DNA of 39,375 nt from a virus, in IMG/VR virus record IMGVR_UViG_3300029893_000029, positions 1-39,375 of that record, one strand, 5' to 3'. The translations under genes and the position numbers were made by a program. The notes under the pieces were generated by a model. It ran no database searches, was not told the origin of the DNA, and saw only the letters and a program-made list of their open reading frames with translations. Each line of letters opens with the position of its first letter. Positions within the stretch are counted from its first letter, which is position 1. This document shows positions 1 through 39,375 of the stretch, piece after piece.

Positions 1-1
1 T

Positions 2-499
2 GGAGACGATATCAATATTGCAGGCGGGGGAATATATGCAAAAGCGAACGCGGGCAACGTGGGCATCGGCACCTCAACACCCTCCGTTGAGCTGGAAGTG
101 GTGGGGGACTCGCGGATATCGGGCTCGCTTTTGGTCGCAGGCAGCTCTGTGTACGGCAAGGGCGTGTACGGCGCAACCTACCTCAACACCACGACCACGA
201 ACAAGGACGTCGGGCAGGCGCTTCGGGACTACGACGTGACGCTTTACCGCTTCGAGTGCGACACCGCGGGAGGGGGCGACGTGACCGTGGGGGCGGACGA
301 GCGCGCGTCCTCGACCCCGACCACGCACGGCACCGACGTTTTCAGCGCCCCGATAACGTGCACGGGGACCGGCACGAGCACCGAATCATTCGCGAACGCT
401 GGCATCACCGCCTACAACAAGTTGATGTTTTACGCGACCTCGTCCCTTGGCAACTCCACCTCGACCGTGAACTGGAAGTTCTACTTCACCAATGACTAA
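2..499 (+). CDS. C-terminal part of tail fibre/adhesin (5' truncated by window edge)
   Basis: The frame is open from base 2 and ends in TAA at 497-499, so the gene begins outside the window. It carries a GNVGIGTSTP string followed by a VELEVVGDSRISG-like segment. This pattern is typical of beta-rich fibre and surface proteins in which a VGIGT.TP motif precedes a trimerising or capping region. The next gene starts inside its last codons (ATG at 492). The partial fibre gene at the right edge ends in similar GTSSP-containing sequence, so the two are probably halves of one gene. The fibre role is inferred; the receptor is unknown. Confidence 0.7.
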   Translation, partial: GDDINIAGGGIYAKANAGNVGIGTSTPSVELEVVGDSRISGSLLVAGSSVYGKGVYGATYLNTTTTNKDVGQALRDYDVTLYRFECDTAGGGDVTVGADERASSTPTTHGTDVFSAPITCTGTGTSTESFANAGITAYNKLMFYATSSLGNSTSTVNWKFYFTND

Positions 500-1373
500 G
501 AGTATTTACAGGTACGCGCTCGGGTTCCTCGCGGTAGTCCTCGCGTTCTCGCTCGCCCTTCCAAGGGTGTCATTTGCGAAAACGGCAACCATCACCGCTT
601 TAGGTGCAAAAGGCGGAGACGGAACGCAATTTACTAGTCCTCCAGGCCTTGGGGGAAATGGGGGCGTTGCGACGGGAACTCTTGAGGTCGCTCCAGGAGT
701 TTATTATATCGGGTTTACTGAGGGAGGAACTAAAGGGAATGTAAACAACGGTGACGGAGGAGACAGCCCATGGCTTTCTACTGAGGAAACTTTTTCTTCT
801 ACCACCGTAATAATTGTTGCAGGAGGAGGCGGTGGGGGTGGAGTATCGACCACGAACGGTGGTGGAGGACATGGGGGAATTGGTGGATTTCCTAGTGGTA
901 GCAATGGGAGCAATGCAAATTGTTGTGCTCCAAACTCCCGTGGGGGAACCGCAGGAACTCAGACGAACAATGGTACGGGGGGTGTTTTTGGAGGAGTAAA
1001 CGGCTCGGGTCCTGACGGCGGTGATGGTAGCACGGGTCAACAAGGTTCTGCTGGCGCTGGGAGTGGGTTTTTTGGTGGAGGAAGCGGGGGACGCGGAGGT
1101 TCAGTGGAACCTTCTGGTGGTGGTGGCGGCGGCTCTTCGTATTTCAAATCTTCCCTTACTTCAACATCCACTTCAAATGGGGCAAACTCAACAACCACGG
1201 CATCGCTAGTTATCGTATATACAACTGATGATTTTCCAAATGCCACTTCAACGGGGGGCAACGTAACGGTCATTGGAGCTACCACGACTATTTCTTGGAT
1301 TTCTTCTGGAACAATTACATTTGAAGAAGCAAGCACGGGCGGGGACGGGATGGCGGTCATCTGGTACCAATAA
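492..1373 (+). CDS. Secreted glycine-rich putative adhesin
   Basis: This 293-aa protein opens with a clear Sec signal peptide (basic MTKSIYR, hydrophobic core, cleavage near VSFA|K). It is followed by glycine-rich sequence with GGGGGGG, GGGGHGG and GGSGG blocks between beta-like segments such as VIIVAGGG. The layout resembles ALK-type glycine-rich domains and polyglycine-helix phage adhesins; that is resemblance, not proof. It overlaps the upstream fibre gene by 8 nt and sits in the receptor-binding region. A signal peptide on a virion protein is odd. It could instead be a secreted or host-surface-derived protein. Confidence 0.65.
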   Translation: MTKSIYRYALGFLAVVLAFSLALPRVSFAKTATITALGAKGGDGTQFTSPPGLGGNGGVATGTLEVAPGVYYIGFTEGGTKGNVNNGDGGDSPWLSTEETFSSTTVIIVAGGGGGGGVSTTNGGGGHGGIGGFPSGSNGSNANCCAPNSRGGTAGTQTNNGTGGVFGGVNGSGPDGGDGSTGQQGSAGAGSGFFGGGSGGRGGSVEPSGGGGGGSSYFKSSLTSTSTSNGANSTTTASLVIVYTTDDFPNATSTGGNVTVIGATTTISWISSGTITFEEASTGGDGMAVIWYQ

Positions 1374-1433
1374 CCATGGAAGAAATCCTCACCATAGCGC
1401 AGAAGCTCGAAGGTCTCTCGTGACATCAATCCA

Positions 1434-2435
1434 ATGAAATGGAAAATCACTACCATAGTCCTACTGATAGTAGTATTTTTTATGGCATACTATCCACCTA
1501 ACAACGATTTTGACCGCGCGGTGAATGAAGTTCTCGATAAAAGATTGTCCGAGAAGATTTTTGATGTGTTATGGAAAAGGTTATTTCATTACCAGACATT
1601 CTTTGAAAGTTTGGACGGGTTCGGAGGTTCCAACAGGACGCTTCTTAATGACGAGGTGACTTTGACCACGCTTCAAACTACCGGCTCGGAAGCGGATATT
1701 TTCAAATCTCCCGACCAGCAAGGGCTTATTACCTTTTCTCAACCTAGCAGGTTCAAGTCCTCGTTCCTTTTTGACAATGTTTATAACCAAACCACTTACA
1801 TAACCATTGGAGATATAGAGGGAGGAGGACAAGGGTATGGGTTCAAGATTGCGAATGGAGTGATTTATGGAGTGACGCACGATGGGAGTACCGAGAACGC
1901 GGTTACGTTACTAACCATTTCCGCCGCAGCACAGGTTACTCAACGATACACCATCGAAGCACGATATCTTCCAAGCCAGAAAGTCTTGTTCCTTTTAGAC
2001 GATGCCGCCAATTCGGTTCCCATTACGGAGTTCGGAGTAAGCGTTTCAAACCTTCCTTCTCCAGTAGCGGCGGTGAATGAAAATCTTTTCAGGGCAGTAG
2101 TAAAACTGACTACGGGGGCGCAGAACTTCGCTACGACAGACGTAAACACCAGCACCGAACAGATAACTCTAGGAACTGCCTATCCCACAGGAACTGCGAT
2201 ACAGTTCACTACCACGGGCGGGCTTCCTGCGGGGCTTTCTCTTGCGACAGTGTATTACTCAATCAAGGTTGACGCGACGCATATCAAGGTAGCCTCTTCG
2301 CTTGCGAACGCTCTCGCGGGAACAGCCATTGACCTTACTTCACAGGGAACAGGAACCCACACAGCAACCCCCGATGCGAACAACATGAAAATCTCATTCA
2401 TCGATTATCTTCAAATGAGGAACATTTTGAAGTAA
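1434..2435 (+). CDS. Virion-associated protein with N-terminal membrane anchor, function unknown
   Basis: A 333-aa protein. Residues 4-20 form a single hydrophobic helix after MKWK, followed by a charged stretch and then beta-rich sequence. Segments such as FLFDNVYNQTTYITIG and FKIANGVIYGVTHDG resemble concanavalin/laminin-G-like sandwich strands. The C-terminal third contains TTGGLPAGLSLATVYY, a pattern common in tail-spike and fibre beta-sandwich domains. Its TAA overlaps the ATG of the next gene (TAATGG). Probably a tail or fibre accessory protein; the anchor is unusual. Confidence 0.6.
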   Translation: MKWKITTIVLLIVVFFMAYYPPNNDFDRAVNEVLDKRLSEKIFDVLWKRLFHYQTFFESLDGFGGSNRTLLNDEVTLTTLQTTGSEADIFKSPDQQGLITFSQPSRFKSSFLFDNVYNQTTYITIGDIEGGGQGYGFKIANGVIYGVTHDGSTENAVTLLTISAAAQVTQRYTIEARYLPSQKVLFLLDDAANSVPITEFGVSVSNLPSPVAAVNENLFRAVVKLTTGAQNFATTDVNTSTEQITLGTAYPTGTAIQFTTTGGLPAGLSLATVYYSIKVDATHIKVASSLANALAGTAIDLTSQGTGTHTATPDANNMKISFIDYLQMRNILK

Positions 2436-4213
2436 TGGCGACCTATACGCTTCCCGACAAGAAAGGAAGGTTCACGCAGTTCAACAAGGGCGATGCTTTG
2501 GGCGATATTTTCGCTACCTTCAATATGGATTTCGATGCTTCGTTAGGGAAAGTACGCGTTGCACCAAGAGTAAGAATAAATACTGACGATGGGGATGACG
2601 CCGATTTAGGTGTTCCTTTGGCATTTGTGAGAAGTTCCGCGGACGCGACCGATAGGTACTGGGCCTTAACATCAACGGGAACCGCGGGGGAGTTATTTAA
2701 GACCGCAGGCACAAACCCATCGGCGGCGTTTACGCGGGATGCAATTTCCAACAGCCCCACGACGAATGTGAGGAAAATAACTTCGGACATGGTGGATTTT
2801 AACGGAGAACTTATTGTGACGCTTTCCACTGACATCTCAAACCTTGCCTCTGGAACGTGGACTGCTTCGTGGTGGCAGGGAACATTGGGTCAATCGGCGC
2901 TTTCAAATACTGGGACTCCCCATCCGCTCAATGTTACCAAAAAGACTGGACTGCTTTGTATCGGCGATGGAAGGAACATGCATACCGTTGATGTTAATGA
3001 CAAAGTCCAAACCAATCGCGTCATTCTTCCTCCCGGATTTGAGATAACGTGGATCCGCTCAAATTACGACGGGACGTGGATTGGAGGAAGAAACACTATA
3101 GGAGGTGAAGCGCAAGCATTTTTTTGGGACGAATCTGCGGAAAACTACAATTACGCATACGGATTGAAATCCGACCACACCTTTGCGGGGGTTATCAAAG
3201 ACGGCATTGCCTATACAGTAAATGGAGAGGGACAACTGCTCGGATTTAATGGTTCGGGGTTTGAAGAAGTCGCGGTATTTCCAAACTTCCTCATCCCTAA
3301 CAAAAGGATAAACGACGGAAATACTATTAGGAGAAACATACACAGGAACGGGATGGCAATCATTGAAAACAAGATACACGTTCTTGTGTCCTCGTTGATA
3401 AACAACGCCTTCTCAAATTCAATGATAAATTTTCCTTCGGGCGTCTGGGTATTTGATGAGGAGAGTGGTTTGAGGCACAAATACGCCTTATCGTTGTATG
3501 ACGGCACTGAGATAGATTATGGGTCGTTTATTCTCGAAGAAGTGGGAGCGCTTATCCCCACTACCGCAAGTCAGGGATTGTTTCTTGCGGGCGCACTCAT
3601 TAGAGACGATTCTTCAACTACGAGTGAGGCGATTTTCCACCGCGATCTTACCGATACGTTGGCAAAGCGTGGACACTTGAGAACCAATCCGTTTCCTTCC
3701 TCGGCGGTTGAGGACGTATTCCAAAACATTTTGCTTTCGTTCAAAAGATTAAGAAGTTCAAGCGATAGGATTGTGGTAAGTTACCGCTCAGTCAAGAATC
3801 CCAATTTTCCCATTTTTGGAAATGCTACGTGGAGTGATACCGATACGTTCACCTCTACCACCGATCTTTCTAATGTTTCTGCTGGGGATCAGGTTATGAT
3901 TTTGCGTGGTCGCGGTTCGGGAACGATTGCCCACGTTTCAAGCATTAGCGAAGCAGGAGGGACTTATACGGTCAATTTGGACGAAACCATACCAAATGTC
4001 TCAGGGACCGCCGAGGTTGTATTTCTAGACTTCAAAAAGTGCGCTACTGTCTCAACGCAGGGCATAGACCGACAAGGATTCGATTTAGATGTTCCCGGGG
4101 CATGGATACAATTTTGCGTTGAGTTGAGAAGCGCGTCTGGCTCTGATGGCGCGGGTGATAGCCCCGAACTTGAAAAAATAGTTGTCACCTCACAACCTGA
4201 ATCGGTGATATGA
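2435..4213 (+). CDS. Large beta-rich tail/fibre protein, propeller-like
   Basis: A 592-aa protein without a signal peptide. Residues about 60-420 show recurrent short beta motifs ending in W or F with Gly/Asp turns (GLLCIGDGRNMHTVD, TWIGGRNTIGG, AYTVNGEGQLLGFNG, GVWVFDEESG). These look like blades of a beta-propeller, as in some phage tail proteins. The C-terminus is a further beta domain. It is translationally coupled to both neighbours: its start overlaps the upstream stop and its stop TGA overlaps the lysin ATG (ATGA). I do not recognise a specific family. Confidence 0.6.
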   Translation: MATYTLPDKKGRFTQFNKGDALGDIFATFNMDFDASLGKVRVAPRVRINTDDGDDADLGVPLAFVRSSADATDRYWALTSTGTAGELFKTAGTNPSAAFTRDAISNSPTTNVRKITSDMVDFNGELIVTLSTDISNLASGTWTASWWQGTLGQSALSNTGTPHPLNVTKKTGLLCIGDGRNMHTVDVNDKVQTNRVILPPGFEITWIRSNYDGTWIGGRNTIGGEAQAFFWDESAENYNYAYGLKSDHTFAGVIKDGIAYTVNGEGQLLGFNGSGFEEVAVFPNFLIPNKRINDGNTIRRNIHRNGMAIIENKIHVLVSSLINNAFSNSMINFPSGVWVFDEESGLRHKYALSLYDGTEIDYGSFILEEVGALIPTTASQGLFLAGALIRDDSSTTSEAIFHRDLTDTLAKRGHLRTNPFPSSAVEDVFQNILLSFKRLRSSSDRIVVSYRSVKNPNFPIFGNATWSDTDTFTSTTDLSNVSAGDQVMILRGRGSGTIAHVSSISEAGGTYTVNLDETIPNVSGTAEVVFLDFKKCATVSTQGIDRQGFDLDVPGAWIQFCVELRSASGSDGAGDSPELEKIVVTSQPESVI

Positions 4214-5601
4214 GCAAAATAATCACCCAACATATCAATAACGGCTTCGTGGAGCCGAAGCTCACCCCCGAAGATTACATCGCAGGAGCGGAGCGAAGCA
4301 TTGCGAATAAAGCCATTGAACTGGGTTTCGCGGAGGAAGTGGTGATGCCTGACGGGGACTGGAGTAAGGCGGCAGTAGCGGACGAGCGACAATCGGTAGG
4401 GTTCGACACGTTCGGATGTACCGTTTTTAATTCACTTACCCAACTAGAGACCTATTTCAAGGGAAAGTTCGGTGTAGACGCAAATTTCTCGGATCGCTTC
4501 ACCTACAACGACACAGGCATCTCCCCACCCGGCGCCGACCCTAATCGCGCTTACGAGAGTGAGCGGAACACTGGGGTCATTCCTGAAGGGGACTTTCCGT
4601 GGAACGTGTCTACTCTTGTTGAGTATTCGCAACCACGCCCTCCTTCATCAGAACATCTTACAAAGGCAAAGGAATGGAGGGACAGATACGTTCTCAAGCA
4701 CGAGTACCTTCCCAAAGGTTTGAATGGAAAAGTTGAGATAGAACAGATCTATGAGCAACTTAAATACTCGCCCGTAGCGATAGCGGTGCAGGCGTGGAGT
4801 TTTGACGCAGAAAAACAAAAGTACGTGCGGACGGGCGCGGACACGCACTGGACACTCTGTATCGGCCGCTACCCAGACGGAGACCTGATGTTGCGGGACT
4901 CATACGAGCCATTCATCAAGCGCCTCGACAAGAACTTTGGTATCTTTTGGGCGAAAAAGATTTGGATAAGCAAGAGAATAAGTAACGAGGAAGCCATCGG
5001 TATTTTAGAGCGTATCAAGCAAGCGTTACTCAACATCCTTGCCCTGCTCTCCCGTATGGGACGCACGCTCGGCTCGGTCTCTTACGACACCTTGAACGGT
5101 TTACTGGAACGATTGAAAAAACTCTTGAATGAACTCTTGAAGAAGGAATTACCCAAGCCCATAGACAGCGTGCCGATTGAGGTGAAACCAGAAAAGATTG
5201 ACTGGCGTAAGTGGTATGTTGGGAGGGGTTGGAAAGAGTATGCAGAGGAAGGAAAGAAGGAAGCATTTAGGATGGCGAAAAGGAAGTGTGAGGAGGCGGG
5301 ATTTGATGAGAAACGAACAACGGAGTTTCTGGCCACAATAATGGCTGAAAGTGGGTGGAACGTTTTTTGTATCAACGAGAATAAAATAAATGGAAAAGTT
5401 GTTTCAACTGACTTTTCTTTGACGCAACTAAATGACTATTGGTATCTTCGTCCGCGCAATCTCACGGGTGAACAAGTTATGAATAACCCAGAATTAGCGG
5501 TTGATATTATGATTGACGGGTGGAAGCGCGGAAGAGAAGATGATTGGATTGCTCACAGAAATGGGGGATATAGAAATTTTCTCAAAAATGTGTTAGGATA
5601 A
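4210..5601 (+). CDS. Probable two-domain lysin: cysteine-peptidase-like plus lysozyme-like
   Basis: A 463-aa protein. The N-terminal part has an order of residues expected of a papain/C39-like cysteine peptidase: Cys in DTFGCTVFN (residue 70), His in ADTHWTLCIG (213) and Asp in LMLRDSYEPF (230). A helical, Leu-rich linker covers about 260-312. The C-terminal part has ATIMAESGWN (Glu 380), matching the catalytic Glu context of lytic transglycosylase/lysozyme folds, followed by SLTQLNDYW. It precedes a holin-like gene, which supports cell-wall degradation. The enzyme could act at entry as a virion-bound lysin or at exit. The two-domain reading comes from motif order only. Confidence 0.65.
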   Translation: MSKIITQHINNGFVEPKLTPEDYIAGAERSIANKAIELGFAEEVVMPDGDWSKAAVADERQSVGFDTFGCTVFNSLTQLETYFKGKFGVDANFSDRFTYNDTGISPPGADPNRAYESERNTGVIPEGDFPWNVSTLVEYSQPRPPSSEHLTKAKEWRDRYVLKHEYLPKGLNGKVEIEQIYEQLKYSPVAIAVQAWSFDAEKQKYVRTGADTHWTLCIGRYPDGDLMLRDSYEPFIKRLDKNFGIFWAKKIWISKRISNEEAIGILERIKQALLNILALLSRMGRTLGSVSYDTLNGLLERLKKLLNELLKKELPKPIDSVPIEVKPEKIDWRKWYVGRGWKEYAEEGKKEAFRMAKRKCEEAGFDEKRTTEFLATIMAESGWNVFCINENKINGKVVSTDFSLTQLNDYWYLRPRNLTGEQVMNNPELAVDIMIDGWKRGREDDWIAHRNGGYRNFLKNVLG

Positions 5602-5605
5602 TTTT

Positions 5606-6328
5606 ATGGTGGTTTTTACGGAGGAGAGAAAAAGAAAAATATCAGAGGGGCTGAAACGTGCCCATGCGAGGAAAAAAGATTGGGTTGGGGGATTTTACAA
5701 GGGGCATCCGCATTTTCCTGTAAAAGAGAAGAACAAAAAAGCTTGGTTGGAGAAAATTAGAAAGATAAATATTGGAAGAAAGCACACAAAAGAAACGATT
5801 GAAAAGTATAAGTTAGCAAAACTTGGGAAGAAATATCCTCATTTATGGAGGGGAAAATTTATAAAGTGTTCAGTTTGCGGAAAAGAAAAATATAAATATC
5901 CAAGAGATTTCAAAAGGAATCGCGGAAAAAACGCCGGAACATTTTGTAGTAAAAAATGCGCTTATAGTGTTAGAAAAGGTATTTCATTTTCGCCATCAAC
6001 CCAATTCAAGCGTGGGCGAAGGCCAGAGGAATCTTGGAATTGGAAAGGAGGAGTAACGCCCATACACAACAAAATCCGCGCTTCATTTGAATATAAACTT
6101 TGGCAAGACAGTGTTCTCAATAGAGATGGAAATAAGTGTAAGAAATGTGGGGAAAATAGAACATATAAATTGGTCGCACACCACATTTTGAATTTTTCTT
6201 CTTATGTTGAACTTCGTTTTGCGATAGACAATGGGATTACTTTTTGTAAGGAGTGCCACAATTTATTTCACCGGATATATAAAAAGAGAAACAATACACG
6301 AGAGCAAGTAATAGAATTTCTAAGATAA
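5606..6328 (+). CDS. HNH homing-type endonuclease with NUMOD-like N-terminus
   Basis: A 240-aa basic protein. It begins with helical repeats ending in GRKHTKETIEKYKLAKLGKK, the NUMOD3-type DNA-binding pattern. A CSVCGK...FCSKKC zinc site follows (about 88-119). The C-terminal HNH domain reads CKKCG, AHHILNFSS, CKECHNLFH (about 177-222). The gene is clearly more AT-rich than its neighbours and sits between lysis genes, as expected of a free-standing mobile endonuclease. It starts 4 nt after the lysin stop and ends 3 nt before another HNH gene. Confidence 0.85.
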   Translation: MVVFTEERKRKISEGLKRAHARKKDWVGGFYKGHPHFPVKEKNKKAWLEKIRKINIGRKHTKETIEKYKLAKLGKKYPHLWRGKFIKCSVCGKEKYKYPRDFKRNRGKNAGTFCSKKCAYSVRKGISFSPSTQFKRGRRPEESWNWKGGVTPIHNKIRASFEYKLWQDSVLNRDGNKCKKCGENRTYKLVAHHILNFSSYVELRFAIDNGITFCKECHNLFHRIYKKRNNTREQVIEFLR

Positions 6329-6331
6329 CCT

Positions 6332-6655
6332 ATGTTCACTTGGCTAACAAATCTCTTTGACCGTGCCACCATCCGCTTGGGAGCGGCGCGTTCTCCCCAG
6401 TGGAGAGAAGTAAGAAATAAGTTTATCAAGGAACATCCCCTTTGCGCGGTGTGTGGAACGAAAAAGAAACTTGAAGCGCACCACGTGCGTCCTTACCATG
6501 AGTTTCCCGCATTGGAACTTGACGAGAGTAATCTTATTGTGTTGTGCCGAGAACACCACTTTCTATTCGGGCACTTTCTTTCTTGGTTCAGCCACAATCC
6601 CGACGTTGTCAGCGACTCAAAAATATGGTATGATAAGATAAAAGGTCGTTCCTAA
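6332..6655 (+). CDS. Small HNH endonuclease
   Basis: A 107-aa protein with a compact HNH core: CAVCG, then EAHHVRPYHEFP, then NLIVLCREHHFLFGH (residues about 38-80), matching the Cys/His zinc knuckle and catalytic His-His of small phage HNH nucleases. N-terminal W and R residues resemble HNH proteins encoded near terminases and lysis genes, which can assist packaging. Here it sits between another HNH gene and a holin-like gene. Its exact role (homing or packaging cofactor) cannot be decided from sequence. Confidence 0.8.
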   Translation: MFTWLTNLFDRATIRLGAARSPQWREVRNKFIKEHPLCAVCGTKKKLEAHHVRPYHEFPALELDESNLIVLCREHHFLFGHFLSWFSHNPDVVSDSKIWYDKIKGRS

Positions 6656-6665
6656 CCATTTATTT

Positions 6666-6887
6666 ATGAGCAACATTTTCAAATTGAATTGGAATGATGT
6701 AGGCGGTGCGGTTTTGTCCTCTGTTTTGGTGGCGGTGCTTGCGTATGTAGGAAACCTTACCTCCCTTACCGCAATCGAACCCGCCCAGTTACTCAATATC
6801 GTGGTACTGACGGCGGTGGCTTCTCTTGCAAAGGCACTAGGTACGGACGGTTCTGGCAAGTTTGGCGGCGTGTGGAAGGTGAAATAA
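6666..6887 (+). CDS. Holin-like small membrane protein
   Basis: A 73-aa protein with two predicted hydrophobic segments (about 13-30 and 42-60), a short amphipathic start (FKLNWNDVGG) and a Lys-rich tail. Length, topology and the position downstream of the lysin suggest a class II-like holin that releases lysin through the inner membrane. Sequence alone cannot exclude another small membrane protein. A weak extended -10 (TGGTATGAT) lies inside the upstream gene at about 6626-6634. Confidence 0.6.
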   Translation: MSNIFKLNWNDVGGAVLSSVLVAVLAYVGNLTSLTAIEPAQLLNIVVLTAVASLAKALGTDGSGKFGGVWKVK

Positions 6888-6898
6888 TTTGCAAAGTA

Positions 6899-6907
6899 TG
6901 GTATAAT
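6899..6907 (+). promoter_or_regulatory. Extended -10 promoter for the 6.9-kb structured RNA
   Basis: TGGTATAAT occupies 6899-6907 directly after the holin-like gene. A weak -35-like GTGAAA lies 17 nt upstream. It matches the TGNTATAAT consensus seen at many other intergenic sites in this window. Predicted transcription start is about 6914. Confidence 0.7.
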
Positions 6908-6913
6908 GTCTGT

Positions 6914-7118
6914 GGTAGGCAAAGCGATCAAATCATTTACTTGCGCGAACCTACCTCGACCAAAGTTCCCCGTCCCGCGACTTCGGTCCGAAAGCTCGGT
7001 AGATGCGGATAAGCCAACGACTACCCTGACGGGCAACGAGGAACCTCACGCCAATGAGTTCCCGAATAAAACCGAATAGCAGTATGTAAGGCGACATCGT
7101 CAAGGTGTCGTTTTGTGC
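6914..7118 (+). ncRNA. Putative structured small RNA of about 205 nt
   Basis: No convincing ORF lies here. Several paired segments are visible: GGTAGG 6914-6919 with CCTACC 6950-6955; GTTCC/CCGTC 6965-6974 with GACGG 7028-7032 and GGAAC 7040-7044; GAC-UUCG-GUC at 6979-6988; GGTAG 6998-7002 with CTACC 7021-7025. A terminator closes the unit. It is either a stand-alone RNA or the leader of the 7.2-kb operon. I do not recognise the family. Confidence 0.5.
7092..7114 (+). terminator. Intrinsic terminator
   Basis: A 7-bp stem CGACATC/GGTGTCG (7092-7098 with 7104-7110, one G-T pair) with a five-base loop is followed by TTTTGTGCTTTT. It separates the 6.9-kb RNA from the downstream operon, or acts as an attenuator for it. 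Confidence 0.65.
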
Positions 7119-7203
7119 TTTTCGGAGGGGATACGTCTAACTTACGCGTTCCCCCTGAAGGGCATAAGCTCTTCGTTCATTCACAATTCATAGGAGGTAT
7201 GCG

Positions 7204-8562
7204 ATGAAAACGTACATTATCGGCGCAGTTCAGGCGTGTGCTTCGCCTCATTCCTTCTTTTGGAAGGGGTTACAGCACTACGCGAAACTTCGGAAGGCAA
7301 AGATAATTTTGCTTCCGATGATTGGCAAGGACGCAAAGGAGGACTGGGACGCGGTTCATCCAATGTTCAAGAAGTATCTTGAATACGGCAAGCGGACACT
7401 GAACTCAAACATCAAGATTGAGCAGTTCAACATTCGCCCGTATCAGATTGACCCGTGTACCGGACTCCAACGGTTCGCGCAACAGACAACTTCAGTTATC
7501 TTTGCGAGTCCGAAGCAACGTCTCGTACCCGTGGCTCACTCACACCAGAAGTATCCGAAGTTCCTCATCACGACCGGGTGTATCACCCGCCCGAACTACG
7601 CCACGAAGGATGATGTGTCGGCAGAGAGAAGGCGACTTGGCGATATTGCAAGACGCGATCACATCTTTGGCTTTGTGGTGGTGGAGGTCGTGGATAATAA
7701 GATGTTCCACTTCCGCCACGTCCGCGCCAACAAGCGTGGAGAGTTCGTTGACCTCGGCGTGTTCTATTCTGGGAGCACGACTCGGAAAGCGACACTCGAA
7801 GCAATGGTGATGGGTGACTATCATTTTGGACAGTCCGATCCGCAAGTTATCGCGACTTCGTTTGAGATGATTCGCGCGTTGCGCCCGAAGCGACTGGTCT
7901 GTCACGACTTCTTCGACGGGCATTCCGTGAGCCATCACGTTGACCGCAAACCAGTCCGCGAGAAGCTGATACAGATCTACGACAAGAAACTCCACCTCTT
8001 GGACAAGGAACTTCGTGATGGGCGCGAGGAGCTGGGGAAATTGAACGTGGTGATGAAGGGAAGACCGATACTCTTGGTCTTCTCAAACCACCACACGTTC
8101 CTTGCCCGCTACTTGGAGGAGGGAAGATTTGCGAAGGATATGCCGAACTTCCGCACGGCGGCAGACCTCTTGGCGTTTATGGCCGCGAGGGACTACAACG
8201 ACCCCGTGAAGGCGGGGTACGAGAAGTACGGCAAACTCCCTCGCAACATCCGTTTCCTTCGGGAAGACGAGGATTACAAGGTCCGAGGTTATCAACTTGC
8301 TCAACATGGGGACCATAACTGGTCTCGTATGGGGTACAGCTCGATGACCGAGAACGAAATCAACTACGGGAAAAGTATCACGGGGCACAATCACAAAGCG
8401 CAAGTGCTTCGCAATACCTACTCCGTAGGCGTGTGTCTGCCGAGAAATCCTTTCTACATGAGAGGATACCCTTCGGCGTGGACTCACACGCACGCGCTAC
8501 TCTGGAACACGGGAACCGTTCAACTGGTAACAATCGTGGACGGGAAATGGAGGGCGCGATGA
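7204..8562 (+). CDS. Calcineurin-like metallophosphoesterase
   Basis: A 452-aa protein. Metal-binding motifs appear in the family order: GDYHFG (about 201), HDFFDGHSVSHH, SNHHTFLARY (in the position of GNHE/D), QHGDHNW and GHNHKA near the C-terminus. These fit the D-x-H / G-D / N-H / H / G-x-H signature of two-metal phosphoesterases and Mre11-like nucleases. The preceding ~200 residues are a separate phage-specific domain. A role in nucleic-acid degradation, like the large early metallophosphoesterase-type proteins of other phages, is an inference. The start has a strong Shine-Dalgarno (AGGAGG) and follows a structured leader. Confidence 0.7.
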   Translation: MKTYIIGAVQACASPHSFFWKGLQHYAKLRKAKIILLPMIGKDAKEDWDAVHPMFKKYLEYGKRTLNSNIKIEQFNIRPYQIDPCTGLQRFAQQTTSVIFASPKQRLVPVAHSHQKYPKFLITTGCITRPNYATKDDVSAERRRLGDIARRDHIFGFVVVEVVDNKMFHFRHVRANKRGEFVDLGVFYSGSTTRKATLEAMVMGDYHFGQSDPQVIATSFEMIRALRPKRLVCHDFFDGHSVSHHVDRKPVREKLIQIYDKKLHLLDKELRDGREELGKLNVVMKGRPILLVFSNHHTFLARYLEEGRFAKDMPNFRTAADLLAFMAARDYNDPVKAGYEKYGKLPRNIRFLREDEDYKVRGYQLAQHGDHNWSRMGYSSMTENEINYGKSITGHNHKAQVLRNTYSVGVCLPRNPFYMRGYPSAWTHTHALLWNTGTVQLVTIVDGKWRAR

Positions 8563-8708
8563 AACACGTCCGATGTCACAAACACCCCGAATATAGGGGA
8601 TTCAGCAAACCCGCCACCCGTTGCAAGAAGTGCTGGAGAATCTTCCGCTTGATAGGGAAGAAACTGAAACTCCTTGAATCGGTGGCTTGTTACGGAGGTG
8701 GCCAATGA
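8559..8708 (+). CDS. Small zinc-binding protein
   Basis: A 49-aa protein read from ATG 8559, which overlaps the upstream stop (ATGA). It has CHKHPEYRGFSKP followed by CKKCWRIF, the Cys-His/CxxC layout of short phage zinc-finger proteins. A longer upstream start would lie inside the previous gene and looks non-native. Function unknown. Confidence 0.7.
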   Translation: MKHVRCHKHPEYRGFSKPATRCKKCWRIFRLIGKKLKLLESVACYGGGQ

Positions 8709-9328
8709 AAACTCTTCTCGTCATGGTGGCGTTCCTGATTTTCGGGTGCGCCACCACCCGCCATTCCTCTATGCAACGCTTCGGCATCGTGATGTCGGAA
8801 GCGGGGCATTTTGGAAGTTTCGTCGTCGCAGGACAAGGGTATGCCTACGTGGCGAAGCACGTGATACTGGATGACTCTGCCATCGGAAGGTTCTTTCTCT
8901 TCCACGGCGGAAGCGTTGATTCCACTTCGTATGTAGTTGCCTCGGAAGGCGACGTGGTACTAGTCAGAACCTTTCTCGGTCGCACGATGGAACCCGTGGA
9001 GTATTCCGAAGGTTCCTATGCCGAGCAGGTGGTCTGGGTACAACCTCACTTCTCGTACGAGCGGAAGCCCCACCTCTATGTGATTGTGGGACGTATCGCT
9101 CGATTTGAGGAAAATGAGGTGTATGTAGACCGCGCGGTCGTACAAGGAGTTTCGGGTTCGGGCGTATGGAATATGAACGGAGAACTTCTCGGCATGATGC
9201 ACATGATAACGGCGTATGAGTTTGGGGCGGTGTACGGGATTTTCGTTCCCATCCCGCCACGGCTCATTGAAAAGACCATTCCCTATAGGAAAACGTTAGA
9301 GGATCTTTTCCCCGGGAGGTCGCCATGA
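8705..9328 (+). CDS. Trypsin-like serine protease lipoprotein
   Basis: A 207-aa protein read from ATG 8705, preceded by GGAGG and overlapping the upstream stop. The N-terminus is a lipoprotein signal (VMVAFLIFGC, lipobox Cys 15). The rest fits a chymotrypsin-fold protease: His 52 in YVAKHVIL, Asp 83 in EGDVVLV and Ser 150 in QGVSGSGVW, with strand GELLGMMH after it. It would be anchored outside the cytoplasmic membrane. Possible roles are superinfection exclusion, envelope modification or processing of surface proteins. A phage lipoprotein protease is unusual. Confidence 0.7.
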   Translation: MKTLLVMVAFLIFGCATTRHSSMQRFGIVMSEAGHFGSFVVAGQGYAYVAKHVILDDSAIGRFFLFHGGSVDSTSYVVASEGDVVLVRTFLGRTMEPVEYSEGSYAEQVVWVQPHFSYERKPHLYVIVGRIARFEENEVYVDRAVVQGVSGSGVWNMNGELLGMMHMITAYEFGAVYGIFVPIPPRLIEKTIPYRKTLEDLFPGRSP

Positions 9329-9660
9329 ACCCCGTACTCGGTGTACAACCGCAATGCCCATACTGTGAGACCCCGTTAGTGTGGTCGGTGGAACTCTTGG
9401 AGTGTCTGGTCAAGGAGCAATCCGAAGACAACGAGTTCGACCAAGCCATACTGGAAGCCATCCAGAATCAGAACGGGCAACACCGGATGCTTCCCATGCA
9501 GGACGTTCCTTTCTTCTTTTGGCTCGCGGACGATCCTCCCTCCATTTTTATGCCGGGGTGGTGTCCGAAGTGCAAAAGGATGTCGGCGCCGGTGTTTCCT
9601 TTATCAAAACTCTTTCGGCTTGTGTATCAAGCGAGGAGGGGTGATGAAGAGAAATATTAG
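9325..9660 (+). CDS. Zinc-ribbon protein, function unknown
   Basis: A 111-aa protein starting at an ATGA overlap with the protease stop and preceded by GGGAGG. CPYC (residues 11-14) and CPKC (about 80-83) form a split zinc ribbon. Between them lie an acidic helical stretch and the hydrophobic segment DVPFFFWLADDPP. It belongs to the coupled operon 7204-10053. No function is recognised. Confidence 0.65.
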   Translation: MNPVLGVQPQCPYCETPLVWSVELLECLVKEQSEDNEFDQAILEAIQNQNGQHRMLPMQDVPFFFWLADDPPSIFMPGWCPKCKRMSAPVFPLSKLFRLVYQARRGDEEKY

Positions 9661-9880
9661 TCGCCATCACATGGTTCCCCGCTCACGCGGCGGACCAGAT
9701 AAGGACTGGAATATCCTTGAACTCACCGAAGGTGAGCACGCGGCGTGGCATCGTATCTTCAACAATAAAATGCCGCATGAAGTTCTCATGGAGGTCCTCA
9801 AAACGTGGACTCCCAAGGAGATGCGCCGCGATTCCATCCACGCATTGCTTCACGAAGCAAGAAAGGAGGGCTGGCTATGA
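9644..9880 (+). CDS. Small HNH-like protein
   Basis: A 78-aa protein from ATG 9644 with a good GAGGAGG site upstream; it starts inside the end of the previous gene in another frame. The core SRHHMVPRSRGGPDKDWN...EHAAWHRIF has the His-His, Asn and His order of HNH nucleases (HHxVPRSxGG is typical) but lacks zinc-knuckle cysteines. It could be a nicking endonuclease or a degenerate relative. Confidence 0.65.
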   Translation: MKRNISRHHMVPRSRGGPDKDWNILELTEGEHAAWHRIFNNKMPHEVLMEVLKTWTPKEMRRDSIHALLHEARKEGWL

Positions 9881-10053
9881 AGACCCTCAAGCAGATATGC
9901 CCGCATTGTCGCCAGATCATGAACGCGAAAGTGCAGGGCGAGATATTCGAGCACGACGGCAAGACGACGTACATTCTGTTTTGTACGGTCTGTCATAAAA
10001 CCTACCGTCTCGCGGTCGAGTATCCATTATTTGAACCCCCTACCAAAAAGTAG
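9877..10053 (+). CDS. Small zinc-ribbon protein
   Basis: A 58-aa protein. ATG 9877 overlaps the upstream stop (ATGA) and follows AAGGAGG. Two knuckles CPHC and CTVC, spaced about 30 residues apart with beta-like sequence between, form a classic zinc ribbon. It is the last gene of the operon and is followed by a strong terminator. Function unknown. Confidence 0.7.
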   Translation: MKTLKQICPHCRQIMNAKVQGEIFEHDGKTTYILFCTVCHKTYRLAVEYPLFEPPTKK

Positions 10054-10064
10054 GGGGTTTTGTT
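10036..10064 (+). terminator. Strong intrinsic terminator
   Basis: An 8-bp perfect stem CCCCCTAC/GTAGGGGG (10036-10043 with 10050-10057), loop CAAAAA, is followed by TTTTGTT. The T-run merges into the next extended -10 box, so one operon ends exactly where the next promoter begins. Confidence 0.9.
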
Positions 10065-10069
10065 ATAAT
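10062..10069 (+). promoter_or_regulatory. Extended -10 promoter (leaderless unit)
   Basis: TGTTATAAT (the T of TG belongs to the terminator T-run) ends at 10069. The GTG start codon at 10076 lies 6 nt further, so transcription should begin at or next to the start codon. No clear -35 is seen because the terminator stem occupies that site. Confidence 0.6.
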
Positions 10070-10075
10070 GGGTGA

Positions 10076-10171
10076 GTGAAAGAATTTCTCAAACAAACCG
10101 CAAGCCGCGCCCTCGCCACCATTATTGGCGGCGTTATCGTCGCGTATATCGCCACGCAATGGCTCAGGTAA
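10076..10171 (+). CDS. Tiny membrane protein (31 aa), probably leaderless
   Basis: It reads from GTG 10076 to TAA 10171: a basic amphipathic start (KEFLKQTASRA) and one hydrophobic helix (LATIIGGVIVAYIA) ending QWLR. The start lies at the predicted transcription start. The next gene overlaps its end (ATG 10159), which supports translational coupling. Function unknown. Confidence 0.5.
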   Translation: MKEFLKQTASRALATIIGGVIVAYIATQWLR

Positions 10172-10377
10172 AGTACTGGCTCCTCTTTCTGACGAACAAT
10201 TTACCTTCAGGGAGTAGATACGAGAAAGAGTTTGATATGGCGTTTTGGATAGCGATGACGCTCACCCTCGTCATCGGCGTCCCACTTCTTATAAAAAACC
10301 CCGACGTGGGGTTTGCGGTGATTGCTGTTCTTTGGTACTTGGAGGCGTGGGACGCCCTCCGCCACAACCGAGAATAA
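10159..10377 (+). CDS. Small two-helix membrane protein
   Basis: A 72-aa protein from ATG 10159, overlapping the tiny upstream ORF by 13 nt. An earlier in-frame GTG at 10072 is rejected because the extra residues are Arg/His-rich and read like an out-of-frame shadow. Two hydrophobic segments (FWIAMTLTLVIGVPLLI and VGFAVIAVLWYL) are separated by a short loop. Possibly a second holin/antiholin-type protein; unproven. Confidence 0.6.
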   Translation: MAQVKYWLLFLTNNLPSGSRYEKEFDMAFWIAMTLTLVIGVPLLIKNPDVGFAVIAVLWYLEAWDALRHNRE

Positions 10378-10446
10378 AGAAAACCCGCGTTCCTAGAAGG
10401 TAAACACGCGGGTGAAAGGCGCTACCTTTGCTTTTGAGACCTCGTA
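10376..10446 (-). ncRNA. Putative minus-strand small RNA with terminator
   Basis: Read on the minus strand, a short transcript would contain hairpin AAAGG-TAGCG-CCTTT and then a 7-bp stem CCCGCGT/ACGCGGG (plus-strand 10384-10390 with 10406-10412), followed by TTTTCTTT. The T-run exists only on the minus side, so the terminator points left. A plausible minus promoter lies just upstream. It would be the only minus-strand unit found. Its RNA begins near CTTACGAGG, similar to the TTACGAGC box of the three late leaders. Confidence 0.4.
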
Positions 10447-10452
10447 AGTACA

Positions 10453-10482
10453 ACGATACTACACAAATGGTAGTTACGTCAA
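10453..10482 (-). promoter_or_regulatory. Possible minus-strand promoter
   Basis: On the minus strand, TTGACG (10482-10477) is followed after 18 nt by TATCGT (10458-10453), with TAGTAT as an alternative -10. It would drive the putative small RNA that ends at the leftward terminator near 10380. Confidence 0.35.
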
Positions 10483-10498
10483 GATGTGTATAACCCTA

Positions 10499-10527
10499 TG
10501 GAAAAAGGGGTTGAAATGTGGTAGGAT
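10499..10527 (+). promoter_or_regulatory. Possible promoter for lysozyme-like gene
   Basis: TGGAAA (10499-10504), a 17-nt spacer and TAGGAT (10522-10527) preceded by TG form a weaker extended -10 promoter about 50 nt before the TTG start at 10578. The intervening GCCG...CGGC can form a small hairpin just before the start. Confidence 0.4.
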
Positions 10528-10577
10528 GGGGAGGTAAGAGAGGACTTGGATGGGCCGCCGTCGCCTAACGGCACATT

Positions 10578-11072
10578 TTGGAAAAAACCTCTTTATTTCG
10601 CTTTATAGGCGGGGTAACTGTCGGGATAGGAATCACCCTAGCGGTAGCACAAACGGGGCTATTAGGGGCGTTTAGGGGGCAAGGGATTGAAGCGGATTTG
10701 GGGGCAGAGAATTTTTCCTTTGCCCAATTCCCCACCATCTGGCTCCGTGAGATAGTTGAGGCGAGAGATAAGGAAGAAAGAATGAACGCTCTTTTGGACC
10801 GCCTTATGACCTGCGAATCCGGCGGCAGGCACGATATAGTCATCGTGGACACAAACGGCAAAAAATCATACGGTCATTTTCAGTTTCAAGAATCCACTTG
10901 GATAGAACTGATAGGGAGGTATGGGTTACTCCCGAACGCCGAACCTAACGAGTATATGAACTTTATAATGGACGCTTCGCTCCAAAGAACCGTGACAAGG
11001 TTGGCGTTGGAGGACGGCGAAAGTTGGCGGTGGAGCAATTGTGTTAAAAAAATCGGAGAGCCCCCACGATGA
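10578..11072 (+). CDS. Membrane-anchored lysozyme/transglycosylase-like protein
   Basis: A 164-aa protein starting at TTG 10578. An N-terminal hydrophobic helix (about 8-27, FIGGVTVGIGITLAVAQ) is a signal anchor. The domain has CESGGRHDI...DTNGKKSYGHFQFQESTW at about 94-123, matching the catalytic Glu and the S-x-G-x-x-Q-F-x-x-x-T-W pattern of lysozyme-like / resuscitation-factor folds. It likely cleaves host peptidoglycan from the outer face of the membrane. It is a second wall enzyme besides the one at 4.2 kb. The downstream gene overlaps its stop (ATGA). Confidence 0.7.
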   Translation: MEKTSLFRFIGGVTVGIGITLAVAQTGLLGAFRGQGIEADLGAENFSFAQFPTIWLREIVEARDKEERMNALLDRLMTCESGGRHDIVIVDTNGKKSYGHFQFQESTWIELIGRYGLLPNAEPNEYMNFIMDASLQRTVTRLALEDGESWRWSNCVKKIGEPPR

Positions 11073-11212
11073 CCGACACCAGCGTCAGCAAAAAGAAGGA
11101 GGGTTCTGAACATTGCTCCCGATGTGGACGGGACGTGATGACGGTGACGCTGGATAAAAAGACTGGCGAATGGATATGTGAAAACTGCTTCTGGGAAGCA
11201 ATGAAGAAATGA
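11069..11212 (+). CDS. Zinc-ribbon microprotein (47 aa)
   Basis: It starts at the ATGA overlap with the lysozyme-like gene. CSRCG and CENC knuckles are spaced about 20 residues apart around VTLDKKTGEW, with an acidic/basic tail ending MKK. It is too short for usual gene callers, but coupling on both sides and conserved knuckle spacing support it. Function unknown. Confidence 0.65.
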   Translation: MTDTSVSKKKEGSEHCSRCGRDVMTVTLDKKTGEWICENCFWEAMKK

Positions 11213-11277
11213 ACCCATACTTTTGGCTCGTATTAGGTATGGTAATTTTCGGGGCTATACTTGATATATGGTACTGA
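11209..11277 (+). CDS. 22-aa transmembrane microprotein
   Basis: ATG 11209 overlaps the zinc-ribbon stop (ATGA). The whole product is one hydrophobic helix (FWLVLGMVIFGAILDIWY). Position and coupling suggest it is translated. Such a short product cannot be proven from sequence. Confidence 0.4.
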   Translation: MNPYFWLVLGMVIFGAILDIWY

Positions 11278-11345
11278 TTTATCGATGGATATTTTACGGG
11301 GCGTTGGTTTTGGCGTGGGTGGGAGTTATCCACTTCCTCCCGTAA
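11268..11345 (+). CDS. 25-aa transmembrane microprotein
   Basis: ATG 11268 lies inside the end of the preceding 22-aa ORF, in another frame. The product is a single hydrophobic helix (IFYGALVLAWVGVIHFL) with MVLIYR at the start. It ends just before the promoter of the large structured RNA. Tandem overlapping single-helix peptides suggest a small membrane-active pair; inference only. Confidence 0.4.
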   Translation: MVLIYRWIFYGALVLAWVGVIHFLP

Positions 11346-11353
11346 CCGTTTTT

Positions 11354-11362
11354 TGGTATAAT
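11354..11362 (+). promoter_or_regulatory. Extended -10 promoter of the large structured RNA
   Basis: TTGGTATAAT ends at 11362, matching the window-wide extended -10 consensus; no good -35 is visible. It is the only strong promoter-like site before the roughly 560-nt structured non-coding region. Confidence 0.65.
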
Positions 11363-11368
11363 GTAGGC

Positions 11369-11925
11369 GAGTAGTATTTACAACCGAGGTGGGTTTCGTT
11401 TTCTGGGCGGGGCGCAAGCCCTGTACCGCCAGCGCGCGCACGAAGTCGAGTGCTAGGAGTAGTTGCTCGATGATAACTGTAATAAGCGGTAAGCCCAGAA
11501 AACCAAGCCCATCTCAAAAGTAGTGAGTAGAGATGTGTGCGGGTGGCGCAAAAGGGAGACGCTATATCTTGCGATTTAGTCACGCAAGATGAAACTAACC
11601 TAAGGTTGATAGTCCTTGCGGTGTTTCTGACCTTGACCGGCAGTAAAAGATTTTACGGGAGCAATACCCGATGAAGCGAGCCGCAAAAAGTCCTGTTGAG
11701 TGACCATAGGGAAGCGTCAACCGTTAGGATGATAGCGACCCGAAACAAATCTCAACCCCGCACACTTCCCTGCTCATTACCAACTTCGTTCCTTCTGCTC
11801 CCTAGCCGAAAGGTTAGGGTGTCAAGGTTAGGGTGTCATTGTAAGTTCCTTACTTGATTGGGGTGTAAATCGGCGAAGCAATTCGCCCCGCAACCAGCCA
11901 TCACAATCAAGTGGGGAGCAGATGG
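11369..11925 (+). ncRNA. Large, three-domain structured RNA of about 560 nt, family unrecognised
   Basis: No plausible + ORF covers this stretch, but long-range complementarity is extensive. Domain 1: 11386-11393 with 11508-11515 (8 bp) and 11398-11408 with 11493-11503 (11 bp perfect), enclosing a GCAA-loop hairpin 11410-11421. Domain 2: 11525-11530 with 11770-11775 and 11535-11543 with 11757-11765 (9 bp), enclosing 11566-11573/11583-11590 (8 bp), 11616-11621/11681-11686, 11643-11656 and 11695-11700/11751-11756. Domain 3: 11794-11802 with 11914-11922 (9 bp), 11853-11860 with 11904-11911 (8 bp), GAAA hairpin 11800-11819 and GCAA hairpin 11872-11887. Size and phage setting recall the large ornate RNA classes (GOLLD, ROOL); identity is not established. 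It ends 12 nt before the next gene. Confidence 0.75.
11810..11837 (+). repeat. 14-bp perfect tandem duplication in the structured RNA
   Basis: AAGGTTAGGGTGTC occurs twice back to back (11810-11823, 11824-11837). The first copy forms the 3' side of the GAAA hairpin with 11800-11807. The second could replace it, offering alternative pairing. Confidence 0.9.
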
Positions 11926-11936
11926 AATGAAAAATT

Positions 11937-12125
11937 ATGGGAAATCCCGGACAAAAACCGAAACGCGTAAGCAAAACCTTCTCTAGGACATATACCCTCG
12001 CGGAATGGAAAGAAATGGCTCCGCTTATTTTGCCTATTCTTCACGAGGTTTTTATGAGAATGGAAGTAAAGAAGGAACGGGCGCGGCACGAGAAAAACGA
12101 GATAAAACCTACCCAATTTGAATAA
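11937..12125 (+). CDS. Small basic protein, C-terminus apparently replaced by insertion
   Basis: A 62-aa protein from ATG 11937, highly charged, with an aromatic helix TLAEWKEMAPLILPILHEVF in the middle. It ends IKPTQFE at TAA. The same codons (IKPTQF) recur at 12876-12896, where the frame continues DPIVNS to a TAG. This suggests the original C-terminus lies beyond the inserted methyltransferase. The methyltransferase start (TTG 12118) overlaps its end. Function unknown. Confidence 0.6.
   Translation: MGNPGQKPKRVSKTFSRTYTLAEWKEMAPLILPILHEVFMRMEVKKERARHEKNEIKPTQFE
12101..12121 (+). repeat. Direct repeat, left copy (flanks methyltransferase)
   Basis: This 21-bp sequence, starting GATAAAACCTAC, recurs at 12876-12896 with one mismatch. 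The two copies bracket the methyltransferase gene, as expected for a duplication made by insertion or recombination. Confidence 0.85.
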
Positions 12126-12861
12126 AGTTATAAAATTGGGAAGGCACCGCGTTTTATGCGGCGATTCCACAAAAAGAGAAGACGTGGAGATTTTAATGGG
12201 CGGTGAATTTGCTGACCTATTTCTCGTCGATCCTCCGTATGGAGTTTCTTACATAGAAAAGAATGCCGCCGTGAGCGGCGGCATTGTGAAGAATATGGAG
12301 GGCAAAAAGATTTCTTCAGACGAAAAATCCCTTGACGATATAAGAGTAATTTGGAAAGAAATAGCACAAAACGCATACGACTTTTCTACTAATGAAGCAA
12401 GTTATTTATGGTTTGCGTGTCAGGGGGGCGACCAGATGATGATGATGATGATGATATCTTCGGTGGGGTGGAAAGTTCGGCACGAACTAATATGGGTGAA
12501 GGATAGTTTTGTTTTAGGACGCGCGGACTATCACTATCGGCACGAACCGATACTTTATGGATGGAAACAAAAGGGCAAGCATCATTTTTATGGCGATAGG
12601 AAGCATTCAAGCATTTTGGAGTTCAAGCGACCAAAACGTTCTGATTTTCACCCCACATCAAAACCAATAGAATTGTTGGAGTACCTGATAAGAAACCACT
12701 CGAAAGAAAATGATATTGTTTTGGATTTGTGCGGTGGCGGTGGGAGTACATTAATTGCTTGTGAGAGAACAAATCGAAGATGTTTTATGATGGAAATCGA
12801 CCCGATGTATGTTGATGTTATAGTTGAGAGATATAATAGTTTTCAACCGCGATTGTCGTAA
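12118..12861 (+). CDS. DNA adenine methyltransferase, DPPY type
   Basis: A 247-aa protein from TTG 12118. It begins LGRHRVLCGDSTKR, the usual entry to the catalytic domain of ParB-linked phage methyltransferases, but no ParB domain precedes it. DPPYG (residues 38-42) is catalytic motif IV. WVKDSFVLGRADYHYRHEPILYGWK and HPTSKPIELLEYLI follow. The SAM site DLCGGGGSTLIACE lies near the C-terminus, giving the beta-class order. It likely methylates phage DNA against host restriction. Six consecutive Met codons sit at 12436-12453. The gene is AT-richer than its surroundings and is flanked by direct repeats. Confidence 0.85.
   Translation: MNKVIKLGRHRVLCGDSTKREDVEILMGGEFADLFLVDPPYGVSYIEKNAAVSGGIVKNMEGKKISSDEKSLDDIRVIWKEIAQNAYDFSTNEASYLWFACQGGDQMMMMMMISSVGWKVRHELIWVKDSFVLGRADYHYRHEPILYGWKQKGKHHFYGDRKHSSILEFKRPKRSDFHPTSKPIELLEYLIRNHSKENDIVLDLCGGGGSTLIACERTNRRCFMMEIDPMYVDVIVERYNSFQPRLS
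12436..12453 (+). repeat. (ATG)6 trinucleotide run inside methyltransferase
   Basis: Six tandem ATG codons encode six Met residues between CQGGDQ and ISSVGW. Slippage here would lengthen or shorten the protein in frame rather than switch it off. Confidence 0.95.
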
Positions 12862-12875
12862 ATAGCCAAAACCCC

Positions 12876-12896
12876 GATAAAACCTACACAATTTGA
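12876..12896 (+). repeat. Direct repeat, right copy
   Basis: This is the partner of 12101-12121 (one C/A difference). Read in the frame of the 11937 gene, it continues IKPTQF-DPIVNS-stop and so appears to preserve the original end of that gene downstream of the methyltransferase. Confidence 0.85.
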
Positions 12897-12901
12897 CCCT
12901 A

Positions 12902-12930
12902 TTGTAAATAGTTAGGGACTGTGCTATAAT
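12902..12930 (+). promoter_or_regulatory. Promoter with extended -10
   Basis: TTGTAA (12902-12907), a 17-nt spacer and TATAAT (12925-12930) preceded by TG. Predicted start is about 12937-12940, so an ATG at 12940 would be leaderless. Confidence 0.75.
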
Positions 12931-12939
12931 ACCCGTACA

Positions 12940-13071
12940 ATGAAAACCTTGAGAAACCTAACAATCAAAGGTCCCTATCGGTGGCAGGTCGTGCGTTTAC
13001 TCTCAAGGTTTTCTCACGACCTCCGGCCGATGGGGATTTTTCGTTGGGGATCTGGTAAGGCGCACGAGTAA
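12940..13071 (+). CDS. Possible leaderless 43-aa basic peptide
   Basis: The frame is open from ATG 12940 to TAA 13071 and gives a Trp/Arg-rich peptide (MKTLRNLTIKG...QVVRLLSRFS). It lies entirely within strongly self-complementary sequence, so the coding potential may be accidental. If translated, the ribosome would unfold the pseudoknot described for 12943-13041, giving an attenuation-like device. Low confidence as a gene. Confidence 0.3.
   Translation: MKTLRNLTIKGPYRWQVVRLLSRFSHDLRPMGIFRWGSGKAHE
12943..13041 (+). ncRNA. Interlocking hairpins (pseudoknot or attenuator) ending in terminator
   Basis: Two perfect pairings interleave. 12943-12954 pairs with 13001-13012 (12 bp). 12973-12981 pairs with 13027-13035 (9 bp, one G-T) and 12986-12993 with 13015-13022 (8 bp). 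The order A-B-A'-B' is that of an H-type pseudoknot. The B/B' hairpin alone, followed by ATTTTTCG, is a terminator. Formation of A/A' would compete with it only topologically. It starts at the promoter's +1. Confidence 0.65.
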
Positions 13072-13345
13072 TTTCGCGCGTCTTTTAGGTTCCACAAACA
13101 CGATAGGTAGCGTCCTTTCGGAGCAACGGACGAGAAAAACCGCTCCGCCGCCTCGTGTCTTCCGTATAATCCCCGCTCCCGTGGCCCATAGGACGGGGGA
13201 CTTCCGGAGGACAAGAGGCAAGATTGAAGGCGTAGGGGGATAGACAAGCCCTGTTCACCGCCGCAGGGACATTCCCGAAGCCTTTACCTTCTCGTAATAT
13301 CCTCACTAACTTGTTTCCCTTGCTAGGAAGGAGACAAGGGCAGGC
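13072..13345 (+). ncRNA. Further structured non-coding stretch after the terminator
   Basis: No supported ORF. Visible pairings: 13119-13124 with 13142-13147 (6 bp), 13151-13164 with 13205-13218 (13 of 14 bp), inner 13171-13175 with 13194-13198, 13249-13253 with 13264-13268, and 13317-13322 with 13335-13340. The region may be the 3' part of a roughly 400-nt RNA produced by read-through from 12930, or a separate RNA. Family unrecognised. Confidence 0.4.
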
Positions 13346-13379
13346 GGTATGAAGGAACGATGGCGCGGAAGAAATAACT

Positions 13380-13478
13380 ATGACCGGAAAGATTATACAC
13401 GGCGATGCGCTTGAAGCTTTGAAAACGTTCCCCGATGAGAGCGTGGATTGTTGTATAACTTCTCCTCCCTTATTGTAA
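13380..13478 (+). pseudogene. N-terminal remnant of a DNA methyltransferase, cut at motif IV
   Basis: 32 codons from ATG 13380: IIHGDALEALKTFP...DCCITSPP then LL and TAA. GDALE.LKT.P and TSPP are the first segment and catalytic motif IV of beta/N4-type methyltransferases; nothing of the rest follows. The protein resembles the N-terminus at 14042 over its whole length. The break falls directly after TSPP, and the HNH gene with its own promoter follows. Best read as the 5' stump of a methyltransferase interrupted by the HNH element. Confidence 0.7.
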
Positions 13479-13502
13479 TATAATACCGTATTGTGATATA
13501 AT
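13473..13502 (+). promoter_or_regulatory. Promoter of HNH gene (leaderless)
   Basis: TTGTAA (13473-13478), an 18-nt spacer and TATAAT (13497-13502) preceded by TG. The HNH ATG at 13509 lies 6 nt after the -10. The -35 overlaps the stop codon of the methyltransferase stump. A second TATAAT at 13479-13484 falls in the spacer. Confidence 0.75.
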
Positions 13503-13508
13503 GTAGGC

Positions 13509-14057
13509 ATGCAGGATAAACTTGGCAGATTTATTAAAGGAACGCATTGGCGACCCTGGAGGCCGTTTTGGGACAAGGAATGGCTTGAAAATGAATATGT
13601 TACGAAGAAAAAATCCGCCTCGGAGATTGCTAAAACTTTTAATGTTAGAGATACGGCGATTTATTTTTGGCTTAGAAAGCATGGAATCAAAACCCGCACA
13701 ATTTCAGAAACCCGGAAAGTTAAATACTGGGGACTTTTGGGGAAAAAGAATGGAATGTATGGAAAGATTGGGGAACTCAATCCTCGTTGGAACGGTGGAC
13801 ACTCACCAGAGAGACAATCGAAATACGCTCGTGCCGCGTGGAAAGAATTGGCAAAATGCATTCTCCGACGCGATAGTTTTCACTGTAGAAAATGTGGTGT
13901 TGCCAATCGTGTTGGCAATAAATTGGTCGTTCACCACAAAAGGCAGTGGTCGAAGTATCCTGAATATAGATTTGTTGTAAGTAACCTCATAACAGTTTGC
14001 GAAAAATGTCACAAGGAGATTCACAAAAAGAAACCGGAGGGATGGTTAATTCCATAA
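13509..14057 (+). CDS. HNH homing-type endonuclease
   Basis: A 182-aa basic protein. It starts QDKLGRFIKGTHWRPWRP, then a helix-turn-helix-like segment KKSASEIAKTFNVRDTAIYFWLRKHGIKTRT (about 33-63), as in homing nucleases that use an HTH to read DNA. The C-terminal HNH domain reads CRKCG, VVHHKRQWSKYPEYRF, NLITVCEKCHKEIH (about 127-173). It sits between two methyltransferase N-termini and overlaps the second (ATG 14042). Likely a mobile nuclease whose target is the methyltransferase gene. Confidence 0.85.
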   Translation: MQDKLGRFIKGTHWRPWRPFWDKEWLENEYVTKKKSASEIAKTFNVRDTAIYFWLRKHGIKTRTISETRKVKYWGLLGKKNGMYGKIGELNPRWNGGHSPERQSKYARAAWKELAKCILRRDSFHCRKCGVANRVGNKLVVHHKRQWSKYPEYRFVVSNLITVCEKCHKEIHKKKPEGWLIP

Positions 14058-15072
14058 TTTGTGGGGACGCATTATGCGTACTCAAAACGCTTCCATCGGA
14101 ATTGGTGGATTGTGTAATCACGTCCCCTCCGTATTATTAGGCCTCCGCGATTACGGCGTATCCGGACAACTCGGCCTTGAAAAGACACCCGGAGAATATG
14201 TTGCTAAACTGGTAGAGATTTTTCGTGAGGTTCGGCGCGTACTAAAAAACGAAGGAACGTTGTGGTTGAACTTGGGGGATAGTTATGCGGCCGGAGGCAA
14301 TGGTGGTGGAACAGAAAAGCGGGACAGCAACCGGGGTACTCGCGCGCTTACTGGTAAAGCAAAGAAAGCACCGGAAGGATTAAAACCCAAAGACCTTGTA
14401 GGTATCCCGTGGATGGTAGCGTTTGCCCTTCGCGCCGACGGTTGGTATCTTCGTCAGGACATTATATGGGCGAAACCAAACCCGATGCCCGAAAGTGTTA
14501 CCGACCGTTGTACCAAAAGCCACGAATATATCTTTTTGATGAGTAAGAATAAGAAGTATTTTTATGATGCGGAGGCGATAAAAGAAAATGGAGCTTGCCC
14601 CGACCCGCGAATGGTGGACGGTTTTGTTCCCAAGTCAGATAACGGGAAGCATAATGGAAAACCGCAAAGCGCGAGTGAGCGGCATAAAAACTTAAAACAA
14701 AAGGGACAAAAACCAAATACAATCCACATCGAACGCGCGAGAAAGCAAGACATGATTGGAAACCCAACGTATACAGGATTCAATGATAGGTACGTTCCGC
14801 GACAAATGAGAAATAAGCGCGACGTGTGGACGGTTACAACGTCCCCATTTCCCGATGCTCACTTCGCCACCTTCCCCGAAAAACTTATTGAACCGATGGT
14901 ATTAGCGGGTTGTCCGAAAGGCGGCACTGTTTTAGACCCCTTTATGGGCGCGGGAACGACTGGGGTGGTAGCAAAAAAACTCGGAAGGGATTGGCTTGGG
15001 ATTGAACTCAACGAGGATTACATAAAAATGGCGGAAAAAAGAATCCAACAAACTCCTTCCCCACTCCTCTAA
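14042..15072 (+). pseudogene. DNA methyltransferase (TSPPY type), frameshifted at motif IV
   Basis: The natural start is ATG 14042 (SIICGDALCVLKTLPSE, then DCVITSPPYY), which runs into TAG at 14138-14140. In the -1 frame the protein continues GLRDYGVSGQLGLEKTPGEYV to 15072 with WLNLGDSY, DIIWAKPNPMPESV, RDVWTV and the SAM site DPFMGAGTTG. Removing the two bases TA at 14138-14139 restores TSPPYYGLRDYG exactly. An alternative start at 14059 would lack the catalytic motif. The gene is therefore inactivated, sequenced with an error, or decoded by programmed frameshifting. The enzyme would be an N4-cytosine or N6-adenine methyltransferase. Confidence 0.75.
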
Positions 15073-15089
15073 ATGGATATAAATAAGAT

Positions 15090-15275
15090 ATGAGTGGGCG
15101 GAAGAAAAATAAGAACCCCGAACTTGAAGGATTTCATCTTATTGAGGGAACGGCGGGCGCAATCCTCGGCGGTGTGTGGATTAAAAATGACGGCACGGAA
15201 TTGAAATTTAAGATTGCGTGGAAAGAGGGATTTTATTGCTTCCGTCCGCTCAAAGAAGGCGAAAAGTCGCTCTAA
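15090..15275 (+). CDS. Small protein, function unknown
   Basis: A 61-aa protein from ATG 15090. A basic start (SGRKKNKNPELEG) precedes beta-like segments GAILGGVWIKNDGTELKFKIAW and a C-terminal charged tail, suggesting a small beta-barrel. It follows the methyltransferase by 17 nt. No family recognised. Confidence 0.5.
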   Translation: MSGRKKNKNPELEGFHLIEGTAGAILGGVWIKNDGTELKFKIAWKEGFYCFRPLKEGEKSL

Positions 15276-15316
15276 ATCTACCCAATTCATCCCTAAAAAG
15301 TTATCCCCCGTTTCCT

Positions 15317-15346
15317 TTGAAATCGAGAAAACGATTGTGATATAAT
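15317..15346 (+). promoter_or_regulatory. Promoter with extended -10
   Basis: TTGAAA (15317-15322), an 18-nt spacer and TATAAT (15341-15346) preceded by TG. An ATG at 15353 lies 6 nt downstream. Confidence 0.8.
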
Positions 15347-15352
15347 ATCTAT

Positions 15353-15455
15353 ATGAAAAAGGTCGGGCATTACCAGCTATATCGGTAAAAAGAACGGACA
15401 CATTTTCCTTGGGGTAAGCCGGTGTCGGTTCGCCCCGAGGAAAATCAAAAAATGA
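15353..15455 (+). other. Ambiguous short coding stretch at a promoter
   Basis: The leaderless ATG at 15353 gives only 11 codons (MKKVGHYQLYR). Another frame, open from about 15360, reads ITSYIGKKNGHIFLGVS and then a basic tail, ending in TGA at 15453-15455, which overlaps the next ATG (ATGA). That frame has no standard start; ATT at 15369, preceded by AAAAAGG, is the best candidate. Either a frameshift or a rare ATT start would make a small basic protein. Confidence 0.3.
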
Positions 15456-15565
15456 ACTACTACATCGAACAACGAAACCGCGAGAAGCGCAACGAACGAT
15501 TTACCGGATTTCTTCTCGTAAGTTTCTTGATAGCAATGACCCTCCTTTCGGGACTTCAATGGTAA
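15452..15565 (+). CDS. 37-aa single-helix membrane protein
   Basis: From ATG 15452: a charged N-terminus (NYYIEQRNREKRNERF) followed by one hydrophobic helix (TGFLLVSFLIAMTLLSG) and LQW. The next ORF starts inside its stop region (ATG 15559), typical of coupled small phage genes. Function unknown. Confidence 0.5.
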   Translation: MNYYIEQRNREKRNERFTGFLLVSFLIAMTLLSGLQW

Positions 15566-15741
15566 ATATGAAACAAGAAACGTGGACTTGTGACAGGTGT
15601 AAAAAAGAGTTTGGTTCGGCGGTTGAGGTACAAAGTGATTTGTGGTTAAGGAACGGCGATGATGCGGTGAACTATGCGGAATTGTGTAGCAAATGCGTAA
15701 AAGAAATATCCTCGTTCTGTCGGGCGGGGGAAAAGAAATAA
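15559..15741 (+). CDS. Zinc-ribbon microprotein
   Basis: A 60-aa protein. CDRCKKEF at residues 10-17 and CSKC at about 43-46 form a zinc ribbon around an acidic segment. ATG 15559 overlaps the preceding stop; an internal ATG at 15568 is an alternative start. Function unknown. Confidence 0.65.
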   Translation: MVNMKQETWTCDRCKKEFGSAVEVQSDLWLRNGDDAVNYAELCSKCVKEISSFCRAGEKK

Positions 15742-15746
15742 ATAAT

Positions 15747-15962
15747 ATGGGTCAAATACAAGATTTCGTTGATATGTTGACGGCGTATGGGAACGCGAGG
15801 GGAAAACCCAAAGAAGCGAGCTTGATTCTTCATCGGGCGCAGATGAGGGACCGTGTAGCGTTGGGCGCAATTGCGCGGAATGAAACCGAACCCTCCGACA
15901 ACAAGTACGAAGGACTGAATCCAGATGACGATGTGTTTGAAAGGTCGCAAGCGGAAGAATAA
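15747..15962 (+). CDS. Small acidic helical protein, function unknown
   Basis: A 71-aa protein from ATG 15747. An earlier in-frame start would overlap the zinc-ribbon gene and adds an unlikely sequence. It contains helical MGQIQDFVDMLTAYG and HRAQMRDRVALGAIAR segments and an acidic tail. The AATAATATG start context, without Shine-Dalgarno, recurs at 19384. No family recognised. Confidence 0.55.
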   Translation: MGQIQDFVDMLTAYGNARGKPKEASLILHRAQMRDRVALGAIARNETEPSDNKYEGLNPDDDVFERSQAEE

Positions 15963-15967
15963 CTACA

Positions 15968-16333
15968 ATGGAAAATAAAGCGTGTAGCAAATGTGGCGCG
16001 GAGGCGGTCTACAAGACGGGCATCAAGGGAACGAAGCGATGGGAAGGATACTTTTGTACGGATCGTGTCGGTTGTAAGAACGTGGATTGGGTAGATAACA
16101 AGCCGACCCCGAAACCCGTAGCAATTCCCCCAAGGAAGGAACCGAACTGGGACGAAATCCGCGCGCGAAAAGAAGAGGGGATGGAATGGTTGAACGCGAA
16201 GAATAACGCGGCGCTTATTCTCTCGGCACTCATCACAAAGGGCGAGGTAACCAATACTAACTGGTATGTCACGTACAAGGAAATCGCCGAAGCAATTTTT
16301 GGATTCCAAAGCCCCGATGTGCCGGGGGTGTAA
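15968..16333 (+). CDS. Zinc-ribbon domain protein
   Basis: A 121-aa protein. The N-terminal ribbon CSKCGAEAVYKT...YFCTDRVGC (residues 6-36) is of the topoisomerase/GIY-like small ribbon type. A Pro-rich linker (TPKPVAIPPRKEP) and a C-terminal helical domain follow (NAALILSALI, TYKEIAEAIFGF). Possibly nucleic-acid binding; role unknown. The next small gene overlaps its end. Confidence 0.6.
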   Translation: MENKACSKCGAEAVYKTGIKGTKRWEGYFCTDRVGCKNVDWVDNKPTPKPVAIPPRKEPNWDEIRARKEEGMEWLNAKNNAALILSALITKGEVTNTNWYVTYKEIAEAIFGFQSPDVPGV

Positions 16334-16433
16334 GGGAATTATCCGGTACTCAAATGAGGGTAAGGTCGTAGGTGAAGACGGATTGTGCGACGTGTGTAGG
16401 AAGGCGGAGGTGTTTCGGGCGCAAAATAGGTAA
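16317..16433 (+). CDS. 38-aa double-knuckle zinc microprotein
   Basis: ATG 16317 overlaps the upstream gene by 17 nt. It reads MCRGCKGIIRYSNEG, then CDVCRKAEVF: two CxxC knuckles 19 residues apart. After its TAA the same frame stays open to 16538 with protein-like sequence but no usual start codon. Confidence 0.6.
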   Translation: MCRGCKGIIRYSNEGKVVGEDGLCDVCRKAEVFRAQNR

Positions 16434-16543
16434 CTTTTATGCTGGGCGTATCTGAACTTCGGACCACGCGGACGCTTCCCAAAAACTTTTGAAGCCAATA
16501 CCGTGTACCAAGTTTTCCAAGACCGTCTGGCAGAATAAAAAAT

Positions 16544-16864
16544 ATGAAAACAAAAGCATACCGACACGGTGACATCGCGTTTGTTGCCATTGCGGAAATC
16601 CCGAAGGACGCGAAAGTGAAAAAGACCAATGTAATTATTGAGTTAGGCTCGGGCGGTAACCCCCACACCTTCAAGGGTGGGAAACTGTACGAAGGTTCGG
16701 GCGAGTTCGTGATTGGCTACTTTGAAGCGAAAAACACCACGCTTTTCCACAAAGAGCACGGCGAAGGGAAAGGATTGAAAGAAGCGAAGCTCCCCGATGG
16801 TTTCTATGAGATAAGGAAGCAAGTCGAAAACACTCACGCGGGAATGCGCCCCGTCATTGACTGA
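16544..16864 (+). CDS. Phage protein, paralogue of the 19384 gene
   Basis: A 106-aa protein. HGDIAFVAI near the N-terminus, TTLFHKEHG in the middle, DGFYEIRKQVE and a final RPVID match the layout of the protein at 19384 (HGDVNLHPI, THEQHHA, GYYIQVMERE, KVID). Both belong to a family common in phages, with GDV, HEEH and GxYxxxxQxE motifs and no assigned function. It lies directly before a repeat protein whose C-terminus resembles the gene after the other paralogue, so a gene pair was duplicated. Confidence 0.6.
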   Translation: MKTKAYRHGDIAFVAIAEIPKDAKVKKTNVIIELGSGGNPHTFKGGKLYEGSGEFVIGYFEAKNTTLFHKEHGEGKGLKEAKLPDGFYEIRKQVENTHAGMRPVID

Positions 16865-16866
16865 AT

Positions 16867-17703
16867 ATGAAAGACAAAACCTACAAAGGTGACGTAGAAA
16901 TCTTCAAAGAAAATCAGAAAGAGTGGAGCGAGAAGTTGAAAGGCGTTACAAAGATTAGCGGTTACCTCTACGTGTCTTCCAACGTCACGCTTGAGTGTCC
17001 CAAGCTCACCAGCGTAGGTGGTGACCTCTACGTGTATTCCAACGTCACGCTCCCCAAGCTCACCAGCGTAGGTGGTGACCTCTCCGTGTATTCCAACGTC
17101 ACGCTCCCCAAGCTCACCAGCGTAGGTGGTGACCTCTCCGTGTCTTCCAACGTCACGCTTGAGTGTCCCAAGCTCACCAGCGTAGGTGGTTACCTCTACG
17201 TGTATTCCAAGATTTCGCACGCGCTTGAAAAAAGATTGTGGGGAAAGTGTAAAAAGAATAAATGGAATGTATGTGACCTCCAATCTGAATGGCTTCTCTC
17301 GCGGTTGGCGAAGAAAAAAGAAACGGGGTATTTCATCCAAAGAGTGGGGTTTGCCCGCGAACTATTTGACAAGGTGAGGAATGGCGAACTCTCCGCAAAA
17401 GAAGTATTCGCTATTGAAAACGCCGAACAGCGCCGCGTCGCCTACGAGTTGATGGACAAGGCGAAGATGAAAGACCTTGCCGACTTCAGGGTGGAGGACG
17501 AAGTGAAAGACGATGGTAGGGGCAATAAAATGAAGGTGGTCAGTTTCACCATTCAAGGATATGACACCCCGTTCTATTTCCTCAATGTGATTTGTCCGTC
17601 AACGGGGCGCGAATACTTCATAGAAACCCGCGAGAAAACGTGTGTAGCGGCGAAAGAAAAGTCGTTCGGACTAGAAAACGTAGAATGGGTGGATGAGTGG
17701 TAA
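16867..17703 (+). CDS. Beta-solenoid repeat protein with DUF6745-like C-terminus
   Basis: A 278-aa protein. Residues about 37-115 hold five LTSVGGDLYVYSNVTLPK-like repeats of 18-20 residues, nearly identical at DNA level, which predict a short beta-solenoid. The C-terminal part (AKEVFAIENAEQRRVAYELM, then a beta domain ending WVDEW) resembles the end of the 19725 protein (QDILAIKDIDQRRQAMKYG), which I associate with DUF6745. Molecular function unknown. The repeats create a long open frame on the minus strand that is only a shadow. Confidence 0.65.
   Translation: MKDKTYKGDVEIFKENQKEWSEKLKGVTKISGYLYVSSNVTLECPKLTSVGGDLYVYSNVTLPKLTSVGGDLSVYSNVTLPKLTSVGGDLSVSSNVTLECPKLTSVGGYLYVYSKISHALEKRLWGKCKKNKWNVCDLQSEWLLSRLAKKKETGYFIQRVGFARELFDKVRNGELSAKEVFAIENAEQRRVAYELMDKAKMKDLADFRVEDEVKDDGRGNKMKVVSFTIQGYDTPFYFLNVICPSTGREYFIETREKTCVAAKEKSFGLENVEWVDEW
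16976..17208 (+). repeat. Tandem 54-60-bp coding repeats
   Basis: Units of the form TCCAACGTCACGCT...AAGCTCACCAGCGTAGG recur about four times with very few differences; some units carry an extra 6 bp (ECPK versus PK). Near-identity indicates recent expansion or gene conversion. Confidence 0.9.
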
Positions 17704-18050
17704 ATGAAATGTTATCTCCAAAAGGTTATAAAGCAATAATCCTTAAATATCTCAAAGCCGTGAGGGATTTGGATAGAAACGGCGGGTGGGTTTTGGAAGG
17801 AACTATCCGCTCAAAGCAAACGGATTTCGGATGGATAGGTTTTAGGGGTGATAGGGATTGCCGTGACCTCGTGGAAGCAGGACTTTTGGAACACCGATTG
17901 AACGGGAAGTTGGCGGAGGTGCGCTACCGATATGAGGACGAGGGTGCGCCGAAATTGGAAACTCCCGCCGAGAAAAAACATAGAGAGTCCCGCGAAAAAG
18001 AAGAAGCGATTTTAGCGTCATTCAAGAAGGGTCAAGCGATAAGTTACTGA
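17697..18050 (+). CDS. Small, possibly winged-helix protein, function unknown
   Basis: A 117-aa protein. GTG 17697 overlaps the upstream stop; ATG 17709 is an alternative start. The helix-turn-helix-like part SPKGYKAIILKYLKAV, the segment DCRDLVEAGLLEHR and the following strand AEVRYRYED resemble a winged-helix fold. The C-terminus is a Lys/Glu-rich coiled stretch. DNA binding is plausible but unproven. Confidence 0.5.
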   Translation: MVNEMLSPKGYKAIILKYLKAVRDLDRNGGWVLEGTIRSKQTDFGWIGFRGDRDCRDLVEAGLLEHRLNGKLAEVRYRYEDEGAPKLETPAEKKHRESREKEEAILASFKKGQAISY

Positions 18051-18051
18051 A

Positions 18052-18195
18052 ATGGAATTCATTGAGTTAATAATTTCTCTTGTGTGTTTGAGCGTTGGGG
18101 TTATCGGCTTTTATGCTGAGGAAACTACAAAGTGGTTAGCTGGTTTTAATTTTGGGATGGGATTAGCGATTTTAATTGCGCTCATACTGAAATGA
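18052..18195 (+). CDS. 47-aa two-helix membrane protein
   Basis: From ATG 18052 (ACTGAAATG context): helix one LIISLVCLSVGVIGFY, loop AEETTKW, helix two FGMGLAILIALIL. TGA overlaps the next ATG. It is more AT-rich than its neighbours, and holin-like in size only. Confidence 0.55.
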   Translation: MEFIELIISLVCLSVGVIGFYAEETTKWLAGFNFGMGLAILIALILK

Positions 18196-18602
18196 AAAAG
18201 CGTAGCCCCTCAACTTGGAGAAATTACTTGGACGACCTTACTCGCCAAGCGATAAGGAAGCGTGGAAAATGTGAACGATGCGGAAGCAGGAAAAATCTCC
18301 AAGTATCCCACATTTACACTCGCACTTACAAAGAAACTCGTTGGATGCCTCTTAATTTACTTTTGCTTTGTGCCTCGTGCCATTTCTGGGGGCATAGAAA
18401 TCCGATTTTATTCACCGAGTTTGTGCGAGAACATTTAGGCGAGGAGAACTACGAGAAGTTGAAGGTGGCGGCGCGGAAAACGAGGCAATGGTTTGATGAC
18501 GAGTATCTTGCCGTAGAGAAGGAACTGAAAGAATATCAACCATTCGTACGGATACCAATAAAGGGCGTTATCAAGGACAAGAAGATAATTTGGAATGGAT
18601 AG
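18192..18602 (+). CDS. HNH protein, NinG-like
   Basis: A 136-aa protein. RGKCERCGSRKNLQVSHIYTR (about 25-45) and LLLCASCHFWGHRNP (about 57-72) form the zinc/HNH core. EFVREHLGEENYEKLKVAARK follows, in the arrangement of NinG/Rap-type phage recombination nucleases (H-x-n-C-x2-C-x-H, then a helical GEExYEKL segment). It likely acts on branched or nicked DNA; a homing role is the alternative. Coupled to both neighbours. Confidence 0.7.
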   Translation: MKKRSPSTWRNYLDDLTRQAIRKRGKCERCGSRKNLQVSHIYTRTYKETRWMPLNLLLLCASCHFWGHRNPILFTEFVREHLGEENYEKLKVAARKTRQWFDDEYLAVEKELKEYQPFVRIPIKGVIKDKKIIWNG

Positions 18603-18936
18603 TTATTGCGTAAAATTACAAGGGAAGGCAGAAATCCCCGAACCATTGAAAATCGGACATAACCTCCGCACCACAATAGAGGGAAGTATTACCTCTGAAA
18701 CTATTGAGGACAATGAGGATGGCTCATTTACCCACGTTTACAAGTTTGCGCCGGTACTGGTGGAACTTATCAAGGAAACGGGCGAAACCATCAAGGCGAA
18801 GGACGTAAGAAGCCGAGGCCAGCAATTACGAGGGGTCTTGTGGCGGCGGTGGAAAAACCTCAATGAACCCATCAGTTTTGAAGAGTATTACGACCAAGAA
18901 ATGACCCGCATTATAAGCCAAGAAATACGAGATTAG
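18595..18936 (+). CDS. Phage protein of unknown function
   Basis: A 113-aa protein overlapping the HNH gene by 8 nt. Beta strands (TTIEGSITSETIED, THVYKFAPVLVELI) are followed by the basic KDVRSRGQQLRGVLWRRWK and an acidic helix. Position beside a NinG-like nuclease suggests DNA metabolism. Proteins with VYKFxPV..EL followed by RSxS..LR occur in phages, but I cannot name a function. Confidence 0.5.
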   Translation: MDSYCVKLQGKAEIPEPLKIGHNLRTTIEGSITSETIEDNEDGSFTHVYKFAPVLVELIKETGETIKAKDVRSRGQQLRGVLWRRWKNLNEPISFEEYYDQEMTRIISQEIRD

Positions 18937-18947
18937 AGTTATCCACC

Positions 18948-18975
18948 TTGAATCTAAACCCCATTGTGATATAAT
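18948..18975 (+). promoter_or_regulatory. Promoter with extended -10 (leaderless unit)
   Basis: TTGAAT (18948-18953), a 16-nt spacer and TATAAT (18970-18975) preceded by TG. The ribbon-helix-helix ATG at 18985 is 9 nt downstream. Confidence 0.8.
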
Positions 18976-18984
18976 ATAGACACT

Positions 18985-19113
18985 ATGACCCAATACCCCG
19001 AATCATACCTCCTCCGGCTTTCTAAGGAACAGATGAAGAAGTTGAAAGCGGCGGCGAAGAAAGAAAAAAAGTCGGTAGGGCAGTTACTAAGAGATTTAAT
19101 CGAGAAATTATGA
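18985..19113 (+). CDS. Ribbon-helix-helix (CopG/Arc-like) DNA-binding protein
   Basis: A 42-aa protein: MTQYPESYLLRLSKEQMKKL gives the beta ribbon (YLLRL) and helix one; KKSVGQLLRDLIEKL gives turn and helix two. This is the complete minimal RHH fold. It sits directly at a strong promoter and is first in its operon, so autoregulation or control of early genes is likely (inference). TGA overlaps the next ATG. Confidence 0.8.
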   Translation: MTQYPESYLLRLSKEQMKKLKAAAKKEKKSVGQLLRDLIEKL

Positions 19114-19361
19114 CCCCCCAAACAATTCGTGAAGCGGTAAGAAGCGCGAGGAATCATTCTCAACGTGAGAAGATAAAGGTTTTTATTACGACGCTTATTT
19201 GGGGTTTTGATATTCTCGGCGCGAATCGGGAGATGCGGGAACACCTTTTCGGAGAAATAGAAAGAATAAAGAAAGCGATGAAAGCCGAAATAGATCACCT
19301 CCGTCTTAGGGTGTATCAGCGTGAGCCCCCGAAACCCTCCAATTCCTCTCCTCAATCTTAA
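19110..19361 (+). CDS. Small protein, paralogue of the broken gene at 21316
   Basis: An 83-aa protein from ATG 19110 (ATGA overlap). It reads MTPQTIREAVRSARN, then hydrophobic VFITTLIWGFDILG and a long charged helix (GEIERIKKAMKAEIDHLRL). The 21316 stretch reads MTP-QQIREAVKKAG...VLREAVIGA when one base is added. Possibly a single-span membrane or peripheral protein; function unknown. Confidence 0.55.
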   Translation: MTPQTIREAVRSARNHSQREKIKVFITTLIWGFDILGANREMREHLFGEIERIKKAMKAEIDHLRLRVYQREPPKPSNSSPQS

Positions 19362-19383
19362 AGGTCACAGAAGAATAAATAAT

Positions 19384-19725
19384 ATGAAAATAATCAGTCA
19401 CGGAGACGTAAATCTCCACCCAATTACAAAGGAACAGTATGAAGCGTTTGTGAAATCGGCGAAACCCGTTACTCACAAGGGAGAGTTTGTGCTTGCACTC
19501 GGTGAAGTGACGGGACATCGCCACGTTATCGTGGCAGAGCCGCAGGCGTTGGTAGTTCATGAACTTCCCGATGGGCGCGGACGGCTTTTTATGGTTGCGA
19601 AAGACACACAGATAACCCATGAACAGCACCACGCATTGCCTGTAAAAGAGGGTTACTACATTCAGGTGATGGAAAGAGAGCTTGACCATTTTGCGAGTTC
19701 AACCGAAAGAAAAGTAATTGACTAG
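19384..19725 (+). CDS. Phage protein of the GDV/HEEH family
   Basis: A 113-aa protein from ATG 19384. MKIISHGDVNLHPI, then GEVTGHRHVIV, DTQITHEQHHA, GYYIQVMERE and a C-terminal KVID. The conserved GEVTGHxHxI and HEQHH segments make a cupin-like or metal-binding beta fold plausible; this is inference. Known in many phages without assigned function. The next gene starts GTG at its stop. Confidence 0.65.
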   Translation: MKIISHGDVNLHPITKEQYEAFVKSAKPVTHKGEFVLALGEVTGHRHVIVAEPQALVVHELPDGRGRLFMVAKDTQITHEQHHALPVKEGYYIQVMERELDHFASSTERKVID

Positions 19726-20918
19726 TGAAAAAAGTTACTCGGATAGAAAAACTCACGAAGGAGCAGGAAGCGATGTTTCCTGTATGGAGGGATAAGTGGA
19801 TTGAAATTGGACTCCGCACGGGAGAAACCGATTGGGCTACTTTTGAAAAATATATGCCCGTATGTTTTAAGAAGGCAGGCATCAAGTACCCAAAAAACAT
19901 AGTAAGGGTTTCCTCGCCTTTAGTGGGAGGACTTGCGGCAGCGATTTCAGAAAGAGTATGGAAAAATCGCGGCGCAGTTCGCGGCGCAGTTGGCGACGCA
20001 GTTCACGGCGCAGTTCACGGCGCAGTTCACGACGCAGTTCACGACGCAGTTCGCGACGCAGTTGGCGACGCAGTTCGCGACGCGGTTCACGACGCAGTTG
20101 GCGGCGCAGTTCACGACGCAGTTGGCGACGCAGTTCACGGCGCAGTTCACGACGCAGTTCGCGACGCAGTTCGCGGCGCAGTTCGCGGCGCAAGATTAGA
20201 ATGGCATTATTGGCTCGGCGGTCAATTCTGGGTAGGTGGATGGTGGGGATCACCTTCGTATGTTTCGTTTTTCACTGAGGTATGCGGTCTTAAGCTCACC
20301 AAAGATATTACGGAACGCGCCAAAGCGTATCAAAGGGTTTGTGAATCGGTGAATTACATTTGGCCGAATAGGAACTTTGTTATCGCGTGTGCGAGGCCGA
20401 AGTCAATAAACCGCAACGTGCGAGGGCAATTACATAGCGACACAGGAAAGTCCATTGAGTACCCCGACGGGTGGGGACTATACCACTTGAACGGCGTGCG
20501 GTTTGAAGAAGATTTGTGGCGGGAAGTGGTTTCAAAGAAGATGCCTTTTCAAGATATTCTTGCTATTAAGGACATCGACCAGCGCAGACAGGCAATGAAG
20601 TACGGTAGTTGGGAAGAGTTCGTGGAGTTCGCGGGGGCGAAGAAGTTGGATGAGTTCTTGAAGTTTAATCTCAAAGGCGAAGCAATCATTCACCAGTTGT
20701 GGGAGTTTCCTCTCCAAGCGGACGAGGAAAAGAGAATCTTCACGAAGACCGTACATTTCGCACGCTACCAAGACAGGTCAATCGGAGAATGGCACGTAAA
20801 AGGGGTTCCCGGGTTCAATACTATCTCCGAGGCGATGGCGTGGGGTATGTCTGACGATGAACATAAAATCACCGCAGAAGAATGGAAGGGTCTAAAAATC
20901 GGAGCGGATGAAAGTTAA
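19725..20918 (+). CDS. DUF6745-like protein with (xxAV)n repeat insertion
   Basis: A 397-aa protein from GTG 19725. The N-terminus (LTKEQEAMFPVWRDKWIEIGLRTGETDW, then VSSPLVGGLAAAI) matches what I recall of DUF6745 proteins, which often carry DSV/DAV-type repeats. Residues 82-156 are about 18 tetrapeptide repeats (RDAV, HDAV, GDAV, HGAV). After them come WHYWLGGQFWVGGWWGSPSYVSF and the C-terminal beta domain with VCGLKL and WHVKGVPGFNTI. No enzymatic residues are evident. DUF6745 assignment is from memory, so moderate confidence. Confidence 0.6.
   Translation: MKKVTRIEKLTKEQEAMFPVWRDKWIEIGLRTGETDWATFEKYMPVCFKKAGIKYPKNIVRVSSPLVGGLAAAISERVWKNRGAVRGAVGDAVHGAVHGAVHDAVHDAVRDAVGDAVRDAVHDAVGGAVHDAVGDAVHGAVHDAVRDAVRGAVRGARLEWHYWLGGQFWVGGWWGSPSYVSFFTEVCGLKLTKDITERAKAYQRVCESVNYIWPNRNFVIACARPKSINRNVRGQLHSDTGKSIEYPDGWGLYHLNGVRFEEDLWREVVSKKMPFQDILAIKDIDQRRQAMKYGSWEEFVEFAGAKKLDEFLKFNLKGEAIIHQLWEFPLQADEEKRIFTKTVHFARYQDRSIGEWHVKGVPGFNTISEAMAWGMSDDEHKITAEEWKGLKIGADES
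19968..20192 (+). repeat. 12-bp tandem repeat array (about 18 units)
   Basis: Units of the form GCAGTTCRCGRC are repeated without interruption, encoding (R/H/G)(D/G)AV. Variation is limited to positions that change only the first two residues. The array lacks stops in several other frames on both strands, producing spurious ORFs. Confidence 0.95.
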
Positions 20919-20938
20919 CCCCTCTCCAAGATATTGAA

Positions 20939-21091
20939 ATGAAAACTCAAGAACAACAAGCGTGGGAAAGTTCGTGGTGTCGCTACCACCAGACAAATTG
21001 GTGCGGGTGTCCGCAAGCACAAAAAGAAAGCGACACATATATCGGCGACGACAGAGAAAAAGGGGCCGCTATTCGGGATTTAACCCCCTAA
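20939..21091 (+). CDS. 50-aa Cys/Trp-rich protein
   Basis: From ATG 20939 (ATTGAAATG context, as at 21101). WESSWCRYHQTNWCGCPQAQ holds three Cys and a His within 12 residues, a possible metal site; the rest is charged (DTYIGDDREKG). No family recognised. Confidence 0.5.
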   Translation: MKTQEQQAWESSWCRYHQTNWCGCPQAQKESDTYIGDDREKGAAIRDLTP

Positions 21092-21100
21092 CCCATTGAA

Positions 21101-21319
21101 ATGAAGAAGATAAGATACCACGGCGTTCACGTTAGGAAAGAAGTTAATTGTGCTGCGTGCAACGAAAGCATCGGGCGGGGCGCGTGGGCGGCGGAGGCGG
21201 CGGCGAAGGCGGCGTGGGCGGCGGAGGAGGCGGCGTGGGCGGCGGCGGAGGCGGATGAAATAAAAACCAAGTGTTCTGCCTTCGTCCTCAAAAGATTAAA
21301 GAACAAAAAACCATTATGA
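21101..21319 (+). CDS. Small protein with CxxC and Ala/Trp repeats
   Basis: A 72-aa protein. HVRKEVNCAACNES is followed by (A/E)AAWAAE repeats (residues about 29-51) encoded by GC-rich GGCGGCG(T/G) runs, then a Lys-rich end. The repeat predicts an alanine-rich helix. Short proteins with WAA repeats occur in phages and CPR genomes; function unknown. Confidence 0.55.
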   Translation: MKKIRYHGVHVRKEVNCAACNESIGRGAWAAEAAAKAAWAAEEAAWAAAEADEIKTKCSAFVLKRLKNKKPL

Positions 21320-21437
21320 CCCCCTCCAACAAATCCGTGAAGCCGTGAAGAAGGCAGGAATGTTTATCACGTTTATGGTGTTAAGAGAAGCGGTTATCGG
21401 GGCGGAAACCTACGAGATATTGTGTACGGGAAAATGA
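21316..21437 (+). pseudogene. Frameshifted paralogue of the 19110 gene
   Basis: ATG 21316 followed by a run of five C (21320-21324) reads only MTPSNKSVKP. Adding one C gives MTPLQQIREAVKKAG and continues MFITFMVLREAVIGAETYE to TGA 21437, parallel to the gene at 19110, which has six C. The stop overlaps the next ATG (ATGA), so the shifted frame is the coupled one. Either a homopolymer error or a real inactivation; a GTG start at 21345 could still make 30 aa. Confidence 0.55.
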
Positions 21438-21640
21438 GATTACACTTTCACATTTGGACAAAGCAACCCAGCAAGGAGGTTCATCACACTCACATCGGGC
21501 GATGGTGGACTTATCCAGTTGGAATTGCGGAGGTGAGAAGGTGTTTTATTTGTGGCGCAGAGCAAGCAAGAAAAGATGGGTGGGAAGGTGGAGAGTGGAA
21601 ATACCTGCGGCCGAGATTGTTCCCCCAAAAGGTCGGGTGA
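21434..21640 (+). CDS. Small protein with HxH and CxxC-type motifs
   Basis: A 68-aa protein from ATG 21434 (ATGA overlap). MRLHFHIWTKQ, EVHHTHIGRWW and RRCFICGAEQ suggest a zinc-ribbon with His ligands, ending in WKYLRPRLFPQ. An earlier in-frame ATG at 21422 lies in the preceding frame and is less likely. Function unknown. Confidence 0.6.
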   Translation: MRLHFHIWTKQPSKEVHHTHIGRWWTYPVGIAEVRRCFICGAEQARKDGWEGGEWKYLRPRLFPQKVG

Positions 21641-21694
21641 AAGATAAAATAATATGTTTACGTACAGATAAGAGTTGATGGCGGAACAACCCCT

Positions 21695-22018
21695 ATGACC
21701 ACCCCAAAAGAATTGGAAGCAATGGATATGTTCGTTGCCCCGAACCAGCGAGACACCGTAAAAGAGTGCGTTATTGGAAGCGCCGAAACGAAAGGCACGG
21801 TCAGAATACACTCGTCGGCAATCCCGCTATTCAGAGCAATAAAGTCAGCCCTCACCCGCACCGCCGAGGAAGCGAAGAAGGAAGAGAGGGAAAGGATACG
21901 GGAGATGCTTAAGGGTTCGTGGACGGATTTCGACGAGAAATGCGATTGCAATATGTGTTTTGTTTGGAAAAAACTCCTCTCCCGTCTTGAGGAGGGGGAG
22001 AATAACAAAGGAGAATGA
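21695..22018 (+). CDS. Helical protein, function unknown
   Basis: A 107-aa protein. The C-terminal half is a charged helix (EEAKKEERERIREMLKGS) followed by DEKCDCNMCFVWKKLLSRLEEG, with CDCNMC as possible metal ligands. The N-terminal part reads PKELEAMDMFVAPNQRD. The next gene overlaps its stop. No family recognised. Confidence 0.5.
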   Translation: MTTPKELEAMDMFVAPNQRDTVKECVIGSAETKGTVRIHSSAIPLFRAIKSALTRTAEEAKKEERERIREMLKGSWTDFDEKCDCNMCFVWKKLLSRLEEGENNKGE

Positions 22019-22125
22019 ACTGGATAAAAGAAAATTGGGAAGAAATTGTGGTGATGTTTTTCATTCTCTCTCTCACGTCGGCGGCATCCATAGTAATTAC
22101 CTTATTCTTGCTTCATTGCCTATAA
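22015..22125 (+). CDS. 36-aa single-helix membrane protein
   Basis: ATG 22015 overlaps the upstream TGA. MNWIKENWEEIVVM leads into a hydrophobic helix (FFILSLTSAASIVITLFLL). Translationally coupled; function unknown. Confidence 0.5.
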   Translation: MNWIKENWEEIVVMFFILSLTSAASIVITLFLLHCL

Positions 22126-22142
22126 GATTGAGGTGAAACAAG

Positions 22143-22451
22143 ATGGGAGATAGAATTACCACATACCTTCCGTGCCCGCAATGCGGGAAAGAAACCGAGC
22201 AGTATGATGCTTCGTCGTCTTTACTCTGGGTGTGGCAATGTGATGCGTGCGGCTGGCACGACCCTCGAAGCTACTACGAGATAAGCGACCACGAAATAGT
22301 GCTCTGTACGAAGGAAGAGGCGAGGAAAAACGGCGGACTGGCAACCTGCAAAAACTGTGGAAAAGAAGTGATGGGGTCGTACCTCATTCCTACGGGATGT
22401 GTCGAGTGTCGCCCGAAGAAAGAGTGGGAGAGGGAGGGGGAGAAGGAATGA
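22143..22451 (+). CDS. Double zinc-ribbon protein
   Basis: A 102-aa protein. Ribbon one CPQCGKE...CDACGW (residues 11-37) and ribbon two CKNCGKE...GCVECR (about 69-91) are joined by an acidic linker. The tail is Glu/Lys-rich. Twin ribbons of this kind usually bind nucleic acids or act as adaptors. Preceded by AAACAAG without a strong Shine-Dalgarno. Confidence 0.65.
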   Translation: MGDRITTYLPCPQCGKETEQYDASSSLLWVWQCDACGWHDPRSYYEISDHEIVLCTKEEARKNGGLATCKNCGKEVMGSYLIPTGCVECRPKKEWEREGEKE

Positions 22452-22453
22452 GG

Positions 22454-22482
22454 TTGAAAATGTGGGCAGAACATGATAAAAT
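22454..22482 (+). promoter_or_regulatory. Promoter for zinc-ribbon/GroEL unit (leaderless)
   Basis: TTGAAA (22454-22459), a 17-nt spacer and TAAAAT (22477-22482) preceded by TG. ATG 22491 is 8 nt downstream. This would drive the 22491 gene and the chaperonin. Confidence 0.7.
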
Positions 22483-22490
22483 TATAACCA

Positions 22491-22676
22491 ATGGTAGAAA
22501 AACAAGGAGTTCAGAGGACGTGTCCGGCGTGCCATGCGATCCTTTTTAAGGATTCGGACTTGGAGATAAAAGATGGAAGGGACAGGATTAGTTTCAAAAT
22601 GAGATGCCCGAAGTGCGGAAAACAACTAAAAGTGTCGGTGGGAAGTGATATAACCATTTACCAATATGAAGGGTGA
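22491..22676 (+). CDS. Zinc-ribbon protein upstream of GroEL
   Basis: A 61-aa protein. CPACHAILFKD and CPKCGKQLKVS form a standard ribbon (residues 11-46). It overlaps the chaperonin start by 11 nt, so the two are co-translated. It is not a GroES (no mobile loop, wrong fold). A link to chaperonin function is only positional. Confidence 0.65.
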   Translation: MVEKQGVQRTCPACHAILFKDSDLEIKDGRDRISFKMRCPKCGKQLKVSVGSDITIYQYEG

Positions 22677-24279
22677 CATTACCAATGTAAGTTTCGGCTC
22701 GGAACTCCGCGAAAAACTTTTACGCGGAGTGGACCTTATCGGAAATCAGGTTGGGCTTACGATGGGTCCTTATGGAAGGAACAACTTAATCGAACGTAGG
22801 GTACATACAGTTCCCATTGTGACGAACGACGGAAAGCGGGCAGCAAAGGCCATCAACCCGAAAGACCCCATTGAAAGGATGGTAGTACGGGCGCTTTCAA
22901 ACGCCGCCGAAAATACCGATCTCAAGACCGGCGATGGGACTACGGGAACGATTGTTTTAGCGCAAGCCATTATCCATACCGCGCTTGAAAAGATTTCCGA
23001 CCCTACCCATGAAAAACTCGGTATCAAAGCCAAAAAAATAAGCGTCGTCGCCCTCAAAAAAGAAATAGACAAGGCAAAGGAACTGGCGTTGGCGGAACTT
23101 AAAAAGCAAAGAAAGAAAATAAAAACCATTGAGGAACTCACCGATGTGGCGGTTACCTCCGTTGAGGATGAGAAGCTAGGGAAGATAATCGCCGAGATGG
23201 TGATGAAAATAGGCGAGAACGGCTATATCTTTGCGGAAGAAGGATTCACTTTTGAGACCGAGACCGAGGTTATTGAAGGTATGAAGTTTCCTGGCAAGGT
23301 GGCGGCGAATTTCATGCTCAATAATCCCAATAGGATGGAGTTGAGTTTGGAGAAAACGAAAGTATTGGTAACGAACATGACCGTAAAGGACATGGGCGAT
23401 TTTATAAAACCGAAGGGAGGTTCGGTGTTCGCCGACATTCAGGAGACCGGCGACCAGCATTGCGCTCTGATTGCGTGGAAGTTTGAAAAGAAATTTCTTT
23501 TGGACGTCGCCGATTTGTGGCGCAAGACGGGTTTTAGGATTTATTGTATCAAGGTTCCCGCCATTCTTACCGAGCAACTAAAGGATGTGGCGATTTACGT
23601 AGGAGGTTCTTTGTTGGACGAGAACCAGAACATGAAGATTTCCGATGCCCACGTGGAGAATATGGGACAAGTGAACCGTCTGACCGCGAACGCCGAAGAG
23701 TGCGTATTGGTAGGCGGACACGGAAAAAAGGAAGAAATCAAAAAGCGCATCAAGGAAATCGAAGAGCAAATAAAGATAGAGAAAATTCCCGAATTCAAGC
23801 CGAGATTAAAACAACGCATCGCCGACCTTTCAAGCGGAGTGGGGATTGTCCGGGTAGGGCATAACACGCAGTTGGAACAGCTCTACGTTCTTGATAAGGT
23901 TCAGGATGCAGTTTTAGCGACCAAAGAAGCCTTGCGGGACGGCGTGGTGAAGGGCGGGGGCTTGGCATTGAAGGAGATAGCGGAGAAGCTCCCCGAAAAC
24001 ATCCTTACCGAATCGCTTAAAGCTCCCTACCATAAGATACAGGAAAACGCCGGGGAAGAGTTTGAAATTCCCAAGAATGTGGTTGATCCGTACAATGTCA
24101 TTAAGGTTTCGCTTGAAAACGCATGCTCGGTGGCGGGGGCGCTCATTACGACCGGCGGGGCGATATACGACGAGGAAGATTATACCCTTGAAGATTTCAA
24201 GAACGAGATAAAGAAGTGGGCGGATAAGGTTGAGCGGAAGGAAAACCCAATACCCGAAGACCCCGCGCTCGATCGCTGA
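22666..24279 (+). CDS. groEL: Phage-encoded group I chaperonin (GroEL/Cpn60)
   Basis: A 537-aa protein, close to the usual 540-550. Equatorial ATP-site motifs: LTMGPYGRNN (32-41), NDGKRAAK, GDGTT (89-93), and VQDAVLATKEALRDGVVKGGG with the hydrolytic Asp at 414. The apical domain begins GYIFAEEGF...EVIEGMKFPGK. The end has VVDPYNVIKVSLENACSVAGALI, the GroEL C-terminal equatorial signature. The C-terminal GGM tail of cellular GroEL is missing, and an inserted Lys/Glu-rich helix (KKEEIKKRIKEIEEQIK) lies at about 364-380. It probably folds capsid or tail proteins. No GroES is visible in the window. Confidence 0.95.
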   Translation: MKGDITNVSFGSELREKLLRGVDLIGNQVGLTMGPYGRNNLIERRVHTVPIVTNDGKRAAKAINPKDPIERMVVRALSNAAENTDLKTGDGTTGTIVLAQAIIHTALEKISDPTHEKLGIKAKKISVVALKKEIDKAKELALAELKKQRKKIKTIEELTDVAVTSVEDEKLGKIIAEMVMKIGENGYIFAEEGFTFETETEVIEGMKFPGKVAANFMLNNPNRMELSLEKTKVLVTNMTVKDMGDFIKPKGGSVFADIQETGDQHCALIAWKFEKKFLLDVADLWRKTGFRIYCIKVPAILTEQLKDVAIYVGGSLLDENQNMKISDAHVENMGQVNRLTANAEECVLVGGHGKKEEIKKRIKEIEEQIKIEKIPEFKPRLKQRIADLSSGVGIVRVGHNTQLEQLYVLDKVQDAVLATKEALRDGVVKGGGLALKEIAEKLPENILTESLKAPYHKIQENAGEEFEIPKNVVDPYNVIKVSLENACSVAGALITTGGAIYDEEDYTLEDFKNEIKKWADKVERKENPIPEDPALDR

Positions 24280-24686
24280 TGAAACTATCCCACTCCCCCC
24301 CCAAACTCCAATGGGTTATTAAGCTCTTTTTTCCCGGCTACAATTTTGAAAAGGTGGTAGGATTTGCGTTTGGGGACACGATTTACTCAAAAGAACCTCT
24401 TGAAGACCACAATCTCATCCACGAGGAAACCCACCTCCGGCAGATGGGATACTCAAAGTGGAAGGGGATTATCCATTTTATAAGATTTGCTTTTTCAAGA
24501 AAATTCAGGTATAATACGGAAGTCGAAGCATATCGGGAGGAGTATTTGTTCCTCAAACGGAAGTATCCCCAAGCGGCGGAACGGGCGGCGGTGAGGTTTG
24601 CGGAGCTTCTTGCGGGGAAAAACTCCTACATCTTTGGAAAGGTCGCCGAATACGACGAAGCACTCTACAGGATACTCAATGGGTAA
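24279..24686 (+). CDS. Putative zincin-like metallopeptidase
   Basis: A 135-aa protein. LIHEETHLRQM (about 46-56) is an HExxH motif, and downstream EVEAYREEYLF may supply the third ligand Glu, as in small phage and minigluzincin-type peptidases. It overlaps the chaperonin stop (TGATGA). A role in maturation or in host protein cleavage is possible; activity is unproven. Confidence 0.6.
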   Translation: MKLSHSPPKLQWVIKLFFPGYNFEKVVGFAFGDTIYSKEPLEDHNLIHEETHLRQMGYSKWKGIIHFIRFAFSRKFRYNTEVEAYREEYLFLKRKYPQAAERAAVRFAELLAGKNSYIFGKVAEYDEALYRILNG

Positions 24687-24903
24687 AACAGAGAACCAAA
24701 AACAGGAAGAGGTGCTCCGAGAGCAGGAACGGCTCCGGTTGCTCGGAAAACACCGGGAAGTATTGATGATTCTCGGCGATGAAACCGCTAAAAACGCCGT
24801 ATCAGTATTGAATTTTTGTATCAGAAAGATAGAAGGAAAACTTCAGGAGGAGGCGCAAGGAAAGTTAGTGCGAAACACATGCCCGGACGATTTCAAAACC
24901 TAG
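24679..24903 (+). CDS. Helical protein upstream of terminase
   Basis: A 74-aa protein from ATG 24679, overlapping the upstream stop. Strongly charged coiled-coil-like start (NQKQEEVLREQERLRLLGK), then hydrophobic VSVLNFCIRKIEGKL. Longer in-frame starts lie inside the previous gene. Function unknown; its position before TerS suggests a packaging accessory. Confidence 0.5.
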   Translation: MGKTENQKQEEVLREQERLRLLGKHREVLMILGDETAKNAVSVLNFCIRKIEGKLQEEAQGKLVRNTCPDDFKT

Positions 24904-25058
24904 AGGAGGAGGAAAAACGCCCCGCGTTTATAGAACTCATGACGAAACCAATTGGCAAGGCGCGAAGGAAAGCCATCGGCACCCTCATGAGAAAAAGAAA
25001 CATCAGCTTTGAAGAAGCAAGAAAACTCCAAGCAAAAAAGATAATCTATGGGAGGTAA
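24879..25058 (+). CDS. Small basic protein upstream of TerS
   Basis: A 59-aa protein from ATG 24879 (overlaps the previous gene in another frame; GGAGG lies inside that gene). It reads RPAFIELMTKPIGKARRKAIG, then RNISFEEARKLQAKKI: basic and helical, possibly DNA-binding. It overlaps TerS by 11 nt. Function unknown. Confidence 0.5.
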   Translation: MPGRFQNLEEEEKRPAFIELMTKPIGKARRKAIGTLMRKRNISFEEARKLQAKKIIYGR

Positions 25059-25431
25059 AGGAAGCGGGAAAACGAAATACAACGTGGAATACTACGAGAA
25101 GATCAAGGCATATATAGGGGGGGGGTGGCAAGAGGCGGGGGACGCTATACCAAGCATCGCGGGTCTTTCGGTTATCATTGGGATACCACGTAAGACCATT
25201 TATGCGTGGGCAAGTAAAGAGGGGAATGAGAATTTACGTAACATATTAGAGAAGATTCTCTCGGAACAAGAGCGAACGCTTATCAACAAAGGACTCACGA
25301 AAGAGTTTAGTTCCGAGATTACGAAGCTCGCGCTCGGCAAGCACGGTTATAAAGAAACGCACGATATAACTACCGACGACCAACCCATTACCGGTATTAA
25401 GCTCGTCCCTCCCGATGGAACTCGCGATTAA
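25048..25431 (+). CDS. terS: Terminase small subunit
   Basis: A 127-aa protein. Helix-turn-helix IAGLSVIIGIPRKTIYAWASKEG (about 38-60) is followed by an oligomerisation helix (LRNILEKILSEQERTLINKGL) and KLALGKHGYKE, the order seen in terminase small subunits. It overlaps TerL by 17 nt. It would recognise phage DNA and recruit the motor. Confidence 0.75.
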   Translation: MGGKGSGKTKYNVEYYEKIKAYIGGGWQEAGDAIPSIAGLSVIIGIPRKTIYAWASKEGNENLRNILEKILSEQERTLINKGLTKEFSSEITKLALGKHGYKETHDITTDDQPITGIKLVPPDGTRD

Positions 25432-26809
25432 GCCATTTCTTAAGCAATACGAGGCGTGGCAGAAGTGGCTGGATAAGGAAACGCTGTTCGTGTTCTTGGG
25501 CGGTGGGGCAGGCGGTGGGAAGAGTTATTGGATAGCACAAAAAAGAATAGCGACCGCGTATGGTTACCCCGGCTCGCGAGCATTTATCGGCAGGAAGGAA
25601 TTGAAGCGCTTGATGTCTTCCACGTTTGTTACTTTTACGAAGGCGTGTAAGGAACTGGGAGTGCCGAAGTCGGATTGGGATTTGAATGGGCAGTATAACT
25701 ACATCCAATTTAAGAATGGAAGTCGGATAGATTTGTTGGATTTGGATTATAAGCCCTCCGACCCGGAGTACGAGCGTTTCGGTTCGTTGGAATATACCGA
25801 GGGCGACGTAGATGAGTCACCAGAAATCCAGCAAAAGGCGTTTGAGGTGTTGAAGTCCCGTGTGGGACGGCACAAGAACCATGAGTTTGGTATTCCGGGG
25901 AAAATAGGATTGACCGGCAACCCATCAAAAGAATGGCCGTACCGGGTATTTTACAAGCCATTCCGGGACGGGACCTTGCCTCGGGAATACGCTTTCATCC
26001 AAGCACTCTATAAAGACAATCCCATTACCGCGAAAATCTACGAGCGTCAACTCTCATCCATCACCGACAAAACCACGAAAGAACGCCTCATGTTCGGGAA
26101 CTGGGAGTATGATTCGTCCCACGACGCGCTCATGCAATACGAGGCGATCATTGACCTCTTTACCAACCCGCCCTCGTATAAGGAAGATTTGTATCTCACC
26201 GTGGACGTGGCCCGGTACGGTCAGGATAAGACCGTGTATGCGTTTTGGAGGGATTGGGATGCGTATGAAATTGTGGAGCGAACCAAGTTAGGGGTGGACA
26301 AAGTAGCCGAAGAATTGCGTAACTACATGTACCAAAGAGGGATACCATACTCGCATTGCCTCGTGGATGAGGATGGGCTTGGGGGTGGCGTGGTGGATAT
26401 CTTGCGGGGAGTAAAGGGTTTCCAGGCGAATGCGGCTCCGTTCAACCATGAGAACTACCGCAATCTCAAAGCCCAGTGTGCGTGGCGGTTCTCCGAACTG
26501 GTGAATAACCACGGCGTTTCCATATCGGCCGAACTGGATGAGGAGAGAAAGAACGAGATTATCGCCGATCTTGAGCAGGTAAGGTCAAAAGACATCGATA
26601 AGGATGGAAAGCGACAATTGAAGCCGAAGGAGGAAGTGAAGGAGATTTTGGGCCGTTCCCCCGACAAGGGAGATGCGCTTATTATGAGAGCATGGTTCGA
26701 TGTTTCGGGATTCGGAGGGGACGAAGAGGCATTGGTCATCAAGCCCGGCATTACCGTCGAAGGAAGCAGGAAGCCCGGCATCGCACACGTATTCAAACCG
26801 GGGTTGTAA
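25415..26809 (+). CDS. terL: Terminase large subunit
   Basis: A 464-aa protein. Walker A GGGAGGGKS (29-37), then an ATPase core with IDLLDLDY and EYTEGDVDESPE (Walker B region with catalytic Glu), and coupling segment LTGNPSKEW. The RNase H-like nuclease has acidic clusters in LTVDVARYGQDKT (about 263), CLVDEDGLGGG (about 315) and the C-terminal KGDALIM. Complete motif set and normal length. It packages DNA into proheads; neighbours are TerS and portal. Confidence 0.95.
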   Translation: MELAIKPFLKQYEAWQKWLDKETLFVFLGGGAGGGKSYWIAQKRIATAYGYPGSRAFIGRKELKRLMSSTFVTFTKACKELGVPKSDWDLNGQYNYIQFKNGSRIDLLDLDYKPSDPEYERFGSLEYTEGDVDESPEIQQKAFEVLKSRVGRHKNHEFGIPGKIGLTGNPSKEWPYRVFYKPFRDGTLPREYAFIQALYKDNPITAKIYERQLSSITDKTTKERLMFGNWEYDSSHDALMQYEAIIDLFTNPPSYKEDLYLTVDVARYGQDKTVYAFWRDWDAYEIVERTKLGVDKVAEELRNYMYQRGIPYSHCLVDEDGLGGGVVDILRGVKGFQANAAPFNHENYRNLKAQCAWRFSELVNNHGVSISAELDEERKNEIIADLEQVRSKDIDKDGKRQLKPKEEVKEILGRSPDKGDALIMRAWFDVSGFGGDEEALVIKPGITVEGSRKPGIAHVFKPGL

Positions 26810-26832
26810 GTTGAGGAATAGTATGGTATAAT
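26804..26832 (+). promoter_or_regulatory. Late promoter upstream of portal
   Basis: TTGTAA (26804-26809), a 17-nt spacer and TATAAT (26827-26832) preceded by TG. It is one of three promoters sharing a TTACGA-hairpin leader. Confidence 0.8.
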
Positions 26833-26849
26833 TACGCCGCATATTGGGT

Positions 26850-26892
26850 TTACGAACCGCTCACTACGTTTGTAGTTGGCGCTTTTTATTTA
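26850..26892 (+). promoter_or_regulatory. TTACGA leader with terminator-like hairpin (portal)
   Basis: TTACGA (26850-26855) lies 17 nt after the -10. A hairpin follows: CGC and ACTAC (26858-26867) with GTAGT and GCG (26872-26881), then TTTTTATTT directly before ATG 26892. The same arrangement occurs at 29519 and 38010. It may be an attenuator or a processing site. Confidence 0.6.
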
Positions 26893-28892
26893 TGGTAGGA
26901 ACGACCATAGCGTTTGAAAAGAAGAACGGCATCCTTGTACCCGTGAACGCGGCGGTTTCGAGTTACCAGCCGCCGCAGGGGGTAGGAGAATTGACTCGCA
27001 ACGTCAAAACGGACTATCAAACCGGCCTGGATATTCTGAGTAAGCCGTTCCTTGAGTTTGACGAGAAGTCGGTGATTGACGAGATGAACGTGAACCAGAG
27101 GGCGTTTTTACTCCACTCGGACATTGAATTTACGAGAGATGACGAGAAGTGGAGGTGGGACCGGGTGAGGCCGGTGGTGAGGAACAAGGTGCTTTCAATG
27201 GCTGCGCACCTTACGGCTCAAATCTTGGTTCCCAACGTGTTCGCCCAGAACCCCGATGACATGGAGGATAAGCAGATGGGAGAGATTATGCGCCTTCTCT
27301 TGGAGTGGAATGTCAGAAACTCCGATTACGACATCACGTTCCTCTACGGGGTGATTGCGGGATTGGTGAACCCGGCGGCGTATTTCGGCGTTGACTACAT
27401 TGAAGCCACGCAGACCATCAAGGAAAAGGTGAAGGGAAAGTACCAGTTGAAGGAAGTGGTAGACGAGTTCATGTCGGGATTGAAGGTCACGAATGTGCCG
27501 TTGGATGAGGTGTTTATCACCAATCCCTACGAGTATCACCTTCAGAAACAAAGAGCGATAGGAAGGAGGAAATTCCCCGAGTATTCTGAACTAAAGAAAA
27601 TCTACGGCAACCACCCGAACTGGAAGTATGTCCAACCGGGCATAAAGACCGTCTTCAATGAAGAAGACAACACATTCTACGACCAGCGCGACGAAAATTT
27701 GAACACGCTCGCGGAGCACTTCGTGTATTACAACCGGGAAGAGGATTTGGAGGTTCCTTTCGTGAACGGGATTTATATGGGAGAGGACACGGAAAACCCC
27801 GTAGAAGGAAACCCCATCCGACACCGCGACCAGAATAACAAGCCGCTGTATAACTTGGTGAAATTCGGCGCGGAACCGATAGACGAAAAGAAGTTCTATT
27901 TCTTCAAGTCCATTGCTTCCAAGCTGATGAATGACTACGACCTTGCCAATCGTACATGGAGGATAGCGGTGGACACCGCAACCCTTCGGATGAAGCCCCC
28001 CGTGGGAGTGGCGGGGGAAAGTAAGCTCACCACCGACATTTACTACCCCGGAAGTATTGCGAACGTAAGCAAGGACACCCAATTTACCCAACTGCCCGTG
28101 GGGGACGAGAACGCGGGGTATAACCTTATTACCCTTGCGGATAATCAGATGAGCGAATCCTCGCAAGACCCGTTCCGTCAAGGGCTTTCCAAGGACCTTC
28201 CCAATACCGCATTCCAACAGGCCCAACTCACCCAAAACGCGAGAATCCAATTAGGACTTATCGGGAAGATGATTTTAGGCGCAGTGAAAGAACTTGGCTC
28301 GCTTATGTTGGATGACATTATGCACCACCAGACGGTGGCGGAAGTAAACGAATTGGCTGCCGACAAGCTCCAGTTCAAGAACTTCCTTTTTCCCAATCAG
28401 ATAGAGGAGGGACGGCAGATCACGAAAGAGATACGGTTTGACGGCTCACTGATGAGAATGAAAGAGGACGAATTGGAAAAGGTGGAAGCGGAGCTTTTGG
28501 AGGAAGAGGGCGGATTGGAAGGTTCGCGCAGGATTTACAAGGTCAATCCGAGAATGTTCCGTAGGATGAAGTATATGATTTATATTGATGCGGACGCCCT
28601 TCTGCCGACCAATGAGGCGTTTGAACAGGCGATGAAACTCGATGCCTACGCGAAGGCCATCACCAATCCGCTCATCGCCAGCGATATGGATGCTATGACG
28701 AACGTGACGAGAGACCTGCTCTTGGGGGCGATGAAAGTAACGAGGGGTAAAGAGGAGAAATATCTTCCCAGGCAGAAGCCCCAGATGTTGCCGCAGATGT
28801 CCCAACCCACTAATTCGATTTCGGCGCAGGCGAGAGAAAGCCAAGAAAAAAGTTCGTTATCCGAACTTAAAAAGGTCGCCATAGGAAGTTAA
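26892..28892 (+). CDS. Portal protein
   Basis: A 666-aa protein from ATG 26892, right after the leader hairpin. An earlier in-frame TTG would put the leader inside the protein. It sits between TerL and scaffold/capsid. It contains NVNQRAFLLHSDIEFTRDDEKWRWDRVRPVVRNKV, and late helical segments TAFQQAQLTQNARIQLGLIGKMI and LGSLMLDDIMHH typical of large portals. An extended C-terminal Gln/Pro-rich end follows. Forms the dodecameric vertex for DNA passage. Assignment rests on position, length and general pattern. Confidence 0.8.
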   Translation: MVGTTIAFEKKNGILVPVNAAVSSYQPPQGVGELTRNVKTDYQTGLDILSKPFLEFDEKSVIDEMNVNQRAFLLHSDIEFTRDDEKWRWDRVRPVVRNKVLSMAAHLTAQILVPNVFAQNPDDMEDKQMGEIMRLLLEWNVRNSDYDITFLYGVIAGLVNPAAYFGVDYIEATQTIKEKVKGKYQLKEVVDEFMSGLKVTNVPLDEVFITNPYEYHLQKQRAIGRRKFPEYSELKKIYGNHPNWKYVQPGIKTVFNEEDNTFYDQRDENLNTLAEHFVYYNREEDLEVPFVNGIYMGEDTENPVEGNPIRHRDQNNKPLYNLVKFGAEPIDEKKFYFFKSIASKLMNDYDLANRTWRIAVDTATLRMKPPVGVAGESKLTTDIYYPGSIANVSKDTQFTQLPVGDENAGYNLITLADNQMSESSQDPFRQGLSKDLPNTAFQQAQLTQNARIQLGLIGKMILGAVKELGSLMLDDIMHHQTVAEVNELAADKLQFKNFLFPNQIEEGRQITKEIRFDGSLMRMKEDELEKVEAELLEEEGGLEGSRRIYKVNPRMFRRMKYMIYIDADALLPTNEAFEQAMKLDAYAKAITNPLIASDMDAMTNVTRDLLLGAMKVTRGKEEKYLPRQKPQMLPQMSQPTNSISAQARESQEKSSLSELKKVAIGS

Positions 28893-28896
28893 AATC

Positions 28897-29199
28897 ATGT
28901 CAGAAATCTATTACCCGAGCGAAGCAAAATACGCACGCGCAAAGAGCGCGGTAGAGAATTATTCCCGTGACGCCTCAAGGTTTCCCAACAAGGCGGAATA
29001 TAAGCTTGTGGGGCTTGGCAAGGCGCAGAAGTTGGAAGGGGATGATTTGGTGAAGTTCGTGTACGAGGGTCTTGGAGGTGCCCCTGCGGTTTCCGGTCCT
29101 GAAGCATCGGAGAGGAAAAAGAAATCGCAGGAAGCGAAAAAGCGTGCCGCCGAGAGGGACGAGAAGGCGATTCGCAAGGAACGAATGAACGTAAAGTAG
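28897..29199 (+). CDS. Small charged protein after portal
   Basis: A 100-aa protein. YYPSEAKYARAKSAVENYSRDAS is followed by a folded middle (KYKLVGLGKAQ-like, LVKFVYEGLGG) and a strongly basic coiled tail (KKKSQEAKKRAAERDEKAIRK). Probably virion-assembly related by position. No family recognised. Confidence 0.5.
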   Translation: MSEIYYPSEAKYARAKSAVENYSRDASRFPNKAEYKLVGLGKAQKLEGDDLVKFVYEGLGGAPAVSGPEASERKKKSQEAKKRAAERDEKAIRKERMNVK

Positions 29200-29200
29200 T

Positions 29201-29509
29201 ATGAAAAAGCTCCTCATTATTTTGCTCACGAAACACCTCTTTCGCTGGATTTCCGAGGATGATGTGTTCGTAGAAACCCCCGAAGGCATTACCCACAAAA
29301 GAAAACTGTTGACTTTGGAGCAGGTAGAGGATTTGAGAGAGAACGCCACCAAAATCAAGAATAATTACTTTTGGAAGGTGATGATGAACGAAATCCGCTA
29401 TGCGGCGTATCTTCACTGGCTCAAGACCGGAGAGGATTTGTCGGCGCGGATGCTCTTGCGGGCGGAGGAAATCATAAGAAAGAACGTGGAGAAGTTTGCG
29501 AAAGAATGA
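29201..29509 (+). CDS. Small helical protein between portal and scaffold
   Basis: A 102-aa protein. A hydrophobic/basic start (MKKLLIILLTKHLFRW) is followed by KRKLLTLEQVEDLRENATKIKNN and an aromatic region (YFWKVMMNEIRYAAYLHWLK). Its position suggests a morphogenesis role; not a recognised family. Confidence 0.5.
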   Translation: MKKLLIILLTKHLFRWISEDDVFVETPEGITHKRKLLTLEQVEDLRENATKIKNNYFWKVMMNEIRYAAYLHWLKTGEDLSARMLLRAEEIIRKNVEKFAKE

Positions 29510-29524
29510 GGTATATGGTATAAT
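29496..29524 (+). promoter_or_regulatory. Late promoter upstream of scaffold
   Basis: TTGCGA (29496-29501), a 17-nt spacer and TATAAT (29519-29524) preceded by TG. The -35 lies inside the upstream gene. Confidence 0.8.
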
Positions 29525-29542
29525 AGTCGAAACACCATTGGC

Positions 29543-29586
29543 TTACGAGCCGCCGCCGACTTTTACGAAAGTTGTGGGGCGGTTTT
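29543..29586 (+). promoter_or_regulatory. TTACGA leader with terminator-like hairpin (scaffold)
   Basis: TTACGA (29543-29548) lies 18 nt after the -10. The stem CCGCC/GGCGG (29550-29554 with 29578-29582) and GACTTT/AAAGTT with loop TACG is followed by TTTT. A second small hairpin, GACGT/ACGTC, follows. The scaffold ATG is about 75 nt further on, unlike the other two leaders. Confidence 0.6.
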
Positions 29587-29660
29587 GACGTGCGGGAACG
29601 TCGTTAAACAAATCCCGATACAAAAAACGGTCGCTAGAGCCGCATAAATCTAGATACGAT

Positions 29661-30269
29661 ATGTTTGAAGAAGAAAAGGTTGACCTCGAACCAACGGAGG
29701 AAACTCCCGAACCTGAGGTACCCGAAGAGGGTTCAGCCGAAGAGCTTGAAAAGGAGCGAAAGTTGCGCCAGAAGGCCGAGAGTGCCGCCCAGCGTCACCG
29801 CGAAGAAGCGGAGAAGTTGAGGAAAGAGTCCGCCTCAAAGGAGGACTTGAAGGAACTCGAAGCCAAGATGACGCGTACCGTACAGCGGCAACAGGTTCTT
29901 GGTGAAATTCAGAAAGTTGCCCGCACTCCAAAGGAGGCGGAGGATATTCTGAAACACTACGAACAATCCCTTGTTCCGACGGGCGATGTGGTAAAAGACG
30001 TCGCACGCGCCAAACTCCTCGCAAGCGAGGACGGAGGCGAAGAGGAAGAAGCGGAAGCCGCAGAAGCGTCAAAGGAGCGGAGAGGAAAGGAGATTTCGGG
30101 CGGAAAGCACGTGGATGATTCGCAAGAACCGTCCCTTGATGCCGAAACCCGACAACTCATTTCCATGAACCGTATGACGTGGGACGCGAAATCTAAGACG
30201 TTCAAGAACGAACGAGGCGTCAGTTATAACCCCAAAACGGGGGAAGTGACCGACCCGCGCAGGAAATAG
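29661..30269 (+). CDS. Capsid scaffolding protein
   Basis: A 202-aa protein. An acidic Pro/Glu-rich start is followed by a coiled coil (ELEKERKLRQKAESAAQRHREEAEKL, about 27-60), helical EIQKVARTPKEAEDILKHYEQ, an acidic linker, and a basic C-terminal end (TFKNERGVSYNPKTGEVTDPRRK) that would contact the capsid protein. Composition, size and position before the capsid genes are typical of scaffolds. Confidence 0.75.
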   Translation: MFEEEKVDLEPTEETPEPEVPEEGSAEELEKERKLRQKAESAAQRHREEAEKLRKESASKEDLKELEAKMTRTVQRQQVLGEIQKVARTPKEAEDILKHYEQSLVPTGDVVKDVARAKLLASEDGGEEEEAEAAEASKERRGKEISGGKHVDDSQEPSLDAETRQLISMNRMTWDAKSKTFKNERGVSYNPKTGEVTDPRRK

Positions 30270-30276
30270 CTCATTG

Positions 30277-30324
30277 ATAGCTCTAGGCAAGAAAGGTCGA
30301 AAGACAAGAATTGCTTAAAGCTAT
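30277..30324 (+). promoter_or_regulatory. Hairpin covering the start codon of the 30323 gene
   Basis: ATAGCT (30277-30282) pairs with AGCTAT (30319-30324), which contains the first bases of the ATG, and AGGCAA (30285-30290) pairs with TTGCTT (30311-30316). The loop holds an AAAGG. It may set the expression level of the decoration protein relative to scaffold. Confidence 0.4.
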
Positions 30325-30835
30325 GTTCAACATTGACGATTTTGGAATTGTGCGTGGCGGAGGGTCAAACTATTCCGCCCTCGTTCAAGACCGAAACACC
30401 TCTTCTTTGACGGTTACGATAAAGAGGGGGGAACTGTTGAAGCGTTCAACCAACTCAGCCATCCCGATTCTCACGGGCGACCCGGAAATTGCCACCGATA
30501 TTCTTATCGGTCTCGCAACCTCCGAGTCCACCGAGACGGCGAGTGCTGATGGTGCCGTGGATGTGGCTCAAATCCTTCCCGGTACGGTGCTTCGTGGAAA
30601 GCCGACTACGGCTTCGAACATGAACACCCAAGCGCTTCTCGACGGTCTCCGGTTCGATTATGTTGCCTGTGACGTTACGTCATTGGCGCAGACAATCGAT
30701 GAGGACGAAGGGGATGACCCGAACGTCCACGGACTCTGCATCCTTGATGGTGATATTGTAGCCGGTACGCTTGATGTGTTTCCACACATGCTTGCGACGC
30801 TGAGCGGTTCTCTTGTCGGACAAATTATGGATTAA
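30323..30835 (+). CDS. Probable capsid decoration/head protein
   Basis: A 170-aa protein from ATG 30323 (TTG 30311 would be inside the leader hairpin). Beta-rich: SLTVTIKRGELLKRS, ITGDPEIATDILIGLATSES, then DVAQILPGTVLRGK and a DxxVAGT-type end, resembling small trimeric decoration proteins (lambda D-like) located between scaffold and capsid genes. The role is inferred from position and fold pattern. Confidence 0.6.
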   Translation: MFNIDDFGIVRGGGSNYSALVQDRNTSSLTVTIKRGELLKRSTNSAIPILTGDPEIATDILIGLATSESTETASADGAVDVAQILPGTVLRGKPTTASNMNTQALLDGLRFDYVACDVTSLAQTIDEDEGDDPNVHGLCILDGDIVAGTLDVFPHMLATLSGSLVGQIMD

Positions 30836-30838
30836 TCT

Positions 30839-31792
30839 ATGTTTACTACTCTAAAAGGAAGTGCACATACGGATCTAGTCCGTACATCACTGGACGATGT
30901 AGCGTGGGAAGCATTTGACCTCGAACGTCAACCGAGCGAGGTTCGTGCCGACGACGCGCTGTTCTTCCGTCAAAAAGAGACGGACAAACAGGCATTCATC
31001 GACTTTGAGGTGGCGGGACCGGGGGAGTTTGACGAGGTGATAGAAGACGAGGAATACCCCGAAGCTACCATCCGTTCCGACAACCGAACGGCGCACGTTA
31101 TCCGCAACTACAAGAAAACGCTGGCGCTCTCCGAAGAATTTATCGAAGACGATCAGTGGGATGTGGTGCAGAACGAAGTGAGGATGATGGGGGACAATGC
31201 GAGGAAAGCACGGGACAAGTACGCGTTTCAGCGGTCGTACGGGGATGCATTCTCCGGCGCGACCACGAACAACGGCTCCGCGCTCGTGGGGAACTCGCAC
31301 ACCAACCTGAACGGCGACACCATTGATAACCTTGAGACCGGCGTTTTGAACGCCGACAACCTTGAGACGGTCATTACGTCGCTTCGCCTCCAAAAGGCGC
31401 AGGATGGTACTCCCGGCTCCTATCACTGGGACGGTTTGCTTGTTCCAGTGAACCTCGCAGAAGAGGCACACTCGGTAGCAAAATCAGAGCTGAAGGCGGG
31501 AACGGGCAACAACGACCTCAACTACTTCTCTACCATTTATCCCGGTATGAGAATTGGCGTGTCGCTGTGGCTCGACTCGACCTACAACACCCTGAACTCC
31601 AACGCCAATACGTCCTACTTTGCGGTCTCAAAGAACAACTCTGTGACGCGCGTGGTGCGGCTCGGTTTCACGACGAACTTCGTGGACCCCCGCTACGACT
31701 CGCGCGGACGTGGGTATTACCGCACGCGCTTCCGCGAGGGAGTGCACGTGGTTTCCTACAACGGGGTTGTCGGCTCAAACGGGACGGTATAA
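30839..31792 (+). CDS. Major capsid protein (HK97 fold)
   Basis: A 317-aa protein. An E-loop-like acidic region (EVIEDEEYPEATIRSDNR) precedes RNYKKTLALSEEFIEDDQWDVV and the spine helix NEVRMMGDNARKARDKYAFQR, then a P-domain with GSYHWDGLLVPVNLAEEAHSV and a C-terminal YRTRFREGVHVVSYNG typical of Mu/HK97-like major capsid proteins. Position after scaffold and decoration genes supports it. Confidence 0.85.
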   Translation: MFTTLKGSAHTDLVRTSLDDVAWEAFDLERQPSEVRADDALFFRQKETDKQAFIDFEVAGPGEFDEVIEDEEYPEATIRSDNRTAHVIRNYKKTLALSEEFIEDDQWDVVQNEVRMMGDNARKARDKYAFQRSYGDAFSGATTNNGSALVGNSHTNLNGDTIDNLETGVLNADNLETVITSLRLQKAQDGTPGSYHWDGLLVPVNLAEEAHSVAKSELKAGTGNNDLNYFSTIYPGMRIGVSLWLDSTYNTLNSNANTSYFAVSKNNSVTRVVRLGFTTNFVDPRYDSRGRGYYRTRFREGVHVVSYNGVVGSNGTV

Positions 31793-31815
31793 CGTAGCTT
31801 TCGAGTTTTCTCAAT

Positions 31816-32484
31816 ATGAAAAAATTAGAAAGCTACAGCATCGGGATTCAAGTGTTGGTGCTCATTCTCATCGGGTATATGGCGTTCAGCAACTCGTCGG
31901 TTTCTCTTGGTGGCGTGTCGAATTTCGACTCCCTCCACTTGAAACCGGCAGTTGCGGGCGACAATGCCCTTGAGGTTGAGAACAACTCTGGGACGGACCA
32001 GTTGGTGGTGCACGGAGCTGGTGGAGTGACCATTTCGGGCACTTCCACCATTTCCGGCGCGTCCACCATTTCTGGTGAAGCGCGTATCGCGGGATTGCGG
32101 AGGACGGGGAGTGTGGCAACACTTTCCACCTCCACGCCTCCCGTGGTGACGGCGGCGCAGGTGTGTGGCAATCCTATATGGAACCAGCCCGATTGGACGG
32201 GACGCGCGTCCTCAACGGACACCGTGACCCTTCCGTCGGCGGGTGATGTATTCAGCGATTGTCTCACGACGAACGGGGACTCTTTTGGCCCCATTCTATT
32301 CGTGAACAGCGCATCGGCGGCGGCTTCAACCACTTTGATTACGGCAGGCGCTTCTTCGACCCTTATTGGGGTTGACGGGAATGCTGACGTTATCAATGGC
32401 GGTAACAAGGCGTACCTGAACTTCCACCGCTACTCGGCAACCGAAATGGTTGTTGAAGTGCGGGAAGCGACGGACGCTGACTAA
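31816..32484 (+). CDS. Membrane-anchored beta-rich virion protein
   Basis: A 222-aa protein. After MKKLESYSIG comes a hydrophobic helix (IQVLVLILIGYMAFS). The body has HLKPAVAGDNALEVENNSG, a hexapeptide-like run GTSTISGASTISGEARIAG and TSTPPV, then a C-terminal globular part with two Cys. It resembles fibre-type proteins carrying host-like TSTPP strings. Located after the capsid gene; exact role unknown. Confidence 0.55.
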   Translation: MKKLESYSIGIQVLVLILIGYMAFSNSSVSLGGVSNFDSLHLKPAVAGDNALEVENNSGTDQLVVHGAGGVTISGTSTISGASTISGEARIAGLRRTGSVATLSTSTPPVVTAAQVCGNPIWNQPDWTGRASSTDTVTLPSAGDVFSDCLTTNGDSFGPILFVNSASAAASTTLITAGASSTLIGVDGNADVINGGNKAYLNFHRYSATEMVVEVREATDAD

Positions 32485-32494
32485 TCCGTTCACT

Positions 32495-32514
32495 CCGCCC
32501 CTTTATGGGGGCGG
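32495..32514 (+). terminator. GC-rich hairpin, weak terminator candidate
   Basis: CCGCCCC/GGGGCGG with a TTTAT loop just after the 32484 stop. No T-run follows, so it may act as an mRNA-stabilising or processing hairpin rather than a terminator. Confidence 0.4.
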
Positions 32515-32553
32515 GGATGAGCGGGTTAGATAAAGGTCTTACAAAACAAACTT

Positions 32554-32970
32554 ATGACAAAAGCAGAAAAAATAGCGGTGTTCGGACTCTTGATTGTGAT
32601 GGTTTTTTCGGTGGTGGGACTGTATGCAAAGGAAAGGAATGTTATCAATTTCGGAGGATACGAGTCGGGAACATACACGGATTCTTCTACCGCCTCGTCT
32701 TCGGTTCCGACAACTGCAACGACTACGAACCCAATTCTCACGAAAGATTCCAACCGGCAGGGAGCAAAAGTGTGTTACCTCTCCGGCACTTCGACGGTGT
32801 TCCTTCATCCTAAAGGACTTTCAACCACGACCGACGTGGTGGTGAACGAGGGCATTCCTCTTTATCCGACCTCTACACAAGCGCAGACATGTCAGGAATT
32901 TCCGAGGATGCAGGGTTACTTGTTCGGAATCGCAGAGAACGCGGCAACGGTCACGGTAGAGGAACACTAA
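32554..32970 (+). CDS. Membrane-anchored small virion-region protein
   Basis: A 138-aa protein. Hydrophobic helix IAVFGLLIVMVFSVVGLYA near the start, then Ser/Thr-rich SSTASSSVPTTATTTNPI, and a beta domain with VCYLSGTSTVFLHPKGL and two Cys (CYLSG, QTCQEF) that could form a disulphide outside the cell. Function unknown. Confidence 0.55.
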   Translation: MTKAEKIAVFGLLIVMVFSVVGLYAKERNVINFGGYESGTYTDSSTASSSVPTTATTTNPILTKDSNRQGAKVCYLSGTSTVFLHPKGLSTTTDVVVNEGIPLYPTSTQAQTCQEFPRMQGYLFGIAENAATVTVEEH

Positions 32971-32971
32971 T

Positions 32972-33229
32972 ATGCTGAAAGAATTGTTGAGGGATTCCAA
33001 ATTACTCACTTCCGCCGGTTCGGTGGTGATTGCGCTCGCCCTTATTTGGCTCATTGCGACCAAGATAGACGCGAACACGCAGGCATTGAACGGGGTATCA
33101 TCGGCGCTTTCGGCAAATACGGCGATTACCTCCCAATTCCAGCTTCTTCTTCTTGAGATAAAAAGGAATCCTGAATCAAGGTCGGCGCTCATGAGGGAGT
33201 TTGCGTTCATCGCAACCTCAACACAATAA
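32972..33229 (+). CDS. Small membrane protein with helical tail
   Basis: An 85-aa protein. One hydrophobic helix (AGSVVIALALIWLIATKI) precedes an Ala/Ser/Asn-rich helical stretch, and it ends IATSTQ. Its stop overlaps the next ATG (TAATG). Possibly a membrane-attached assembly factor; unknown. Confidence 0.5.
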   Translation: MLKELLRDSKLLTSAGSVVIALALIWLIATKIDANTQALNGVSSALSANTAITSQFQLLLLEIKRNPESRSALMREFAFIATSTQ

Positions 33230-33378
33230 TGCCGTTCAGCGGAGTGTATCGGAAGCGGCTCTCCCAGAGAAAAGCAAAGAAGATTCTCGGCGAGGGAATG
33301 GTGCGCGGGCATTCGCTCACGAAGAAACAAAAGAGATTTTTCGGCGCGGTCGCGGGAGGGCAAAAACCAAGAAAATAA
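33229..33378 (+). CDS. 49-aa basic protein
   Basis: From ATG 33229, overlapping the previous TAA. Strongly basic: VYRKRLSQRKAKKIL, then GHSLTKKQKRFFGAVAGGQK and a basic end. The TKKQKRFFGA core is a recurring short phage protein pattern near head-completion genes. It stops directly at the ATG of the adaptor. Function unknown. Confidence 0.65.
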   Translation: MPFSGVYRKRLSQRKAKKILGEGMVRGHSLTKKQKRFFGAVAGGQKPRK

Positions 33379-34551
33379 ATGTTCAGCGTTGGCTCATATT
33401 CATACTCGGAACTTCTGAATGAAGTGGTAGATTCCGCGCGTCGCGCGAATATCACGAACGTGATTACCGCACGCAATCCTATCAACCGCGGTGTGCGCCG
33501 CGTGGTGCGCGAGGTTGATTTGCGGAGTTTGAAAAGAAAATCTGTCTTGGGTACGAACCTCTTTGACGACATTTATATTTACCCCAGTCCTTCCGACCTC
33601 AAAGGCAACGCGATTATAGACATTATCCCGCAGATAAACCGAGGGACGAATTTCAAGGTTCGTCTGGTGACCCAGCACGATTTTGATATAGAAAAAACCA
33701 CAAGGAACAACATCATCGCGGTCGCTACCGATGAATTGGTAAAAACTGTTCTTTATTCCGGCGACGTGGATGATACGAAATTGGTGGTGTCCACGCTTGA
33801 CGCGACTGACGCGGGAGGGGGAACGTGGAGTGCGTACAACGACGCCGCCAACCTCGCGGCAGACGTGGATAACAAAGTGAAGGGCGCGGGGTCGCTGAAA
33901 TTTGATCTGACGGGAGAGGCAACGACGGCGGGAATCGTGAATACTACGCTCACTCAAATTGATATTTCCGATTTCACCAATAACGGCGTGGCGTATGTGT
34001 GGGTATACATCAATTCCACGACCAATCTTACGAACTTCATTTTGGAAATCGGGAACGACCTTACGACGAACTATTACCAGATGACCGAAACCGACCGGTT
34101 TGACGGGACGGCGTTCGTGAACGGGTGGAACCTTTTGAAATTCAATTTCTCCGGCGCAACCGAAAACGGTACGGTCACCGATACCGAGATAGATGCGGTA
34201 CGGCTTTATATGACGAAAACGTCGGGAAAGTCGGATGATGGCTACCGATTTGACCACCTTGAACTCCACAAGGGCGAGATTCACGATATTCTCTACTACT
34301 CCCGGTACGGATGGCAGAACTCATCGGGAACATTTTTGGAGGATTCCACCGCTGACACCGACCTCGTGAACGCGGAAACCGATGAGTTCGATGGATTCGT
34401 GTTTGCCGCAAAGATGGAACTCTTTAGGGAACTCCGCAGGTTCGATTTGGTGAACGACGCGAAACTGGAGTATCTTGAATGGAAGAGAGATTATGTATTC
34501 AGAAATCCCTCGGAGCGACTTGAGATAGCAAGGTCATATTACCGAATCTGA
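33379..34551 (+). CDS. Head-tail adaptor-like protein with inserted beta-sandwich
   Basis: A 390-aa protein. The N-terminus (SYSELLNEVVDSARRANITNVITARNPINRGVRRVV) and C-terminus (KMELFRELRRFDLVNDAKLEYLEWKRDYV) are helical and fit a head-completion/adaptor protein. Residues about 150-300 form a separate jelly-roll/CBM-like beta domain (GAGSLKFDLTGEATTAGIVN, YVWVYINSTTNL, GWNLLKFNFSGA, DAVRLYMTK, FDHLELHKG). A carbohydrate-binding-like domain inside an adaptor would project from the neck. Assignment by pattern and position. Confidence 0.6.
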   Translation: MFSVGSYSYSELLNEVVDSARRANITNVITARNPINRGVRRVVREVDLRSLKRKSVLGTNLFDDIYIYPSPSDLKGNAIIDIIPQINRGTNFKVRLVTQHDFDIEKTTRNNIIAVATDELVKTVLYSGDVDDTKLVVSTLDATDAGGGTWSAYNDAANLAADVDNKVKGAGSLKFDLTGEATTAGIVNTTLTQIDISDFTNNGVAYVWVYINSTTNLTNFILEIGNDLTTNYYQMTETDRFDGTAFVNGWNLLKFNFSGATENGTVTDTEIDAVRLYMTKTSGKSDDGYRFDHLELHKGEIHDILYYSRYGWQNSSGTFLEDSTADTDLVNAETDEFDGFVFAAKMELFRELRRFDLVNDAKLEYLEWKRDYVFRNPSERLEIARSYYRI

Positions 34552-34552
34552 T

Positions 34553-34933
34553 ATGCCGAACTTAATTAGAAAATTACCTCCTATTCGCAACGAAGACCAA
34601 GACGTGGAGCGTTTGGAACAACGTTACCCACAAGGGTTTATCTATCGTACCCCTAAAGGAGAGTTTAGGTTTACTCCCGAAGGCGTAAATCGTGAGGATA
34701 TGTTCGGGACTCGATTGGCGGTTGACCGACCGCCAAAGAGACAGTTTATCCCTTCGGTGATTTCTACCGACAGATTGCGGGACAGGTTTAGGCAAAATCT
34801 TAACCGGTTGAGCAGGTTTGAACGGCAAATCCAGCCAAATATGCTTGGGATGGAAACTTCCACCAATCCGTTTGCGCCAAGCGTGATTCCGGGTCATCCT
34901 GATTTCAGGAATAACATGAGAGGAGTTATCTAA
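34553..34933 (+). CDS. Arg/Pro-rich virion-region protein
   Basis: A 126-aa protein with little predicted secondary structure: LPPIRNEDQDVERLEQRYP, FRFTPEGVNRED, then DRLRDRFRQNLNRLSRFERQI. It lies one base from each neighbour's ORF, in the tail/ejection gene cluster. No family recognised. Confidence 0.55.
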   Translation: MPNLIRKLPPIRNEDQDVERLEQRYPQGFIYRTPKGEFRFTPEGVNREDMFGTRLAVDRPPKRQFIPSVISTDRLRDRFRQNLNRLSRFERQIQPNMLGMETSTNPFAPSVIPGHPDFRNNMRGVI

Positions 34934-34934
34934 T

Positions 34935-36470
34935 ATGTTCCAAACCAACCCACTTTTCTTTCAAGGAGGAACTATAGACCAGTCGGGTGTCGCGAATATT
35001 GTTACCACTCTCCCCTATCGTGGGCCAGCCCTCACAGGTGAAGACATCAGAAGGTCACCGCTTCCAACGCCAAGGCCAGTACCCAAAGGCGAAATTCCAA
35101 AAGAGAATATTCAGCTTCTTGGAGGCGCGTTAGGTGGTGCTACCGTTGCGGCTTCCACTGGGAACCCCGCGCTCCAGAATATTCTCGCACAAGCGAATCA
35201 GCTCATTCAGGACTTTCAAGTGAAGGGTGGTATTTTGACCCCAGACATTCAATCAAGAATCCAAGCCATCAACGACGCGGAAGAAAGAAAAGTATTGAGT
35301 GTTGCGGAAGGGAGAAGCGCGGCGGAGCGAGGAGACATTGCCAAGGTGGATGAATCGGTGTCTGCCGCCGACCAAGCGGAAATAGAGCAGGAAAATATGC
35401 TCCGCGACCTTATGGAAGAACTCCGCAAGGCGAGAGTGGGATTTGTGGAAGCCCTTACTCCTTCGGCGAGAGAGGCGGAAATTCAAGAATCGCTCCGCAC
35501 TCTTCGCACCGAACGGCAACTGCTCCCATTGGAGCTTCGTCAGGAGGGCATCTCAGCGGCCGGTATTCAAGGAAGGCAGATTGAGGACGAACGAGTACGC
35601 GCTATTCAGGAACAAAACCTCCTTATGGAGCTTGGGTTTGAACAGGAGGCGAGAAGTATGCGCTCCAAAGCGTTTGAGGGTCAGATTGGATTTATCAGCG
35701 ACGACATTGACCTTCAGATAAAACTGGAAGACCGACTACAAAAACAGGAGCAAGAGGTACTAGATCGTGCGCGCCAACTTTCGCGCGACAGCGTGAGCAC
35801 GCTTTCCAATATCGTGGAACAGTTTAGCGGGTTGGCGTGGACGGACTTGGACGCCCAAACGCAAGAAGACGTATTGAATCTCATCAAGCCATTCCCCGAC
35901 CTCACTTTGGGAATCGTGTCGGCCGCACTCCAAAACGCGAAACAGCAGCAGGTTTATGAGAGGGCGAAAAAGGCGACGGAAAAACCCGCAACAGCAGCTC
36001 AGGAAACTGTTGCGGCTTATGCGGCTCGGATAGAACAGGCAAATCCGCTTATCAAGAGTTACGAGGGCGATATTTCAGAAATGAGTGTTATTGGGTATGA
36101 GCTTCAAAAAAGATTACCCGCTTCGCTTCAGAGCGACACATTCCGCGCATACGATCAAGCAGCAAGGAACTTCATCAACGCAGTTCTTCGCAGGGAATCA
36201 GGCGCGGCGATTGCGGCGAGTGAGTTTGAGAGCGCAGAAAGGCAGTATCTCCCCATCGCTGGCGATAATGCGACTATCCTCGCACAAAAAGAAGCGAACA
36301 GGAAACTTGTTTTTGAGAGCTTGAAGAAGTCGTCGGGCCCAGCGTTCTCATCGGTTGAAGAATTACTTGGTGGCGGAGTGGAAGGGAGAACACAAGAGGA
36401 ATCCTATATTGACCCCAATACTGGAACCGAGTACGTGAAAGGTGAGGACGGAAACTACTACGCACGATAA
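34935..36470 (+). CDS. Internal virion/ejection protein, coiled coil
   Basis: A 511-aa protein. A long alpha-helical/coiled-coil middle (about 110-310: ENMLRDLMEELRKAR, LRTLRTERQLLPLELRQEG, KLEDRLQKQEQEVLDRARQ) is followed by a C-terminal domain with FINAVLRRESGAAIAASEF and QYLPIAGDNATILAQKEANR, a pattern found in phage internal virion proteins. It probably travels with DNA through the tail. The stop overlaps the next ATG (TAATG). Confidence 0.65.
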   Translation: MFQTNPLFFQGGTIDQSGVANIVTTLPYRGPALTGEDIRRSPLPTPRPVPKGEIPKENIQLLGGALGGATVAASTGNPALQNILAQANQLIQDFQVKGGILTPDIQSRIQAINDAEERKVLSVAEGRSAAERGDIAKVDESVSAADQAEIEQENMLRDLMEELRKARVGFVEALTPSAREAEIQESLRTLRTERQLLPLELRQEGISAAGIQGRQIEDERVRAIQEQNLLMELGFEQEARSMRSKAFEGQIGFISDDIDLQIKLEDRLQKQEQEVLDRARQLSRDSVSTLSNIVEQFSGLAWTDLDAQTQEDVLNLIKPFPDLTLGIVSAALQNAKQQQVYERAKKATEKPATAAQETVAAYAARIEQANPLIKSYEGDISEMSVIGYELQKRLPASLQSDTFRAYDQAARNFINAVLRRESGAAIAASEFESAERQYLPIAGDNATILAQKEANRKLVFESLKKSSGPAFSSVEELLGGGVEGRTQEESYIDPNTGTEYVKGEDGNYYAR

Positions 36471-37999
36471 TGCCTGGACTTACCTTAGAACAATTGAAAG
36501 CAATGGGTGCGGTGCCGAAATCCCAGTACCGCCCACAAGCACAAAAGGAACCTTCTTTCGGCGAAGGTATAACAAGTGCGCTCGATATTCGGTTCGGAAA
36601 AACTCAAGAAGCGTTCAAAGCGCAGCGTAAGGGCGAGCAAACACTCCCCGAAACCGCATTACAAGTTGTCGGACAGGGTGCGGGGTTTGCGTTTGACGTG
36701 TTAGGAGAAGCAATAAAAAGTGTGATAGATAAAATCCCCGATGCAATCAAAGAACCCGCCAAAGCGGTAGGAAAAGAGATTTTAGATACCCCCATAGGTC
36801 AAGCAGGCATTAGGGCGATTGCTGAAGGAACCGAAGTGTACCGAGATTGGAAAGAAGGAAACCCTCGCGCTGCAAGGAACTTGGAAGCGGCGGTGAATGT
36901 TGCTTCACTATTTCCCGTTGGCGCAGGTGGGAAAGCGGTTACTCAAGAGGCATTGGGGATTACAGGGAAGGTGGCGGGGAAAGCGGCAACGGTTCTTGAG
37001 AAGTCCGCGCTTAAAGGAATAGAGGCAGAGAAACAATCATTCATAAGAAATCTTATTCGTCCCGTACAAACAAAAGCAATAAAGGAGGCGCAAGTTGCGA
37101 GGACGATAGAAACTGGCGTGGGTCCATTTAAGAAAAGCATTATTGCTCCCTCTAAATCAGAACTTCGCGCAGAACAAGAACTCATGAAAATACCCGAGCT
37201 TAAAAAGGGCATGACGGCGCAACAAAGCCATAACGTAGTTCAAGACGCGCTTTCAAGGGAATCGGAATCTCTTGCGAGTAAGTTGGCTAAACCAGAAAAT
37301 AAGTTTACTTTTACTCACAAAGAACTCCTTTCCCGCATTGAACGTGCGAAGCAAAAGCTTTCAGAAAGTCCGCTCATTGTTGGGGATGCGGAAAAAACCG
37401 CAGACAAGTTAATAGCGAAAGTGAAATCCCTCGTTGAAGAAAGACCGGCTACTGGCGCAAATCTTCTCCAAGTAAGGAAAGATTTTGATGTGTGGGTTAA
37501 ATCACAAAAACCAAAAGCGTTTGATGCAACGTCAGAAAATGCATTTACGATTGCGAATAAAGAAATTCGTAGGGCAATAAATAACTTTTTGGATGAAAAA
37601 GCGCCGAACGCGGGAGTAAAGGAATCGCTCGCAAGACAAAGCGCATTGTTTGACGCGATAGACAACATAATTCCTAAGGCGGCAATTGAGGCGGATACCG
37701 CATTTCGTAGGGTTCTCCAGCGCGTTGGGGAGGTATTGGGAACAAAAAGTAGGATAGTTCAGGGTATTGTGGCGGCGGTTGGGATTGGAGGATTGGGAGC
37801 GGCAGCCACATTTGCTCCCGCCGTTGCGGTGCTTGGCGGAACGGGGCTTCTGCTCTATAAGGGGGGTAAATTGATTTTGAATCCAAGATTGCGTCTTATA
37901 CTTTCTCAAGCGTTGAGAATGTTGGAACGCGCGGGCGACAAAGCGGGAAGTTCGGCTATTAGGGATTTTCTTAAAAGGTTTTCAAGTGGCGAAAAATAA
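36470..37999 (+). CDS. Internal virion/ejection protein with membrane-active end
   Basis: A 509-aa protein, alpha-helical and Lys/Glu-rich throughout. Two glycine/alanine-rich hydrophobic segments lie near the C-terminus (IVAAVGIGGLGAAATFAPAV and VLGGTGLLLYKGG, about 440-475), and a weaker one at about 60-75. This layout (large helical protein ending in hydrophobic hairpin) fits ejection proteins that form a channel across the host membrane. No lysozyme motif is evident. Confidence 0.6.
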   Translation: MPGLTLEQLKAMGAVPKSQYRPQAQKEPSFGEGITSALDIRFGKTQEAFKAQRKGEQTLPETALQVVGQGAGFAFDVLGEAIKSVIDKIPDAIKEPAKAVGKEILDTPIGQAGIRAIAEGTEVYRDWKEGNPRAARNLEAAVNVASLFPVGAGGKAVTQEALGITGKVAGKAATVLEKSALKGIEAEKQSFIRNLIRPVQTKAIKEAQVARTIETGVGPFKKSIIAPSKSELRAEQELMKIPELKKGMTAQQSHNVVQDALSRESESLASKLAKPENKFTFTHKELLSRIERAKQKLSESPLIVGDAEKTADKLIAKVKSLVEERPATGANLLQVRKDFDVWVKSQKPKAFDATSENAFTIANKEIRRAINNFLDEKAPNAGVKESLARQSALFDAIDNIIPKAAIEADTAFRRVLQRVGEVLGTKSRIVQGIVAAVGIGGLGAAATFAPAVAVLGGTGLLLYKGGKLILNPRLRLILSQALRMLERAGDKAGSSAIRDFLKRFSSGEK

Positions 38000-38006
38000 A
38001 AATTCG

Positions 38007-38015
38007 TGCTATAAT
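38007..38015 (+). promoter_or_regulatory. Late promoter upstream of collagen-like gene
   Basis: TGCTATAAT at 38007-38015, right after the ejection-protein gene. The sequence from TATAAT to the TTACGA box resembles that at 26827 (TATAATTAC...CATA). Confidence 0.75.
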
Positions 38016-38032
38016 TACCACCACATACCCGC

Positions 38033-38081
38033 TTACGAGCGCCCATCTCGGGGGATACGTCCCTTGAGTTGGGCGTTTTTT
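38033..38081 (+). promoter_or_regulatory. TTACGA leader with terminator-like hairpin (collagen-like gene)
   Basis: TTACGA (38033-38038) lies 17 nt after the -10. The stem CGCCC/GGGCG (38040-38044 with 38071-38075), inner CTC/GAG and GGGA-TACG-TCCC is followed by TTTTTT, ending 5 nt before ATG 38087. Best example of the shared module. Confidence 0.65.
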
Positions 38082-38086
38082 ATTTT

Positions 38087-38695
38087 ATGTCTATTGTAGA
38101 AGAACTCAAAAAACTCGCAGGAAACCCAGAGGCGATCGGCATGGAACCGTTCACCGAGCGGCTTCGCGGCGCCTCGGTTTCCATCCAAGACGAAATGATG
38201 AAGAAAATGGAGGAAATGCACCGCCAAATGGTGCCCGAGCTGGTACAAGCGGTAATGGCGCAAATCCGCGTTCCGAAGGATGGGAGGGATGGAAAGGACG
38301 GAAAAGACGGCAGAACGCCCTCTCACAACGAAATGATGGCAATAATGAAAATGCTTGTCCCTAAAGAGAAAAAGGACGAAACGGGTGAATTGAAAAAAAT
38401 GATTGCCGAATTAGGTCAACGGCTTACTTCCATTGCTTCTCGTCGCGGCGGTGGGGGAGGCGGTGGAGACACCATGATCGCGGACGACCTTTCAAGCCAA
38501 GCGGACGGAAGCACACGCACCTTCACGACCACGAAACGAATCGGAAAGCCCATATTGGTGGTTTCCTCCCAGTTCCCAACCGTGCTTCGGTTGACGACCG
38601 ATTTCACGGCTTCCAACACTACCCTGACCCTCTCTTCCTCTTTGGACCCGATACAAACGGGACAGACCCTTTATTTCCTTTATGCCGAGGGCTAA
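38087..38695 (+). CDS. Collagen-like tail-fibre protein
   Basis: A 202-aa protein from ATG 38087. A helical N-terminus (IQDEMMKKMEEMHRQM) precedes the short collagen-like GRDGKDGKDGRTP (about 66-78), a second helix (GELKKMIAELGQRLTSIA), a GGGGGGG linker and a beta domain (TRTFTTTKRIGKPILVVSS, TGQTLYFLYAEG). This is a typical trimeric fibre or fibre-attachment layout. The 2-nt gap to the next fibre gene suggests joint expression. Confidence 0.65.
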   Translation: MSIVEELKKLAGNPEAIGMEPFTERLRGASVSIQDEMMKKMEEMHRQMVPELVQAVMAQIRVPKDGRDGKDGKDGRTPSHNEMMAIMKMLVPKEKKDETGELKKMIAELGQRLTSIASRRGGGGGGGDTMIADDLSSQADGSTRTFTTTKRIGKPILVVSSQFPTVLRLTTDFTASNTTLTLSSSLDPIQTGQTLYFLYAEG

Positions 38696-38697
38696 CT

Positions 38698-39375
38698 ATG
38701 AAAAATAAACTTGGTTTTGCATATGCGATGGCGGGAGTATTGGTGGGAGCTTTTATCTTCGGGTCGAGCGTGATCTTTGCCGCTCCTTCGGTCAATATAC
38801 TTGGAAATTACGCCGTAGTGGGAACTGGTTTATTTGCCACGACGTCGGCAAATGCCAACTTGACCGCGTCGGGGACAATAGCATTTCCTTCCCTTTATAC
38901 CTTAAACCAACCATTTGTGATTATCGGTTCTGACGGGACATTGAACACTACTTCGTCGCCCGCGACAGATTCTTTCACTACCACAACGATAAACGGCGTT
39001 CAATCGGTGAGCTTTACCTTTGCTACCGGAACCGCAACGGGTATTGGACTTACTATTTCTACCTCATCGGACACTATAACCTTTACTCCCACTGTGACTT
39101 CTGGTTACTCGATTCCACTAACCGCATCGACGACGAACTGGGAGTCGTTCTACCAGACGCCCTCTACGAGGATCACCGCAGGCACAGGACTTTCATGGAG
39201 TACGAATACGCTCAATAGCGACGTGGTGAATAACTGGACGCTCTCTGGTTCAAATCTTTATGCTTCAAGCACAAGTTGGAACGTTGGCGTAGGCACCTCA
39301 AGTCCCAATCCTTCAGCAAGGTTCAACATTGTGCAGGGCGGCGACTACAACGCGGGCGTGGTTGCGGCGATTATT
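38698..39375 (+). CDS. Tail fibre/adhesin, N-terminal part (3' truncated by window edge)
   Basis: 226 codons, open to the last base. It starts with a signal-peptide-like helix (basic MKNK, AMAGVLVGAFIFGSSVIFA, cleavage near A|APS). The remainder is Thr/Ser-rich beta-repeat sequence (ATGTATGIGLTISTSSD, SIPLTASTTNWESF) leading to VGVGTSSPNPSARFNI, the same VGxGTSxP motif as in the partial gene at 2-499. Probably the receptor-binding fibre; the signal peptide is unusual for one. Confidence 0.65.
   Translation, partial: MKNKLGFAYAMAGVLVGAFIFGSSVIFAAPSVNILGNYAVVGTGLFATTSANANLTASGTIAFPSLYTLNQPFVIIGSDGTLNTTSSPATDSFTTTTINGVQSVSFTFATGTATGIGLTISTSSDTITFTPTVTSGYSIPLTASTTNWESFYQTPSTRITAGTGLSWSTNTLNSDVVNNWTLSGSNLYASSTSWNVGVGTSSPNPSARFNIVQGGDYNAGVVAAII

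Follow-up and report, generated by a model that had tools for sequence, protein, structure and literature searches.

The window analysed here, a 39,375-nt phage record from IMG/VR, carries on its + strand a 562-nt stretch (RNA1, 11369-11930) that, going by its predicted fold, is best read as a genuine large phage RNA, specific to its lineage, that works through its folded shape. The start of RNA1 is placed from its promoter, and its 3' end is likewise a predicted one. We consider it very likely that a real, selected RNA structure is modelled here. The predicted folding energy of the + strand was -226.6 kcal/mol, and the z-scores in three sets of dinucleotide shuffles were -8.2, -10.4, and -12.2 (nearest-neighbour energies, 25-100 shuffles for each score). 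The minus strand was weaker (-192.9 kcal/mol, z -4.4 to -5.4), and the fold contained 23 G-U pairs on the + strand vs 10 on the minus strand. The greater stability and the larger number of G-U pairs point to an RNA of the + strand, not a DNA repeat, as the selected and most likely the folded molecule. No coding signal was detected in any frame of RNA1, while the adjacent ORFs scored positive; the first-pass annotation of this DNA had also listed no supported ORF.

The predicted fold consists of three consecutive domains (11386-11515, 11520-11780, and 11786-11930). Each domain was significant alone (z -6.6, -7.9, and -4.8, respectively), and the main closing helices had mean pair probabilities of 0.77-0.99. 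These values, with z of -8 to -12 for the whole, bear out the earlier proposal of a three-domain structured RNA of ~560 nt. Domain 1 is closed by a 22-bp helix (11386-11408/11493-11515, pair probability 0.99) and is predicted to contain a GCAA-capped hairpin (11409-11422) and an inner arm (11424-11491). Domain 2 is closed by another 22-bp helix (11520-11543/11757-11780, pair probability 0.99), which encloses a five-arm junction in the predicted fold. Domain 3 has an outer helix (11786-11799/11917-11930), a GAAA-capped hairpin (11800-11819), a 17-bp helix (11848-11865/11899-11916), and a GCAA-capped hairpin (11872-11887). The long-range pairings that had been noticed by eye are perfect: 11398-11408/11493-11503 (GTTTTCTGGGC/GCCCAGAAAAC, 11 bp), 11535-11543/11757-11765 (GTGTGCGGG/CCCGCACAC, 9 bp), and 11794-11802/11914-11922 (TCTGCTCCC/GGGAGCAGA, 9 bp). 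The 17-bp helix had not been listed, and the description of domain 3 was extended by it. RNA1 contains four perfect Watson-Crick arms of at least 9 bp vs 0.35 in shuffles, and the expectation for an 11-bp arm was 0.02.

GNRA tetraloops are typical of RNAs that pack tertiary contacts. The GCAA and GAAA caps reported earlier are present at 11414 (GCAA), 11808 (GAAA), and 11878 (GCAA), and these three GNRA-capped hairpins compare with 0.08 to 0.32 in shuffles. A tandem duplication at 11810-11837 (+ strand) is an exact 14 bp (AAGGTTAGGGTGTC twice). The alternative pairing suggested for it is possible, as the second AAGGTTAGGGTGTC copy can pair with 11800-11807, but it costs ~2.7 kcal/mol. When a longer transcript including the downstream ORF was folded, domains 1 and 2 were unaltered and the outer helix of domain 3 shifted, so that this helix is context-sensitive.

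An extended -10 promoter, recognised from sequence alone, precedes RNA1 at 11354-11362 (+ strand, TGGTATAAT), with a predicted transcription start at ~11369. The motif TGNTATAAT occurs 10 times over the window, always on the + strand (6899, 10061, 11354, 12922, 13494, 15338, 18967, 26824, 29516, and 38007); 0.6 were expected, and this count was reached in none of 100 shuffles. The RNA1 promoter therefore belongs to the phage's own set, and we take it, by its motif, to be a genuine phage promoter of a phage-wide class. Several of the sites lie directly at gene starts. The copy at 13494 shares TATAATGTAGGC with the RNA1 promoter, and a 33-nt stretch at the latter is 79% identical to that site. 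The start predicted from the 13494 promoter is the ATG of an HNH gene (13509), which is apparently leaderless; several genes behind these promoters look leaderless. A TTACGARC-like leader motif at about +17 is common to 26824, 29516, and 38007, and was weak by shuffle test. Approximately 20 nt upstream of the RNA1 -10 element lies GAGTTATCCAC (11323-11333, + strand), which has a DnaA-box-like core. Its only other copy in the window (18936-18946) is likewise placed before another TGNTATAAT (2 found, 0.01 expected).

Downstream, a 62-aa ORF of no known family (ORF62, 11937-12125, + strand) begins 6 nt past domain 3 and extends into the beginning of an N6/N4 DNA methyltransferase gene (methyltransferase 1, 12118-12861, + strand; PF01555, 9e-25; phrog_498, 8e-79). 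The start codon of ORF62 is unpaired in the predicted fold. No TGNTATAAT lies between RNA1 and methyltransferase 1, and no + strand terminator was found from RNA1 to the end of methyltransferase 1; terminators are few across the window (7085-7092, 10036, and 38057). Because no terminator intervenes and ORF62 follows after 6 nt, RNA1 would be the 5' part of the methyltransferase transcript unless it is processed, and it may thus head the ORF62-methyltransferase 1 transcript. Of the earlier claims, an own promoter is upheld, in the form of a member of a phage-wide set, and a separate transcript is not, since no terminator closes RNA1. The overall interpretation fared similarly: the structured RNA, the promoter, and the lack of an ORF or a family stood, and independence from the methyltransferase transcript found no support. 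Direct repeats of 29 nt (86%) flank methyltransferase 1 (12093-12121 and 12868-12896), as if it were a cassette.

A second structured non-coding stretch, RNA2 (~12937-13370, + strand), has z of -4.8 to -5.4, with only -1.9 to -2.6 on the minus strand. It lies behind its own extended -10 promoter (12922-12930, + strand, TGCTATAAT) and stops ~10 nt short of where a methyltransferase 2 fragment starts. The layout of RNA2 is that of RNA1, namely promoter, structured non-coding stretch, and methyltransferase. A perfect 12-bp arm of RNA2 (12943-12954/13001-13012) crosses a long helix through 12987-12993/13015-13021, and these crossing helices are predicted to form a pseudoknot or a switch. Homology between RNA1 and RNA2 was rejected, as the two were unrelated in sequence on comparison, and no relatives of RNA2 were found, with no match in phages. 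Methyltransferase 2 (13381-14140) looks disrupted: an N-terminal fragment (13381-13470) is followed by an HNH endonuclease gene (13509-14057), then by a second methyltransferase 2 N-terminus and the remainder in another frame. An apparent duplication at the RNA2 promoter in a copy from a metagenome-assembled genome (MAG) proved to be a scaffold gap (a run of N) between overlapping ends.

Contigs of the identical virus (99.9-100% identity, with RNA1 at 100%) were the only source of further copies. Their bin is a 'Candidatus Microgenomatus' MAG obtained from a mine in Africa, so that the host may be a CPR (Microgenomates) bacterium, a bin being weak evidence of a host. Terminase relatives up to 56-57% identical were found in other viral contigs; those relatives that carry a name belong to Bacteroidota phages. 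The phage also encodes a GroEL-type chaperonin (22666-24279; PF00118; phrog_5725).

No Rfam family matched RNA1 up to E = 10 with permissive filters. The ROOL model (RF03087) gave no match and was silent in control genomes too; the GOLLD model (RF02032) gave no match, and five control genomes gave only weak matches below the cut-off. No catalytic core of group I/II introns, RNase P, or tmRNA was recognised by the Rfam or ARAGORN models. These results agree with the first-pass annotation, which could not match RNA1 to GOLLD or ROOL and had named intron and RNase P models for checking. Homologues in related phage contigs, also sought at its suggestion, were not found, and no ORF-bearing homologue appeared. 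BLASTN against phages, plasmids, and 50 terminase-relative records gave no homologue of RNA1, nor did local BLASTN and nhmmer over the loci collected. A scan of IMG/VR with a 22-base pattern and with patterns of 15-16 bases taken from segments likely to be unpaired was also negative; the IMG/VR coverage consists of exact patterns and protein neighbours, and homologues may thus exist there. Those pattern matches that were inspected fell in coding sequence or were due to chance; a single phage family and its neighbours supplied many matches in the first set. Neighbour queries with the transglycosylase and the 62-aa ORF gave no relatives, and RNA1 was absent from the methyltransferase and terminase relatives.

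Single-sequence covariance models were built for domain 1 (R1), domain 3 (R2), and domain 2 (R3). Over the related phage records and the pattern-match loci, they returned the window itself, its minus strand, the same virus, and weak chance matches only. In 380 genomes of the presumed host phylum, R1, R2, and BLASTN returned only the same virus. An R2 match at E 2.4e-4 in another genome (L300) overlaps tRNA-Gln and was discarded. The models recover the MAG copy of the same virus, which indicates that the search works for close copies; built from one sequence each, they are of limited sensitivity to distant copies. On these comparisons, RNA1 seems to be a large phage RNA of a new, unclassified kind.

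Related phages contain other structured intergenic stretches. One of them, 560 nt long and situated ahead of the closest methyltransferase relative (L130:1694-2254, z -10), was examined as a counterpart of RNA1 and rejected, as it appears to consist of repeats and a terminator and is dissimilar to RNA1. Its repeated hairpins and terminator are followed by an ORF and by a methyltransferase that is longer and has an additional N-terminal domain. A structured intergenic stretch with long-range helices occurs at L104 13614-14010 (G016). In a terminase relative (G046), a structured non-coding stretch of ~430 nt (L117 2850-3281, z ~-5.7) with apparently crossing helices ends directly before tRNA-Met, and nothing in it matched Rfam above chance except the tRNA. 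This stretch may represent another class of GOLLD/ROOL-like RNA.

GOLLD and ROOL form homo-oligomeric RNA cages, and their function is unknown. In phages or prophages they are often found close to tRNA islands, which is a tendency and not a strict requirement. RNA1 resembles ROOL (574 model positions) in its ~560 nt, its structure, its phage or prophage setting, and the lack of an ORF. It differs in having no model score (with the control silent too), three serial domains, a methyltransferase neighbour, and no tRNA island. ROOL has multiple pseudoknots or kissing loops; no loop-loop complementarity of at least 6 bp was seen in the minimum-free-energy structure of the single RNA1 sequence. GOLLD is likewise a large ornate RNA of phages and prophages; compared with it, RNA1 is smaller, has no model score or counterpart of the conserved 3' region, and lies in a window with no tRNA over its 39 kb. 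Judged by model score and tRNA setting, RNA1 belongs to neither GOLLD nor ROOL. OLE, HEARO, raiA, group I/II introns, RNase P, and phi29 pRNA are other large or phage-associated structured RNAs, and RNA1 matched none of them (Rfam, E = 10). ColE1 RNA II is a structured transcript of ~550 nt with its own promoter, which RNA1 resembles in all three respects; however, nothing at RNA1 points to an origin, as the skew does not shift there and one DnaA-box-like site is present. RNA1 is like the large ornate phage RNAs in its size, its setting, and its fold of several domains (PMC12286853).

We propose that RNA1 would be a large non-coding, tertiary-folding phage RNA with three helical domains. Its own extended -10 phage promoter would drive it as the first element of a unit that also includes ORF62 and a DNA methyltransferase; RNA1 would be released or accumulate as RNA and act in trans through its shape. 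Like GOLLD and ROOL, though distinct from both, it would serve as a scaffold or as a self-assembling particle. From the modelled fold and by analogy, we give such a trans-acting ornate RNA about an even chance and favour it over a cis-acting leader. It is favoured by the strong z-scores to which all three domains contribute, the GNRA tetraloops, the strand asymmetry, the lack of a coding frame, the promoter class (10 vs 0.6), the ROOL-like length and phage setting, and the persistence of domains 1 and 2 in a longer transcript. Against it stand the lack of a homologue, and so of covariation support, the lack of a terminator and of an adjacent tRNA, unlike GOLLD and ROOL, and the lack of loop-loop pairing of 6 bp or more in the predicted structure. 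The stop 6 nt before the ORF also fits a structured 5' leader on the ORF62-methyltransferase 1 mRNA, controlling its stability or translation in cis, with RNA2 as the analogous leader of methyltransferase 2. We regard this as rather unlikely. Its strongest argument is that two units of promoter, long structured stretch, and methyltransferase lie side by side; RNA1 and RNA2 end 6 and ~10 nt before an ATG, and no terminator separates RNA1 from the gene, though the phage has one at 10036. However, the ORF62 start codon is not sequestered in the predicted fold, and 560 nt with three GNRA-capped hairpins goes beyond what phage leaders are known to need. The apparently leaderless gene at 13509 also indicates that leaders are not required in this phage.

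The remaining readings are improbable. As a replication pre-primer or origin transcript like ColE1 RNA II, RNA1 would hybridise with the template and prime replication. The similar size, the own promoter, and a DnaA-box-like TTATCCAC just upstream, which also occurs before the non-coding stretch at the closest methyltransferase relative (L130:1782), would fit; but there is one box only, GC skew is unchanged at 11.3 kb, no adjacent replication gene was recognised, and the stretch in that relative is made of repeats. We see a similarly slight chance that RNA1 is a self-splicing intron, a retroelement, or another known ribozyme that has diverged strongly or decayed. HNH/homing genes are abundant in the region, and one of them seems to disrupt methyltransferase 2, whereas the permissive Rfam search was negative, no split exons surround RNA1, and the N-terminal part of the methyltransferase 1 relatives was not found upstream. 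It is hardly more probable that RNA1 is a non-functional intergenic stretch with chance or repeat-derived pairing. It has no homologue and occurs in a single lineage, and intergenic stretches of relatives reach z of -4 to -10, some from repeats, terminators, or tRNA. The GNRA count, the strand asymmetry, the three independently significant domains, and the promoter argue against this.

Apart from those of the ribosome, few RNAs this large and complex are known. We tentatively suggest, at somewhat less than an even chance, that a CPR (Microgenomates) phage carries a new class of ornate RNA and, 1 kb downstream, the unrelated RNA2, both behind extended -10 promoters and before DNA methyltransferase genes. 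If this is true, RNA1 would add a further unrelated class, from a phage possibly of a CPR bacterium, and would be a new example to solve. It would also suggest that phage lineages evolve large structured RNAs time and again, and that these are overlooked for lack of conserved sequence.
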